Shown: piece by piece, positions 1-64,000 of the stretch | How the letters are laid out: every line of letters begins with the position of its first letter | How positions within the stretch are numbered: the first letter of the stretch is position 1 | NCBI GenBank assembly: GCA_038363925.1 | Contig: JAQQWL010000004.1 | Coordinates: 2,976,001 to 3,040,000 of the forward strand | Length of the DNA: 64,000 nucleotides | DNA from: Apiospora phragmitis | Lineage: Eukaryota; Ascomycota; Sordariomycetes; Amphisphaeriales; Apiosporaceae | Reading direction: 5' to 3' | The notes under the pieces: generated by a model | The model's database searches: none | Told to the model about the DNA's origin: nothing | The model's input: the letters and a program-made list of their open reading frames with translations, nothing else | Made by a program: the position numbers and the translations under genes

Positions 1-492
1 CCAGGACAAATAGGGGGGGGAATTCGAAATACAAAGTGGGCAGAGAAGGACCAGGAGAAAAGAGGCAAAACTTTATACATACTGCTTCAAGGGGATGAAC
101 TGTTGGGAGAAGGGACCGTCATCGCCCCCCGTTTGACCTTCGCATTGAAGAAGTGAAACCGGAGGTTGATGAAGAGAAGAAACCAAAAAAGCAATGCACC
201 ATCGGAGTTCAGGGGTATCTTAGGATGAGGTTCTGGTCCATTTCTGGACGGATGATATTGTGTGTGGACGACTTGATTGGAGTTTTGGGAGAGCTGGCTA
301 CCTATGTTACGATACTGTACAGTAGTGCTGTAGTGTTATATGTTGATCGCGCCTCTATATCTATACATATATTCATATCTATGTGTATGTACCCCCCTGT
401 TAATGCATATATGCTGGTGTCCGGTTTTTGCCTGCCTGTTATACACATTTACAAACCACTACCCATCGAGGATCCAATCATGCACAGCCTCA
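1..492. other. Gene-free flank, 3' of the YebC gene
   Basis: No supported gene. The stretch lies downstream of the YebC gene, which runs on the minus strand, so it would contain that gene's 3' UTR and terminator. It has an 8-G run near position 13 and AT-rich sequence at 330-450. Short open frames here have no recognisable domains and no fungal codon bias. Confidence 0.6.
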
Positions 493-1553
493 TCAGTCGA
501 GATTCTCCTCGATGGCATCCCAGACCTCCTCGGCGATGTCGCCCTGCTCGACGTTGGCGTAGACGGCCTGCACGTCGCTGTACTCGCGGATAGCGTCGAG
601 GAACCCGGCAAAGGCCCGCGCCGAGGCGGCGTCGGGCAGGCGGACTTTTTCCTGCGAGGGCGTCCAGACGATGTCCGACTCGACGATCTGCGCCTTGAGG
701 TCGCCCTGGTTCAGCGCCTGCGCCGCCTTGTGGGTCAGCGTCGGCGGCGTCCACACGACGAATAGACCGTCGCCGATATCCTCGACGTCGTCGGCGCCGG
801 CCTCTATCGCTTGCATCATGACGTTGTCGAAGTCGCTGTTGTTCTCGCTGACCGCTGCTTCTTTGTTGTTGTTGTCATCTCCTCCGCCTAGCTTCAGCAC
901 GGTGCGCCCCCGCCGCTCGAACAGAAACGTTGTCGGGGTCAGGATGGCTTCGTGCTTCTTGATGATGTAGCGGACGTCGTGCAGGGCGCGGTTGCGGTTG
1001 TCGGTCTGGATCTCGATGACCAGGGAGATGGCGCCGTCCCCGTCGCCCGCCGCCGTCATGGCCTCGAGCACGACCGTCTCGAGGCTGGCGCCCGTCGAGG
1101 AGCGGCCCTGCCCCCGCGCGATGGCGGCGTCGATGGCGGCCTTGGGCACGCCGGCCTTGCGGGCGACGGCGATGGCGTTGACCAGCTCCCCGTTGAACTT
1201 GGGGTCCGGGCCGTACAGGCGCGTGGCCAGCTGGATGCCCCTGGTCAGGAGGGCGCGCTGCGACGACTTTTTGGCGTCGGCCCGGCCCTTGTCGTGCTTG
1301 ATCTTGGACCACTTGTTATGGCCCGAGAGCTGGGCCGCGCTGGTGCGGAAGCCCGCGGAGGGCGGCGGTAGGGTACCTCCCAAGGTGACTGCTGCTCCTC
1401 CTCGTTGCTGTCGGCGGCGTTGGTGGAGGAGGCATTGCGCGCATGTTGTTGTCGTCGAGGTCGCGGTAGAGAAAGTAGGACGAGATGACGGCGAGGACTG
1501 CAGCAAAGCTCGCAGGCGGAGGATGTTGGGCGGGCGCGGAGCAGGTGTTCCAT
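493..1553 (-). CDS. TACO1: Mitochondrial YebC/TACO1-family translational regulator (one-base frame break near the N-terminus)
   Basis: The family comprises RNA/ribosome-associated regulators; the mitochondrial members (human TACO1, yeast Dpc29) promote mitochondrial translation. The signature SGHNKWSKIKHDK is visible from about residue 77, followed by a conserved central block (NGELVNAIAVARKAG, IEIQTDNRNRALHDVR) and the acidic C-terminal domain, about 353 aa in all, normal for the family. The conserved frame (493 to about 1525) has no ATG upstream. An ATG in strong CCACCATGG context sits at 1553 in another frame, starting MEHLLRARP. A single missing base in the C run near 1527 joins the two frames and gives an Arg/Ser-rich presequence typical of mitochondrial import. 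A small N-terminal intron is the alternative, but no good splice pair was seen. The gene is divergent from LAA1 with a shared 650-bp upstream region. Confidence 0.9.
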
Positions 1554-2202
1554 GGTGGGCGAATTTGCTTAGGAATCGGGTAGTGGATCTAGATTGGAGG
1601 AATTGCCCATCCTCTCTCTCTCTCTCGCTCGCTCGCTCTCTCTCTCTCTCTTTCTTTCTGAAATGTGTAGTAGTACCAGATGTCGCGATGCGCTTGTGTT
1701 GCGCGGATGGGGTTGGCTGACGAAGTAGGTAACCGCAACCTTACTTGATTTTTCCCTCCGGTACTCCGTAGAAGTATCCGAGATGGAAATATGACAGTCC
1801 AAACAGAACGGGGTCCCTGGAAGTCGGCTCAATATTTACTGGCACCGGCCGTCACCAATTGGGTTGGTGGACGGGAGCTCCAGGTTGGTTGATTTGACGG
1901 ATGCCAACCTTTTAGCGACAAATACATTGTGGAGAAACCCTGCAACTCATAGGGACAGCCTGCCACCTGCTCTAGAGCCCAAGCAGTCAAGTCAAGTCAA
2001 GCATCAACATTACAACTAATAAATCAAGTTCACTTCACTACACACAAGAAGGGCCCCCCATTCCCGCCCACTACGAACACCTAACCTTACTTTACCACTG
2101 GACTTGGATCAACCGCTCTTTCTCTTTCCCAATGCCTTCTTGATTGAACACCCAGCTACATCCCCTCCCCCCACTACTACCAAAAGAGAGCTCTCTTCCC
2201 CA
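1554..2202. promoter_or_regulatory. Divergent promoter region between YebC (-) and LAA1 (+)
   Basis: About 650 bp separates the two start codons, so it must hold both promoters and 5' UTRs. It contains a pyrimidine tract of CT and CTCG repeats at about 1612-1660, close to the YebC start, and a GTCAA/TCAAG repeat at 1988-2000 on the LAA1 side. CT-rich tracts near starts are common in fungal housekeeping promoters. No specific factor site is claimed. Confidence 0.5.
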
Positions 2203-5200
2203 ATGTTGTCGTCGCCCGATGCCGCCGCTCTCGGCGAACCCAGCGGCGGCCCTGCCGTCCCGCCCGCCGCCGCCACCACGCCGCGCACGAGCGCCGTCCA
2301 CAACCCGACGCACACCCCCGAGCTCGACCTGCCGAAGCTGCAGTCGCTCCCCGCCGAGCAGCAGGACCTGTTCCTGCTGACCTTCGTCTCGACCCTGCGC
2401 GCCCACGTGCTGGCGCTGCCGCCCGACGACTGCACCGCCCAGCAGTTCTATCTCAAGAAGGAGGTCTTCCAGATCCTCAACCTCACCACCCCGCCGCCGA
2501 GCCGCGTCGTCCGCAACAACGTGGGGCCCATCCTCGCCCACATCTTCGAGCACGGCGACCGCAAGCTCCTCTTCGAGACCGTCAACGACCTCGTCAACAT
2601 GATCACTAATTCCAAGGCCAAGACCGACGCCGAGCACCGCACGCGCCACGCCGCCGTCACCTGCCTGGGCGACGTCTACGCCGCCGCCGGCGACAGCGTC
2701 ATCGGCCTCCACCCCCTGGCCTGCTCGGCGCTCCTGAAGCTGCTCAAGAACACGTCCGGCAACGCCGGCCTGCGGGCCGCCGTCCTCACCTCCTCTCCAA
2801 GATCGTCGGCATGGTGGGGCCGAGCATGGACGAGACGATCGCGCGCGACATCTGGAAGCAGGGCCGCAACGTGGCCGCCGCCGACAAGGGCCACCTTGCC
2901 GTCGTGGCCGCCTGCCGCTGCCTGCGGGCCCTGTCCAAGAATACCCCCTACTTCGAGACCTCGGGCGACTTCGACAAGGTGACGGCCGCCCTGTTCAAGG
3001 CCATGGACTCGAACTCCACCAGCGTGCGCCACGCGGCCGCCGAGTGCCTCGCCGAGGCCATGGTCAAGAGCCATTCCGAGCTGGGCGCGGCCGAGAACGC
3101 GGCCGCCAAATCCAAGAAGGGCAAGGCGAAACAGAACAAGCGGGCTTCCATGGCCCCGGGCGCGGGCCTCGCCGAGGAGGATGACTTGCCCACCTCGCGG
3201 CCGGGCAGTCCCGCCCCCGGCGGCAAGAAGTCCCAAGACCTCGCCATGTCCCTCGTCGACATGCTCAAGATCCTCTCGGGGCATTACGTGCGCATGTCCA
3301 CCACGAACAAGACCAGGGCAGCCCTGGCCGTCTGCTACGGGCGGGTCCTCCGTAAGCTGGGCGAGAAGATTGTCGAAGCCAATTACTTGAGGATAGTAGA
3401 GAACCTCACGCTCGACCTACTGGGCAACCCCAGCATCGCAAACAACCGGTACAGGCTGCTGATCTCGAGGCGCATCGTCGACACCATCCTCCAAGACGTC
3501 GTCGGGCGCAAGATCCTGGGTGAGTCCGGCCAGATGAGCGCTGCCAAGGCCGTCATCAACGACATCTTCAAGAACTACCCGCAAGCGCTCAAGGAGCGGC
3601 CAGAACCCTCGAAGCAGATGCTCATCGCCGCTCTCGGCGCGGTGGCCTCCCTAGTCGAATCGCTGGGCTCGGCCGCCAACAACTTCGCCGAGCCCTGCCG
3701 TGACGGTTTGCTGCAAGTCCTGCAGCACCCGAGCTACAGCGTCCAGGTCTACGCCTCGCGGTGCCTCAAGAGCTTCGTCCTGGCTTGCCCGCAGCAGCTT
3801 CTCCCCTGCCTGTCCGTGTGCATGAACAGTCTCAGCCGGGAGCTGTCGCTGCTCACTAGTGGACGGAACTCCCCGAGGCGGTGTGTGGGGTTCGCGCATG
3901 GGCTGGCGGCGACGCTCAGCGCCAGTCCGTCGCGGCCGCTCTACGGATCGGTCGATATCAACAGTCGGGTTCTGTCCATGGCGACGAACTTGCTCAAGTC
4001 GAGCGGCAAGTCGGAACTGCGCGTCTCGAGCACACAGATCCAGGTGGCTTGGATCCTCATAGGGGGTCTCATGTCGCTCGGTCCCAACTTCGTCAAGATC
4101 CATCTCTCCCAGCTTCTTCTCCTGTGGAAGAATGCCCTCCCGAAGCCCCTGGCCAAGGACAACACGTCCAGCCGCAGTCTGCTGGAGGCTTCCCTTCCTC
4201 ACCCACGTGAGGGAATGTGCGTTGGGGTCAATCCTGGCGTTCCTCCAGTTCAATAGCCGCCTGCTCACGGTCGATGTCTCGAAGCGCATTGCCACCATGC
4301 TGCAAAGTACCACGGCGTTCCTGAGAACGTTACCACCCAAGAAGACCAGCGACGACATCTCCCAGAGATTGACACCGGCTCTGCAGCTCCACGATCTGGA
4401 ATTGATGGTCCAGCGCCGTGTTCTCCAGTGCTACATCAAGCTGGTAAACCAGAGTCCGGCAGGTGGGAGCGAGGCACTGCTGCAGTCCAACCTGCTCACC
4501 TTGGCCATTTCTCTCTTTGCCGATCCCGAGAACTACGGCACCAACTCTCTCGGTGCTTCCATCGCCAACGTCGCGGGCGCATTGGAAGCCGTGTGGGAAG
4601 TGGGCGACAATTCCGGCTTCGGCATCACGGGTCTTATCAACGGGTTCAAGCTGAAGAAGCTTCCGGGCCAGCAACAGGAATCCTCTGACGAGGAGCTCAC
4701 CAAGGCCGAGGCGGATGCGTATAGCAGCATTGACGATCTTCTCAAGTCGCCCATCTGCCCCTCGTTGGAGCATGACGCTGCCGTGCTGTACGTGGGATCG
4801 TCGGACCAAGAGAGTCTCCCCGATCCACCCGCCACCGAGGTGGTCAACATGGCCATCCAACTCTTTGCTTTCGTTTTCCCCTTGACGCCCGCCAAGGTCC
4901 AGGAGAGTATTCTCGAGCAGGTGGTTACCTTCCTTTCCGCCGGTGCGCTCCAACGAGATCCGGGTCGCAAGGCCGCCATCAACGTCAATGTCGCGGCAGC
5001 CCTGCTGTCTACACTTAGGGTTGCCGTCAAGGAGACTTCCTCGGCGCCTGGCGACGTTACGAACCTCGCGGTTGAGAGGCTTCTTCAAGAAATAGTCAGG
5101 AGCTTCGTCATCGACCCCGATCAGTATGTTCGCAGCATGGGATACGCCGCCCTTGCTAGGCTGTGCAATACCTGTGGGAACGCGTTTACCAACCACGAGA

Positions 5201-8200
5201 TCAAACACCTGGTGGACACGATTGTCGGCAACCGGGAGCCTAGTGCCCGAGCCGGGAGTGCCATGGCGCTCGGCAGCATCCAGGCCAAGGTGGGTGGCAT
5301 GGCCGCTGGATATCATCTCAAGACCATCTTGGGCATCCTCATGTCTCTCTGCAACGATCCCCACCCGACGGTGCACTTCTGGGCTTTGGAGGCGCTGTCC
5401 CTTGCTGCCGACGCTGCAGGTCTAGGCTTCTCTTCGTTCGTGCCCAGCACATTGGGAATGCTCGCGCAACTTTACCTCTCCGATACGCATCACTTGGAGT
5501 TATCATCTGCAATCACGATGAATCTGGAGATGGAGCTCTCAACGCCTGCGGCCATAGCACGCTGTGTCGACTCCTTGGTCAATGTTCTGGGCCCTGATCT
5601 GCAGGAGTCGACCAAGTCGCGGGAGCTGATCCTCACTTTGGTAGGCCAACTCCAAGAAGAGGAAGATATCCTTGTTCAGCGCGCCAGCTTGGGCTGCTCG
5701 GAACACTTGTCGCTCTACGCGCCGGGGAACATGATGTTTGCAGACTACGTGAAGCTATTACAGAAGTATTTCAACGGCGATGTTGGTATTCTCCGGGATG
5801 CTGCTGTGGACGGTCTGTACAACCTGATGAAGCGGAATTCCCGCGATGTTTTTGAGGCGGCAGAACCGGGGCTCGAGGGCCAGCTCTGGCTCGTCCTGGA
5901 CAGCGTGCCGAGCCACGATGGCATTCGCAACATCATCCGCAACTGGATGCGCCAGACCTCGCTGGAAGACACGGCCGCGTGGCTCATACGCCTCCAGGAT
6001 GTCCTCCGGATGACGAGGCCCAAGGCCGTCGACAACGCGGAGAACAGCTCCAAGAAGCAGAGCGCGCCCGTCGATCTCCGCGACGAAGAGGTCGCCGGTT
6101 TCGCGGCTGCGGGTGGCGTCAGCGACGACAAGGAAGCCGCCGTGGGCTCCGAGGTTGAGCCGCTCCGGTGGCAGGTCCGGACTTTTGCCATCGGCTGCTT
6201 GAGCGACATATTCGCCCTGATCAACAAAGACATTGCGACCAACGGCGAGTCGCCGGCCCAGGCGGCCCTGCAGTCCAAGATTGCCGAGGTGGTGCGGATG
6301 GCCTTCTCGGCCTCGACGTCCAGCGTGCTGGAGCTGCGGATCTGGGGCCTGAAGATCATCGGTGCCGTACTCCGCATGTTCGGCAAGTCGCCCGATCCCG
6401 ATTTCGAGGAGGCCATGCTGTTGGAACAATACCAGGCGCAGATTAGCTCCGCCCTGACGCCGGCGTTTGCGGCCGACTCGTCGCCTGAGCTCGCGTCGGA
6501 AGCCGTCAATGTTTGTGCGGCCTTCATTGCCACCGGTATCGTGACGGATGTCGACCGGATGGGACGAATCCTCAAGACGCTCGTCTCGGCGCTGGAGAAC
6601 TTCTCGAGCGAAGCCGAGCACGCGGGCATCGGCGATCTCCAGGGCCTCAGTTCCAACGCTCAGGTCATGGTCAAGATGTCGGTTTTCTCGGCCTGGGCCG
6701 ACCTGCAAGTCGCCAGCACCGAGCAGAAGTACCTGCACGACGTGCTCAAGCCGCACATCGGCAAACTCACCCCGCTGTGGCTGTCGTCCTTGCGAGAGTT
6801 TGCTCGTCTACGATTCGAGCCCGACATCTCGATGACGCTAGGACCCCCCTCCCTGTCGGGCAGCTTGGATACCATCTACGCCGCCCTGAACCGCGAGACG
6901 CTGCTGCGGTTCTACCAAGAGTCGTGGCTCAAGCTCGTCGACGCCATCGCCAGCCTGATCGAGCAGGACAGCGAGTTCGTGTTTGATGCCCTCGACGGCA
7001 AAGAGACCGAGGGCGAGGGCATGACGACGAACGGGAAATCCAAGGGGCCCGAGATCAACTACCGCGACGAGCCAGTGGCCTTCTTCTTTGTCCTCTTCGG
7101 CGTCGCGTTCGAGGCGTTGGCCACCCGGCCGGGCCAGGCAGATTCGTTGGCCACGCAGGAGCAGACGCTGGAGATCTTGCAGGCTCTTAAGAAGATCGTG
7201 CATCCCAGCGTGTCCGGCCACGCCATCTACCGCGACGCCATCTTCTCCGAGACGATGGACCTGCTGGACCGGCGCGTGCTTACCGAGGGGCTCGACGTGC
7301 AGGCCGTCATCGTGGAGATTGCGCGGGCGCTGTGCGTGGCGCACCCGTCGGCGCGCAAGAAGGAGCAGCCCGACAACGGCGGCGATCTAACGGAAGACAT
7401 CGAGCAGCTGTTCGAGCTGACGCGCATCATCGTGCTGGTGCTGTCGGGCATGCTGCCCAACCTGGTCGAGACGGGAGGGCAGCAGGCGGGGGTGCTCCGG
7501 CACCAGCTGACGGAGGAGGCCGTGCTGCTGATCCGGACGGGCCTCAGCGCCATCGTGGACGCGGCCGAGGTGTTTCCGGACATCATCAAGACGGACCTGC
7601 ACGCGTGCATCATCCACATCTTCGCGACTATCCTGGCGACGCCGACGTGCCAGGAGACGATTGTGCCGCAGGCGCTGCCGATGCTGAAGCGGTTCGTGGC
7701 GAGCATGTGCAGCGCGTCGTCGCGGGCGGAGGAGATGAGCAACAGCAGCAATACTGATGGTGCCATGGCCGCGCCGGATTACAAGTCCCTCACCCACATT
7801 CAGCTGCAGGGCTGCCTGCGCCGCTTCCTGTCCATCTACCTGCACGCGCAGAAGCGGGAGCTGCCGACGTCGCTGCAGTGCGTCAAGAACTGCTTGCTGG
7901 CCGTCACCATCCTCTTCACGGGCGGGCGGAACCAGCTGGCGGCCAACGACGGGCTCGTGTCGCGCTTCTTGGATGAGGTGATTGATTGTTTGATGGATCG
8001 TATGGTAAGTTGTTTTTTACTTTACTTTCCTTTCCTTCATTTTGCTTTGCTTTGCCTCCCTCGGTTCAAGATGTTTTATTCTCTATCCTAATCATGTATA
8101 TTTACTAACATGAACAAACTTAGACGGCCAAGATCGCCGCCAACTGCGTCCGGTCGCTACTGCTGCAGGCGTCGCCAACGCCGGCCGACCAGTCCATCGC

Positions 8201-8603
8201 GCGGTACCTGCTGCCGCGCCTGATCTCGTTCGTGACCAACACGGACCCGGAGGACCCGGAGGGCGCGCGCAAGCTGGTGGCGCTGACGCTGGCGCAGTAC
8301 GTATCACACGTGGGTCCGGACCACGCGCCGATCGTCATGGCCGTGGTGGCGCCGACGCTGCTGTCGCGGGCGGCGAGCGAGGGCCAGGGGGTGTACGCCG
8401 AGACGAGCGCGCGGCTGCTCGAGATGGCGGCGTCGGGGCCCGAGTACCAGGCGGCGTTCCGCGGGGTCGTGGCGGCCATGAGCGAGGGGCAGAAGGCGTT
8501 CATGGAGGAGGTTATCCGGTCCGGGCGCTCGCAGCGGGATGAGGCGGGGGACAAGGGGGGAGGGTGGATGGGGCTGGTGGGGGACAGCCGACGATTGCGC
8601 TGA
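2203..8603 (+). CDS. LAA1: LAA1/HEATR5-type large HEAT-repeat protein, AP-1 accessory factor (two compensating frame breaks)
   Basis: About 2093 aa. Laa1 (animal HEATR5) is a long HEAT-repeat solenoid that binds the AP-1 clathrin adaptor and acts in trans-Golgi/endosome traffic. The N-terminal block with LTFVSTLRAHVLALPP and RVVRNNVGPILAHIFEHGD is characteristic, and amphipathic HEAT helices continue to the end. The first in-frame ATG is at 2203. One intron, 8005-8123 (GTAAGT donor, TACTAAC branch point, TTAG acceptor), joins codon ATG to ACG GCC AAG. The coding frame breaks twice: near 2790 one base is missing (reading resumes LLSKIVGMVGPSMD), and near 4190 one base is extra in CTTCCC (reading resumes FLTHVRECALGSILAF). 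The block between is clearly coding in its own frame, so these look like sequence errors, not decay. A 135-bp GA tract follows the stop. Confidence 0.92.
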
Positions 8604-8648
8604 AGATGGATTTTGGGGTGTAGAGCAGAGAAGAAAGAAAAGCGAAGG

Positions 8649-8650
<2 letters not shown>

Positions 8651-8710
<60 letters not shown>

Positions 8711-8723
8711 AAGAGAGAGAGAG

Positions 8724-8768
<45 letters not shown>

Positions 8769-8786
8769 AAAGAGAGAGAGAGAGAA
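8651..8786 (+). repeat. Long GA/GAAA microsatellite
   Basis: An almost pure purine tract of (GA)n with a few GAAA interruptions, about 135 bp, beginning about 50 bp after the LAA1 stop codon, so probably in its 3' UTR. It is the longest simple repeat in the window. Homopurine tracts of this length can form triplex DNA and are prone to length change and assembly error. Confidence 0.95.
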
Positions 8787-9474
8787 ACAAAAACCCTTAT
8801 ATTAGATAGATGTCCGTTACGTTACAGGAATCAAGCAAGCATGAGCTGACCATCACGAGAGAGGGCTGGACGGGATAATGAGAGAGAATGAATGATAGGA
8901 GATGAGGATCAAGATGCTTGCGAGTATGTAGATGTTTACATGAATGGATGCCATTATGTTCAGAAAGTTGAGTTGGGTGATGTGTTTTCGGCATGGAGAA
9001 CAGCGTGTATATGAACGGATTTGTTCTCAAGGAAATGAATAGATTGCTGCGGTTCGGGGTTTCTGAAATGTTCATCTTGAGGGCTTGGTACATCGCCGGG
9101 GATCAGTGCTTGATACGCATATTTGACAGTCTCAGGAACCTGATATCGAACTTGATTTGTATCAATCCATGATTCAGGCATTTTGAAGTAAGTGAGCTAT
9201 TGGAAATATAATACTGGCTTCTTTGCGTCCTGGTTTAAGTAAGGGAATGTGACGGTTTGAGTACAGTGCCGAACACTGTATTTCACAGTAGAAGCTTGGA
9301 CCTCATTTTCTCATGTCAAGATCCTTGAATACAAGCAGGGTGATTGATATCTGTGTCAACACCAGCAACACTTCCTCCCACCTTTTACTTATTAATGCGC
9401 GAATCCGCGGGGTTCACTTTCGGATTTTTACATGCAAATATTTTCCGATATGATGGGACGTTGCATCACCAACA
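8787..9474. promoter_or_regulatory. LAA1 3' flank and NRDE-2 promoter region
   Basis: About 690 bp between LAA1 and NRDE-2, which run in the same direction. Nothing coding is supported. The last 200 bp before the NRDE-2 ATG are AT-rich with no clear TATA box. Confidence 0.45.
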
Positions 9475-12400
9475 ATGTCGTCCAAGCAGGGGCAGAAGTC
9501 GTCTCGTGTTCCCACGTTCCCATCGTTCAAACCAAGGACCGAGGCAGCAGCAGCAGTGGCACCCGCCAAAGAGCAAGACAAAGAGAGCCGACCCCAAGAG
9601 TCAAGTTCGCGGAGTCATCATCATCGTCATCGGCACTCAAGTCATAGGCAGCATGATGAGCATAATGATGGCAGATCCGATAAGAAGCAATCATGCCATC
9701 ATGATGATGGAAGATATCCGCCGCCCAGAGAAAGCCTGGATCTACCGCGGAGGTCGGCGGCGGCGGCTCCTTCTTATGAAGCTTCGAGGGACAACTTCGT
9801 GATTGACAAACGGGGCGACCCCTTGATCAGGAGATACGGAGGCAACAATCGCTACGATGTCCCGGCGTACCGGCGCTATGGGCGCGGCCGCATCCTGGGC
9901 GCTGACGGCTTCATCCGCGTCGAGCAGCTGGGCAGCCGGGACGAGTTTACCCTCCGGGGCTTTCACGAAAGCGGCGGCGTTTCCGCGCTCAGCAACGCTC
10001 GCAAGCACCCGCTGGCCAGCTCTCGCCGCGCCGCCGGTTCAGAGGTCGTCAGGGTACGGGCCGAGAAAGTCGCGACATACACTGGCGTCGAGGATTTCTT
10101 GCCGCTGGGCGGCTCCGGCTCCAAGAAAAGGAAGAGGCCCGAGTCTGGTGCATCCTCTTCTTCTGATGATGAGGAGGAGGAGGGGCCGTCGTACCGATCC
10201 ATCCATGGAAAGTCGAAGCCGCATGAGTTTTCCGACAGCGACGAAGAGTATGGCAGTGACGCCGCTGACGAATCCCGAGCGCGGGATCTTGACGACCCCA
10301 TCAAAGCAAGGACGGGGCAGCTGTCGAAACATGTGAGGCAGCACCCGCAAGACATGGACGGCTGGCTGGCATTGGTGGAGCACCAGGATACTCTGCTTCA
10401 TATCCGAGATCGAGATGGCCAGAGACCAACCCAGGCGGAGATCCGGAGCTTTGCAGACATCAAGCTGTCCCTGCTGGAGAAGGCCCTGTCCCACTGCACC
10501 TCGCCTGGACAGCGGGAGACCTTGCTCCTGCACACCATGACCGAAGGGGCCAAGATATGGGATGCCAAAGCCCTGGCGAAACGCTGGGAGGATGCCGTTC
10601 GCGAGCACAGCTCCAGCTTTGCCATCTGGAAAGCCTATGTGGACTTCAGGCAGACGAGCCTGTCTACTCTACGGTATGAAGACATCAAACTGTTGTACAT
10701 CAACAAGATGCAACAGATAAAAGCTGCGCTACATGGGCCAGAGCCAGGCGCCACGCATGCCGACCAAGACTTGTATGCTCAGCTTGCCGTGGTCTTTACC
10801 CGGCTTACCCGCTTCGTCGCCGAGAGCGGTTACTGCGAGCTTGCAGCTGCATCCTGGCAGGCGATTCTGGAGTTGCACTTCTGCCGCCCGACAAGCACAT
10901 TATCTGAAGGCGACAACAGTACAACAATGGCAGCGCCTCCGAGCTTCCAACGCTTTTGGGAGAGCGAGGTAGCGCGGATAGGGGAAGCTTCGGCCAAAGG
11001 TTGGGCAGCTTTCGACGCGAACGGCGGCGCGGAGGAACCCCCGGAACCGATAGCTTTTGACAATGCTGCCGCTCTCCAGACCCGGGACCCCTACAGAGCC
11101 TGGGCGGCCGCAGAACAGCACCGGAGCTCGCATGCCCGAGTCCCGGCTCGAACCATGGACGAAGGCACCGAGGACGACCCGTACCGCGTGGTCATGTACA
11201 CCGACATAGACGATTTCCTGTTCTTTGTGCCCGACAGCGCATTGCCATTCGTCCAAGAACAGCTGATCTCTGCATTCTTGGCATTCCATCAACTCCCGCC
11301 TGCGCCGGCTTCCAGCGACCTACTCTCCCGAGATGAGCTAATGGACACGAACGGGCTGATTCACTCTGGAGGCAACCAGCAAGAAGAGTTCAGCCAAACA
11401 CCCGAGACCGAAGGGGGCTCGAACAAGCCCCTGGAGTTCCCACAAAGCCACCAACGGATCAGCCCAGGTACCGAAGTGCTCTTCCCTGTGTCGGCATGGT
11501 TCAACTACATGGACCCAGTCCGGACACTCACCAATGATGGCCAGCTTCAACTGGTAGCAAACGCACTAAAACAACTTGCTCGCTCCCACGGCCGTCATGA
11601 CCTTGCGGCGTATCATTTGGCCTTTGACATCAGCAGTTCCAAGACCGACGGGAAGAAAGCAGCCAAGGCCTTGTTGAAACGATACCCAGCCAACATTGAG
11701 TTGTACATTGGCTATGCCAACTACGAGTACCGTGCAGGTAACCAGACTGCGGGTTCCAATGTCATCTCTGCCGCACTCCAATTGCCAAGTCCGTCGCCGG
11801 AAGAGAAACTGGAGCTTTCCTTTGCCTGGGCATGGATGGCGCTGCAGCATGGAATTTTGGCCACAAGCCTGTCCAGGGTGTGTCTTGTCGGCCAAGGGAG
11901 CTCGCCCATTGCTGCTGCAACGGAGCCGGCTTCGCCCGCATTGATCCTCAAAACACGGCAGACGCTGACATCCAACTGCGAATACTCGACGTCCCAAGGT
12001 AACGACAAAGTCGCCTCCCTCTACGCAAAGGCACTGGTCCTACTGCAATACTTGACGCAGCAGAGCGGCAAAGAGCCGCGTGGAGAGGGCCAGGGCGACA
12101 TCGAGTCGGCCATGGCGGTCGTCGCGAAATGCTCGGGCGAGTTCGAGTCCCGGGGGCTTGCGGGCAATACTGGACACGAGCAACTGCTTCAGGTCGCGGC
12201 CCAGCTCTTGTATATGCACATCAGTCATGGGTAAGAAAGCAACTGATTGCCTCCCTCCTTCATGCCCTCTTTTTCTTCTTCTCTTTTGGGACAATTTACG
12301 CTAACAATGCTGTCTATCTAACCATACCTTACCGACCCGCCTTCCTGCGTGAACAGACCGCGGCCTTCCTGCGTTTCTTCTCCGACAACACCATGTTCCT

Positions 12401-12881
12401 GACCCTCTTCGCCTGGAAGGAGACACGCCTGGGCGTCGACGACCGGGTCCGCACCTTGCTGCACGACACCATACTAACCAAGGCACACGACTGCGCCACA
12501 AGCCGCGTCTTCGCGATCCGGCACGAGATGCGGTCCGGCAACGCGCACTCGACGCGGGCCGCGTTCGAGCACGCCCTGGCGGACGATGACACATCCAAAC
12601 ACAATATGGGCTTGTGGGTTTCGTATATACGGTACTGCCGCGCAACGAAAGAATTGGGCGGACCAAAGGCGAAGGAGGTCTTTTACCGGGCCATCCAGCG
12701 CTGCCCCTGGTCCAAGGACGTGTTTATGGAGGCCTTTGGCACGCTTGTGCGGGACCTCGACTCGGCGGAGCTGCGGTCCGTGTATAGTACGTTGTACGAG
12801 AAGGGGCTGCGCGTCCATGTCGAGATGGACGAGTTTGTGGGGCGGTGGAAGGAGGAGGCGAGGCGGAGGAAGCAGCAGTAG
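9475..12881 (+). CDS. NRDE2: NRDE-2 family nuclear RNA-surveillance protein (abnormal intron acceptor)
   Basis: About 1103 aa. NRDE-2 is a nuclear protein with HAT/TPR-like helical repeats. In worms it acts in nuclear RNAi; in yeasts and animals it partners the MTR4 helicase in RNA surveillance. Visible here are a Ser/Arg/His-rich disordered N-terminus, the motif DDPIKARTGQLSKHVRQHP that opens the NRDE-2 domain, an acidic linker, and repeats to the C-terminus. An intron starts at 12231 (GTAAGA) with CTAAC at 12301. The conserved continuation is PYRPAFLREQTAAFLRFF, which requires resumption at 12326, but the bases before it are CAT, not CAG. The only AG, at 12355-12356, would shift the frame and hit a stop within about 20 codons. 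So the gene either has a mutated or misread acceptor or uses a non-AG site. URB2 converges on it. Confidence 0.88.
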
Positions 12882-13636
12882 CAGATGCAGGAGCATGGCC
12901 GGGGTACGGGGGGTACTAGTCGTAGGTAGATGGGCTAGATAGGGGTAACGAGCGACTGAAGTTGTAGTACCGCAAGCGTCTGTGTATACAAATTCAGTCT
13001 GCTATTTATTCTACGAGGCACACCCAAGAAAACACAATCTTCCTTACTACATAAGCGAATGGATATGGCATGCCATATATAGTATGTGATGAGGTGTGGG
13101 AGATGGCAAGGAGGCGAGCATATCGACTACATGTCTTGAGATATTGTCACCTTGACGGAAAACGAAAGCACTGTGTGTTTTATTATACTTGTAGACGAGG
13201 AAGCTCACCTGGAAAGTTTCAAAAAGAATAGGTACTTCAAGCAAAGTGAGTAAAGTGATTTGTAGCGCATCTCCTGAGAGGAAATCTATATTTGACAAAA
13301 CATCTAGCGAGCACAGGAAAGAAGTATTGCCTTTCATATAGCCGCATACCTAACTAAGTAGTACTCACTTTCTCCTTCTTTCAACTCTTGAACTTGAGAC
13401 ACCTTTGGTCTGCTCGGAAATGCAAAAGCTGAAATTTCTTGAGCATATCTACCTGCTGCTGTTGTGGCAACCTCCATCTAAAGGCGCATAGATCGCATCA
13501 AACGCGCGCAATCAAACCAACCTCGCTGAACGCCGCCTACTCTTTTTATCTACAGTGAAGTATATACATACATCTTTGTCCTAATATACGTCTTGTCAAA
13601 GTTGCCTGCCTGCCTGCCTGCCTGCCTGCCTAAACC
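12882..13636. other. Convergent 3' region of NRDE-2 and URB2, with a (TGCC)n repeat
   Basis: Holds the 3' ends and terminators of two convergent genes; no ORF is supported. A TGCC tetranucleotide repeat of about seven copies lies at 13603-13631, directly abutting the URB2 stop codon. Confidence 0.6.
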
Positions 13637-16600
13637 CTAAACACTCTGATTCCGCCGCACCGACCTGCTAAACTCCGCAAACATGCGCCGGAAGATGACG
13701 CGCCCGCTCACGTCTATGGACTCGTTGAGGATGCGGCGCCCGCCGTCGGGCGTGACGCTCAACACGGAGAACATGCCCGGCTCGAGCGCCGCGCGGATGT
13801 CGCGGCCCACGTCGCCGCGCTCGAGCTGCAGCTTGATGTAGAGCAAGACAACTCTAAAAACGTGCTGGCCCACCTCGCGCTTGGCCGTGTCCTTGGCCGA
13901 GTCGAGCGCGCTCTTGTGCTTCTTCTTGGTCGAGACCGACGCCAGGGCCGCGTTGCTGGGCTCGCAGAGGAGGGTTAGGAGTTTGGTGAATTTGGCGGCG
14001 TGGTGCGCGCGCAGGGGCTCGTCGAGCCAAGGCGGGAGAGGAAGGAAGAGGAAGTACTGATGGTTTGTCTGGATGATGACAACGACGAGGAAGAAGACCT
14101 CAGGGCCGGGTCGGCGAGGAGCACGCGGAGGAGCGCTTGCAGGACCGTGACGAGGAGGTGGTGGTGGCCCCGTAACCGGGTCCGGTGGCGCCGGATGATG
14201 GCGGCGACCAGGTCGTAGAGATGCGCAAAGACTTCGCCGGTGACGTGGGGGGCCTTCTCCAGCCGCGGGCCCTCGGGAGAGCAGATCTTGGCGATGCTGG
14301 ATAAGGTGAAGTCGATGTTGGACTGGCTCATCGCCGCGGCGTGCTTCTCGAGCAGGTCGACCATGGTGCTTGCGATATTCCCGAACTGCTTCGGCGACGT
14401 CGTCTTGGTCAGGAGAAGCGCCAGGGAGTTGTGGGCTGTCGCGAGGTCGAAAGAGCCGGAATCGGAAGGTAATGTTGACTTGGCCGAGGCTAGATGGATG
14501 TTAGGACGATAACTTCAAGGGGAAGAACTCCGAAGGAAACTGCTTACCGGGTATCGTGTTTACGATTCTATGCACGATGAGGCACACCGCGCTAGAATCC
14601 TTCCACAGATCGTGGTCGCCGGTAAGACGCTGGAGCAACTCCAGTTTCTTCGCAGTATCGAAGCCGTTCGTGGCAGCGTCGACAAAAGCAGCGATCGTTT
14701 CTTCGTCGTCGCCGAGTTCTGCTGCATCAGCGGAGCTCTGCTCCTTACGAATTCCTCGATATCCCCAGCAGTGTTGTGGTTCCAAGTGAGGAAAGTCCTC
14801 AGCTTCCAGCCAGTGCTGTTGCCGGCTGCGCATAGCTTTTGGCTCGCTTCGCCGAGTCTCTTGAGGGTCTTAGAGGATAGTTCAATGGGCTCGGTAGCAA
14901 TCTCCTCCTTGACCATTTCCGAAGCATCGAGAGTCAAGTCGAGCTCGGCGAGCTTGCCTTGGTCACCCTTGTCGTCCTTCGTCTTCTTCCAGTCCGAAGC
15001 GAAACGGGTAAGGCTCTGCTCAATGATGGCACGTTGCTTCTGTACCAAGACATCGGCATTGGTCGATTTGCCTTGGTTTCTACGCTTGAGAGCAAGCAAA
15101 GCACTTTGCAGCAATACTAAATGCACTCTTTTGTCCTCAGCCTCGGAGACATCAAGATCCCGAGCGTAGGTAGAAATGTCTGCGATGTAAGTGGCGGCTA
15201 CCGGGCCAGCATTATCAACCATGTGACTATATTTGGTCAGTGATACACCACATACACGTTTGGGGGTGTTTAGCTGACTTACCCAACCGTGAGCTCGGTC
15301 AGTTTGCCGAGACCACTAAGAACATCCGCAGACTGTGAGGATAACCTCAGGCCAAAATCGACAATGTCACTGAATTTCATTTCCTGCACGCCAGTCAGAA
15401 ACACGTCACTGGAGTGAGTATCAGCAACCACAACTTACATTGTAGAATGTTGGCTGTATTGAGACACGGACGAGGACGCTCATCACGAATCCGGCATACT
15501 CGTTGGACGAGGAGAAGTGATCTGCAATTTGAAGCTTCCACTGCAGCCACGACGACATGACTCGTTTCCGACGCTCTCTGGATAAATATTCAATGGGAAA
15601 CATGAGTAACAGAGAAAGGTCAGTGGTGAATTCATCCTTGGGCCACGGGCAAACATCGCTGACTTCATTCAAGTCGCGCAGAATCTCGTCAAGGAAGGGC
15701 TGGAGGGCGAAGTTGTCGGAGCCCCTCACGAAGTCCCGGAGGATAGAAGTTATGCGGGAAGACTCCGGCACGCCAGCTCGCAGAAACCTTCTAAGCGCCT
15801 TCAGCACTTGGAGGATATCTGTGTGGAGGCCACTGGCCTTGTATTCAGAGAATTGTGAAAGTCCCGCGTACTCCGTTACTATAACCTCGACGTAATCAAG
15901 GAAATACGGAAGTTCGGTCAAATCAAGGTGGTCGTCTACCTCGGCATTGAGCCTTGTCAGTGGTTGGCATCCGATCTTCATTGCTTCAGCTTCGTGGGGC
16001 ATGGCTAAGCAGAATTGGCCGATGCACTTGAATGCCTCGAAGGTGTCCGCTCCTGCAAGGGGGCCCTTCTTGAGGACCTTTTTTATCTCGGAGTTGATGC
16101 CTGTCCAGATCTGCTGGACATCGTCGGATGATAGCCAGGTAATCGTCCTACCAACTATCCGAAACTTGAGGCCACGGATTTCTGCAGAGAACTTTCGATC
16201 AACAGGCTCCTTCGACACCATGTCGACAAGTTTCGACCCAACGGCCTTGGTGTAATCGTCTTGGCTTATCGATTCGGCCAGAGCAGCAGATATGATAAGC
16301 AACGCCCCTGGACCAGCATCCTGGTAGGATAACCAGTCGATCAAGTTTAGTACCTGCGTAGTTGACAGCGAACTCTGCATGAGCTGGGCAAACTCGTCCC
16401 GGAGTCTAGAATCTGCCCAGACGGACTTGTCTAAAGCATCTTTTGATTCATTCTCCAGCTGCGTCAACTGCGCATGCCATGTGTGGACGAAACCAGACAA
16501 ATCTCGCAGCCGAGAGAATGCTCGCATCAACGGGGCAAGAGTCTCGGTCACGACGACATCGCTTCCAGGCCCATCCGAACGCGAGACGGTTTTGACCCGA

Positions 16601-18032
16601 GCCAGTAGAGTCGCCAGCAGCTCGCAGTCCATGACAAACAAGTCAGGCTCGCACTGGACCGTCTTGGCCACCAGGGGCCAATCGGTACCGACTTTCAGGG
16701 CGTACTCTGTACATATTCGGCGTGTAGTAGCACTCTCGACGGAAGACTTTGTCCATATGGCGGTGTTGAGCATGAGCGAGATGATGGTTTTATCGGCGGC
16801 CTCAGCTTCTTCGAGAGCCTGCAGTAAGAAGGCGAAGACAGCTTGTGTCCACAGCGCGAAATCCTTCTTGGCCAAGGGATCGTCGGAGTGCCGTGTTTGA
16901 ACTGCAAGTTGCCATAACACCTGGGCACAGGTCGCGATATCCCGGCTCGGCGCACTAGCTAACGCAACAGTCGGGACAACAAGATTACCGTTGTCTGAGT
17001 TGGAGAAGGCAGCCCGGGCAGGATCGACGAGGTTTTTCATGGCGAGCTGCGAGGCTTCCCAGAGCCACCTGTGGGCCACGGGGTCGATGGGTTGTCTCTG
17101 CTCGTCCAGTGCCAGGCCCTCCAGCTTGTTCATGAGAATACAGCAGATCGGGAACAGATACTTGGCAAACTCGTCGGCGTCCTCCTTGCGGGCAGCACGC
17201 AGGTCCCACACATTTGCCGAAACCTGGATCCAGCTCAGGTATTCCGAGGGAATACTGCCGCCCAAAACATCTGGAACCCGTCGGCAGATGGCAAGCAGGG
17301 GAGCGACGAGTTGTCGCGATTCGCTTGCTGGCACTCGGAATAGCGACTTGACATGTTCAGCGCCGATGGTGACCTCTTCGGCGAGTTGACTGGGCGCAGC
17401 GTCGAGAAGGGAAAGCAGTTTGACCAGGGCACCAAAGAGTTCAGCGGCAGACTTGACACACAGCTCGGGGGACCGCAGTTTCTCAAGATCGAAAGTGATC
17501 GTGGCAGCATCACTCTCCCTCTTTCTCTTCTTGGATTTCTTTGCCTTGTTCCCGTCAACCACCACGGCGGCATCCGAATCGGGTTGTTGCTTATGCGGCG
17601 TGGCAATGTCCTTGGCAGCCTGCTGGAGAACGGAGAGGAAGCGCCTCTCGATGAATATGCGCGACAGGGAGAATAGCGGGATTCGGTCGAACAGGCAGGC
17701 GAGGATGGTCCAAGAGAAAGCATATCGGCGGACTTGTTCGGCGGCGTCAGTGGAGCCGTCCATCTGCTTCAGAAGCCATCTCAGGCCAATCTCCTCGGCA
17801 GCGTGGAAGGAACCGGCTTTGGCAGCGGATAGGAGTTGCCTTAGGTTGTCGATCTTTTCGTTCAGGGGTTGGGTGGTGTCCTGGTCGAGCGACCTGGCGC
17901 ATCTGATGAGGGCCAGACACCTCTCCTACAAGTTGAGTTTGCTCGGTCAGTTTGGGGTATGCTCCAACAAAAAAATTGCACATGCACGTGAGTTTCGGGG
18001 AGAATTACATTTTGATCTTCTCCCTTAGCCAT
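13637..18032 (-). CDS. URB2: URB2/NPA2 nucleolar 60S pre-ribosome factor (two missing-base frame breaks)
   Basis: About 1380 aa. Urb2 is a nucleolar helical-repeat protein of the earliest pre-60S particles. Recognised by the N-terminal LRWLLKQMDG block, the basic KKSKKRKRES stretch and the C-terminal GQHVFRVVLLYIKLQLE ... SVRRNQSV. The start at 18032 (MAKGEDQN) is set by intron 1. Introns on the minus strand: 17926-18008, 15384-15438, 15227-15282 and 14490-14547, all GT-AG with good junction phases. One base is missing near 14755, where the reading passes from DIEEF to KEQSSADAAE. A second is missing somewhere in 14040-14115, before PPWLDEPLRAHHAAKF. After these the frame runs to the stop. 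The N-terminus is divergent from MIC10, and the 3' end faces NRDE-2. Confidence 0.88.
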
Positions 18033-18560
18033 GGTGATTGCTTGACTGCCTATAACAGGCATGCGACTTCTTGAATCATCAACCGGGGCCTTGAACTCTC
18101 GTCACTTTTTCAGTCTGCTATCACCCCAAAAGCTCCCCGCGATAAGGGACGTGGACCTGGATTGAATCGCAACTTTTTTGGATTCTGCCAATTCCAATCG
18201 TCGGCGGGAACGCTAAACTTGATCGATGCAGCTAGCGCTTCACCGCCCTCGGCCCAAGACGTCAATTGCAGGCGGGCAGGCCACAGCACAATTCCAGCAG
18301 CCGCTCGCTTAAAGTGATAAGGCCCAATTGAAGGTCCCGGGTGGCCGAGCTTTGAAGTGGGAAGCGAGAGCTTCAATTTGAATCGCATGACAACGACGTC
18401 AACACAAGAAACCTCTTTTTCCTTGCCCACTTGTCACAACATCCCACGTCGACACAAGCACGGTCACGACCAGGTCAGTCAGCTTCTACGAACCAATCCT
18501 CCGACACAATCAATTAATATTAATATCCTCTTCTTCTACAGTACATCCAATCAATCCATC
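18033..18560. promoter_or_regulatory. Divergent promoter of URB2 (-) and MIC10 (+)
   Basis: A 528-bp region between two divergent start codons. It has no supported ORF. The MIC10-proximal side is AT-rich (AATTAATATTAATATCC at about 18512-18528). A nucleolar factor and a mitochondrial cristae protein sharing a promoter is consistent with growth-linked co-expression, but that is inference. Confidence 0.5.
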
Positions 18561-18928
18561 ATGTCTGACACCACCTCGGTTCCCCGGCCTTCGAGCGCCG
18601 TCTCGCGCCCCGTCAGCGAGGCACTTTTGAACGAGAAGGTAATTGCACCCTCTACAGCACCGCGGATCACCCCTACGATACCTCCATCAATCAACCAGTA
18701 CTAATCAGACGTTTTGTGTGTGTTCGATAGTGGGACCGCTGCCTCTCCAACATGCTTATCAAGTCCACCCTCGGCCTCGGTTTTGGCGTTGTCTTCTCCG
18801 TCCTCCTGTTCAAGCGCCGCGCGTGGCCCGCTTTTGTCGGTGTCGGTTTCGGTGCCGGCCGCGCCTACGAGGAGTGCAACTGGAGTTTGAAGCAGGCCTC
18901 GCGTGACCTCAAGCGAACACCCGCATAG
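18561..18928 (+). CDS. MIC10: MICOS complex subunit Mic10
   Basis: 91 aa, the normal size. Mic10 is the small inner-membrane hairpin protein whose glycine-rich transmembrane segments oligomerise to bend membranes at crista junctions. Exon 1 (18561-18638) encodes a Ser/Pro-rich N-terminus. The intron is 18639-18730 (GTAATT donor, ATAG acceptor). Exon 2 starts [11 protein letters not shown], then gives two membrane segments carrying the glycine motifs LGLGFG and [10 protein letters not shown], followed by a short basic tail. The WD-x-C-L opening and the GxGxGxG pattern are diagnostic. No frame problem. Confidence 0.95.
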
Positions 18929-19603
18929 ACGAGCTGCGTACAAAACTAGAAGAAGAAACAAGAGGGGGAGGCATCTAGAAACAGTAGCAAAAGCTGGATG
19001 GGAACGCAGGAGCTCATGGGCTAGCATCACTACTACGAATTGCTGCCCAACGTTCAAAACCCCCGGAGCATGAACGAGCCGATGATAGAAGATGATGGAT
19101 GGACGAACTTGGAACCATCGCCATCAACCACCTGTCAATTTGTACATACCTGCACCACTAGACAGAACGAGACGAGGGAGAGCGTGGAGTGGAAATGGGG
19201 CAACTCGGGTCCCAAGATGGCCTGGGGCTGTATTTCTAGCATAATAGACGGTTTTCTTTGTTGTTGCAAACTCGAACAGCTCAATAACTACATTGCTGGG
19301 TAGTCCTAGCGACACCCGTAAGGAGTAAATTGCTGCTATGCTGACGATACGCTTTGTGGTTCCTCAGGGAAACGTCCTGTACTCCTCCAAATACAAACCT
19401 GCCAGAACCATCGCAATAACCAATAATGACAATAGGTGCAGTCAATCCACCCTTTCCTTTCCACGACGCTTGTACGCACAAGTACAAACAAACAGAAACA
19501 CACAGACAGAGTCTCGCTCGCTCTCCAAGAGCCAAATCAATCTTTTGATCAATGAGAACAGCTTCAAAACAGAAAAACACAGGCACCGCCACATGAAAAC
19601 CCC
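18929..19603. other. 3' flanks between MIC10 and the membrane-protein gene
   Basis: About 675 bp between convergent genes, holding both 3' UTRs. Frames in it are short and unconserved in appearance. No RNA gene was recognised. Confidence 0.5.
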
Positions 19604-20647
19604 TTATCCCAACATTGGCCGTGGCGGTACATTCGCCTTCAAGTCCTCAGGCTGCTCTAGGTGCTGCTCTAGATGGACGGCCGAACTTCTTCGCCGCTCA
19701 TTGCTAGCATTAACCTGGATTTCCCAGGCCCGGCTGGCCTCGGAGCGGCGCCTCATGACGTAATTCTGCGGTACCGCCCACGGCAGCCTCCTCGTCGTGC
19801 TCTGGGAGGTTGCCGTTGGTGGCATGGTCTCGGCCGCTGCTGGTGCCGCCGTTACGGAGGCCTGGCCAGGATGGGATCCAGGATTCGGCGGTCTTGGTGT
19901 CGACCCGCGGCGGTGACCTGATGAACACACTCTCCTCCTCCTGGGTGATGCTCGCGCGGCGGGGTTTTGTGAACCAGCGCTGGACCCCGGAGGTGGCGGC
20001 GGCGCTTGCCTTCTTAATCGCCTCCATTGGCTGCAGCAGAACAAGCAGCCGTACAGAAATAAGATGGTTCCAGCAACCATGAATACGACTCCCAGTAGGT
20101 GGATGGCCATCTCGCTCGGCCGATGAGGGTCGAGGGTCTGGTAGCGGGTTCTGGGTAGGTTCCGGGACCACACGGCGGGCATTGTGATGGTCGTGGTAAG
20201 GGTAGAGATCGTTGTTGGTTGTGGGTATGCTTGGTTGTACTCTTCTTGGTTCAGAAGGGCAGTGTTCCTCATTGTCGTGGCAGTTGTCTGGGGGTTCTGC
20301 TCGTCAGCAACGTCGTTGCCGGATAATTCTTCTACTGGTTCTGTCGGATGCTGTTGGTAGTGATTGTGGTGAGGATGCTTGCAACAATGGGGATGATGAT
20401 GAAGATGATGTGCTCTTGGTTTGGGGTATAAGAGATTCAGAAGCCGCCTGCGTTCCTGGTGCACTTTATGATGTTCCTGAAGAGGGCGGTACGTCGGACG
20501 GTTGTGAGAGTACAGACGGACCAGACGCCGGCTGTGGAGGGTAGTCGCGGGTGGGCGGATGGCGTGATGTCCCAGGTCCGGGACGTCAGGCGCAGGGAGG
20601 CCAAATCTTCTTGCCGTGCGCCTTTTCGTTTCTGGGTTCGTGCTCAT
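19604..20647 (-). CDS. Hypothetical single-pass membrane protein, His/Pro/Thr-rich
   Basis: 347 aa from an ATG at 20647. I do not recognise a family. Residues 1-175 are low-complexity: an Arg-rich start, a His-rich patch (HHLHHHPHCCKHPHH) and Thr-rich segments. A single hydrophobic helix follows at about residues 182-202 (LLGVVFMVAGTILFLYGCLF), ending in CCSQWRRLRR, which would set a cytoplasmic side. The C-terminal 140 residues are Pro/Arg/Ser-rich and end in a more complex segment (SRAWEIQVNASNERRR). The membrane helix and C-terminus look coding. The N-terminal part is less certain and might hide an intron. No frame break is seen. Confidence 0.55.
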   Translation of the reverse strand: MSTNPETKRRTARRFGLPAPDVPDLGHHAIRPPATTLHSRRLVRLYSHNRPTYRPLQEHHKVHQERRRLLNLLYPKPRAHHLHHHPHCCKHPHHNHYQQHPTEPVEELSGNDVADEQNPQTTATTMRNTALLNQEEYNQAYPQPTTISTLTTTITMPAVWSRNLPRTRYQTLDPHRPSEMAIHLLGVVFMVAGTILFLYGCLFCCSQWRRLRRQAPPPPPGSSAGSQNPAARASPRRRRVCSSGHRRGSTPRPPNPGSHPGQASVTAAPAAAETMPPTATSQSTTRRLPWAVPQNYVMRRRSEASRAWEIQVNASNERRRSSAVHLEQHLEQPEDLKANVPPRPMLG

Positions 20648-21063
20648 GGCGACTGGGGGGGAGCAGGTAGAGATGTTGAGCGCTGTTTCTGTATGTGCAA
20701 GTAGGGGGTACTTAGGTAGGTACGGGCGCTGGAATCTTGACTTGAAAGAAGGGTGTTTTATATATACAGGAAAGAGCGATGTAAATGCTCAGCGGCAGCG
20801 TTAACTCAAAACAAGTGTGTATGATGATGTCCAAGACAGTTCCTGACGTCAACTATCCAGTTTGCTGTTGGCTATATGCAAAATAGAGACCAATGATGGG
20901 AAATAGGAGGGAGTTATCAAGTAGATATGCCTACTACGGAACATGATAATATTTCATTGTGGTTCCCAAAAGGGAGCTCCTCAAAATATCTTTTGACTTG
21001 ATTCAGCTCGGTGACCATCGCAAGTCAAGATCAGTCTGACTTGGCCTTCGTCATGCCATTGCC
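20648..21063. other. Gene-free spacer
   Basis: About 415 bp upstream of the membrane-protein gene and downstream of the photolyase, both on the minus strand. It would hold the promoter of the former and the terminator of the latter. A TATATATAC stretch at 20760-20768 lies about 115 bp upstream of the membrane-protein start codon. Nothing else is seen. Confidence 0.45.
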
Positions 21064-23067
21064 CTACACCTCCTTTTTCGTCTTTTTGACGTGACGGTCC
21101 ATGGGCCCCTCCTTTTTGACCTGGACTTTCCTCTTGTGTGACGCATGCTCAGCATCATCCGCGTGGTCTACATTTGCGTCGCTGAAGGTGTGATCCTCCT
21201 CCTGCATCTCCCCCTGGCCGGCTGCCTCGAACAGCTCCCTCCATGTGCCGTTCTTAACTCTTTCGTCATCTCCGTAGATGCCGACTTGGTACGCCGTCTT
21301 CATGGCGTCCAGGCACACCTTCCGCCGCTCGTTGAAGTCAAACATGGGCTCGGGGTAAGTCCCCTCCTCGCGCTTGCCGTTGCCGCCCAACCCGCCGTCG
21401 CCCTCGATGCGGACGCCAGCCTTGTCGAGCGCCGACAGGGGCGCCTTCCAGGGCTCGTAGATGTACTTGGCGTCGAGATCTTTCAGCTCGGGTACCCAGC
21501 GCCGCACGAAGCGCCCCTCCTTGTCCCACTTCTGCCCAAAGGCGATCGGACTGTAGCACCGAAAATACTGCGAGAAGAAGGCGGTGCAGCTGAGCCACTG
21601 CCAGTTGCCCGCGTTGCAGGCCGGCTCGTGGTCGAGCAGCCACTCCTCGAACACGTCGGCGCCGCGCTCCCAGTGGACGTAGCAGCCGCCGCGCGTCAGG
21701 AAGCAGGCGACGGCGTGGCGGCCCAGGTGGTGGATCCAGCCGTCGTGCTTCAGTTGGCGCATCAGGGCGTCGATCCAGGGGAAGCCCGTGAGCCCTGCCT
21801 TCCAGCGCTGGAACCAGCGCTCCGCTTGCAGCGAGTCGACGTGGTACTCGCCGCTGATGGCGTTGGTGCCGGTCTCGGTCCCCGCTTCCACTTTGGAGGG
21901 AAGGTGCCATGGGATGAAGCGGCAGTGCGGGTTGTTGTGCGTCTGCGTGAAGGGCGCGCCGATGGCGGCTTGGGCGGCGAAGTACATGTCGCGAAATAGC
22001 AGCTGGCCTGTCAGACTCTCGGGCGGCGTTGAGGCACCCTTGAACCGGGAGACCAGATCCTGGACGCGCCAGTAGAAGAGGCGGGGCGACAGGGAGCCGA
22101 AGTGGTGGTGCGGGGAGAGGAGCGTGGTCGACTGCGGCTCGAACGCGGCCGGGCTCGTCTTGGGCTTCTGGAACTTGGCCGCGTACTCCTCGTCAGCGAG
22201 GATGTGGTCCAGCATCCGGAGAGCCCGCGTCTCGCCGCCGCGGTGAGGTGTCGTCGCGGGCGGGAAGCCCAGCTCCTCGAGGACCTCGGGGCGGAAGTCG
22301 CCGTGGGGGCCGGCGATGCCGGTCTTGTAGGGCTGGAACTCGCTCTCCCGCACCGGCGCGTTCAGGTCCGGGTCCGCATCGGGCCGTTCCTGCTCGAAGT
22401 CGAGGGGGGTCTCCCCAGGATCCGGCAGCGACGTGGGGGCCGGGATCGGACGGGGATGGGTCCGACTTTGTTACCCGCGGCCTGCAGCTGCGCGATGGAC
22501 ATGGTCGGCTTGCCGCCGTGCTGGGCCACGACGGCGTCGCTGTCCCACAGCGTGCGGCCGTAGCGGGTCAGGGTCTCGACGCCGGCCGTCCGGGCCAGGT
22601 CGGAGACGGCCCGGTCCCGCGCCCGGGCGTACGCGTCCGTGTCGCGCTCGAAGACTAGGTGGGTGATGCGCCAGGCTTTGAAGAGCTTGGGCAGCAGCGT
22701 CTGCGGGGCCTCGCGCAGAACGAAGAGCTGGGATCGGGGGTTGAGCTTGGTGATGGACTCGGAGAGGTCATTTTGACAGTCTAGACTAATAAGGGGGTTA
22801 GTTAGGGGGAGTGAGTGGCCACCAAGTTACTCGAATGGAACTTTTTTCTTCTTCTTTTCTTCTTCTTCTTCTTTGGGGAGGGAGAGCTTGGGTTTACAGG
22901 AATTGCCATCGGTTGCCGCTCCCCTTGGAGTGATAGACGTAGTGAGGGTCGAAGGTGAAGATGGGGGTATAAGACGGCCGGCTTAGATCCAGGGCTGCCT
23001 GAAGCGCCGGGGAGTCATGGAGGCGTAGGTCGGTACGAAACCAGTACAATACACGTGCTTCCTTCAT
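21064..23067 (-). CDS. (6-4) photolyase / animal-type cryptochrome (one-base frame break)
   Basis: About 630 aa. A flavoprotein of the photolyase/cryptochrome family, repairing (6-4) photoproducts and/or sensing blue light. Exon 1 (ATG at 23067) gives the Rossmann start EARVLYWFRTDLRLHD. The intron is 22786-22897 and joins RWQF to LLDCQNDLSES. The FAD domain has GFPWIDALMRQL, WIHHLGRHAVACFLTRG with the His-x-x-x-His pair that (6-4) enzymes use, and WQWLSCTAFFSQYF. This block matches (6-4) enzymes rather than class I CPD photolyases. The extended C-terminus ends in a Lys-rich tail that looks like a nuclear signal. One base is missing in a CCCC run near 22452: the reading passes from KVGPIP to PAPTSLPDPGETPLDFE. 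Repair versus signalling cannot be decided from sequence. Confidence 0.9.
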
Positions 23068-26000
23068 GATTCAAGGATCACTTAATGCATGTACTTGTGT
23101 ATTTGAAGGTTAGAGAATATCTATTTAGGCATGTATGGCTCTGGTCTGTCGCTGGATACGAGGTGGTTGTTACGATATGCCGAACTAATAGCATATACTT
23201 TCTCGGCCGAGTCCATGATGTCAGTAGTTCAGCCACACCAGCTTGATTCTACCACATATACGATAGCGCCATGCACCTTTGGTAATTGAATAGCATCGTC
23301 CGCTGGCAAACGAATGCCAGCAGTGCTCAACTAGGTACTCTGTCTTACACAAGGGGAATTCTGAACACCGTCGTCCGGAAGCTGTTGTCTATTGTGAAGG
23401 TCATCATTCAGGTTGAATTGCACCTGAATCCTTTGTGGTACAATTACTCTGACTCGACTTTACATAATGTAGTTGGTGACTTCCAACATGGCTGCAGCAA
23501 TGGCTTGCCAAAGCTCGATATTACCACCCTGAAACGATAACTCTGTAGAAGCCCATAAAAGCCTGTTGTTTTTTTCAGTTTGCTCATCTCCTGCTCAACC
23601 CAGCCAACTCCTCCAATGAGAGTACCAGCAGGTAGGCAGGGAGGCTCTAACCTAGATCTGCGCTTGCGCAGGAACGGCATGCGGGCAGCGGCACTCACCT
23701 CCCGGGGATCCCTGGCTCAATGTGACGGAGGTGACACAGAAAAGTGTAATCTCCCGCTTGCCGCGCAGTCGCCCACGGATCCTGAGTCAGGTAAAATATC
23801 TCACCCATTGGAATGCTGGCAGATGATCACAACAACGACCCCGCCCGCGGGGGCATATGGCGATTGCAAGTTACGATGAACCCAAGTAAGTTCCTTGCTT
23901 AGGTAACCAAGGGAAAGTCGTTCTTAGGCATAACGCATAATAGCCACAACGATGCGACGATGCTGAGCAGGTTGCAGACGAACCCCGTACTACTGGCAAA
24001 AATGCTGGAGATGGGGAGAGAGATCTTATGTAGATTGGGTGGCAACCCTTTGAGGGCCTCCACTCCTCGTCCACGCCGTGGCCGGGATCGAGAATTGGTT
24101 TATCCGACACAGAAGCTCGTGGCCTTTCCTCATGCGCATATACGGAAGTTCCCATACACTGTCTACATCGAGTTAGCTGAGGGTTAGTGACAACGAGAGA
24201 TTTGATGAACAACGCGTCGCGAGTTGGCAAGATCAACAGGGGGAGGGGGTAAATATAATTATAACTATAATTATATTCTCTCTAAGCAAGCCAAGGTCCA
24301 AATCGGGCGCATACAGAGTGGGTTGGGAAGGATGCATGTCATGCGCCGGCCTGTGGTGATCATGACTGGATATCCAGTAGGGTCCCATGCGAAGGGAGAA
24401 AGAGAGGAGATGACCCTTTTTCGAGAATAACCTATCAAGCCAGAAGTGGCCTAGAAGCGAGACAGACACACGACACGACACGACACAAAACATACATGCA
24501 TATGCATATTTATAGTTCAGGGGAGGGGAAAGTCTCTTATTTCTTTCTCTTTCCTCACCTGGGCGGGCAAGTTACTTACTACGGAACGCTCGAAATACTT
24601 GCCAGGTTGATTGACGAGGAAAGCCTAGTTTGTTTCCTCCAGGATGCTGAAGAAATGAGGATCGGAAAAATAGATGTTTCCTCGGCCAATTAAAGCCGCA
24701 GATCTTCCAATGTTCGCAATTGATCATTTTCATGACCATTTTGTATTTATTTTTTGTTGCAAGGAGTCCAGGAAATTGATTCCGGTCCCTGTCCTGCACG
24801 GGCCTTAGTTTCCGGCCGCCCTAGGATCTGTGCCGGGGGGCCAATTAGGGGGCCAGTAACTGATGGACCCCACCATAGCGCAATCCAGAACGCAATCCAC
24901 CCAGCAAGTCAGCAAGTGCAAGTTGCGTTGCAGCCAACTAACTTTCAGTGTGTCTCTTTGTTTCAGAAACAGCAGCAGCGTGCAAGGCGAGCTGCAAACC
25001 TTGCGAAGCAGGTCGGAATGAAACCCCACCCATGCGATCATCAATGAAGCCGAGCTGCAGGTCAACCGGTCAAACACACGTATGTATGTAGATGTAGCTT
25101 GTTGCAGCCAGTCTGTGGCCACTCAACCCAAGCTACGTATCTGGAGGGTGCAGCATGTCGGGACAGCACGTCAGTAATCACAACGGTTTGGTGGAAGAGA
25201 AGACAGACAGCAACCTGGAGAAACAAAGCATCATGCTGACGTCTGGCCCTTTCCGCGATCCCTGGCTTTCAATCTTAGAGTACATAGACTGTGGGCAGTG
25301 GGGATGGCAGGATGGCAGAGGGAGTAGGGGACTGGCTGGCTTCTGCGTTTCTGTTCTGGGCATGGCCGCATGGGTCAGGACGGGGCCTGGGGCTGGGGTT
25401 AATCTAAAGCGACCTGCAATGACCACTGCAGCCAGGACCAGACCAGACCAGACCACCTCTGCCTGCATTGCGCATGTCGAAGAAATTGTGCAACGTACAA
25501 CCTCACATCACCTCCAATGCACTCACTCTCACCTCCATGATGGCACCCTGTAGAATAATTGTACACTGTCCCTAAGCCTAGCCATCCTGTACCATTATTG
25601 CCTGTTTTTTGTTATATTTTCTTCTTCTTCTTTTCTTTGATACCTCTCTCGCGACAGACAGACAGACAGACAGCACTAGGCGATTAAGAGCAACCAGCAC
25701 TTGCTTCGTCTGGCCTCGTCTCTTGCCTGAGCACCTAGCTCGATCCCAAGTCCAGGAATTTGGACTAGCACACCGGCCGATTTCAATACCTAAACCCGAA
25801 CCCAAGCAAAGCCACCTCCAAATCCCCCTTGCGACTAACCGGTACTGCAACACCAAAAAAAAAAAAGTTACGACCCAATTCCCGACGAAACAACTGCATG
25901 TCATTCATTTCACCCTCACTACTGTTCTTCTCTCTGCATGTTGGATTCGCTCTACCTCAAACAATCGGTTCGCCGCTCCTCGTCACCGGCTCCCAGTGAC

Positions 26001-26128
26001 CGTCACCGCTGTCCATCACTATCAGCCCGACTTGCGCGATCCGCCCTCGTCCAACCTCTGGCTCTGGGTCGTCCCTCATTTCCGCCTCAACCTGTTCATC
26101 CCCTTCGGCAACATCCCGACCGCTCAGC
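23068..26128. other. 3-kb gene-free region; BUD14 5' flank at its right end
   Basis: No protein gene is supported; open frames are short, overlapping and without domains. It holds the photolyase promoter on the left and, on the right, pyrimidine-rich sequence upstream of BUD14 with a CAGA repeat at 25654-25673. Inside are a near-perfect AT palindrome at 24252-24277 and an ACGAC short repeat near 24472-24486. It could carry an unannotated noncoding RNA or a long 5' UTR, but nothing in the sequence proves it. Confidence 0.5.
24252..24277. repeat. Perfect AT inverted repeat (12-bp arms, 2-bp spacer)
   Basis: The arms AATATAATTATA and TATAATTATATT are exact reverse complements separated by AC. 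It is purely A/T, so it could extrude as a cruciform or act as a replication or matrix-attachment type element. It stands alone with no gene nearby. Confidence 0.85.
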
Positions 26129-29100
26129 ATGACGAGGCCAACTATTGTCCGTGCCGGTGAGTACTTCTGACTCGTCCATCCAACTTCGACACTGCCTCTT
26201 TTATCTGGCTCGGGGATCCCAGCCTTGTCTTTTCCACATTCTCTCTCTGTCTCTCGCGCGTCCCTTGCCAAGGTCACACAGCCACAGCCTGGGAGGGGAG
26301 GGACCAAGAGACCTGAGCCCAACCTTGTCATTTATTTCCCGATAACATTGTCACCCAACTGACCAACTTGCCGCTTCGCAAAAAACAGACTCGATCGATC
26401 TGCAAGATCCCGACACCCCCTCTGCTAAAGACCACAAGAATGCGACGGCCAACGGCCAACAGCAAGTAGCTCCTCACCAAGCAGAGACGCTGCGCGAGGT
26501 CGCCGCCGAGACCAAGGAGGAGAGGAGGATTTCGTGGGCCAATGGAGACATTGACCTCCAACAATACGCCGACGAAATGGAAGCAGCCGAGATGGACGCA
26601 GACGATGACGTCAAGGCCCAGCAGCGGGATGCCTTGGCCATTGCCCAGAATGGAGGAAGCGGTGCTTCCGACGACGGCGACATGGACACCGACGGAGATG
26701 GCGATCTCGACGACGACATGATGGACAAGATCTCGAGCTCTCCCTCGATCGAAGATGGTGGGTGCCCCCCAGAGCTGCCGCCTTGCTGGCCGGCACGCGT
26801 CGATTCTTTGCGAAGTCGCTTTGCGCATTCCCCTCACGTGCTTCCGGGCTCCCCCGTACTCAGCGAGGCCAGGTCGTCCTCACCATACCTTGAGCATCCT
26901 GAATACTTGCCGCTGGACAAGCAAACCCCCCAAGAGAGGCAGTCAAGCAAGGCTTCTGCCCACGATACCGTCGATTCACATCCTCATCATCATCACGTAG
27001 GCGAGTATGCCGGACCGGAAAGGAAACACTCCCAAGACAATATGGACGATTATGAAAAATATGACTACAACGACCACCCTATGGAAAGTCGAGCTCAACG
27101 TTGCGAACCGGTGTAGGCCACTGCTCCAACAGAAAAGCAAGACGATGACATGGCCTGGGAAGATGTGAAAGAACACCCCGTGAGATCAACTACAAACGAG
27201 CCACCGACCTGCGATATTGTCTCGCCGATTCTTGATGGCGGAGTTGCCGAGGCATGCGCTATTTTGGGGGTGCAAGAGGATGACAGTATCATCTCTCCAT
27301 ACGACTTTCTGGTTCCATACCACAGCTCCGAGGATGATGATGATGACGATGACTTTTCCTTGCCTGATGATTCCAGATTTGTCGATTCGGGTTGGGGTGG
27401 CGAGTGCTTACAAGATACAGAGGACATCGACTTCGAATTCGTTTACGCCCTTCACACCTTCGTCGCCACCGTGGAAGGACAGGCCAACGCCACCAAAGGT
27501 GACACTATGGTCTTGCTCGACGACAGTAACAGCTACTGGTGGCTTGTCAGGGTTGTCAAGGATAGCAGCATAGGTAAGATGCCACGCAGCGCCGGCGTGG
27601 GACGGATCCTGTACTAAACGAAACCAGGATACCTACCCGCAGAACATATCGAGACACCGACGGAGAGACTGGCACGTTTGAACAAGCACAGGAACATAGA
27701 TGTACGTACTCGCAGCGCTGATGCACAAAATCATGGCTTGTCAATTGCTGACCAATCTTCTAGCTTGCGGCTACGATGCTGGGTGACCAAGTGGACAAGC
27801 AAGGGGGCAAGAACTCCCTCAAATCGGCCATGCGGAAACGGAAAGGCAAAAACGTGACTTTCACGGCGCCCACATATGTCGACTACTCGGATTTCGATTA
27901 TTCAACAGAGGAAGAGGATGCCGATGGGGATGTGCCTGGGCAACAGGCCAAGCAGCAGGATCAACAAGCGACCTCAGCCGCCACGGGTGGGCTGGAGGAT
28001 GACGAGAGCGCTCGAGTAGCACCACTCAAGCCGCGATCTCAGCAGACCAATGCCGAAGACGCAGACGAAAATGGAGCGGACGAAGATGAAGACCGTGCCA
28101 GCGACGAAATATTTGATAATGGCAAGTCGGTGACTCGAACCACCAAGAATGGCACGGTCAGGAACACGGATTCTTTCTTCAAGGACGAGACGGTGGAAAC
28201 TAAGAAGATCTCACTGACTCCGAACTTGCTGCGGGATGATGGTGAGGCACGAGAATCTACGGATTCGACTTCGAAGGAACTGCTGAGGAGACCCAGTTTC
28301 GAGAAGGAGCTCGTGGCCGACAAGAAGGAGGACAAGAAGAAGAAGGACAAGAAAGACAAGGAGAAAAAGCCCAGCGCGATTCGCAGTTTCTTCTCGCGGA
28401 AAGATAAGAAGAAATCCACAGAAGATGACGACGAATCGTTTGGTAAGCGGTCCATGGACGTTAACAGCGTCGAGACGGTCGAAGACGACGCGCGTGCGGC
28501 CGAGGTGGAGTCTCCCGACAAGGGCGGCCGGCAACGAAGCAATAGCAAGCTTCAGAAGCAGCAGGCCCGGGTGGAGCCCTCGCCTACCCGGAAGGCGGGA
28601 TCCTCGACGATGGAGCTGGCGCAGTTCATCAGCTCCGAAGGCAGACCGCCCAACAATGTGGCGAATGTGCCGCCTACAGGATTGAGGATGGTCGAGGCGG
28701 ACCCGGCGGAGAGCGAGAAGGCGGCGCTGACTACGAGTTCTGGCAAGCCGCAGAAGCTCGTCAAGCCCAAGGCTCGTATGGGGTTGGATGACTTCGACAC
28801 GTCCGAGGAAGAGGAAGAGGATGACGACTTTGGCGAGCCAGGACCTACCAAGTCTGCGCCTGCACCGGCACCTTTGTCTACGTCTACTCAAGAGCCGCAA
28901 CAACAACCGCAACCGCAACAGCAACAGCGTGCTGAGGAAAAGCAAATGCGACCTACTTTACCAGGCTCCTACCCAGACAGCTACCTCAGCACGCAGACGA
29001 CCGCTTCGCAGCAGACGATACAGAATGCCAACGCGGCACCCCTATGGAACGACTCTCCGAGTCCCCCGTCCATGTGTCGCCTATTGCGTCGAACAATCCG

Positions 29101-29546
29101 CCTGCGCTCATGGGTGACAACTCTAGCCAGGAAGACCGGTCGTCGCCCATCTCGTCTCCATCGCCCGACGTGGCGGATGTCGACAGTCGCGGCCACCATC
29201 CCCAGGACTCGATGACATCCACTTCGGCCACGGCCCCAACGTGGAACGATGATAGCCTCCGGGCCTTCTTCGATCCTGGGGACGGACATCCGGGATCTGC
29301 TTGTTGTTGTTTATGACGACAAGACGGATGTTCCGCCGGCTAACCCAGAGCACCCGATTGCTGGAAGCCTCTTCCGCGAACAGAATGCCAAATTGGCAGA
29401 AATCACCACAGTAAGTGTTTTCTTTCCCTACAAAAATGCATGGTCTTGGTTTCAGGCAGGCCGTATGCTAACTTGGACAACAGCAACTGGACAACATGCT
29501 AGGCGACTGGCTGGCCAGAAAACAGCGACTTAGGGGCTCTGCATGA
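26129..29546 (+). CDS. BUD14: BUD14/Tea4-type SH3 protein, PP1 regulator in cell polarity (frame breaks and in-frame TAG)
   Basis: 998 aa if all exon-like sequence is read, 777 if a 663-nt segment is spliced. Budding-yeast Bud14 and fission-yeast Tea4 target protein phosphatase 1 to sites of polarised growth. The SH3 domain begins FEFVYALHTFVATVEGQ and contains YWWLVRVVKDSSI/GYLPAEHIE. About 60 residues later comes KNVTF, a match to the PP1 docking motif [KR]-x-V-x-F. The rest is acidic or Lys-rich disordered sequence. Introns: 26157-26388, 27574-27627, 27702-27763 and 29411-29483. A TAG lies in frame at 27114, inside a segment that can be spliced (26758-27420). One base is missing in a CCCC run near 29040 (resuming MERLSESPVHVSP), and one is extra in GGGG near 29275 (resuming TDIRDLLVVVYDDK). 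The last exon is QLDNMLGDWLARKQ. Confidence 0.85.
26758..27420 (+). other. Optional intron (exitron-like) inside BUD14, 663 nt, containing an in-frame TAG
   Basis: The segment reads as conserved-looking protein in the BUD14 frame (for example FVDSGWGGECLQDTEDIDFEF across its 3' end), yet it starts GTGGGT after SSPSIED and ends ATACAG. Splicing it joins SSPSIED directly to EDIDFEFVYALHTF. Its length is a multiple of three. Retained, it adds 221 codons but meets TAG at 27114-27116; spliced, the protein is intact. I infer alternative splicing. A sequence error making the TAG is the rival explanation. Confidence 0.5.
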
Positions 29547-30021
29547 TCTTGGCTGAAATTCCCCTGTTTGCCATGACCGACCTTTTCCTGCTTTGATTCT
29601 TCTTTTCTTGCCTGATCTATGAATTACGTCAGCCACGCCATGTCGAAGAGACGGCCGACCTAATGATGGAATCCAAGCAAGACGGAAAGAAGCGATAGGA
29701 GGGTTTAAGCCGTTGTTGGTTGGAGCCCCCCGCAGGACGTGCGTGCATGGACCGGTGTTGAGCGACGATGACGTCGGCCACACTTTTTTCTTCAGTTTTT
29801 CTTTCTGTTTTCGCGACCAACAAATGGCGTCTGGGGATTTACGGACACACTGGATGGAGTTCGGCAGGAGACCACAGCGGTCATTCCCGGGATACGAAAC
29901 AATTAACTATACCACACGGATTTAAAGCCCAGATCGGGCTTTCCCATATTTTTCTTTGTTTAGAACGAAATCCATGATTGCAACCTCGACCCACAGCCGA
30001 GTTGATAGGTGGTTTGGGGCT

Positions 30022-30054
<33 letters not shown>

Positions 30055-32576
30055 CCGAGGATGTCGGGAAAGAAGTGGAAGGGATGGGCTTTGAAAGGAA
30101 TAGAAGAAACGGAGTCGGGCTATAAGCCATGCGCCATGCAATGCAGCATGATGGATGGACGGGGTGCAGATTCAGAAAGGAGCCCACCAGCTTCTGTGGC
30201 CCCTTAGCCGTTTCGTTGGGCATGGGGCGACTACTACGACCATCAAGACAACACCACCACTTGTACATACAAAGCGTTGTTCGGCATATGTAGTAACCTC
30301 TACCACCTTCGACCCTGAGAACCTGTTCGGTTGGTTTCTATGTGATCTGCCGGCACCTGGTTGTCGACCGAGATGGAATCTGCCGCTAGACGTGGGTAAA
30401 ATCTGGACCCGTCGGTGATTATTTGCTTAGTGGCTCGGTCCGTTTCGACTTGCTGTTTGCTTATGAGAGGGATTAGAAAGCATAGCGAAGGCCAAGTCTT
30501 TACTGATTGATAACAAAGTGACAACTCCCTTCTGAACTCCCAACTTCCAAGTCTGGTGGGCATTGTGACTCTGATACCGACGGCAGACGCGGGCGCCACT
30601 TTATGGATCCAGGCCGGGCCGATTGAAGATTTCAGAGCTTTTGAGAACTTGGGACGGACCGTATGGGGTTGCGAAGGACGGGCCCAAAGGAGATGCTAGC
30701 TTGTGTTTATTAGATTGCGCCTTGCTTCTTCGAGGAAGACCGTTGCAGGTGTGAAATGAGACTGCAGCCGATAGCCCCTCGTATTCGATCCTCTCTGGTG
30801 TTTCGAGTGACATTCTTGATACAATACTACAGGTCACTACTATTGTTTCGGCTGTTACTGGTATATTATTATTCCGTCGTCAATGACGATGGATGCAGCA
30901 ACGGAGATGGAACCTCAATTGGGTGGGAACAGAAAGAGAGCAGAATTCCTGATCTATGATAACAAGTGAAAATCGAAAAGCGAATAGGCGCCTTGGAAGA
31001 GGCGAGAAGCTCCTTGCCCTGGATGACATCAGATGGTTTCGGCAAGGCGAACAGCCGCGAGTCATGTTCATGCGGGAAAACAACCGCTTTAAAAAAAAAA
31101 ATTTGTTTCCGGCGCCCGCCGTTTTCACGTTCGTTCGTCTGCTTGCCCGCCGCTGCCCATGTCATTTATATTGCTCCGAATGGACATGGTGATGAAGCTT
31201 ATCTCTTTTCCGGCCCTTGGCATATTTACAACTACCGTGCAAATCCGGCCCAGATGGCCAGAAGTCCGGGTTGCCTAGGGCCATCCTTGTCGAAGTCGGG
31301 TTGCAGCAAAAGTGACCAGTGACAAGTGACAGTGACAAGCTGGCAGATAAGCGAAGAGCGCTGGGAACATGTCGAGTAAGGCGGTTCAACTACGGCGTAA
31401 CGCAAAACTCAAAACTTCGAGGCATTTCCCCGAACAATGGATCATTTCGAACACTCAGTACCGAGCTTCTATGGGGTTTCTATCTCTGGCCTTACGTAGC
31501 CAGGTAGCATCTCTAAAAAGCCCCCCAAAAAAAAGAAAAAGAACAACGCCCCCATGTCCCTCGGCTGGAGCTACCCTTAGCAACGGTGGCCAACCAGGAT
31601 GCCAGCTTTGCCAGCTAAGCTGCGCCCGCTCTAACCTAACGGGCACTGGCGTTTCCGCATGGCATCCATCGCCATCTTCCCAAACAACCCAAGCAGCTCC
31701 TGCAAGCGTTCGCCCGTTCGAGAGAGGAGACCCGCCCTCTTATTACCAGAAATGGATATCCCAGATCCCGGTCAAGAGACATGCCTGTAAGATTTCCGAA
31801 CAAACCGGTCTGTTTCCAGGCGGGCAGGCTTTGCGAACCTGGCACACACCCACACACAGACGCCTCGTAAACCGCCCTACCTGCGCCCTATGATGTGTTG
31901 CCCTCAGCTATCAGATCCTCGAGGCGCCAAGTGCCAAGCCAAGGGTAACCATGCCCATACCCATACCCAAACCCAGCGGGTTCGGCATAGATTAGATGAT
32001 GGTCGCCATGCCCGAAAAATCCACCTTCGTTTTGAACAAGCTTCGCTTACCAGAACGCTTACCAAACAACCCGCGAGCTCCACCCCGTGGGATTTCACCA
32101 GTGTTGTCACATATTGTCGTACTGACTAACGGTTTGAAGAAATTGCAGGCGAGGAAAAGAACCTTAGAAGATGCTTACCAGCTTCTTCGACGGGGATCTG
32201 CTCGAAGGATGAGTGAGTGTCACTGGGGAGGCAGATGGAAGGAGGCGGAATCTCGCGCCCTTGGGACCAGGGGAAGAGTTTGGTTCGTCATGGATCTTCT
32301 CGGTATCTGATCTAGACTCCGTCGTTGTTTGGGAGTCAAGCTGGGTTCATGTTGTTGCTGAGGAGCTGATGTCTGGCCGAGTGAAGAAGACATATAAGGA
32401 CCTGGCTCGGTCAACTCGAGAGGCTCTCTTCCGTTCTCTACCCAGGCCCAACCAACTAGTCCTTCTTTTACTATATACCAGCCTTTTTAAGAGGTCATTT
32501 TTTATACTAAATACTTTCTTTTATTCTACCTGTCTGAGCAGCTCAAGCTAGCTCGACACCCCACACAGACATAAAG
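29547..32576. other. 3-kb gene-free region; GMC gene promoter at its right end
   Basis: No gene is supported. It holds the BUD14 3' end, a GA microsatellite at 30021-30054, a 10-base A run at 31092, a CCCATA repeat at 31951-31970, and AT-rich promoter sequence of the GMC gene with TATATAAT-like elements (ACATATAAGG at 32390 and CTATATACC at 32471). Frames over 100 codons here lack any recognisable motif. Confidence 0.5.
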
Positions 32577-34506
32577 ATGCGTGCATCTTGGACTCTCGCT
32601 TTCATCTCCCTGGCCGCGGCCGGCTGCGTCAAGCGCGGCCCCGGCGGCGGCACGATAGACGGTACCGATGGCACCTACGACTACATCGTCGTGGGCGGCG
32701 GTACCTCCGGTCTCGTCGTGGCCAAGCGCCTCAGCGAGGACCCCAAGGTCTCCGTCCTCGTGGTCGAGGCCGGCGGCTCGCTCGAGAACAACGCCAACGT
32801 GACCAACCCGCTCGGCTACGGCCTCGCCTTCGGCACCGACATCGACTACGCCTACCAGACCGTCGAGCAGGAGTTCGCCGGCGGCAAGCCCCAGACCCTG
32901 CGCGCCGGTAAGGGTCTCGGCGGTACCAGCACCATCAATGGTAAGTTTTTTTCTTCTTGGACAAGCATATATGTATATATATATATAAATGAATAATGGA
33001 AACTAATCATGTTCACACAGGATTGGCCTACACCCGTGCCGAGTCCAACCAGATCGACATGTGGGAGAAGCTGGGCAACGAGGGCTGGAACTGGAACAAC
33101 CTGCTGCCCTACTACACCAAGAGCGAGCGCCTCGAGGTCCCCAACCCCCAGCGCCTCGAGTCCGGCAAGATGACCTTCGACGCCGCCGTGCACGGCAAGG
33201 AGGGCCCCCTCAAGACGGGCTGGCTCTTCGGCATCACCAACAGCACCCTGGGCGCTACGCTCAACACCACCTTCGCGTCCATGGGCGTCGAGTGGAACCC
33301 CGAGGTCAACGGCGGCAAGATGGCGGGATACACCGTCTACCCCTCCACCGTCGACCAGGACCTCAACATCCGCGAGGACGCGGCGCGGGCCTACTACTTC
33401 CCCATCCGCGACAGCGCCAAGAACCTCAAGGTCATGCTCAACACCGAGGCCCGCCGCCTGACGTGGAAGGCTGCCGCCGCCGCTAACGGCACCAAGGGTG
33501 CTCTCCCTACTGCCGACGGTGTCGAGGTCACCACCCAGGACGGCAAGACCATGGTCATGAAGGCCAACAAGGAGGTCATCCTGTCGGCCGGCGCGCTCGT
33601 CTCGCCCCTGCTGCTCGAGAAGTCCGGAGTCGGCAACAAGGCGATCCTGGCCGCGGCCGGCATCCAGTCCGTCGTCGACCTGCCCACCGTCGGCGAGAAC
33701 CTGCAGGACCAGGCCAACAACGGCCTCAAGTTCGGCATCGCCAACAACTTCACCGAGACGGACAAGAACGCGTACGTGGCCTACCCGACCGCCGAGCAGG
33801 TGTTCGGCAAGGACAAGGTCGCCGCCGTCGCCGCGAAAGTCAAGGCCGACCTCCCCGCTACGCGCAGCAGGTCGCCAGCGTCAACGGCAACGTGACGAAA
33901 GCCGCCGACCTCGAGAAGTTCTTCACCATGCAGTACGACCTCATCTTCGGCGCCGACCAGCCCAACCCCATCGCCGAGGTCCTGCTCTACCAGCAGGATG
34001 GCGTCTGGGACAGCGAGTACTGGGGCCTGCTGCCCTTCTCGCGCGGCAACCTGCACGTGACGGCGGCCAACACGTCGACCACGAAAGCGACGGGCGCCAA
34101 GATCAACCCCAACTTCTTCATGCTGGACTGGGACACGACCCAGCAGGTCGGCGCCGCCAACTTCATCCGCCGCATGTACGGCACCGCGCCCTTCAAGGAC
34201 GTCGTCGGGCCCGAGGACACGCCCTCGACCAAGACGGTCCCGGCCGACGCCGACAACAACGAGAAGGCCATGGGCGACTGGCTGAAGCAGAACTACCGCT
34301 CCAACTTCCACCCCGTCGGCACGGCGGCCATGATGCCGCGCGAGGTCGGCGGCGTCGTCGATTCCTCCCTGAAGGTCTACGGCACCGCCAACGTGCGCGT
34401 CGTCGACGCGTCCGTCCTGCCCTTCCAGGTCTGCGGACACTTGGTCTCGACCCTGTACGCTGTCTCGGAGCGGGCGTCGGACTTGATCAAGGCGTCGGCT
34501 AAATAA
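32577..34506 (+). CDS. Secreted GMC oxidoreductase, glucose-oxidase-like (CAZy AA3_2 type; one-base frame break)
   Basis: About 616 aa with an N-terminal signal peptide (to about residue 17). A FAD enzyme oxidising an alcohol or sugar, making H2O2 or reducing quinones outside the cell. Visible: the dinucleotide-binding motif YDYIVVGGGTSGLVVAKRL, the FAD loop GKGLGGTSTING, the second GMC signature around GALVSPLLLEKSGVG, and the catalytic His pair in NFHPVGTAAM and QVCGHLVSTLYA. The intron is 32941-33020. One base is missing in the CCCC at about 33862: the frame passes from VKADLP to RYAQQVASVNGN when a fifth C is allowed. Local similarity (RLESGKMTF..AAVHG, MMPREVGGVVD) is nearest to the glucose oxidase branch, but substrate cannot be fixed without comparison to characterised enzymes. 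Confidence 0.9.
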
Positions 34507-35233
34507 AGAAGGGGCTTTTGAGAGAGATGCCAAAGCACAATTCTTGTTGTATCATTTACATGTATATATACCTTTTCTTATAGACATAGACACTTCTGAT
34601 ACCACTAATAGATCAAACATGTAAAACGTTATATTACCATTCTGGAGCATACCGCTTCAAGTGATTTCAATAGGACAGATAAACAAAGTAGGGGGCGTTT
34701 AAGAGGTTGTTTTCATTGCGCGCATTCGATATATTATCTATGCGCCTTTAGATGAAGCATGCCATAATAGCATGCTCAAGAATGCATTTCCCAGCAGGTC
34801 AATAGTGTTTCCAAGTCTGTGAGCTGAAAGAGAGAGTGATTTGCTAGCTATGCGGGTATCTGAAACGTAAGTCTTCTTTTGCTGTTACTCGCCAGATTCC
34901 AAATAACGATCGATCGTTCCGACTCGTAGCCCTTGGTGACGCTCTCATCATCAACACACATTGTGGTCAACAGCTGCTCAGATGGCGGCGCCAATAGTAC
35001 ACACTAGATTACATTGGCGAAAAGGAACATTCGAACTTTGGAGCAAAAGCACTCACCCAACCCAACCCAACCAAAACGGACTCCTAAACACATAACAAAC
35101 CATACACACGTGCGAGAAAATCCTCCCAACGAAAGTTTCTGTCGTCCGTCTCATTTATACCCTTTTTGGCCGCCCTCTCCCTCGAGTCGCCGGCGAGGCG
35201 GTCGAAACGGCCTTTGCCTTGCTGCTACTACTA
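34507..35233. other. Convergent 3' region of the GMC and AT-hook genes
   Basis: About 730 bp with the two 3' UTRs. TATATATACC lies at 34563-34572 shortly after the GMC stop. Nothing coding is supported. Confidence 0.5.
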
Positions 35234-38225
35234 CTACCACCGTTGGTAGTAACAGCAGTCCGTTTTCGTCACCCGGTTCGACGACGCCCGTGGTGGAGTC
35301 GCGGCGGCGGCCTTCTTGTTGGGCATAGCAGTAGCCTTCTTGGCAGCAGTCCCATTGACGGCGGGGGCTGGGTCCGGAAGAGCAGAAGCTTCTTGGCTCG
35401 GAACTGATTGCCGAGCAGGACGGCCACGTCGCTTGGGGGTATCGACGCTCTCTTCGGGCGCGGCCTGTTGTTGCTTGCCCTTCTGCGCCACCGGCACCGC
35501 TTCCGGCGCGACTGCTGTTGCGGTAGTTGTCGCAGCCTTCCTTCCCGGCCGCCCTCGTGGGCGCGGAGTTGCTGTCTCTTCAGTTATAGATGGCTTTGCA
35601 TTTTCAACCGCCGCCGCCGCCGCCGCCGCCGCAGCAGCAGCAGTTGCAGCTTTGCTGGGCCGCCCGCGCCGGGGTGTAATAACGCCCCCCTCAGGCACAG
35701 CAGCCTGTTGGTTGCTCTTCTTCTCCAATGCTGCCGCCGCTGCATTTGCGACCTTCTTTTCCTGGACCTGAGCCTGAGCCTGCGCCTTGGAAGGCCGCCC
35801 GCGGCGAGGGGTAGGAACGTCCTCCTCGGGTGCGGGTTGCTTCTTTTCCGCCACCACTGCAGCAGCTGGCGCAGTGGTAGCAGCAGCAGCTCTCGCCGGC
35901 CGCCCACGGCCGCGTGGAGTAGGAACAGCCTCCTCTTCGGGCGCGGTCTTCTCCTTCTTCTTCTTCGCTGCTGTTGCTGACGCCGTCGTCGTTGTAGTAG
36001 CAGCTTTCGCCGGACGGCCACGGCGAGGCGTGATGATAGCATCCTGAGGTGCAGTGGTTTCGCTCTTCTTTGCCGCTTTGGCGGTAGTAGTCGGGGCCTT
36101 TTCCTTCTCTGGCTGGCTCTGCACCTGGGCTTTGGCCGGCCGTCCGCGCCGCGGGGTTTCCTGTGGTACCGCAGCGCTTGGCGTTGGTCCTTTCTTGGCC
36201 ACCGGCACCGGAGCCTCAGCAGGGGCTGCTTGACTCCTCGCAGGCCGTCCGCGTTTTCCAGGTATCTTCTTGGCAGCCATGACCCGCTGTTTCGCCTTAG
36301 TCACTGCGACGGAGGGTTTGGCTGGGCGGCTGTCGACGATCTTGGCAGGACGTCCGCGCCGAGCAGCAGCCGCAGCAGCCGGCTTGGGTGCGGGTACGGC
36401 CTTTTTGCCCGCCTTGGCTACTGACGCGGCGGGTGCTGCTTGGCTCTGGTCCTTCGGAGGGCGTCCGCGTCGAACGGCCGTCTCCGGCGCCTTCTTGGCC
36501 GGTGCCGCTTTCTTCTGAGTCGTGGGGGGAGCCTCTTGGTCCACCAAACTTTTTCGGGGCCGTCCCGCCGGCCGCCGCCCCCGCTTGGCTCCAGTAGTAG
36601 CCGGTGCAGCTGCTTTCCCCTTGGCAGCAGCTGCGGCTGGGGCAACCGGTGCCTTGGTGCCTCGGGCCCTCTTGGACGGCAATGGTTCCGGAAGTGGTGC
36701 TTCGGCCTCGCGTTTCCTCGAGGCCGCTGCCCTGGCGCTCTGTCGAGGTTCTGCTGGCGGCGGCGGAGCTTCTTCATCGTCGCTTTGCTTGGACGACTCG
36801 CGCACAAGGTCAGTCGGTGGGGAGACTGGCGCTTCCTCTGATTGCCGAGGCTCCTCTAGGCCCTCTGGGCCCTCAGGCTCCTCAGGCTCTTCTGGCTCCT
36901 CTGGCTCTGGATTGCCTAGAGCTCCAAATGCTTGACCCAAGGTGGCGGGTGCGGTACCGAGTATCCCAAAAACGGCGGGTCGTGCGTCTGTCTGTTGTTC
37001 AGCTGAGGTGTCCACGGTCTTCGCGCCCGCAATTTGCAGACTCAGGTCCCGATCCTCGACATCCCGGTGGACCTGCCCGGGGATGGGCGGCTCATCAAAG
37101 TCCGCGCCCTCCTGCACGATCCACGAGTTCTCCGGCCGCGCGCCCAGGGGCCGCTCCAGCACCTCGATCTCGTCGAGCTCGGACGGGGTGAAGTGGAGGT
37201 CGTCGTGGTAGTGGCGCAGGCCCACGCTGTGCGGGTCCTTCGCGATGCAGCTCAGGTCCTCGGGCTCCGGCGAGGGCGACTCGTAGCGCCACTTCCAGGA
37301 CGCGACGCGCTCGACGTCGAAGCCGGCGGCGAAGTTGAACTCGCGCCGCCATTCGCCGCGCTCGATCCAGCGCTCCTTGACGGACGGGCCCAGGCGGCCC
37401 TTGTACTGAGCGCGCGTGGCCCGGTCCAGCCGGTTGCACCGCATCGTCTCCTCGAACCGTTCCAGGCGGAAGACGAACCACGGCCTCGAGGTGAGGAAGG
37501 CCTCGGCCTGTTCTTCCGACGCGTCCGGTCCCAGATGCGCCAGCGGGAAGCCGGGGCTGTACTCGCCGCGGCGCAGGCCCTGACGCTGACGCAGGGCGTG
37601 CAGGACGAGCCCCTTGCGGTACAGCTCGACGGCCTCGCGGGCGTCGGCGGCCTGCGGCTCCCAGGGCCAGCGCCAGTCCCTATAGCGGTCTTCGGGCGCG
37701 ACGTTGCGGCCCGCGAAGCCCCAGGCGTCGTTCCAGACGCCGAGCTTGCGCCAGCGGTTCTTGAGGACGTGGCGGACCACCAGGCCCTGGCGGCGCATGC
37801 CGACCGCCTGCTTGAAGGAGTTGGAGAAGGGCATGCGCGCGTCCTCCCGCAGCGCGTCGCCGTAGAAGACCTCGGCGGGGCTCAGCACACGATGGGCGGC
37901 TGTCGCGATCATCTCTTGCTCTGCCTCGTCCAAGGGACGTTCTAGCCTCTGCAGGACATGGTCTGGCAAGTCCTCAAAGCCGAAGTTACCATCACGCATA
38001 ATAGGTAGTGGGCCTAATAGATCTTCAGGGCTTAGGTCCTCTGGATCAGTGGAGGATTCGTATGGTGGAGAGCTCATCGGTCTCAAAGCGCTGGAGCGAA
38101 AGGTCGCGCAGGCCATTATTTGCGGCCAAGGCTTGCAGAGCAGGGACGGCATCCTCTGGCGCGCCTGGCTGAGGTTCATCATCGCCATCATCAACATCCA
38201 TATCATCAAAAAAGAAAGGCGGCAT
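35234..38225 (-). CDS. Large AT-hook DNA-binding protein with eleven AT-hooks (one-base frame break near the N-terminus)
   Basis: About 996 aa. The N-terminal 350 residues form a complex, charged and Trp-rich domain (EDLPDHVLQRLERPLDEAEQ, KNRWRKLGVWNDAWGFAGRN, DWRWPWEP) that I do not recognise beyond uncharacterised fungal AT-hook proteins. After a Glu/Pro repeat the C-terminal half is Ala/Lys/Pro-rich linker carrying eleven hooks, mostly RRGRPxK or RGRGRP cores, spaced about 25-50 residues apart. AT-hooks bind the minor groove of AT tracts, so this could bind several AT-rich sites at once. The start at 38225 (MPPFFFDDMDVDDGDDE) is in one frame to about 38060, then one extra base shifts to the long frame (PPYESSTDPEDLSPEDL). 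An alternative is a start at the internal ATG of the long frame (MSSPPYESS). Confidence 0.8.
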
Positions 38226-38815
38226 CTTGTGGACTTGCAACGTATCGGAGAAGCTTATCCAGGGCCGGTCTTAGTATCTGTAAGAAATACGATGGAAAAC
38301 CAATCAAAATAAAACATTGAGAACAGGAGCAGAATGAATGGGAATGGCTGGGGGGATGAGAGCGTGTCTCGGGGTACATGTACTTTAAGTTGAGAGGTAC
38401 TTACTTCTTCAGCGCGTTCTGCACGCACAGGCCAGGCCCAACAGCACAGGCAAACTGCAGGTCAAGTGGACATGCACCAAATCAATCACACCACCTTGTT
38501 TGGACGCTCCATGAAACCAACATCTTCTGCATCTTCTTTATCTGGCCCATTCCATTCCCAGATGTTTGATGAAATGGAAGTGAGGCTACGGCGTGTGCTT
38601 TGATGCCAGTACATATTATTGTGAGCCACATGAATATACGCATGACCACCAACGTCTTGGTTAGGTAGGCACTGGCCAGTGGAGTTGTAGATGTAGCATT
38701 GAGATTACTTCAGATGGCAGCACGAGAACCAGCAAGCCCGATATCACAAAGAACCCTACACACAATTGCCTCCCGACTTGTAAAGCAGTCATGTTTGCCC
38801 TACCACTAGCTGCTC
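38226..38815. promoter_or_regulatory. Divergent upstream region of the AT-hook (-) and pseudokinase (+) genes
   Basis: About 590 bp without a supported ORF, between two divergent genes. It has modest AT-rich patches and no specific element that I can name. Confidence 0.45.
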
Positions 38816-38998
38816 ATGGATCTTTGTTCTTTACCATCATGCATGGTATGGCCTTCGATGGATATCTCTGGGCCCCAGTTCCAGGCACCTGCCCTCTCGA
38901 ATCCTACCCCTATATATCACTTGCATTCCATGGAATCTTTCCGAGAACAAATATTTCTCGAGCCTCTTCGTATATTACTTCTCCCCTTGAAATGCATC

Positions 38999-40514
38999 AT
39001 GGCACCTCAATATGATCAATCCAAGGCAGCCGACCCGTCCGGCTCACCACACCAAGAGACGCTGTTCCATCTGGTCCCTATTAGCGGATTTGGCCGCGAG
39101 GCTCTTTCTCATCCCCAAAGTCAACCCTCCCTGTCGAATAGCAGGCAGGAACGCGATAGTGACAGTTTCCGAGGGGGTTTTGAGTTCGGCTACCGTGTGC
39201 CCAGCGCCGCGCGGTCTCGCACCCACCCCCCTTTCGAATGCCGTCCCGAGAATGATCCTATGCTCCTACGCGACCGCTCGAGGCGGCCGTCGTCTGTCAA
39301 ATGCGAGCCCATCTCGGCCCAAGCGGTCCCTGCGGAAGAGGGACTCGAAGCATCGGGATATCTTGGCCAAGGTAGATCCGGCCAATTCCATCACATCCCA
39401 CTCAAAGCATGGAAAGACGAGTTAGTGGCTGTCAAAACTGTTCCCCCGAAGGGTGATCACGAAGAATCGCCTGCTCTTAGACGTGATAAGGCTGAGATGT
39501 TAAAAACGTTGAAAGCAGAAAATCATGTCAGTCGTTTTACCCAACTGGTTTTCAGTTCGTCCAGCTTAACCCGGTTACTCATCACGTAAACAGGACCACA
39601 TCATAGCCGTTATGGGCGATACAGGGCTCGGGCCCGACGTGCCCGAGAGAACAGTGTCGAATCGGGAGTCCTTGACTACACTAGTAAAGAGCTCGTTTCC
39701 GCCTTTGGGTCTACGCAATGGAGACTCGCTTCCGTATGAGCATCTACGGAAGGTATGGGGGAAAACCTGTCTCAAGGTTGCCAAACACATGCTTTCTGCC
39801 CTTGCGTACCTTGCCGCCAAGAACATCGTTCATCGAAACGTTAAACCGGGCAGCATTGTATATTATCCTGCAGAGCAAGAAGGGCAGAGCGACCCTGGCG
39901 AAGGTCCCCATGGAGGCTTTCGATTTCAGCTCGCTTATTTTGGTCTCGCCACCTATGAATCGAATGAGAGTGCATCATTATGCGGACCTATTTACTACCA
40001 GGCCCCAGAGTTGCGTCTCGAGAGCAATGTTCATCACAGCCATAAAAGCGATGTTTACTCTCTGTGTGCAACCCTTGTAGCCATTGACGATGGATTTCTA
40101 ACATTCCATAAGCTAGCAAAAACCCCCGAGTACCTGGCTATACTGCACACGGTGCAAAAGAGGATCAAAGGCGACGAACTCTGCGAAGCCATGGGCACGA
40201 TTGACCCCGATGAGCGGTTATCGGCAGCGGAATTACTCCAAAAGCACTTCCATAAGGACATAGCGACGCAAGATGCAGAAGCTCCTCCGCCCTCTGACCC
40301 ATCGTCACAAACGATTGGTCCCATGCAGAATCCCGGGCGTTCAGCGGCAGGCCGCAAACACGCCCCGCCCCCTTTGAATGTTCTTAAGCCGCTGCACGCG
40401 GTTCGAGGTCGAAGGAGCGGCAGAGCAACCCCAAACCGAATAAGCCGTCGAGCAACCCCGTCACCGTCGCCAAGAATTCGAGAGGAAATCCTTGCAGAAC
40501 TCGAGCGTTGCTAA
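38999..40514 (+). CDS. Protein pseudokinase (HRD and DFG aspartates lost)
   Basis: 482 aa from the ATG at 38999; an in-frame ATG at 38816 would give 543 aa. Kinase fold landmarks: LGQGRSGQF as a glycine-loop remnant, VAVKTV with the beta-3 lysine, IVHRNVKPGSIVYY in place of HRDxKPxN, YFGLA in place of DFG, then YYQAPEL (APE) and SDVYSLCATL. Both catalytic loop Asp and metal-binding Asn are replaced (N and S), and the DFG Asp is Tyr, so phosphotransfer is unlikely. The intron is 39527-39593, joining KAENH to DHIIAVMG. The stretch after the intron where the hinge should be is poorly kinase-like. The Arg-rich C-terminal tail could be a nuclear signal. It may be a scaffold or regulatory pseudoenzyme, or a gene in early decay. 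Confidence 0.75.
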
Positions 40515-41134
40515 GGTTCTTGCTGGACTCTTCAATCAGGTTCTGATCGATATAGAGGGACACTAGATCCCAAAGAACCATCCGGTCCGTCGGGAGGCAG
40601 CATCATCATGCCACGGCTCTCTGCGGACACCATTGAAACCGTTCATATCGCCATGGCATAATCGGGCAACGATGAGCACCGGTGCACTCGACCACACGCC
40701 ACAGAAAGCAAAGAGTTCAGTCCACTCTTTCCTTTGATGAGCAGCGAACGGTTATAGTAGGGTACGACTTGACGATAAGCTAGAATTGCCAGGCGCTCTA
40801 CGTTGAGCACGATCCCATTTTAGACGTCGTTCTTTCTTTTTCTTTGCAATTTACTAACCCTGATATAAGTTATATAGCGTAACATTAGTATACAGCGGGT
40901 TTGGTCAAATAGGTCGGCGGCACAATTGTATACTAGAGTCTTGCAGGCATGGACCCTAGTGGGATAGTAAGATACCACGTAGATATGTGACACTATTCAT
41001 TGGCGCTCCTGAGAAGCCCAAACACCTGTCTTCTTTTTCAGTACTTAACTGAGTGATTAAAGGTTCAGCGGAACAAAACACACGATGGGCGGACATGTAA
41101 CAAGATATAAGAAATGCAAAAAGAATGAGTTGAA
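40515..41134. other. Gene-free region, pseudokinase 3' flank
   Basis: About 620 bp. Holds the pseudokinase 3' UTR and, at its right end, the termination region of the minus-strand tRNA gene. No ORF is supported. Confidence 0.5.
41118..41122 (-). terminator. Pol III terminator of the tRNA-Phe gene
   Basis: A run of five T on the minus strand, 12 nt after the tRNA 3' end. T5 or longer is the standard RNA polymerase III stop in fungi. Its presence argues that the split tRNA gene is still a transcription unit. Confidence 0.7.
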
Positions 41135-41154
41135 TGCGGCTTATGTGGATCGAA

Positions 41155-41219
41155 CTAGAGTCTTGTTAGTGACAACTGACTCGGATGTTTGTTCCGGTTG
41201 TAAGCAATGGATTGCTTAC
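41155..41219 (-). other. Putative spliceosomal-type intron inside the tRNA-Phe T-arm (65 nt)
   Basis: The insert begins GTAAGC, has CTAAC whose branch A is 11 nt from the 3' end, and ends CTCTAG. These are the same signals as the mRNA introns in this window, and 65 nt is within their size range (54-232 nt). Its first 20 nt form a perfect 9-bp hairpin (GTAAGCAAT, loop CC, ATTGCTTAC) that would hide the 5' splice site. No target-site duplication longer than one G is visible. Alternatives are a small mobile element or introner insertion that killed the gene. Confidence 0.7.
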
Positions 41220-41235
41220 CACATGACCTCCAGAT

Positions 41236-41254
41236 ATTCTGATGAAGTTTGGAT
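41236..41254 (-). other. Canonical tRNA-Phe anticodon-loop intron (19 nt)
   Basis: Sits between nucleotides 37 and 38, the universal eukaryotic position cut by tRNA endonuclease. It contains ACTTCA, complementary to the anticodon region, as in yeast tRNA-Phe introns of 18-19 nt. Confidence 0.9.
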
Positions 41255-41291
41255 CTTCAGTCTGGCGCTCTCCCAACTGAGCTAAATCCGC

Positions 41292-43270
41292 TGGGATGAT
41301 TAGTTGGTGACGAAAAGTCCTCTCGCGGAGGTCTATATTTCACTTACGCCAATGACTTTGTCGCTTGATGCAGATGGTATATTTGAGAGGTCGGGCACGA
41401 GAAAGGAGGCGAGTGAGCAGTTGTCGAAGTGGGTACTGCACTAACAGTATATAATCACTAGGTATATGAGAAGGAAAGCATGGGCGGATCGAGAGAGGGC
41501 TGGGAGATCGGATTGATCTTCATTGTGGGCGAGTCCGACCGCTTGGAACCCGGCTGGGAAAGAAGGGCACTTATGGCTGAGGGAGTTTCCGGGAGTCAGA
41601 CGGACCCTTGACCAACAGACTTGCCTGTCATTGGCGATGACGCAGAGAGACAAATCAGTTGTCGCTGACCACGGTGAACAGGTAGTCATGTACAAAAGCA
41701 CACACTGGAAAAGCAAGGACATTGACTCGTTTGCCACTTGCACAACTCATTTCTACAGTAAGCACAAAACGTGGCCAGTGTTCAACTGGCTGGGCATGTT
41801 TGCTGCCGGGGGTCTCGGCCACCCTACCCCAGCGGAAGAAACTCGAAGAGGGGATGGTTAGGTATGAGAAGGAAGCAGACCGAGCCCGAGATAATGCTGT
41901 AAGCGGGCTCCGACGCGGCTTCGGGGGCTGAATGCGCGGACCCCTCTGCACCCGTTCATGTGAACCACACGCCGCCCTTGGGAGATGGCAGCCGAAACGA
42001 GCGGTCGCGGCCCCCGACTTGGGCTCGTCCAGGCCGGGCGCCGCGGCGTTGCGTTCGGAAGTGTCTCTCGAATGAATGCCGCCTCCGGGTGGTTGCGGAA
42101 CTCAAGCTGCTCTCTTGCGCGTCGATGCCGGCGAGCATCGACAGCAACTAGCCTTATTGTTCGGAGGCCGGGCCGGGCCGGGCCAGGCCGGGGTTCGAAG
42201 GTGAAAGAACTGGCGCATCACGAGGCAGAAGGAGAACATGAAATAATCACTGATGCAAAGGTTCGCAGCACTCAAAGACGGCCAGCATCTTCCCCGAGGG
42301 ACGGAAGTGTGTGTCTATCCTTTTCTCTTCGGTCTGAAGAGTGATAGTCGGTTCACGAATTGATGGCGTCATCGACATGGCGTCGGCTATGAGCCAAGAC
42401 GATGGCGCCAATCTTCCGGGGCGGCCTGGTACGTCCGCGCGGCTGGATCCAGATCCACGTCGTGCGGCTCCGAAGGGGGCCTTGCGCTCGCTCCGCTTCC
42501 GGCAGGCAATGAAACGTCAACGGCATGCGGCGTCGCGATTTCACGGCCCCTGTTTGCCTGGCTATGTAGTTCGCTATGTGTGTTGGACGCCCACGGGCTT
42601 TCAGAGGCGACGACGTCATCGAAAGCCAATCTTTTTGTCTGCTAATACAGCAATAGTGGCAGTTGAAAGTTCAAATCGTCATGGCCAGTGGCGGGGATGA
42701 TGCTTGCGGGGGCACTCATTGTGAAATCTACGGCGCGCCCTCAGAGGGTCAGACGGTATCCAAAAATAGCACCGTGGGGTTTCAATTGTGTGGCATATAT
42801 CAGTGTTATATGGGCGCCTGACCGGTATTTAAAGTCATCTTGGCAGAAGGAGAGTTGTTGTTCTGTCGTCCGTTACATGCCTTTCACCGACTATCATGAT
42901 TTCTGGCTTCGAACCCCTCTCTCAAAAGGCGGTGATCCTCGACTGACCTCTGATTGGGGTAGCGCAGCCGAGCAAATAACTCGCCCATCTGTTGGGCAGT
43001 AAGGCTAATGAACAACAGCCAACATCAGTTGCGCGTGCAGCTTTGTTCAAAAGTGAGGCAACCAACCTCCTTACAGGTTGGCCAAAGACCCCACGATCGG
43101 CACCGGCTGGACAGCGAATCCCCGCAGTGCCGTTTCATATTGGGGTCACGTACCGCAACGAGGCGCATTTCACCTTAAGGAAGTCGACTTCGTGAGTCCT
43201 ATTTCTCATCTGTCACGCCCCCTTTTCGAGTCGTCCTCATTTTTAGGTTAGCGCCGACTATTGTTGCAGC
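41292..43270. other. 2-kb gene-free region with a diverged dispersed repeat
   Basis: No protein gene is supported. It carries one copy of a dispersed repeat (41656-41746), a GGGCC-repeat patch at 42168-42185, and the pyrophosphatase promoter near 43200. Several 80-120-codon frames exist but have no motif, and frames overlap on both strands as expected in GC-rich noncoding DNA. Confidence 0.5.
41656..41746 (+). repeat. Diverged dispersed repeat, copy A
   Basis: The segment running from CAGTTGTCGC through GGTAGTCATGTA and ACATTGACTCGTTTGCC to CTTGCACAAC matches, in reverse orientation, the segment 52024-52123. By eye it is roughly 75-80% identical with small indels. Neither copy has an intact ORF. 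Likely a relic of a transposable element. Confidence 0.7.
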
Positions 43271-44464
43271 ATGGAGGCGACCGACAACAGTAGCTATACG
43301 TTGCGCAAGGCCGGCCGGCCATTCACCGCCGACCATAGAATCTGGTTCGAGCGCGACGGCCAACTCATCTCGCCCTTCCACGACATCCCGCTCCGCGCGC
43401 ATGATGGCGAAGGCTCGCTGAACATGGTCGTCGAGGTCCCGCGATGGACCAACGCCAAGTTCGAGGTGAGAGCATCCCCCCGCCCGCTCATTTGCGCAGC
43501 CACAAAACCCGTACTCACCCGCCTCCAATAGATCACGAGGGATGAGCGCATCAACCCCATCGGCCAGAACGTCAAGCACGGCCAGCTCCGCTTCACCAAC
43601 AACTGCTTCCCCTACCGGGGCTACCTGTGGAACTACGGCGCCCTGCCGCAGACCTGGGAGGACCCGCACCACGTGCACCCGGACACGGGCCTGCCGGGCG
43701 ACAACGACCCGCTCGACGTGCTGGACATCGGCCGCGCCGTCGGCGCCACGGGCGAGGTCAAGCGGGTGAAAGTGCTCGGCATCCTGGGCCTGCTGGACGG
43801 CGGCGAGACGGACTGGAAGGTCATCGCTATGGACGTGCGGGACGCCCGCGCCGAGGCCGTCAACGACATCGGGGATGTCGAGACCTACTTCCCGGGACTG
43901 CTGGACGCGACGCGCGACTTCTTCCGCGTTTACAAGATCCCCGACGGCGAGGAGCCCAATGAGTTCGCGCTGGATGGCAAGTTCATGAACAAGAGGTAAG
44001 TTCTGATTGATGCCCCCATCCATCCTAGGTAGATTTACCTGCCTCGTGCCGGACGGATCGTAAGACCAGAGCTCACACCGGAAACCCCCCTAGGTATGCA
44101 CTCAGTGTCATTGCAAACTGCCGAATGTCCTGGAAGCGATTGATCACCGGAACAGCAAACCGTGGGGATATTTCAATGTAAGTACTTAGCGCACCCCCCC
44201 CCCTTCCCATCCGGATTCGCGAGTTCTTGGCGCAAGCCGCTGACGAAGGGCGCCACCGTCGTTGTGTGAAGTGAGAACACGACCCTGACCGGTACGCCGG
44301 GCAAGATCGATCCGGATGAGCTGGACCTGCCGCCCGAGGAAGACCTGCCGCCGGCCGACGTCACGCCCAGCGAGGACTGGCATTTCATCTCGCGCGAGGA
44401 GCTGGATCTGTCGACGGGGTGGGTGTCGATTGATGATGAGGGCACAGGGAGGCTTGTTAGCTAA
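43271..44464 (+). CDS. Inorganic pyrophosphatase, family I, divergent paralogue
   Basis: 311 aa. Hydrolyses PPi to two Pi, pulling biosynthetic reactions forward; no targeting peptide, so probably cytosolic. Introns: 43466-43531, 43996-44093 and 44178-44271. The catalytic set is present: [34 protein letters not shown], the signature [24 protein letters not shown] and RVYKIPDGE. It differs from the usual ascomycete housekeeping enzyme in several conserved stretches (for example [23 protein letters not shown]) and has an extended C-terminus ([18 protein letters not shown]) after the usual WxFIS motif, so I take it as a second paralogue. No frame breaks. Confidence 0.9.
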
Positions 44465-47400
44465 AATAGCTACGGATCAAAGATGACGAACCTCTCAAGG
44501 GGTTCTGTGCCCCGAACTAAACTTGAGCAAGATCCGCCAACTTTGTTTACCAACCGATGAGACAATTAACACTCCACCGTTCAGCATATTAGAGCCACGG
44601 GCAACGTCGAGCTTCTGTCGCCTCACCTCTCAAGGAATCACCGAAATGACGTGGGGAGCCTGTCGCAGCAAGTTCAGAGGGCTTCCCTCATGGGAAATGA
44701 TCATGAAGGCCATGTTGGCTTCCGGTCGGAGGGGAGTTGAGGTAGAAGGTAAATGATATGACTTGAAACTGAATGAACTACAAGATGATTTCTCCTTCCC
44801 ACGTCTTTGGTCTTGTTTCTTCATGTGACTGGGATGGCCTTCTATCACCGGCAATGAAGAGGCCTTTTGACGTGACCTCCGAGTGGGTGGACAGAAGCTA
44901 TCGCTCACGACATTATGACTTGCGCAAAGTCGTTGAAGCCCACAACTCCGTGGTACACAAAACCCTTGGCACCCACCCCCCCCCTCCCCCCCTACTACTT
45001 GGAGGTGGCATGCCAGGGAGAGATCTTGCATGTGCGCAAATCCGTAGATCATACTCCGTACCGTAGGTTGAGAAAGAAGTTTCACCGTAGGCAGGTGCGC
45101 TAGCTTTGAGGACCGTCAGCATGGCGAAACCTGCGTGAAGACTGAGGAATACACATGACGTTGGCTTGCTTCATCTGGACGCCCCATCCACAGAGCATGT
45201 GGAGGCACGACCGACAGCTTCAGAGCCTCGTTGCAGAGGGCGTCTACCATTCAACCATCTGTTCATGCTATCGCATCTGCGACTGGAGAAACCATCCGCA
45301 GCGGCTTAAGGTTGACAGGTGCCACAGCCGAACGAGACTGGCAGTGGCTACAAGGGAAGGCTGCAAGCTTTGGCAATCCAGGGGCTGGTCTTGTCCCTTC
45401 TTGGGTATATGTTCGCTAGGGGTCCCATAGATACCACACACAAGGCACAGGGACGCCTAACCTAGCGGCGTAAGCAATATGGTCGTCTTTTTGTCGCGCG
45501 ACTTGGGCTTGTCACGTATCAAGCCAATGAACCCCCTTTAACGGGAATGTGCCCCGGCCGCCAGTGGGAAACTAACCAAGATGTAGCAAGCCGCCAATGC
45601 AAGCTCGCGACGGGGCGGTTTCCCTTGCGTTAGTGTGTTTAAACAGTTGACAGCGACCCTGGAAAAGCAAAAGTTGGAAAAACGGCAAGTCGGAACGGTT
45701 CAATGGCCGCCCGGAAAAGCAGAGAAAGAAAAGTCTGCATGTAGCCACGGAGGCAGGAAAAAGGTGCGGTGTAGAGCCGTAAGCCGTCTCTGTCATGACT
45801 TCTGTCCTCTCAGTGACCAGTCGGATAGCGCTACCTACTAACCAGCTAACTCCAAGGTGCGACGTACGTCACGGTGCATTCTCTGTTTCCTCAGAGGCGG
45901 CTCGTTGGCGCATACCTACCGAATTGAGGCGGGAAAAAGAAAGATCAGACTCGGATGGCGGGTTTGAAGGTCTCTCCTCGGTCGGCGCCGATGTTTTATT
46001 TTGCGCCCGAAAAAGCTGATGCTGCTAACAGTCTCCGTACGGTATGTGTGTGACGACATGCAATGGGTGATCATTATTGGCTGTTCATGACGATCGGCAA
46101 CGAATCCAAATATAGACAGGCGTCATCTCTCTTCCAATAAATACTCTGGCTGGCAGGGCCTGGGTTGGGTCTCTCGTTCGTCAACCACGCGCGCGTAAAT
46201 ATGTTTAAAATACCTACACACTGACATGACAGACTCCTCAATTGATGCAACCTGTAAGCGCGGGACGAGGGTTATTCGCGGAAGCGATTCGAGGCGAATC
46301 GGACTAACGCCCTCGGCAGATCTCGAAACAAAGTTAGACGGCTGGTGGACGCGGGCGCGAAAAAAACGATAAGGCGGGGGTTTACATATTCTTTTGGCTC
46401 TTTTTCTTTCTTTCTTACAAATACGTTTAGTGCTCGGGAGATGAGCGTACGACAGCGACGATCCGGCCTTGGCCATGCAATCCAGCCGATCATTTGCTCA
46501 TCACTCGAACTGAGGCTCAAATAGATCGCTGATGGATTGATGCAGATCATCACATACGTCCAGACAATAATGTTCGTTGTCGTCAGCTCAGCAGCAGAGA
46601 AGCTAGCACCCGACCCGAGAGGCCCGGCGGTTGCATACCTACAAAAACTTACCGACGGGGCGGATGGACCTTAATAACCTAGCGAACTCCCCTTCTCTCT
46701 GATCTCAGCACTATCGAACTCTCATCACTTGCTACTTTTGAGACTCGTCCGATGTCGAGATATCAACGCATCACAAAATGGGCACTCCCCCACGAGAAAG
46801 AATCACGTAGAGGGCTGGCTGCTTTATGCTCGCCGGAGCAGGTCCCATCTCTGATCCAAGGGGGGACTGAGATCTGGCTATATCGCTCTTTGCAGAAAAG
46901 CAATCCGAAGCGAAGGGTTAATTTTCGTGGGAGGAACCAATCAGTCGCTCCAAGTCAGATTTTTGCAGCAACCATCAAGTATGTAGGTTAGGGAGGTCTG
47001 CCCCTGGCATTGGTGTGCGGTGTCCGGCGTTCGGGAGGATCCACCCCTACTTTAGCCCTTCCCTCCCCCTCCTCCCACCAGTGACCAACCCGAACCCCCA
47101 TTTTAGTTTGTTTTACATGCAGGGGGGAGGCCATTGAGTCTCCCGAATCAATCCCCCAAATGGAAGGTGTGCAGCTGTTTCCCCAAGTGAAGCTGTGTGC
47201 TATTGTCATCTCCTAGGCGAAAGAAAAGGATCGGATGTTGACGCGGTGCAGGGTTCCGGCAGGGTTCCGACCTGAAGGCCTGGAAGGGGGGGGGGGGGAT
47301 GGGGAAACAAACATTGGACGAAATTAGGGTAGGTGAGCCTGGATTCCTTCGCCTCGTTCGTGGTAGCAGTTGGCAGGACTTGATAAGCAACGGTGACGGT

Positions 47401-49642
47401 GATCGTCATAACGTTGAATTCGTCACTTCGATCTACAGGCTTGAGGCACACACAGCCACATGCATTCGAAAACTCGTTCCTTGTTTTTGTGTGCCTTTTT
47501 TGTTGTGCTCACCACTCGCGCACTTGCATTCTGCATTGAGTCAATCAACCAGCCAATCTCTCCGTCGGGTTGTTGAACGGCTCGAGCGCCCTCCCATTAA
47601 TCTCGGGGATACGAGTGCACAACCAAACAACCCACATCCAATCCAACCTGCTACGACAACTCCAAATCACCTGGTTTATGGATAACAATAGGCGGTGTTC
47701 TCACTTCTCTCCCCAGACGGGCCGACAGCGCATAGTTCGTGTTATTGCCAAATCCAGGCCAATTTGCAGAGTCGAATCCTTAGGCCGGGATCATCAAGGA
47801 TCGGAGAGAATTGCAAGTCAAGTCTTTCGTCAGCACAACCAGCAGCTAATAATACACCCCCCCTCCTTACATACGTTAGTCTTTACGTGCTGCATCCACT
47901 TGTGCATACTGCAGACACTGGCACACTGAGACGACAGAGTGGGAGGACCAGTGGAGGACCTCTCAACCCCCAAATCCAGGTCTGTAAGATTCTGGGCGCA
48001 TATGCAAGCAACAGCCAAGTTGAATGCTATTTCCTGGCCAGCAAAGCGCTAAGAAAAGACGTGTGTTTCTGGTCTAGACATCTGATTATTTGCTTTTCTT
48101 TTGCGCGCAGCTTTTCCCAAGTTGACCATTCCGACAGCGTTGAACCGACTTTGGGAAAACCACGGGCGTCCTGCTATTTCCCTTCAACGTCTCAAGTCAC
48201 GCCACAGGAGTCGGGACCCTGCAAGCCTGGCGGTTGGTTCCTTTACTTAGTCGCGCGTGAAATATCGATGAAGAAAAGCCCAGCTCCTCCAGCTCCAGTG
48301 ACAACGAACCAAGCCTACATACCGGTTTCTCTTCCGGCACCAACGAGAATGGCGGACAGCGGCCAAGTTTAGTTGGGGGTTGCACCGGGAATGGGGGGCC
48401 CCTGTTGCTCTCCCCTTTTAGTGTGGGACTTTGCTCAGGATTCTTTGGCCGTCTAGAATTCCTCGCGCTCTCCCTTTTTTGCTGAAGATGCCAGGTGCCA
48501 ACTTGGCCAAGCAACAAGGCCAAGACAAATAGTAACCTAGTATGCGATCGATCTGTACCGACAAAAAAAAAAGAGTTGATATTTCCATTAAACGTCACCC
48601 GTCAATTTCGTTCGGTTTTCTCTGCAGCGAACAGCGGGGATGTGTTCTGCCAAGTTTGCTCAGATGTCAAGCTTCTTGGTCTTTTCCAACTGCCAGGGCC
48701 GGGCCAAGGCGACATGAAGCTGACGACTGCACTTGCACACGCCCCTTGGTTAGCGTAGCGTGGTTGATGGAGAATGGGTACGAGGGCCTTAAAACCTAGG
48801 TTTATTTTAGTCCACTGACGGTGTCTCTGCTTGATTCTCATAGGGTGGGAGGCCCCTGTCCTCTCTCTGTCTGTTCCTGGCCCTTGGCCTGTTTTTCATC
48901 ATCGGACGACCAAAAGCCAAGCCTTTCAGCCCGACCCTCCGATGCGATGGGAAGGGGGGGGGGGACCACGGGCGCTGCATCGTCTCCCCCTGGATTGCGC
49001 GCTCATATCGACGCCCGCTCATTAGCGTCGGTGGCGCGTACCTGGCATAGTGCTAATGCCTGATTGGATTGATGCACACCCACACACCGGCCGGGACTAA
49101 TGTAAGCCCCCCCCCCCATCGGCGTGTTCGAGTGGATGGGGTATGGGCACTGCCCTGTCTGCTGGGTATGTAAGAGAGAGTGTGAGGTATGCAGGCCAGC
49201 CCAGGGACTAGGTAGGTTTGTATAATAGCCCCGGCGTGCTCGTCCAGCCCTCCTTTTCTCCCTTCCCTTGTCTCTCGCCTCATCGATCTACATATCTCCT
49301 TGTGGTTCGCCCAGCTGTTTGTTTGTGTTGTTTCCCCGTCCACGCTCTTTGTCTTAGCAACTGCAATCGCTGTGTCGGCTGAGCCCGTACTCTCGTTCAT
49401 TCAAAAAAGTGAGAATACTCTTTGTGGTGTTCCATCCATTCACTCATTCGGACACGCCTCGAGTCCAACTCTCACCTGTCAAAGCAACAATACCTGTCAC
49501 TTGACTCGATTCCAGTCAATACAATAGCAATCCTTTCTCTCTTTTAAGGTGCCCAGGTATCACCTCGCGACAATCCCACATTCTTTCAAACCCAAGAGGC
49601 TTCGGCACACACACACACAACTCTACACACGAATCCATCAAC
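44465..49642. other. 5.2-kb gene-free region upstream of the DUF1996 gene
   Basis: The largest gene gap. No frame here shows a recognisable domain, signal peptide or exon-intron structure that I could assemble. It has several long C or G runs (44976-44997, 47285-47297 with 13 G, 48955-48964, 49107-49117). The last 400 bp before the DUF1996 start are CT- and CA-rich and probably hold its promoter and 5' UTR. A long regulatory region or an unannotated noncoding RNA is possible but unproven. Confidence 0.5.
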
Positions 49643-51165
49643 ATGAGATTTAACACACTCGCCTCGGCGGCCTCCTTGGCGGCCCTGACCGCCGCCGCCC
49701 CCAACGAGCGCACCTTCGCCGTGCTCCGCTTCAACGGAGATGGCTTCATGACCGAGGGCCGACTCGACCCCATCGTCAACCCCGGCGAGCTGTCCGCTCA
49801 TCACCACGGTATCATGGGAGGCAGCAACTTCGGCAAGACGGTCAACAAGGAGGACCTCCTCGACTCGAAATGCACAACCGCCAAGATCGCCAACGACAAG
49901 AGCAACTACTGGGTTCCTACCCTGTGGTTCCAATCTCCCACCAACGGCACTCTGTACAAGGTTCCCCTCTGGTACATGAACGTCTACTACTTGTAAGTTT
50001 CTTCCCTCATCTCGGGCTCGTGCCGCCATCGTCATATGTGCAATGGAGACTAATACACATTTCCAGCTTCGAGCCCACTGACGACAAGGTCGTGGCCTTC
50101 CCCCCTGGACTGAAGATGCTGGTCGGCGACCCCGCGACGCGCGACGCCCCCAAGTTCGGCGGCGGCACCAACCTGATCAAGAACGGCAAGCCCATCCAGC
50201 CCATCCAGTTCACCTGCCCGCGCAAGGACAACAACGCGCCGCTGTACCCGGCCAACTCCAACGGCAAGATGGCCGGCATGGCCGACCCCAACAACAAGGG
50301 CGCCGGCGCCGGCTTCCCCATGGTCGAGTGCGACGGCTTCGCCTCGCCGCTGCGCCAGGACATCCACTTCCCCTCGTGCTACAACCCCGAGGCCGGCCTG
50401 GACGACTACAAGAACAACATGGCCTGGCCGACCGAGGAGAACTGGAAGCAGAACTGCCCGCCCGGCCATGTGCACGTGCCCCACATCTTCTACGAGGTCT
50501 ACTGGAACACGCCCCTGTTCGTCAACGAGTGGTCGCACGACGGCACCAGCCAGCCCTTCGTCTTCTCCAACGGCGACGCCACCGGCTACAGCTCCCACGG
50601 TGACTTCCTCGCCGGCTGGGACGTCAAGACCCTCCAGACCATCATCGACACCTGCAACGCCGGCGACATCGGCATGGACAAGTGCCCCAACATCCCCGGC
50701 GGCCTCAACACCGACAACGACTGCCACATCACCGTCGACGACGACGATGCCATGGCCAACTCCCGCGTCATGACCAGCGGCATGCAGAAGCTGCCCGGCA
50801 ACAACAAGATCACCGGCTGGGGCAAGGGCGGTGTCGATGGCGGCTCCGTCTCTCCCCCCGCCGACGAGAGCCCCGTTGGCCCCGTCGCTCCCAGCGCTCC
50901 CAGCGCCGCTTCCGTGCCCATCAAGGCCGCCGTCGCCAAGGAGCAGCCCAACGCCGCCCCTGAGGCGCCCAAGACCACCGAGGCGCCCAAGGCCCCCGCT
51001 AGCCCTGCTGAGGGTGCTAACGGCGATATGAAGACCGTGTGGGACGTCGTCACCGTCACTGACTACACCACCGAGTTCGGGCCCGAGGCCACTGCCCCGG
51101 CCAAGCGCGAGGTGCACGACCACATGGCGCGTCACATCAACCGCCGCGGCGGCCGTCGTTCCTAA
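49643..51165 (+). CDS. Secreted DUF1996-domain protein
   Basis: 482 aa with a signal peptide (MRFNTLASAASLAALTAAAP). DUF1996 is a secreted fungal domain of unknown activity. Hallmarks: the early His cluster ELSAHHHGIMGGSNF, a WVPTLWFQS strand, QFTCPRKDN, CDGFASPLRQDIHFPSC, and CPPGHVHVPHIFYEVYWNT. The intron is 49993-50066. After residue about 380 the domain gives way to a Pro/Ala/Thr-rich linker and a short basic tail (MARHINRRGGRR), which could be O-glycosylated or wall-bound. No frame breaks. It sits alone between two gene-poor stretches. Confidence 0.92.
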
Positions 51166-52398
51166 ACGGAGAGGGACTCTGCCCGTTTTTCTTGTAACTA
51201 CATCTTAGGGAAAGGGGGTGGGGGCGCAACTTGGAAGAAAAACTAGACCGGTTTACTCTGTTCCCACCACATCTCATGGTTGTTCTTTGTTGATCATATA
51301 TATCTTATTTTGAACACGCTGCTTGTTTTTGGGTATGCTACGACGTCTCACGATATAAAAAACCAGCCTTTTAGGGAGATGGGGGGTGGCCTGTTCTTGT
51401 TGAGTGGTGCCCGCCTTCTTTGCCCCATCATATTCTTACTCGCTTCTGTACTGTATAGTCTTTAGTATCCTTTATTCTCTTCTGCCTCGGGACTGCCTAT
51501 ATACATCTCGGCATGTCCCTGGCCTTCCACCCATTGTGCGATTTAGTATCACTCGGGGGAAACCAGCCTTTTTGGAGATCGCCTTCGCCCTTCACTGGAG
51601 GGGATAGATAGATACGATTCTCAACCAACCAATAAGCAATTTCAAATTACTACTACTTCTTCTTCGTCTTGTGAACTCTTCTAACGTGAAACTACATGTG
51701 CTCGTCTTCCTGACTCTCACCCACACTGTAATATATGATAATAAGCCAGTTGAGCTGTCAGGTAGCCAGCCAGCTTACTACATCCACTTGCTCAACCCAA
51801 ACGTTGTCGAAATAAGCTTAATTATTGGGCAGCTGTGACACCAGGGGATCTTAACCTTACATTGCGGAACAAATGCCCGATGAACTTTATGGGAGATCCC
51901 TACTACATTCAAGAAGTCGATTGATCCTTGACAGCATTCATGCAGCAAAGTCTCTTGGTTATTGGGAAGTCTTGTGGCACCGCCCCAACGGGGGGCTCGG
52001 TGATAACCGCCTTCTGCAGTGACGACTTGTGCAAGGGGCAAATGAGTCAATGCCCTTGCTGTTCAGTATTTGTGTGTGTGTCTTTACATGACTACCTGTG
52101 TTAACCGTGGTACGCGACAACTGCTTACCAGCAGCAATCAATGGTTCATCAAGCCTACGGATCCAGTCCTTATGCGTCATCGTCAACACTGACGGATTGG
52201 TCGCTTCCCGGGCCTCTATGTTTTACCTCTCTACTCAATCGAGAGAAATCTGGGTTACTCATGTCCGGTGAGGGTTCGCACTTCTCTGCGTGCTTCCTCC
52301 GCATCAGTCGCGTTGTTGCGTCTCCCCTCCCCGTTTCACTTGGTCACTCCTCCCTACTGCATTTCAAGAGGTCGATTGATTCTTGATAGCAAACTGCG

Positions 52399-52437
<39 letters not shown>

Positions 52438-52778
52438 AGGCCCGACCTGCGCCGCTTGTGGCGCCGGTGGGCGCATGATACTCACCCGTCGCTCAAAACA
52501 AGAAGATGGCTACCAGTGGGCTCGTCCGACGGCGTAGATTAAACAAGTCCGCCATTCCTTACGGAAAATTGTGTATAACATGTTAGTTCTACGATGTTTA
52601 CCATGCTACCGAGGTCCTTGTATATTGTCTTACGGCGCTTTAGACGGATTAAGACGAACGGGGAGGGGCGGACTCGTTACCTATCACGGAACGAAGAATT
52701 TTATAATTAAGCTTTATGATTCGGAATTATTGATTCTCCTAAGCAAACTAGACATACATCTTACCATCATCTATTTAT
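51166..52778. other. 1.6-kb gene-free region with repeat relics
   Basis: Holds the DUF1996 3' UTR, the repeat structure at 51898-52391, a GA microsatellite at 52401-52434, and AT-rich sequence at 52600-52778 that serves as the 3' end of the Thr-rich gene. No coding gene is supported. Confidence 0.55.
51898..52391. repeat. Element of about 494 bp with 40-bp direct terminal repeats, containing dispersed repeat copy B
   Basis: CCCTACTACATTCAAGAAG... at 51898-51936 recurs as CCCTACTGCATTTCAAGAGG... at 52352-52391, same orientation, about 85% identical by eye. Between them (52024-52123, minus strand) lies the second copy of the dispersed repeat also found at 41656-41746. This could be a tiny non-autonomous retroelement (LTR-like ends) or a chance duplication; no coding capacity remains. 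Confidence 0.5.
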
Positions 52779-53686
52779 TTAAAAAATAATCAAAGTCTGA
52801 GTGATGGCTCTGACGGTGGTGGTGGTAGTCGTGACGGAGGCGATGTTGGTGGTGGTGGCGACCTCGGTGTCAGTCAGAACATCGAACGCAGTCGTGGTCG
52901 CGTACACGGTAGCGGTGACCGGCACCGTGTCGGTCTCAGTCACGGCGGTCGTGGAACGGACCGTCGATGCCGCGCTGGTGGACACGGTCACGGTCACCGT
53001 GGTGGCGGGCGCCGAGACCGTGGTGGTGGCGGGCGTCACGCCGGCGCACGCGCACGCGGCGGCGTACTGGCCCACGGCCGCGCAGGCCGAGGTGGCGTAC
53101 CCGGGGATGACGGGGGACTCGGCCTGGCGCTTCTTGATGTAAATGGTGGTGAAGGGCCGGGTGGTTGTCGTGGCCGTCGCGGTGGCGATGGCGACGGTCG
53201 CGAAGGCAGTGACCAGGCTAGTCTCGATCGCTGTTGTGGGGACAGTGACGGTGGTGTAGTCAGTCTCTGTCGACACAGTTGTGGTCTCGGACACGGTCAA
53301 GAACTGCGACTCGACCTGCGTGGTGTCATCCTGCTGGGTCGTGCTGACGGTCTCATACACGGTGCTGCATCATCATCATCGGGCTGTCAGCTGCATTCCG
53401 ACAGATGGCCCAACAGCGTTTTGCAGGTTCAGATGGGCTCACTCACAGCACACTGGGCGTGACGGTGACGGCGAGGTAGGCCGAGCAATCCTGCACACCG
53501 TTTCGGCCCTGAAAGGTGTCGGCGACAATCTCTGTCACACGGAAAGTCAGCTTTGCATCTGTTCAAGTTCACATAAGCAACAATCTCTCGACTTCCAATC
53601 GTACCTCGCAAGCACTGGTTGCTTCGGCAACACGACGCCGCCGCAATCCCGGCGAAGCCCGACAAAAAGGCAATGGTCTGCTTCAT
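52779..53686 (-). CDS. Secreted Thr/Val-rich cell-surface protein with a Kex2-type site
   Basis: 250 aa. Start at 53686 with a signal peptide (MKQTIAFLSGFAGIAAASCC). Introns: 53532-53604 and 53365-53446, both giving clean junctions (CLR/EIVADTFQG and PSVL/TVYETV). After a short Cys-containing head the protein is almost all Thr/Val/Ser/Ala, a substrate for heavy O-mannosylation. In the middle is IYIKKRQAESPVIPGYATSA, where KKR/Q would be cut by kexin, followed by the small Cys block ACAAVGQYAAACACAGVTP seen in many fungal surface proteins. No GPI signal is obvious at the C-terminus. Function unknown; wall or adhesion role inferred. Confidence 0.75.
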
Positions 53687-56061
53687 GATGGCAGATCGGT
53701 GAACGAGCGACAGATATTACAGTAACGCATGTGGTGGTAAAGAGAGTTGTTCTTTTCCCGAGAGAAAAAGCGAGAGGACTTCTGGGAGGCCATCTTCTCT
53801 AAATAAGACTTCACAGCTCTCACCTGCATCGCTTATGGTTATGTTAAGATTGCTTGGCACGAATACAGTCTAGCGAAAGCTCATCCTCGTCGCCGGGCTG
53901 ATGGGCTAGATCAACTGCCCCAAGGCCTAGTCTGGTGATGTGCCTTCAGCTGCAGGGCTGGAAACCCCAGAATTACTCTAGTCAGGAACGACAGCCCTCT
54001 TGAACCCGTTTTGGAGGCTGGTTAGGGCCATTTAGCGCCCTCGTGGTGCGCGATCTGCGTTCGAACTATTGGATCTGGACACTATACTAGTACCTACTAT
54101 AGAGCGGAAGGTGTCAGCTGAAATTGCTGTACTCATACAATTTGAATCCATATCAAGAAAGGGAGGGTAAAATCAGACTGCATGTGGCTAGCTGGGGTTT
54201 ATGCTAATCGACGGATCTTCAGGTTTTGGATACTCAGGCGTCTACATATGTGCATTGCCCAGCTCCTTTGGACGGCAGCCACTGCAGTCAGCGGACCAGG
54301 TCCCTTTGATTTCTGTGACTAAATACGAGCCTGCAGTGCCTTACGCGTCCCAGACCGGTCATCACATCCTTGGTTCAGACTTTTATCTACTCTGCAAAGG
54401 TCCGGGACACTACGATGAAAGAATAGTAGGGAACGTTATCTTGCGACACTTCAGCCAAGCATGGAACGATGTTATCAGAGACTGAGCCCCCCGGAGGAGC
54501 ATAGTAATCAGGCTTAGTTATTAGGGACTTGCAACACCTTAAAGGGGATAATGGGATATGGCTATGATGTCAATAGGTGGCCGCTGGCAGTTTGCCACTT
54601 TTGCGATTATACGCACCCAAGTCAGGGTATTGGCCCATTGGGTTGGATGGGAACTCATACTACTTGGAGCAATGAAGAGCGGAGGAAAGACCAAGTATTT
54701 CACTTATTGCATGCTCTCCTGGATCCAAGAGAATCGGCTGGAAACCTTCCGATCCGCCGGGTTCTTCTTCATGTTGTCCGGCCGCTCACGGGAACCTGAC
54801 CGTATGTGGCTGGGCTTCAGCGTAGCTCTCGGACGACGTGGGGTCGAGGACCTTCGATGTTGAGTAAGCTCTAGGCCTCCAACGATTATTGGCACCATGG
54901 CGTGCCTTCGTTGCAGAATAATGCGTAGCCCGTGCCGATGAGGAGACAGCCCATCTTTGGATCACTATGGGCGTCGCAGATATGTATCATACTCAGACTC
55001 GAAGATGGTTGGCTTCTTCTACGGAAACATGAAGTACATATAGCAAACACTTCAGTGTACAAGGGGCTGAGCCAAAGGGCTGGGAGGCCTCGTTATTCAT
55101 CTGTAGAAATGCCGGGTCTAGTCTATTGCATGCATCTTTTCCCGGCTGGCGGCAAGAACTGCCGAAGCATGGGCTTCTGAGGAGAGATGCATCGCACCAC
55201 GTATGTTACAAGTGAGTCTCTAAACCCCCATTTCGTCTTCGGCTTTTCTTTCCTCACGCCAGCACTCTCGGCTGCTCATAGCATGTTGTAACTTTTGTTC
55301 GCTGCAAACGCCTGCTGTATTGTTTCAGGATATCTCCCAAACCAGGCTGCGTCTCGGGAAGGGCCGGGTTCCCACACGGCAGGGCCCTGGTTTGAGGTAA
55401 CCTAGGCTTTTAAGGTTAACCTTATCTCCAGGCTTGTCTATCTCCAGGCGTATCTCCGGAAACAAGAGACCAAGACCGCTTCAAACATACTGCACATGTT
55501 AAAAAAGGGGTAGTGCAGGTGACCAGAGCCGTGGTGGAAAAGATAAACAATTGATTAACAATTTAACCTTAACGCCTCTTCGTCTGAACATTTTGAGTGT
55601 TGATGGACGCAAGGGACGCTGCAGGCATGTCCGCCAATCAGGATTTCCATGGCGACCACGTGACATCATCTGGGTCGAGCTTGGATGGTCCCGCAACTTT
55701 CTAAGGTTAGGCGCTGCTGCAAATGCAATGCAGATGCAATGCAATGGAACCCTTGACTTCGTTTCCATCCATGCGGACGAGTCAAGTGATGCCTGTCTGT
55801 TTGTTGAATGGGGATTGTACGATGCAAGTTGCAACTACTGGTCCGTCTTCTTAACCCGCAGAAACGGAAACAAATCAAAGCATCAGAAGCGAGAACGTGT
55901 TGACGTCTGTGGCTTTAGCGTCCGACTGGGCGCCACATGGCTGACGTTTCCAGTTGGTTCCCGGTTTCTGTTTCCCTTCAAATGTCAGCCCTGGATTCGA
56001 TTTGAATTCTTTCCCTTGTTTCCATGCTGGAACTTCTCAACTCCTCTTGCCTGTCATTACC
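53687..56061. other. 2.4-kb gene-free region
   Basis: No gene supported. It includes promoter sequence of the Thr-rich gene (left) and the secreted phosphatase (right), and an imperfect tandem of TATCTCCAGGC at 55423-55458. A 94-codon frame at 54201-54485 (+) and a 101-codon frame at 54558-54863 (+) are open but have no motif, so I do not call them genes. Confidence 0.5.
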
Positions 56062-57438
56062 ATGCGCATCTCTCATACCTACACATTCGCCGGCGCGCTG
56101 GCGGCCGTCTTGGCAGCGACAGCAGCTAACGCCAGCGCGCCCCAGCAGGTCATGACCAGACCCGATGCGACCCTGGCGGCTGCGAAGCCCAAGGAGACCG
56201 GCATCGGCCACTTCAGCGAATGGTCGCGCGAGAACAAACGGCAGTTCCTGATCGACTGGCAGAACGGCCGCTCTTCGGAATGGATATTTGTCCAGGGCAA
56301 CGAGGGCGGCGATCTCGACTCGATGACGTCCGCCCTCACCTGGGCCTACCATCTGCAGCACTCCACCCAGAATGACAGCCACCCCGTCAAGGCCATCGCC
56401 CTGCTTCAGACGCCCACCGACGCCCTGGACCTGCGTCCGGAGAATAAGCTGGCCCTCGACAACTCCAAGATGAGCTCAGGGCACTCGGATCTCCTCACCC
56501 TCGACGAACTGCCCGAGGATCCCGACACCCTGGCCGAGGCCATCAAAGGCATCGTCCTCGTCGACCACCCCATCCCGCTGAGGAAGTGGCGCAAGGCGCC
56601 CATTCTCAGCATCTTCGACCACCACAAGGACAGTGGCGCCGGTCAAGATGCCAAGCCCCGCGTCTTTGAGAAGGTGGCCAGCTGCACCACCTTGGTGGCC
56701 CGGCAAATGCTGGACGAGCTGGAGAAGCTTCCCGAGGAGTACCATATGCCCCACGAGCTACTCGAGCTCATCCTGTCCGCCATCGCCATCGATTCCGGGG
56801 GCCTCGAGAAAGCTACCGAGGAAGACCGTAAGGTAGCCGACCGGGTCCTGAAGCGCAGCAACTGGCGCGAGTCGGAGCTCTACGACAAGATGGACGACCT
56901 GGCCAAGAAGCTCAAGGACGCCAAGAAGGACCTGGACCACCTTGGCCTACGGGACCTCCTGCGGCGCGACTGGAAGGGCGACCTGGTCGACACGCCGTCG
57001 CCGCGCACGCCCACCGTCAGCCTCGGCTTCTCGTCGATCCCCTACTCGATGGAGCAGCAGATCAACAAGACCGAGTTCGGCGAGCTGTTCGACTGGTTCG
57101 CCGTCGAGGCCGCCTGGACGGCGCAGGTGGGCGCCGACATCAGCGTCGCGCTCAACAAGTACAAGACGCGCGACCCGGAGACGGGTAAGAAGCGCAAGAT
57201 CCGCGAGATCGTGCTGTGCGTGCGCACCGACGTGCGCATCAACGCGGCGCAGGCCGACTCGCTCTTCGAGACGGTCCGCGACGCCATCGAGGTCGACGAG
57301 ACGCTCGACGTCAAGCCCTGGCACCGCGCCGGCGAGCTGGGGACCCGGCAGATGGTCTGGACGCACACGCGTGTCGATCAGGGGCGGAAGCTCATTCGGC
57401 CCATTGTCGAGGCGGCGGTCGAGGCGTGGGACATGTAA
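56062..57438 (+). CDS. Secreted DHH/DHHA2-family exopolyphosphatase-like phosphoesterase
   Basis: 458 aa, no introns. Family members (yeast Ppx1, prune, family II pyrophosphatases) cut phosphoanhydride bonds with two metals. The ATG at 56062 opens a signal peptide (MRISHTYTFAGALAAVLAATAANASA), so this member is predicted to be extracellular, unlike yeast Ppx1. Motif I is GNEGGDLDSMTSAL, motif II LVDHP, motif III FDHHKD, motif IV AIDSGG. The DHHA2 domain covers the C-terminal half (GFSSIPYSMEQQ, FETVRDAIEVDE, RKLIRPIVE). A role in releasing phosphate from external polyphosphate is inferred. The pyrophosphatase gene 12 kb to the left acts on related chemistry but the two are not adjacent. Confidence 0.88.
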   Translation: MRISHTYTFAGALAAVLAATAANASAPQQVMTRPDATLAAAKPKETGIGHFSEWSRENKRQFLIDWQNGRSSEWIFVQGNEGGDLDSMTSALTWAYHLQHSTQNDSHPVKAIALLQTPTDALDLRPENKLALDNSKMSSGHSDLLTLDELPEDPDTLAEAIKGIVLVDHPIPLRKWRKAPILSIFDHHKDSGAGQDAKPRVFEKVASCTTLVARQMLDELEKLPEEYHMPHELLELILSAIAIDSGGLEKATEEDRKVADRVLKRSNWRESELYDKMDDLAKKLKDAKKDLDHLGLRDLLRRDWKGDLVDTPSPRTPTVSLGFSSIPYSMEQQINKTEFGELFDWFAVEAAWTAQVGADISVALNKYKTRDPETGKKRKIREIVLCVRTDVRINAAQADSLFETVRDAIEVDETLDVKPWHRAGELGTRQMVWTHTRVDQGRKLIRPIVEAAVEAWDM

Positions 57439-58210
57439 GCTCTTCTTGCGGGGACAGGAAGGGTGCAATGCATATTGTAGCAACATATTGATGATAGAAC
57501 TTGATTGAAGATGATGTCGTTTTGTCCAATAAGACTGAAGATTGTAGGATAGATTGGCCTTGTACATGACGCTTACGATTGAACTGAATAAAAAGCTTTC
57601 ATAGTTCCGGTGAGACACAACGGTATGGGGTCGGGCCAGGGGCCTAGGGGGGTCAAGGGGATCGGAAGAGGGCCATCCGCAGCACCGCATTCGCAATATC
57701 AGTCAGCACCGTGTAACCTCCTATTCAGTCCTCCGTGAACTTGTTTCTATGAGCTTACTCTAGCCAATCTTTATATTGGTTCGACATGGCGTTGGCTCCA
57801 TTTGCGGGCCTCAATGACGACGTCCTTCAGATGATAGTCGGCAAACTTTTCCAGTTGTAGCAGCGGACCCTGCTTACTCGAAGAAGTACCCAATCAATCT
57901 CCTTTCTTCACACGTAACAATGCCTTCGGGAACCACACAGAAGGGTTGGCCAGTCCAATGGGCCGATTCATGTTAGAATAATGCATATCCCTACTGGGAA
58001 CGCCTTGCTTTACTTGGTCGTCCCCATCCCGTCAATAATGATTCAGAAAGGACTCTGTCCAAATTGGGTATTGTGATTTTACATTAGATTACTAATTAGG
58101 TTCCCAAAGCTTTCATAATTATCGTTTCCACATGCTCATCAAGCTTTTTCTTCCCCCATCCTCTCTTCACGCTTATACACACACCACGCCTCCTGCCCTT
58201 CCTTTTTCCC
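57439..58210. other. Convergent 3' region
   Basis: About 770 bp between the phosphatase (+) and the small secreted protein (-). It has an AATAAAAAG-type sequence at 57587-57595, a plausible polyadenylation region for the phosphatase. No ORF is supported. Confidence 0.5.
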
Positions 58211-58730
58211 TTACAGGCGCGTCAGGTCGAAGTCGGGGGTGCCGATGTACTCCTGCACGATGGAGGTGACCTCGTCCTGCATCTTGAGGTCCGAGTTGAC
58301 GAGCAGGTAGGCGCCCGTGGTGTTGCTGTGGGGGCTGACGGCCGTGGAGATGGTGAAGATGATGCCGGAGCCGAAGCGGAGCATGTCCCAGGTGCGGCCC
58401 GAGTTCTCGCACTTGCCGTCGCGGACCTCGGGCAGCGTGCCGTCGGGGTTGCCCAGGACGTCGGCGGAGCAGTGGGCGCCGGGGGCCGTCTCCATGGTGC
58501 CGGGGGCGTAGACGTCGAAGGAGTAGCTGGTGGTTGGGTTGGTTAGATATGTTGACGGACTTGGGTGTTTTTCAAACTAAGATGACAATAAAGACTTACT
58601 GGCACATGACGCTGTGGGGAGTGCACTGAGCCGAGAAGCTGGACACGCGGAAATCGGTGAACTGGTCGCGCTTGACGGCGGCGCCGGAGACGGCGGCAGC
58701 GGCAGCGAGGGCAGCGGCGAAGAACTTCAT
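58211..58730 (-). CDS. Small secreted cysteine-containing protein with KR processing site
   Basis: 148 aa. The signal peptide MKFFAAALAAAAAVSGA is followed at once by AAVKR/DQFTD, a Kex2-type site. The mature part has four cysteines (CTPHSVMC, HCSADVLG, CENSGR) and a beta-rich pattern. The intron is 58527-58599, joining SVMC to HYSFDVYAPGT. The layout (signal, KR, FxVxxFxAxCxPHSxxC) resembles small secreted fungal proteins related to Alt a 1-type elicitors, but I cannot assign a family. It may be an effector or wall protein. No frame break. Confidence 0.75.
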
Positions 58731-59732
58731 ATTGACGGTTGGGATGTGTGAGTGGACGGACAGCAAAAACTTGTCAAGGCTTGATGACTGAGATTGACCG
58801 TTTGGGTAATTGGACTGAAGTCTTGTGGGATGAGGGAGTAAGAAGGGTGCTTTCTCGTTCAATGCTGGCGCTTCTCGACCTCCTTATATACCACTGTTTA
58901 CTTTTTGCAACCACATGACAACGCTTCGGCATATCGAGCCGCAATATTGTTGAATTCCACCTTGGTGGGGCGGGCCAGTGACGGCGTTGAAGCGGAGACG
59001 GATGCTGGCAAATCTCGTATTCAACGGCCAATGGAACGTCTTGGCCTCACGTGCTGGGAGGACCTAGTGGTTCGGTGGTCTATTCGTGTATGCAAGGAAC
59101 GGACGAGACGGCATACCTACATAGCAACAGAACATCGGGTTTGCATGGGCAGACACGAACCCGTCCTTCCCATGGATGAGTTTTTGTTTGTGCCTAACGA
59201 AATGCCTCTCCGGCAGTCAGCACTGGTCCAGGTCTGCCCCTGTCCAACTCCCTACCCCTGTTCAACGGCCAGCGCGGGGCACCGAATCCCTGAGCCTGGC
59301 TAATCGCACAAATAGGAACACACATATATTTTGGATAAATGGGGCAACCCCGTAGTACTATTGATAGATACGGCAAAAGGAAGTTGGTCGAGATATTTTC
59401 GAGATCATGCGATAACATTCTCTCGTTGTGGAGTACATATACCGGCTGGATAATGCCGCGGATACTGCGGCACCTATGAGCGACATGGGCCATGCACAGG
59501 GCACGACGACATCCCCTCTTCCCACGTATATGCGAGGACCTTCGCAGCCAGCAGATCATTGGCATGCCGTTCCAGCCACGACGCGTAGTGTCTCTGCTGG
59601 AGCCTCGACAGATTGCTGAGAAAGGGAAAAGTCATACGCGGCAAGATATTACTGAGTTCCGAATGCCCTGGCACCCGGAGCCGAACTCTTACCTAGACCC
59701 CTCGCACTAGGACGGCGGCGCCGGGACCTAGT
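58731..59732. other. 1-kb gene-free region
   Basis: Left end: promoter of the small secreted protein gene. The rest has no supported ORF and leads into the two gene relics. Confidence 0.5.
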
Positions 59733-60089
59733 ATGCCCGTGACGCGGGCGCCCTTTACCGAGCTCAAGGCCTCGCCTATCATGATGCGCGCAAAAGGCGT
59801 GTAAAGACAAGGATGCGCGGTACTAAAGGATCTCAAGGCCAGCCGTGACGTGAAGATCTATTTCGATATCGTACCCGCGAAAGGCGAGGACTACCGCTAT
59901 TTCATCGTCGAGATTTTGTCCGTCGGCATTCCCATGATGTTTCGAAACGCACAGATTTTTACCGATATAATTGGGTTTTAGCCCACAGGTACGCTATATG
60001 CCGATGCCGATATCGTTTCCGACCCCATCATGAGTGCAAAGTGATGGCAGAAGATTGGATTCCCTGGATGGTTCAAGGTTAAGTGTAAG
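59733..60089 (+). pseudogene. Relic of a small A/B-barrel (ABM/Dabb-like) protein gene, three in-frame stops
   Basis: One frame stays protein-like for about 118 codons from ATG 59733 (MPVTRAPFTELKAS) but is broken by TAA at 59802, TAG at 59979 and TGA shortly after MSAK. The middle (VKIYFDIVPAKGEDYRYFIVEI ... NAQIFTDIIG) has the strand-helix rhythm of antibiotic-biosynthesis-monooxygenase or stress-responsive A/B-barrel proteins; the match is by eye and the family is tentative. The TAG could lie in a tiny unspliced stretch, but three stops make decay more likely. It lies 2 kb from RIP-mutated DNA. Confidence 0.5.
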
Positions 60090-60211
60090 TCTGCGTTACC
60101 ATGTAGTTTCCTACACCCTGCTTTCAGGCTATAAAACTCCGAGCTCATATGCGCCGTCCAGTAGTCCTGACCACACTCGAGATAGGCCTGAGTATAAAGA
60201 CCATGGAATAG

Positions 60212-60361
60212 GCTGGCGACTCCCGGTCGACTACCCTTCTCAAGTCGAATGTCATTTCTGGGACTTCTGAGAAAGTGCTGGTCGACACGGCCTTCGGAAC
60301 CTGTGAGCCCATCGTTTCGACTCTCGTCTTCGCCGACAAGATCACGTACGTTATCGAGTAA
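60212..60361 (+). pseudogene. Short relic resembling the start of a metallo-beta-lactamase-fold hydrolase
   Basis: About 49 codons between TAG and TAA stops read STTLLKSNVISGTSEKV, LVDTAFGTCEP and STLVFADKITYVIE. Fungal secreted MBL-fold proteins have a similar strand pattern (S-LISG--VLVD) before the HxHxDH motif, which is absent here. No start codon or continuation. The call is by eye and weak. Confidence 0.3.
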
Positions 60362-61989
60362 ATGTAATGTGTTGTCTTGAGGATGGGAGTTGCTCTCATC
60401 GCATGCATGCTTGACCAACACCAGCCGTTTCAGGGGTCTTGGCAATTCATGGCTATGGACGGAGCATGCTGCCCTCTTGCGGACACCCTACACGCCCGCA
60501 CCTACATACTCGAGAACGGACTCCTATGCCCCTTTCCTTGGTATTTTCCCGCGCCATATTGTTTTGTATTTGCTTAGATCTGAACCGCAGACCAGACCGT
60601 GGCGATATAGTATCTCGATACAGGATTTCATACCGCTTCTGAGGCGCTGCCCCTCTTGAAAGAGTTAGTCCTGATAGGATCTGACAGGATCTTGCCTCTG
60701 CCCTAGTCGCATCATCCGCGCCCCTGAACGGCGTCTCGCATGCTCCGAGATCCAGGAGGACCCATGCCGGGTCATTTTACGGCGATGGTGAGACGTTATT
60801 GGGATTTGAAGTACATTAGGACGATGGCAATGGTAAGTTGACTTGCCGCCTCGTATGAAATTTCCATGTGGTGACCTTCACGTTCATCTTGCAGCTGCTC
60901 CTGGGCTCCCATCTCTGTCTTGAGATTCCTTTGGGTGCCGGGGTAACGTAAGTACATGTTCTCCTCCTTTTCATGTAAGTGATAGGAGGCTAGCTATGAT
61001 GAAAGACTTTGCGCCGAACGAGGCCATGCCTGATTATGGCAATGTCTGTCCCATGGGGCCATTGTGTCCTGTCGAAATTTGGGCAAATGTCGAGGAAGAG
61101 GTTCTCTGGTTTGTTAAGAGAGCGGGAGTGGCGCACAACGGAAAACATGTATTATCATTCATTCTATGAACTTGATTTTATTAATTCATGTTGGCAATTA
61201 ATGTTACCAATTCAAGTAACAAGAAAAGAAAAATCAGCAAGGTGGAGAGCCGGCGAGATGAAGTTTGACTTCAGATGGGGCAAATCTCCATGTTGTTCCT
61301 TCGCAGAAGACCGCCGTGCCAGGTAACCTGCCGGTGCACTCTTCACCAACATGGCTATCAATTAAGGATGCAGATACGCTGCTTACTATCTACGTGTACA
61401 CGGCTGTAGATCATCTACTTCCTTACAAGTAAAATTGCTTGCACGCAGAGATAAGTTGGCCGGAGTCTCTTGCCTCGAAACAAGCATTGCGAACACGCGA
61501 AGGCATTTGGTTTGCCCAATGCCCCAGCAGGTACATTATGCGAAGGAAATCGAGCCAAGGGCAGTGGGCTGAAGCAATTGGATGAGAGGAACATTTGTTC
61601 CTGGTCTTCATGTACAGGACAAACATATACGTGTATATTAGAGGTGCCTTCCCCATCACCCGCGACGAACCCACCGAGAAAGCCGCAAGACCATTAATCA
61701 AATGTGCATGTCACAAGTGTGTGTGATTCAGCATTGCTTCCGTTCAGTAGAACTGGGCCGCTCAATTGATTAGTAGTCCTGTGTTCTTTCCAGCCCAAGT
61801 GTAAAGCAGTGTTTACGTCATGGTGTCCAGGCAGCCTGTCTGCCTCCTGCGCGCCTGCCATCTGCGCTTGCCTTCCCCCATACTATCTTCCCATCGCTAA
61901 CAGCAGCTACAGGAACATTGAATGTTCCGGTGGAATCTAGCGTGACTCACGTCCCTAAGTCATTTCTAACTTCTTCCCATCCCGAATTC
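60362..61989. other. Gene-free transition zone toward RIP-mutated DNA
   Basis: About 1.6 kb without a supported gene. Base composition drifts toward AT, and intron-like signals (GTAAGT at 60831, TTGCAG at 60889) may be remnants of old exons. Nothing could be assembled into a reading frame. Confidence 0.45.
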
Positions 61990-63420
61990 CTCCGACCTTC
62001 TTTAACCTCTTTCTTTCTTAACCTTTCCCTTTTATCTCTATCCGTACCATCTTCTTCACTTTATAAATGAAAAATTACCTCCTCTCCTCTACGCGTTACT
62101 ATATTATCCGTTATTTTATATTATACGACTATTAGCTGCCTCTATATACCCAGCAACCATGTGGTCAAGACTATTAGGTTTTAAGGGCTCGGCGGAAACA
62201 GCCGCCCCAGCTAGCTAAACTATAAGCTTCTTTTCTTTCCTTTTGTCTAGGCCACCGCCGATCTAACATCGAAAGCTAACCTGCACATCTCTTCCCCTCT
62301 AGATTCCCGCCACATCTTAAGCTTTTAATATTAAAAGATACTAGCTAGTTCACTAAGGCTCTTCTCTTTACGTAAGTTAACGAATCTCACCGATACCCTT
62401 ACGTTAACTAAGCTCTCTTAATAGTGTATTATATAGCTTAATTATATACGCTATAGTCTTTAGGCGTAAGCTTTTAGCTCACCTTTATATATATATATAT
62501 ACCTAGCGTACTTTTAAGTAACGTCTCGAGCTTTAGTGCTCCCTTACTTACTAGGTTTAACTATAGATATTATAACCGTAGATGTCGTAATCGTTATCGC
62601 TTATCACGTGAATATTATAACCGTAATTATTTATTACGTAAATACTATTCTTATTATTTTTATTTATTATATAAATACTATTTTTATAATTATTTATTTA
62701 TTAAAGTTTTTAATATAAAAGTATTATTTCACCGTTTTTTATTAATTAAACTTTACGGTTATTATTAATAGTTAATAATAATATATTAATAATAAATACC
62801 TCTCGTTTACTTTCTTTATAATATAATTAATTATTACTTACTTTAAATATAACGTACGTCACCTTATAATTAACCCCCTTAAAAAATTAATAATATAAAT
62901 CGACTACTAACTTTAAATAATAACTATTTTATTAATTTTAAACTATAATGTAATCGCTTTTAATAATTAATATAATAGATTTTTTAAAATTCGATTCTTT
63001 AATTTTAACTTAATCTAGTCCCTCCTTTATACGTTATATGCTTTTAATCGATATAAATTTCGAATTTAAACTAATCTATACCCTTCGCTTCTTTCGTGGC
63101 TTTACGAGTGTAATAAACGCTATCTAAGTTTTAAAAGAAACCTAGTAAAACGTACTAGGGTTTATATTAATAATACGAAAGAGTATTTAAACGTGCGATA
63201 AAAGTAACGCCTCTATTAATATAATATATAATAGCCGAGTCGTAACGTAATAATAAAGGGTCGAGTAAAAGTATTTATATAATAAAGTTATTAAAGCTAT
63301 TTACTTTATTAATAAATTAAAATTAATACTTAAATTAATTACTAAAGTAAAGAGTATTTATATAAAATATATAAGGAATATCTATTATTATATATTTAAT
63401 CCCTCCTTTATTAATATCCC
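61990..63420. repeat. AT-rich RIP-mutated repeat DNA
   Basis: Extreme AT content dominated by TA steps, with CpA and TpG nearly missing (by eye about ten in the 600 bp 62521-63120) while CpG, ApC and GpT remain. That is the footprint of repeat-induced point mutation, which converts C to T mainly at CpA in duplicated DNA during the sexual cycle. The original element, presumably a transposon, is unreadable. Confidence 0.85.
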
Positions 63421-63755
63421 TTAGTTCCTAGGGATCTCGAGGATCTCGCGAGATCTTATCAAGCCGGCTCTCTAGATCTCGTTAAGATCCTAAGAGCTGC
63501 TAACCCTTGGTTATCTTATCTTCACGTGACCCATAGTGGTCATCTCATTTCGACTGTTTAACCTAGTTAGCTGACTCTAACGTGCTGTCATCGTGGCGTT
63601 GGTCATCGGGGTTCGGTGCAGTGGGGTTCGTCATTGTTGGTGGGGCGTAAGCGCTGACCGGATCTTTTTGCGGGTTCGTAAGCGTCTCGGGTCATCGTCG
63701 GTCCGCTCTAAGAGATATGGGTCCTAGTTGCACAGCTGGGCTAGGTTATAACAAC
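63421..63755. repeat. Non-RIPed island inside AT-rich DNA, possible LTR
   Basis: About 335 bp of normal composition between two AT-rich blocks, with abrupt edges. It contains a perfect 14-bp palindrome GATCTCGCGAGATC (63442-63455) and GATCT-rich repeats. On the minus strand its outer end starts TGTTATAACC at 63753, compatible with an LTR terminus. Its length is below the roughly 400 bp that RIP usually needs, which may explain its survival. The LTR identity is inference. Confidence 0.45.
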
Positions 63756-64000
63756 GAGCTTTAATTTCTCTTTTAAAGACTATAATTATAATCTTATATT
63801 AAGTAATAAATAATCCTTTTTTTTTAAATAACTAACGTTATATAATAAAGTTACTTTAACTTAATTAATAAAAGTATTAAATTTAGCGCTTAAAATTAAT
63901 GTACTTTTTTTAATATTAATTATAATATATTATTAGTTAAAAGAGTTTAAATAAGTGTGAGGGCATTATCTTAACTAGCTAAGGCTTATATTATCTCTTT
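63756..64000. repeat. AT-rich RIP-mutated DNA (continues past the window)
   Basis: Same composition and dinucleotide bias as 61990-63420. The block runs off the right edge. Confidence 0.8.

What the first reader, a model, noticed from the sequence alone, without database searches (positions are those of the whole stretch)
41135..41291. tRNA-Phe gene interrupted in its T-arm by a 65-nt insert with spliceosomal intron signals
Seen: a complete tRNA-Phe(GAA) on the minus strand whose 5' part (41220-41291) and 3' part (41135-41154) are separated by 65 nt placed exactly between positions 53 and 54. The insert starts GTAAGC, has CTAAC 11 nt before its end and ends TAG. Removing it and the normal 19-nt intron leaves 73 nt with a perfect T-stem. 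Known: eukaryotic nuclear tRNA introns normally sit only at 37/38; T-arm introns are known in Archaea and some red algae and are cut by tRNA endonuclease, not the spliceosome. I know of no fungal tRNA with a GT-AG intron. Inference: either an introner-type intron inserted and is spliced from a Pol III transcript, or it is a recent inactivating insertion.
Basis: partly seen in the sequence, partly recalled or inferred. Interest (0 to 1): 0.9.

Follow-up and report, generated by a model that had tools for sequence, protein, structure and literature searches.

The report
tRNA genes carrying spliceosome-type second introns
A reed fungus appears to interrupt several of its transfer-RNA genes, at one and the same spot, with small introns that look like those of protein-coding genes, which would mean that the messenger-RNA splicing machine also helps to make transfer RNA.

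Summary
Confirmed and enlarged. The tRNA-Phe(GAA) gene at 41135-41291(-) has a 19-nt intron at 37/38 plus a 65-nt GTAAGC...CTAAC...TAG insert exactly at 53/54. The genome is Apiospora phragmitis. Of seven tRNA-Phe genes found, three carry homologous inserts at 53/54. Spliced, the window copy differs from the insert-free tRNA at 7 of 73 sites; six of these form three compensatory pairs, one spanning the insert. A pattern search then found tRNA-Pro(AGG) and tRNA-Pro(TGG) genes interrupted at the same site by unrelated 54- and 57-nt GTAAGT...CTAAC...CAG introns. One of two U6 genes, a polymerase III gene class, has a 61-nt intron of this type. No bulge-helix-bulge was found (0 of 5). Best reading: spliceosomal introns in polymerase III tRNA transcripts, tolerated at 53/54 because an AG-ending intron keeps the B box. 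Splicing is inferred; no RNA data. Against: intron-free paralogues exist for Phe and Pro(AGG), the Phe 5' splice site lies in a conserved hairpin, and interrupted Phe and Pro(AGG) genes lack their families' shared 5' flank. The census is a lower bound.

The parts
41255..41291 (-). tRNA-Phe(GAA) exon, positions 1-37 (A box included)
41236..41254 (-). canonical 19-nt intron at 37/38; its ACTTC can pair with the anticodon GAAG
   Evidence: pairing by eye
41220..41235 (-). exon, positions 38-53 (5' strand of the T stem)
41155..41219 (-). 65-nt insert at 53/54: GTAAGC ... CTAAC ... TAG
41200..41219 (-). hairpin 1 of the insert (8-bp stem), which contains the 5' splice-site motif GTAAGC
   Evidence: 16 of 16 pairs of the two hairpins kept in 3 of 3 genes, no covariation
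41158..41182 (-). hairpin 2 of the insert, which contains the branch-point motif CTAAC (41165-41169)
41155..41157 (-). 3' splice-site motif TAG
41135..41154 (-). exon, positions 54-73 (T loop, 3' strand of T stem and acceptor stem)
41147..41156 (-). B-box sequence AGTTCGATCC, its AG supplied by the intron end
   Evidence: reading as B box from general knowledge
41118..41122 (-). T5 run 13 nt after the gene, possible polymerase III terminator

Best explanation
The insert is a spliceosomal (GT-AG) intron in a polymerase III-transcribed tRNA gene, and the window gene is one of at least five such genes in this genome. Proposed order: polymerase III is directed by the A and B boxes (an AG-ending intron at 53/54 leaves the B box as AGTTCRANYC); the nuclear spliceosome removes the T-arm intron, so that the T arm and the tRNA core can fold; ends are trimmed and the RNA exported; the tRNA endonuclease removes the ordinary 37/38 intron. 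Shown: gene anatomy, homology of the three Phe inserts, exon conservation with compensatory changes, two further GT-AG introns at the same site in tRNA-Pro genes, a U6 gene with an intron of this type. Inferred: transcription, action of the spliceosome, order of steps, function of the spliced tRNAs.
For: Three of seven tRNA-Phe genes carry homologous inserts at 53/54. Window copy: 7 of 73 exon sites changed, six forming three compensatory pairs, 49-65 spanning the insert; 4.5e-6 of random 7-change trials reach three. Pattern for a GT-AG intron running into a B box: 2 hits in 52.67 Mb, 0 in the reversed control; both are tRNA genes cut exactly at 53/54, seen by ARAGORN only when spliced. Pro(AGG): the 70 exon bases compared are identical in 6 of 6 genes although canonical introns and flanks differ. 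All five introns plus the U6 intron: GTAAGC/T, CTAAC with its A 10-14 nt from the end, TAG/CAG, 54-65 nt, no TTTT. U6 gene with a 61-nt intron in the same genome. One protein-coding intron near window 8011-8123 has the same signals. No BHB (0 of 5).
Against: No RNA evidence. Intron-free paralogues: 4 Phe, 5 Pro(AGG). Interrupted Phe genes lack the 5' flank shared by the four others; the interrupted Pro(AGG) gene lacks the GGGTTTC before the other five. The Phe 5' splice site sits in an 8-bp stem, which could hinder U1. Pro(TGG) has U5.U68 and U6.U67 mismatches. An intron-less U6 gene also exists and scores higher unspliced (64.1 against 57.4 bits). Only one genome seen. PMC4090602 (passages) takes T-arm insertions in one of many synonymous eukaryotic genes for pseudogenes.
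Confidence: 0.7

Rival explanations
1. The interrupted genes are inactive: tRNA pseudogenes with an insertion, kept because intron-free copies do the work.
For: Intron-free paralogues for Phe and Pro(AGG); missing 5'-flank motifs; general expectation for such insertions in PMC4090602 (passages); mismatched acceptor stem of Pro(TGG).
Against: C13 0 of 73 and C10 1 of 73 exon changes, C4 three compensatory pairs; Pro(AGG) exons unchanged over 70 bases while introns and flanks differ; splice signals and hairpins kept while linkers diverged; T runs kept; no second Pro(TGG) gene found in three searches of limited reach.
Confidence: 0.13
2. The inserts are ectopic tRNA introns cut by the tRNA splicing endonuclease through RNA structure, as in Archaea, Cyanidioschyzon and nucleomorphs.
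For: The Phe inserts are structured and their hairpins conserved; some eukaryotic endonucleases do cut ectopic introns (PMC4090602 and PMC3978253, passages).
Against: No strict or relaxed bulge-helix-bulge at the junctions in 5 of 5 genes (no positive control run); Pro introns are little structured (-5.1 and -5.3 kcal/mol); GT, CTAAC and AG in 5 of 5 would be coincidence (for the Pro genes these motifs were part of the search pattern).
Confidence: 0.07
3. The Phe insert is kept or removed conditionally: two hairpins mask 5' splice site and branch point, making a switch or a stable non-tRNA product.
For: Hairpins contain the splice signals and are the most conserved part: stem columns outside signals 22 invariant and 1 variable, loop and linker 7 and 21; 16 of 16 pairs kept in 3 of 3 genes.
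Against: No covariation inside the hairpins (one G-C to G-U); folding energy stands out in C4 and C10 but weakly in C13 (1, 7 and 42 of 1000 shuffles as low); Pro introns lack such hairpins.
Confidence: 0.1

Closest known systems
mRNA-type intron in U6 snRNA genes of fungi (S. pombe; Tani and Ohshima as cited in PMC8917221, passages)
   Same: GT-AG intron of about 50-60 nt with CTAAC inside a polymerase III transcript; in S. pombe reported as removed by the spliceosome; a U6 gene of this genome has one too
   Different: Here the host RNA is a tRNA with an internal promoter and usually a second, endonuclease-type intron; the position is fixed by the B box
Ectopic tRNA introns of Archaea, Cyanidioschyzon merolae and algal nucleomorphs (PMC4090602, PMC3978253, passages)
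   Same: Second intron outside 37/38; T-arm introns are known there
   Different: Those are ascribed to the tRNA endonuclease, often through a bulge-helix-bulge; none found here, and GT-AG/CTAAC signals are present
Canonical nuclear tRNA intron at 37/38
   Same: All seven Phe genes and all six Pro(AGG) genes also have one
   Different: Other position, other signals
Introners / introner-like elements
   Same: GT-AG introns gained in new places; hairpins in fungal ones are recalled, not read (the paper could not be fetched)
   Different: No further copy found for the Phe insert; introns of different tRNA families unrelated by eye

Membership tests
Spliceosomal (U2-type) intron | GT...AG ends at the exact exon boundary | tested here: met
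   5 of 5 tRNA introns; boundary set by insert-free genes for Phe and Pro(AGG), by the cloverleaf for Pro(TGG)
Spliceosomal (U2-type) intron | 5' splice-site and branch-point consensus, suitable spacing and length | tested here: met
   GTAAGC/T, CTAAC with A 10-14 nt from the end, 54-65 nt in 5 of 5; these motifs were search criteria for the two Pro genes
[quoted passage not shown]
   needs RNA
Endonuclease-type tRNA intron | position 37/38 | tested here: not met
   53/54
Endonuclease-type tRNA intron | bulge-helix-bulge at ectopic junctions | tested here: not met
   0 of 5, strict or relaxed, two registers (own script, no positive control)
Introner family | many similar copies in other genes | tested here: inconclusive
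   no copy outside tRNA-Phe in one word-based search, which also missed the C4 copy; Pro introns not searched
Functional tRNA gene | cloverleaf, anticodon and B box intact after removal of the insert, T run behind | tested here: met
   exceptions: A5.G68 in all Phe genes, U.U twice in Pro(TGG)
tRNA pseudogene | exon decay without regard to pairing | tested here: not met
   0, 1 and 7 of 73 changes in the three Phe genes, six of the seven compensatory; Pro(AGG) 0 of 70; Pro(TGG) has no paralogue to compare

The most novel reading that the evidence does not exclude
In Apiospora the spliceosome is a tRNA-processing machine: introns were gained more than once in unrelated tRNA genes at 53/54, the site where an AG-ending intron leaves the B box intact, so that part of the Phe and Pro tRNA is made only by spliceosomal and, for Phe and Pro(AGG), also endonuclease splicing; in the Phe lineage two conserved hairpins over the 5' splice site and the branch point may make this supply switchable.
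Probability: 0.5. Interest if true: 0.93.

Novelty: new variant of a known kind. Interest (0 to 1): 0.86.

Why it matters
tRNA splicing and spliceosomal splicing are treated as separate pathways. The tRNAscan-SE 2.0 paper (passages) calls eukaryotic tRNA genes limited to one intron and describes the search for noncanonical introns for its archaeal model, so such genes would be missed or scored low. If these introns are spliced, tRNA supply depends on the spliceosome, the polymerase III exception U6 becomes a class, and intron gain can be studied where the promoter itself decides which site is tolerated.

Tried and rejected
Recent inactivating insertion or assembly error: not preferred (three homologous copies on three contigs; similarity among their loci ends within about 27 nt of the genes). 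Chance resemblance to splice signals: rejected (2 hits against 0 in the control). Endonuclease-type ectopic intron: no motif.

A further candidate, C4:2638372-2638501(-) (L053), has a 58-nt GTAAGT...CTAAT...TAG insert after T33 of the anticodon loop, but its body resembles tRNA-Arg(TCT) (75% to C9:2230747, L129), and the spliced forms that I tried by hand give anticodons that do not fit Arg. A lead, not counted.

The first pattern had one C too many and so could not match the Phe genes; the corrected, wider pattern did not complete, so five genes is a lower bound and only GTAAG...CTAAC introns before a C61-C62 B box were surveyed. The tRNA family search scored 63 of 1715 candidates and missed normal genes, so there is no full census; 20 of its longer hits and 12 shorter ones were fetched and typed with ARAGORN together with its first 30 loci. 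The Pro(TGG) pattern had 6 hits against 4 in its control, and 1 of the 6 is a tRNA, the known gene. Two viral-contig scans gave 0; 11 hits in prokaryote contigs were not followed up. The covariance model of the insert was never used in a search.

Paper searches answered. Their listings show no spliceosomal intron in a tRNA gene.

Full report
WHAT IS THERE. The window comes from Apiospora phragmitis: a protein recorded for that species matches a window gene at 100% and lies on a contig of 3,139,291 bases, the length of our contig C4. At 41135-41291 on the minus strand lies a tRNA-Phe(GAA) gene with two interruptions, 19 nt at 37/38 and 65 nt at 53/54. ARAGORN recognises the tRNA only after removal of the 65 nt.

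THE PHE FAMILY. A search of the own genome (52.67 Mb, 19 contigs) with the gene gives seven matches, all tRNA-Phe; the same seven places are the zero-mismatch hits among 13 hits of a motif search with 2 hits in its control. Three have an insert at 53/54 (C4, the window gene, 65 nt; C10, 58; C13, 58) and four have none (C3, C5, C9, C11). All seven keep a canonical intron. The three inserts are homologous: GTAAGCAAYCYATTGYTTAC, a linker, GAGTCAGTT..CTAACRAGACTCTAG. Stem columns outside the splice signals are 22 invariant and 1 variable; loop and linker columns are 7 and 21 (Fisher p 1.8e-7; three rows only, columns not independent). Similarity among the three loci ends within about 27 nt of the genes, so they are not recent segmental copies. 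The hairpins show no covariation, one G-C to G-U apart, so I cannot say whether sequence or structure is conserved; folding energies are as low in 1, 7 and 42 of 1000 shuffles (C4, C10, C13).

EVIDENCE OF FUNCTION. Spliced, C13 equals the insert-free tRNA (0 of 73), C10 differs at position 57, and C4 at seven sites: pairs 6-67, 7-66 and 49-65 are each changed on both sides and still pair, plus 57. Sliding the structure by 1 to 3 columns gives no such pair; the shuffle control of the same call is weak (26 of 500), since only three distinct rows exist. Seven random changes give three or more such pairs in 4.5e-6 of trials. Pair 49-65 spans the insert, so the T stem forms with the insert out or looped out.

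A WIDER PHENOMENON. A pattern for a GT-AG intron running straight into a B box hit twice, its reversed control never. Both hits are tRNA genes cut exactly at 53/54: tRNA-Pro(AGG) on C11 (gene from 5946715, intron from 5946783) with 54 nt, GTAAGT...CTAAC...CAG, and tRNA-Pro(TGG) on C6 (2113761-2113826, minus) with 57 nt; ARAGORN finds each only in spliced form. Six Pro(AGG) genes were found, five without this intron; 70 exon bases are identical in 6 of 6, while canonical introns and flanks differ. For Pro(TGG) the 74-nt spliced query finds only this gene and two patterns find no other TGG tRNA; genes of another sequence type could be missed. Its acceptor stem has U5.U68 and U6.U67 mismatches. 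Beyond splice signals the Phe, Pro(AGG) and Pro(TGG) introns show no evident similarity (by eye), so I infer at least two and probably three gains at one position.

A PRECEDENT IN THE SAME GENOME. Two of ten U6 matches pass the Rfam cut-off. One, C8:277890-278049, carries a 61-nt intron GTAAGT...TACTAAC...CACAG inside ACAGAGAAGAT|TAGCATGG; the other, C9:3094216-3094328, has none and scores higher unspliced (64.1 against 57.4 bits). Spliced, the first agrees with the consensus at 83 of 105 positions, the second at 75. Which of them supplies the cell is unknown, so dependence on splicing of a polymerase III RNA is not proven by U6. PMC8917221 (passages) says that S. [quoted passage not shown]

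WHY 53/54. All five introns end in AG and run into TTCRA, so the B box keeps its G (from the sequences and general knowledge of B boxes). The same reasoning says that an insert within the A or B box would break the promoter. None of the introns contains TTTT, and a run of at least four T starts 8-13 nt after the seven Phe genes and about 17 and 22 nt after Pro(TGG) and the interrupted Pro(AGG) gene.

HOW IT MOST LIKELY WORKS. Polymerase III transcript; spliceosomal removal of the T-arm intron in the nucleus; folding, end trimming, export; removal of the 37/38 intron, where there is one, by the tRNA endonuclease. Transcription and both splicing steps are inferred.

WHAT SPEAKS AGAINST. No RNA data. 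Interrupted Phe and Pro(AGG) genes have intron-free relatives. The three interrupted Phe genes lack the 5' flank shared by the four others, and the interrupted Pro(AGG) gene lacks the GGGTTTC before the other five. The Phe 5' splice site is inside an 8-bp stem. PMC4090602 (passages) takes T-arm insertions in one of many synonymous genes for pseudogenes. No other species could be examined. The corrected genome pattern did not complete, so the census is incomplete.

KNOWN OR NEW. Nearest known: U6 introns (same machine, other RNA) and ectopic tRNA introns of Archaea, a red alga and nucleomorphs (same RNA, other machine). No bulge-helix-bulge was found (0 of 5, no positive control). The tRNAscan-SE 2.0 paper (passages) calls eukaryotic tRNA genes limited to one intron. 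Eight answered paper searches listed nothing like it; the library holds only openly licensed papers, and four later searches failed.

Noticed in passing
L053 = G000:C4:2638372-2638501(-): tRNA with an Arg(TCT)-like body and a 58-nt GTAAGT...CTAAT...TAG insert after T33 of the anticodon loop; spliced so, the anticodon reads TTC, which does not fit the body.
   Followed up: partly
L073 (G000:C9:3094216-3094328) and L074 (G000:C8:277890-278049): Two U6 genes: an intron-less, diverged one and one with a 61-nt spliceosome-type intron beside the ACAGAGA box.
   Followed up: partly
all seven tRNA-Phe genes (L031-L037): A5.G68 mismatch in the acceptor stem, shared by interrupted and uninterrupted genes.
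   Followed up: no
5' flanks of L034-L037 and of L085-L089: Insert-free Phe genes share roughly 50 or more bases of 5' flank, and the five intron-free Pro(AGG) genes share GGGTTTC just before the gene; the interrupted genes do not.
   Followed up: partly
window 2203-8600 (+): LAA1-like HEAT-repeat gene with two apparent frameshifts near 2790 and 4200-4258 and one GTAAGT...CTAAC...TAG intron near 8011-8123; the frameshifts may be assembly errors.
   Followed up: partly
G000:C19: Contig with tRNA genes without introns from 4180 to 220746, probably a large mitochondrial genome.
   Followed up: no
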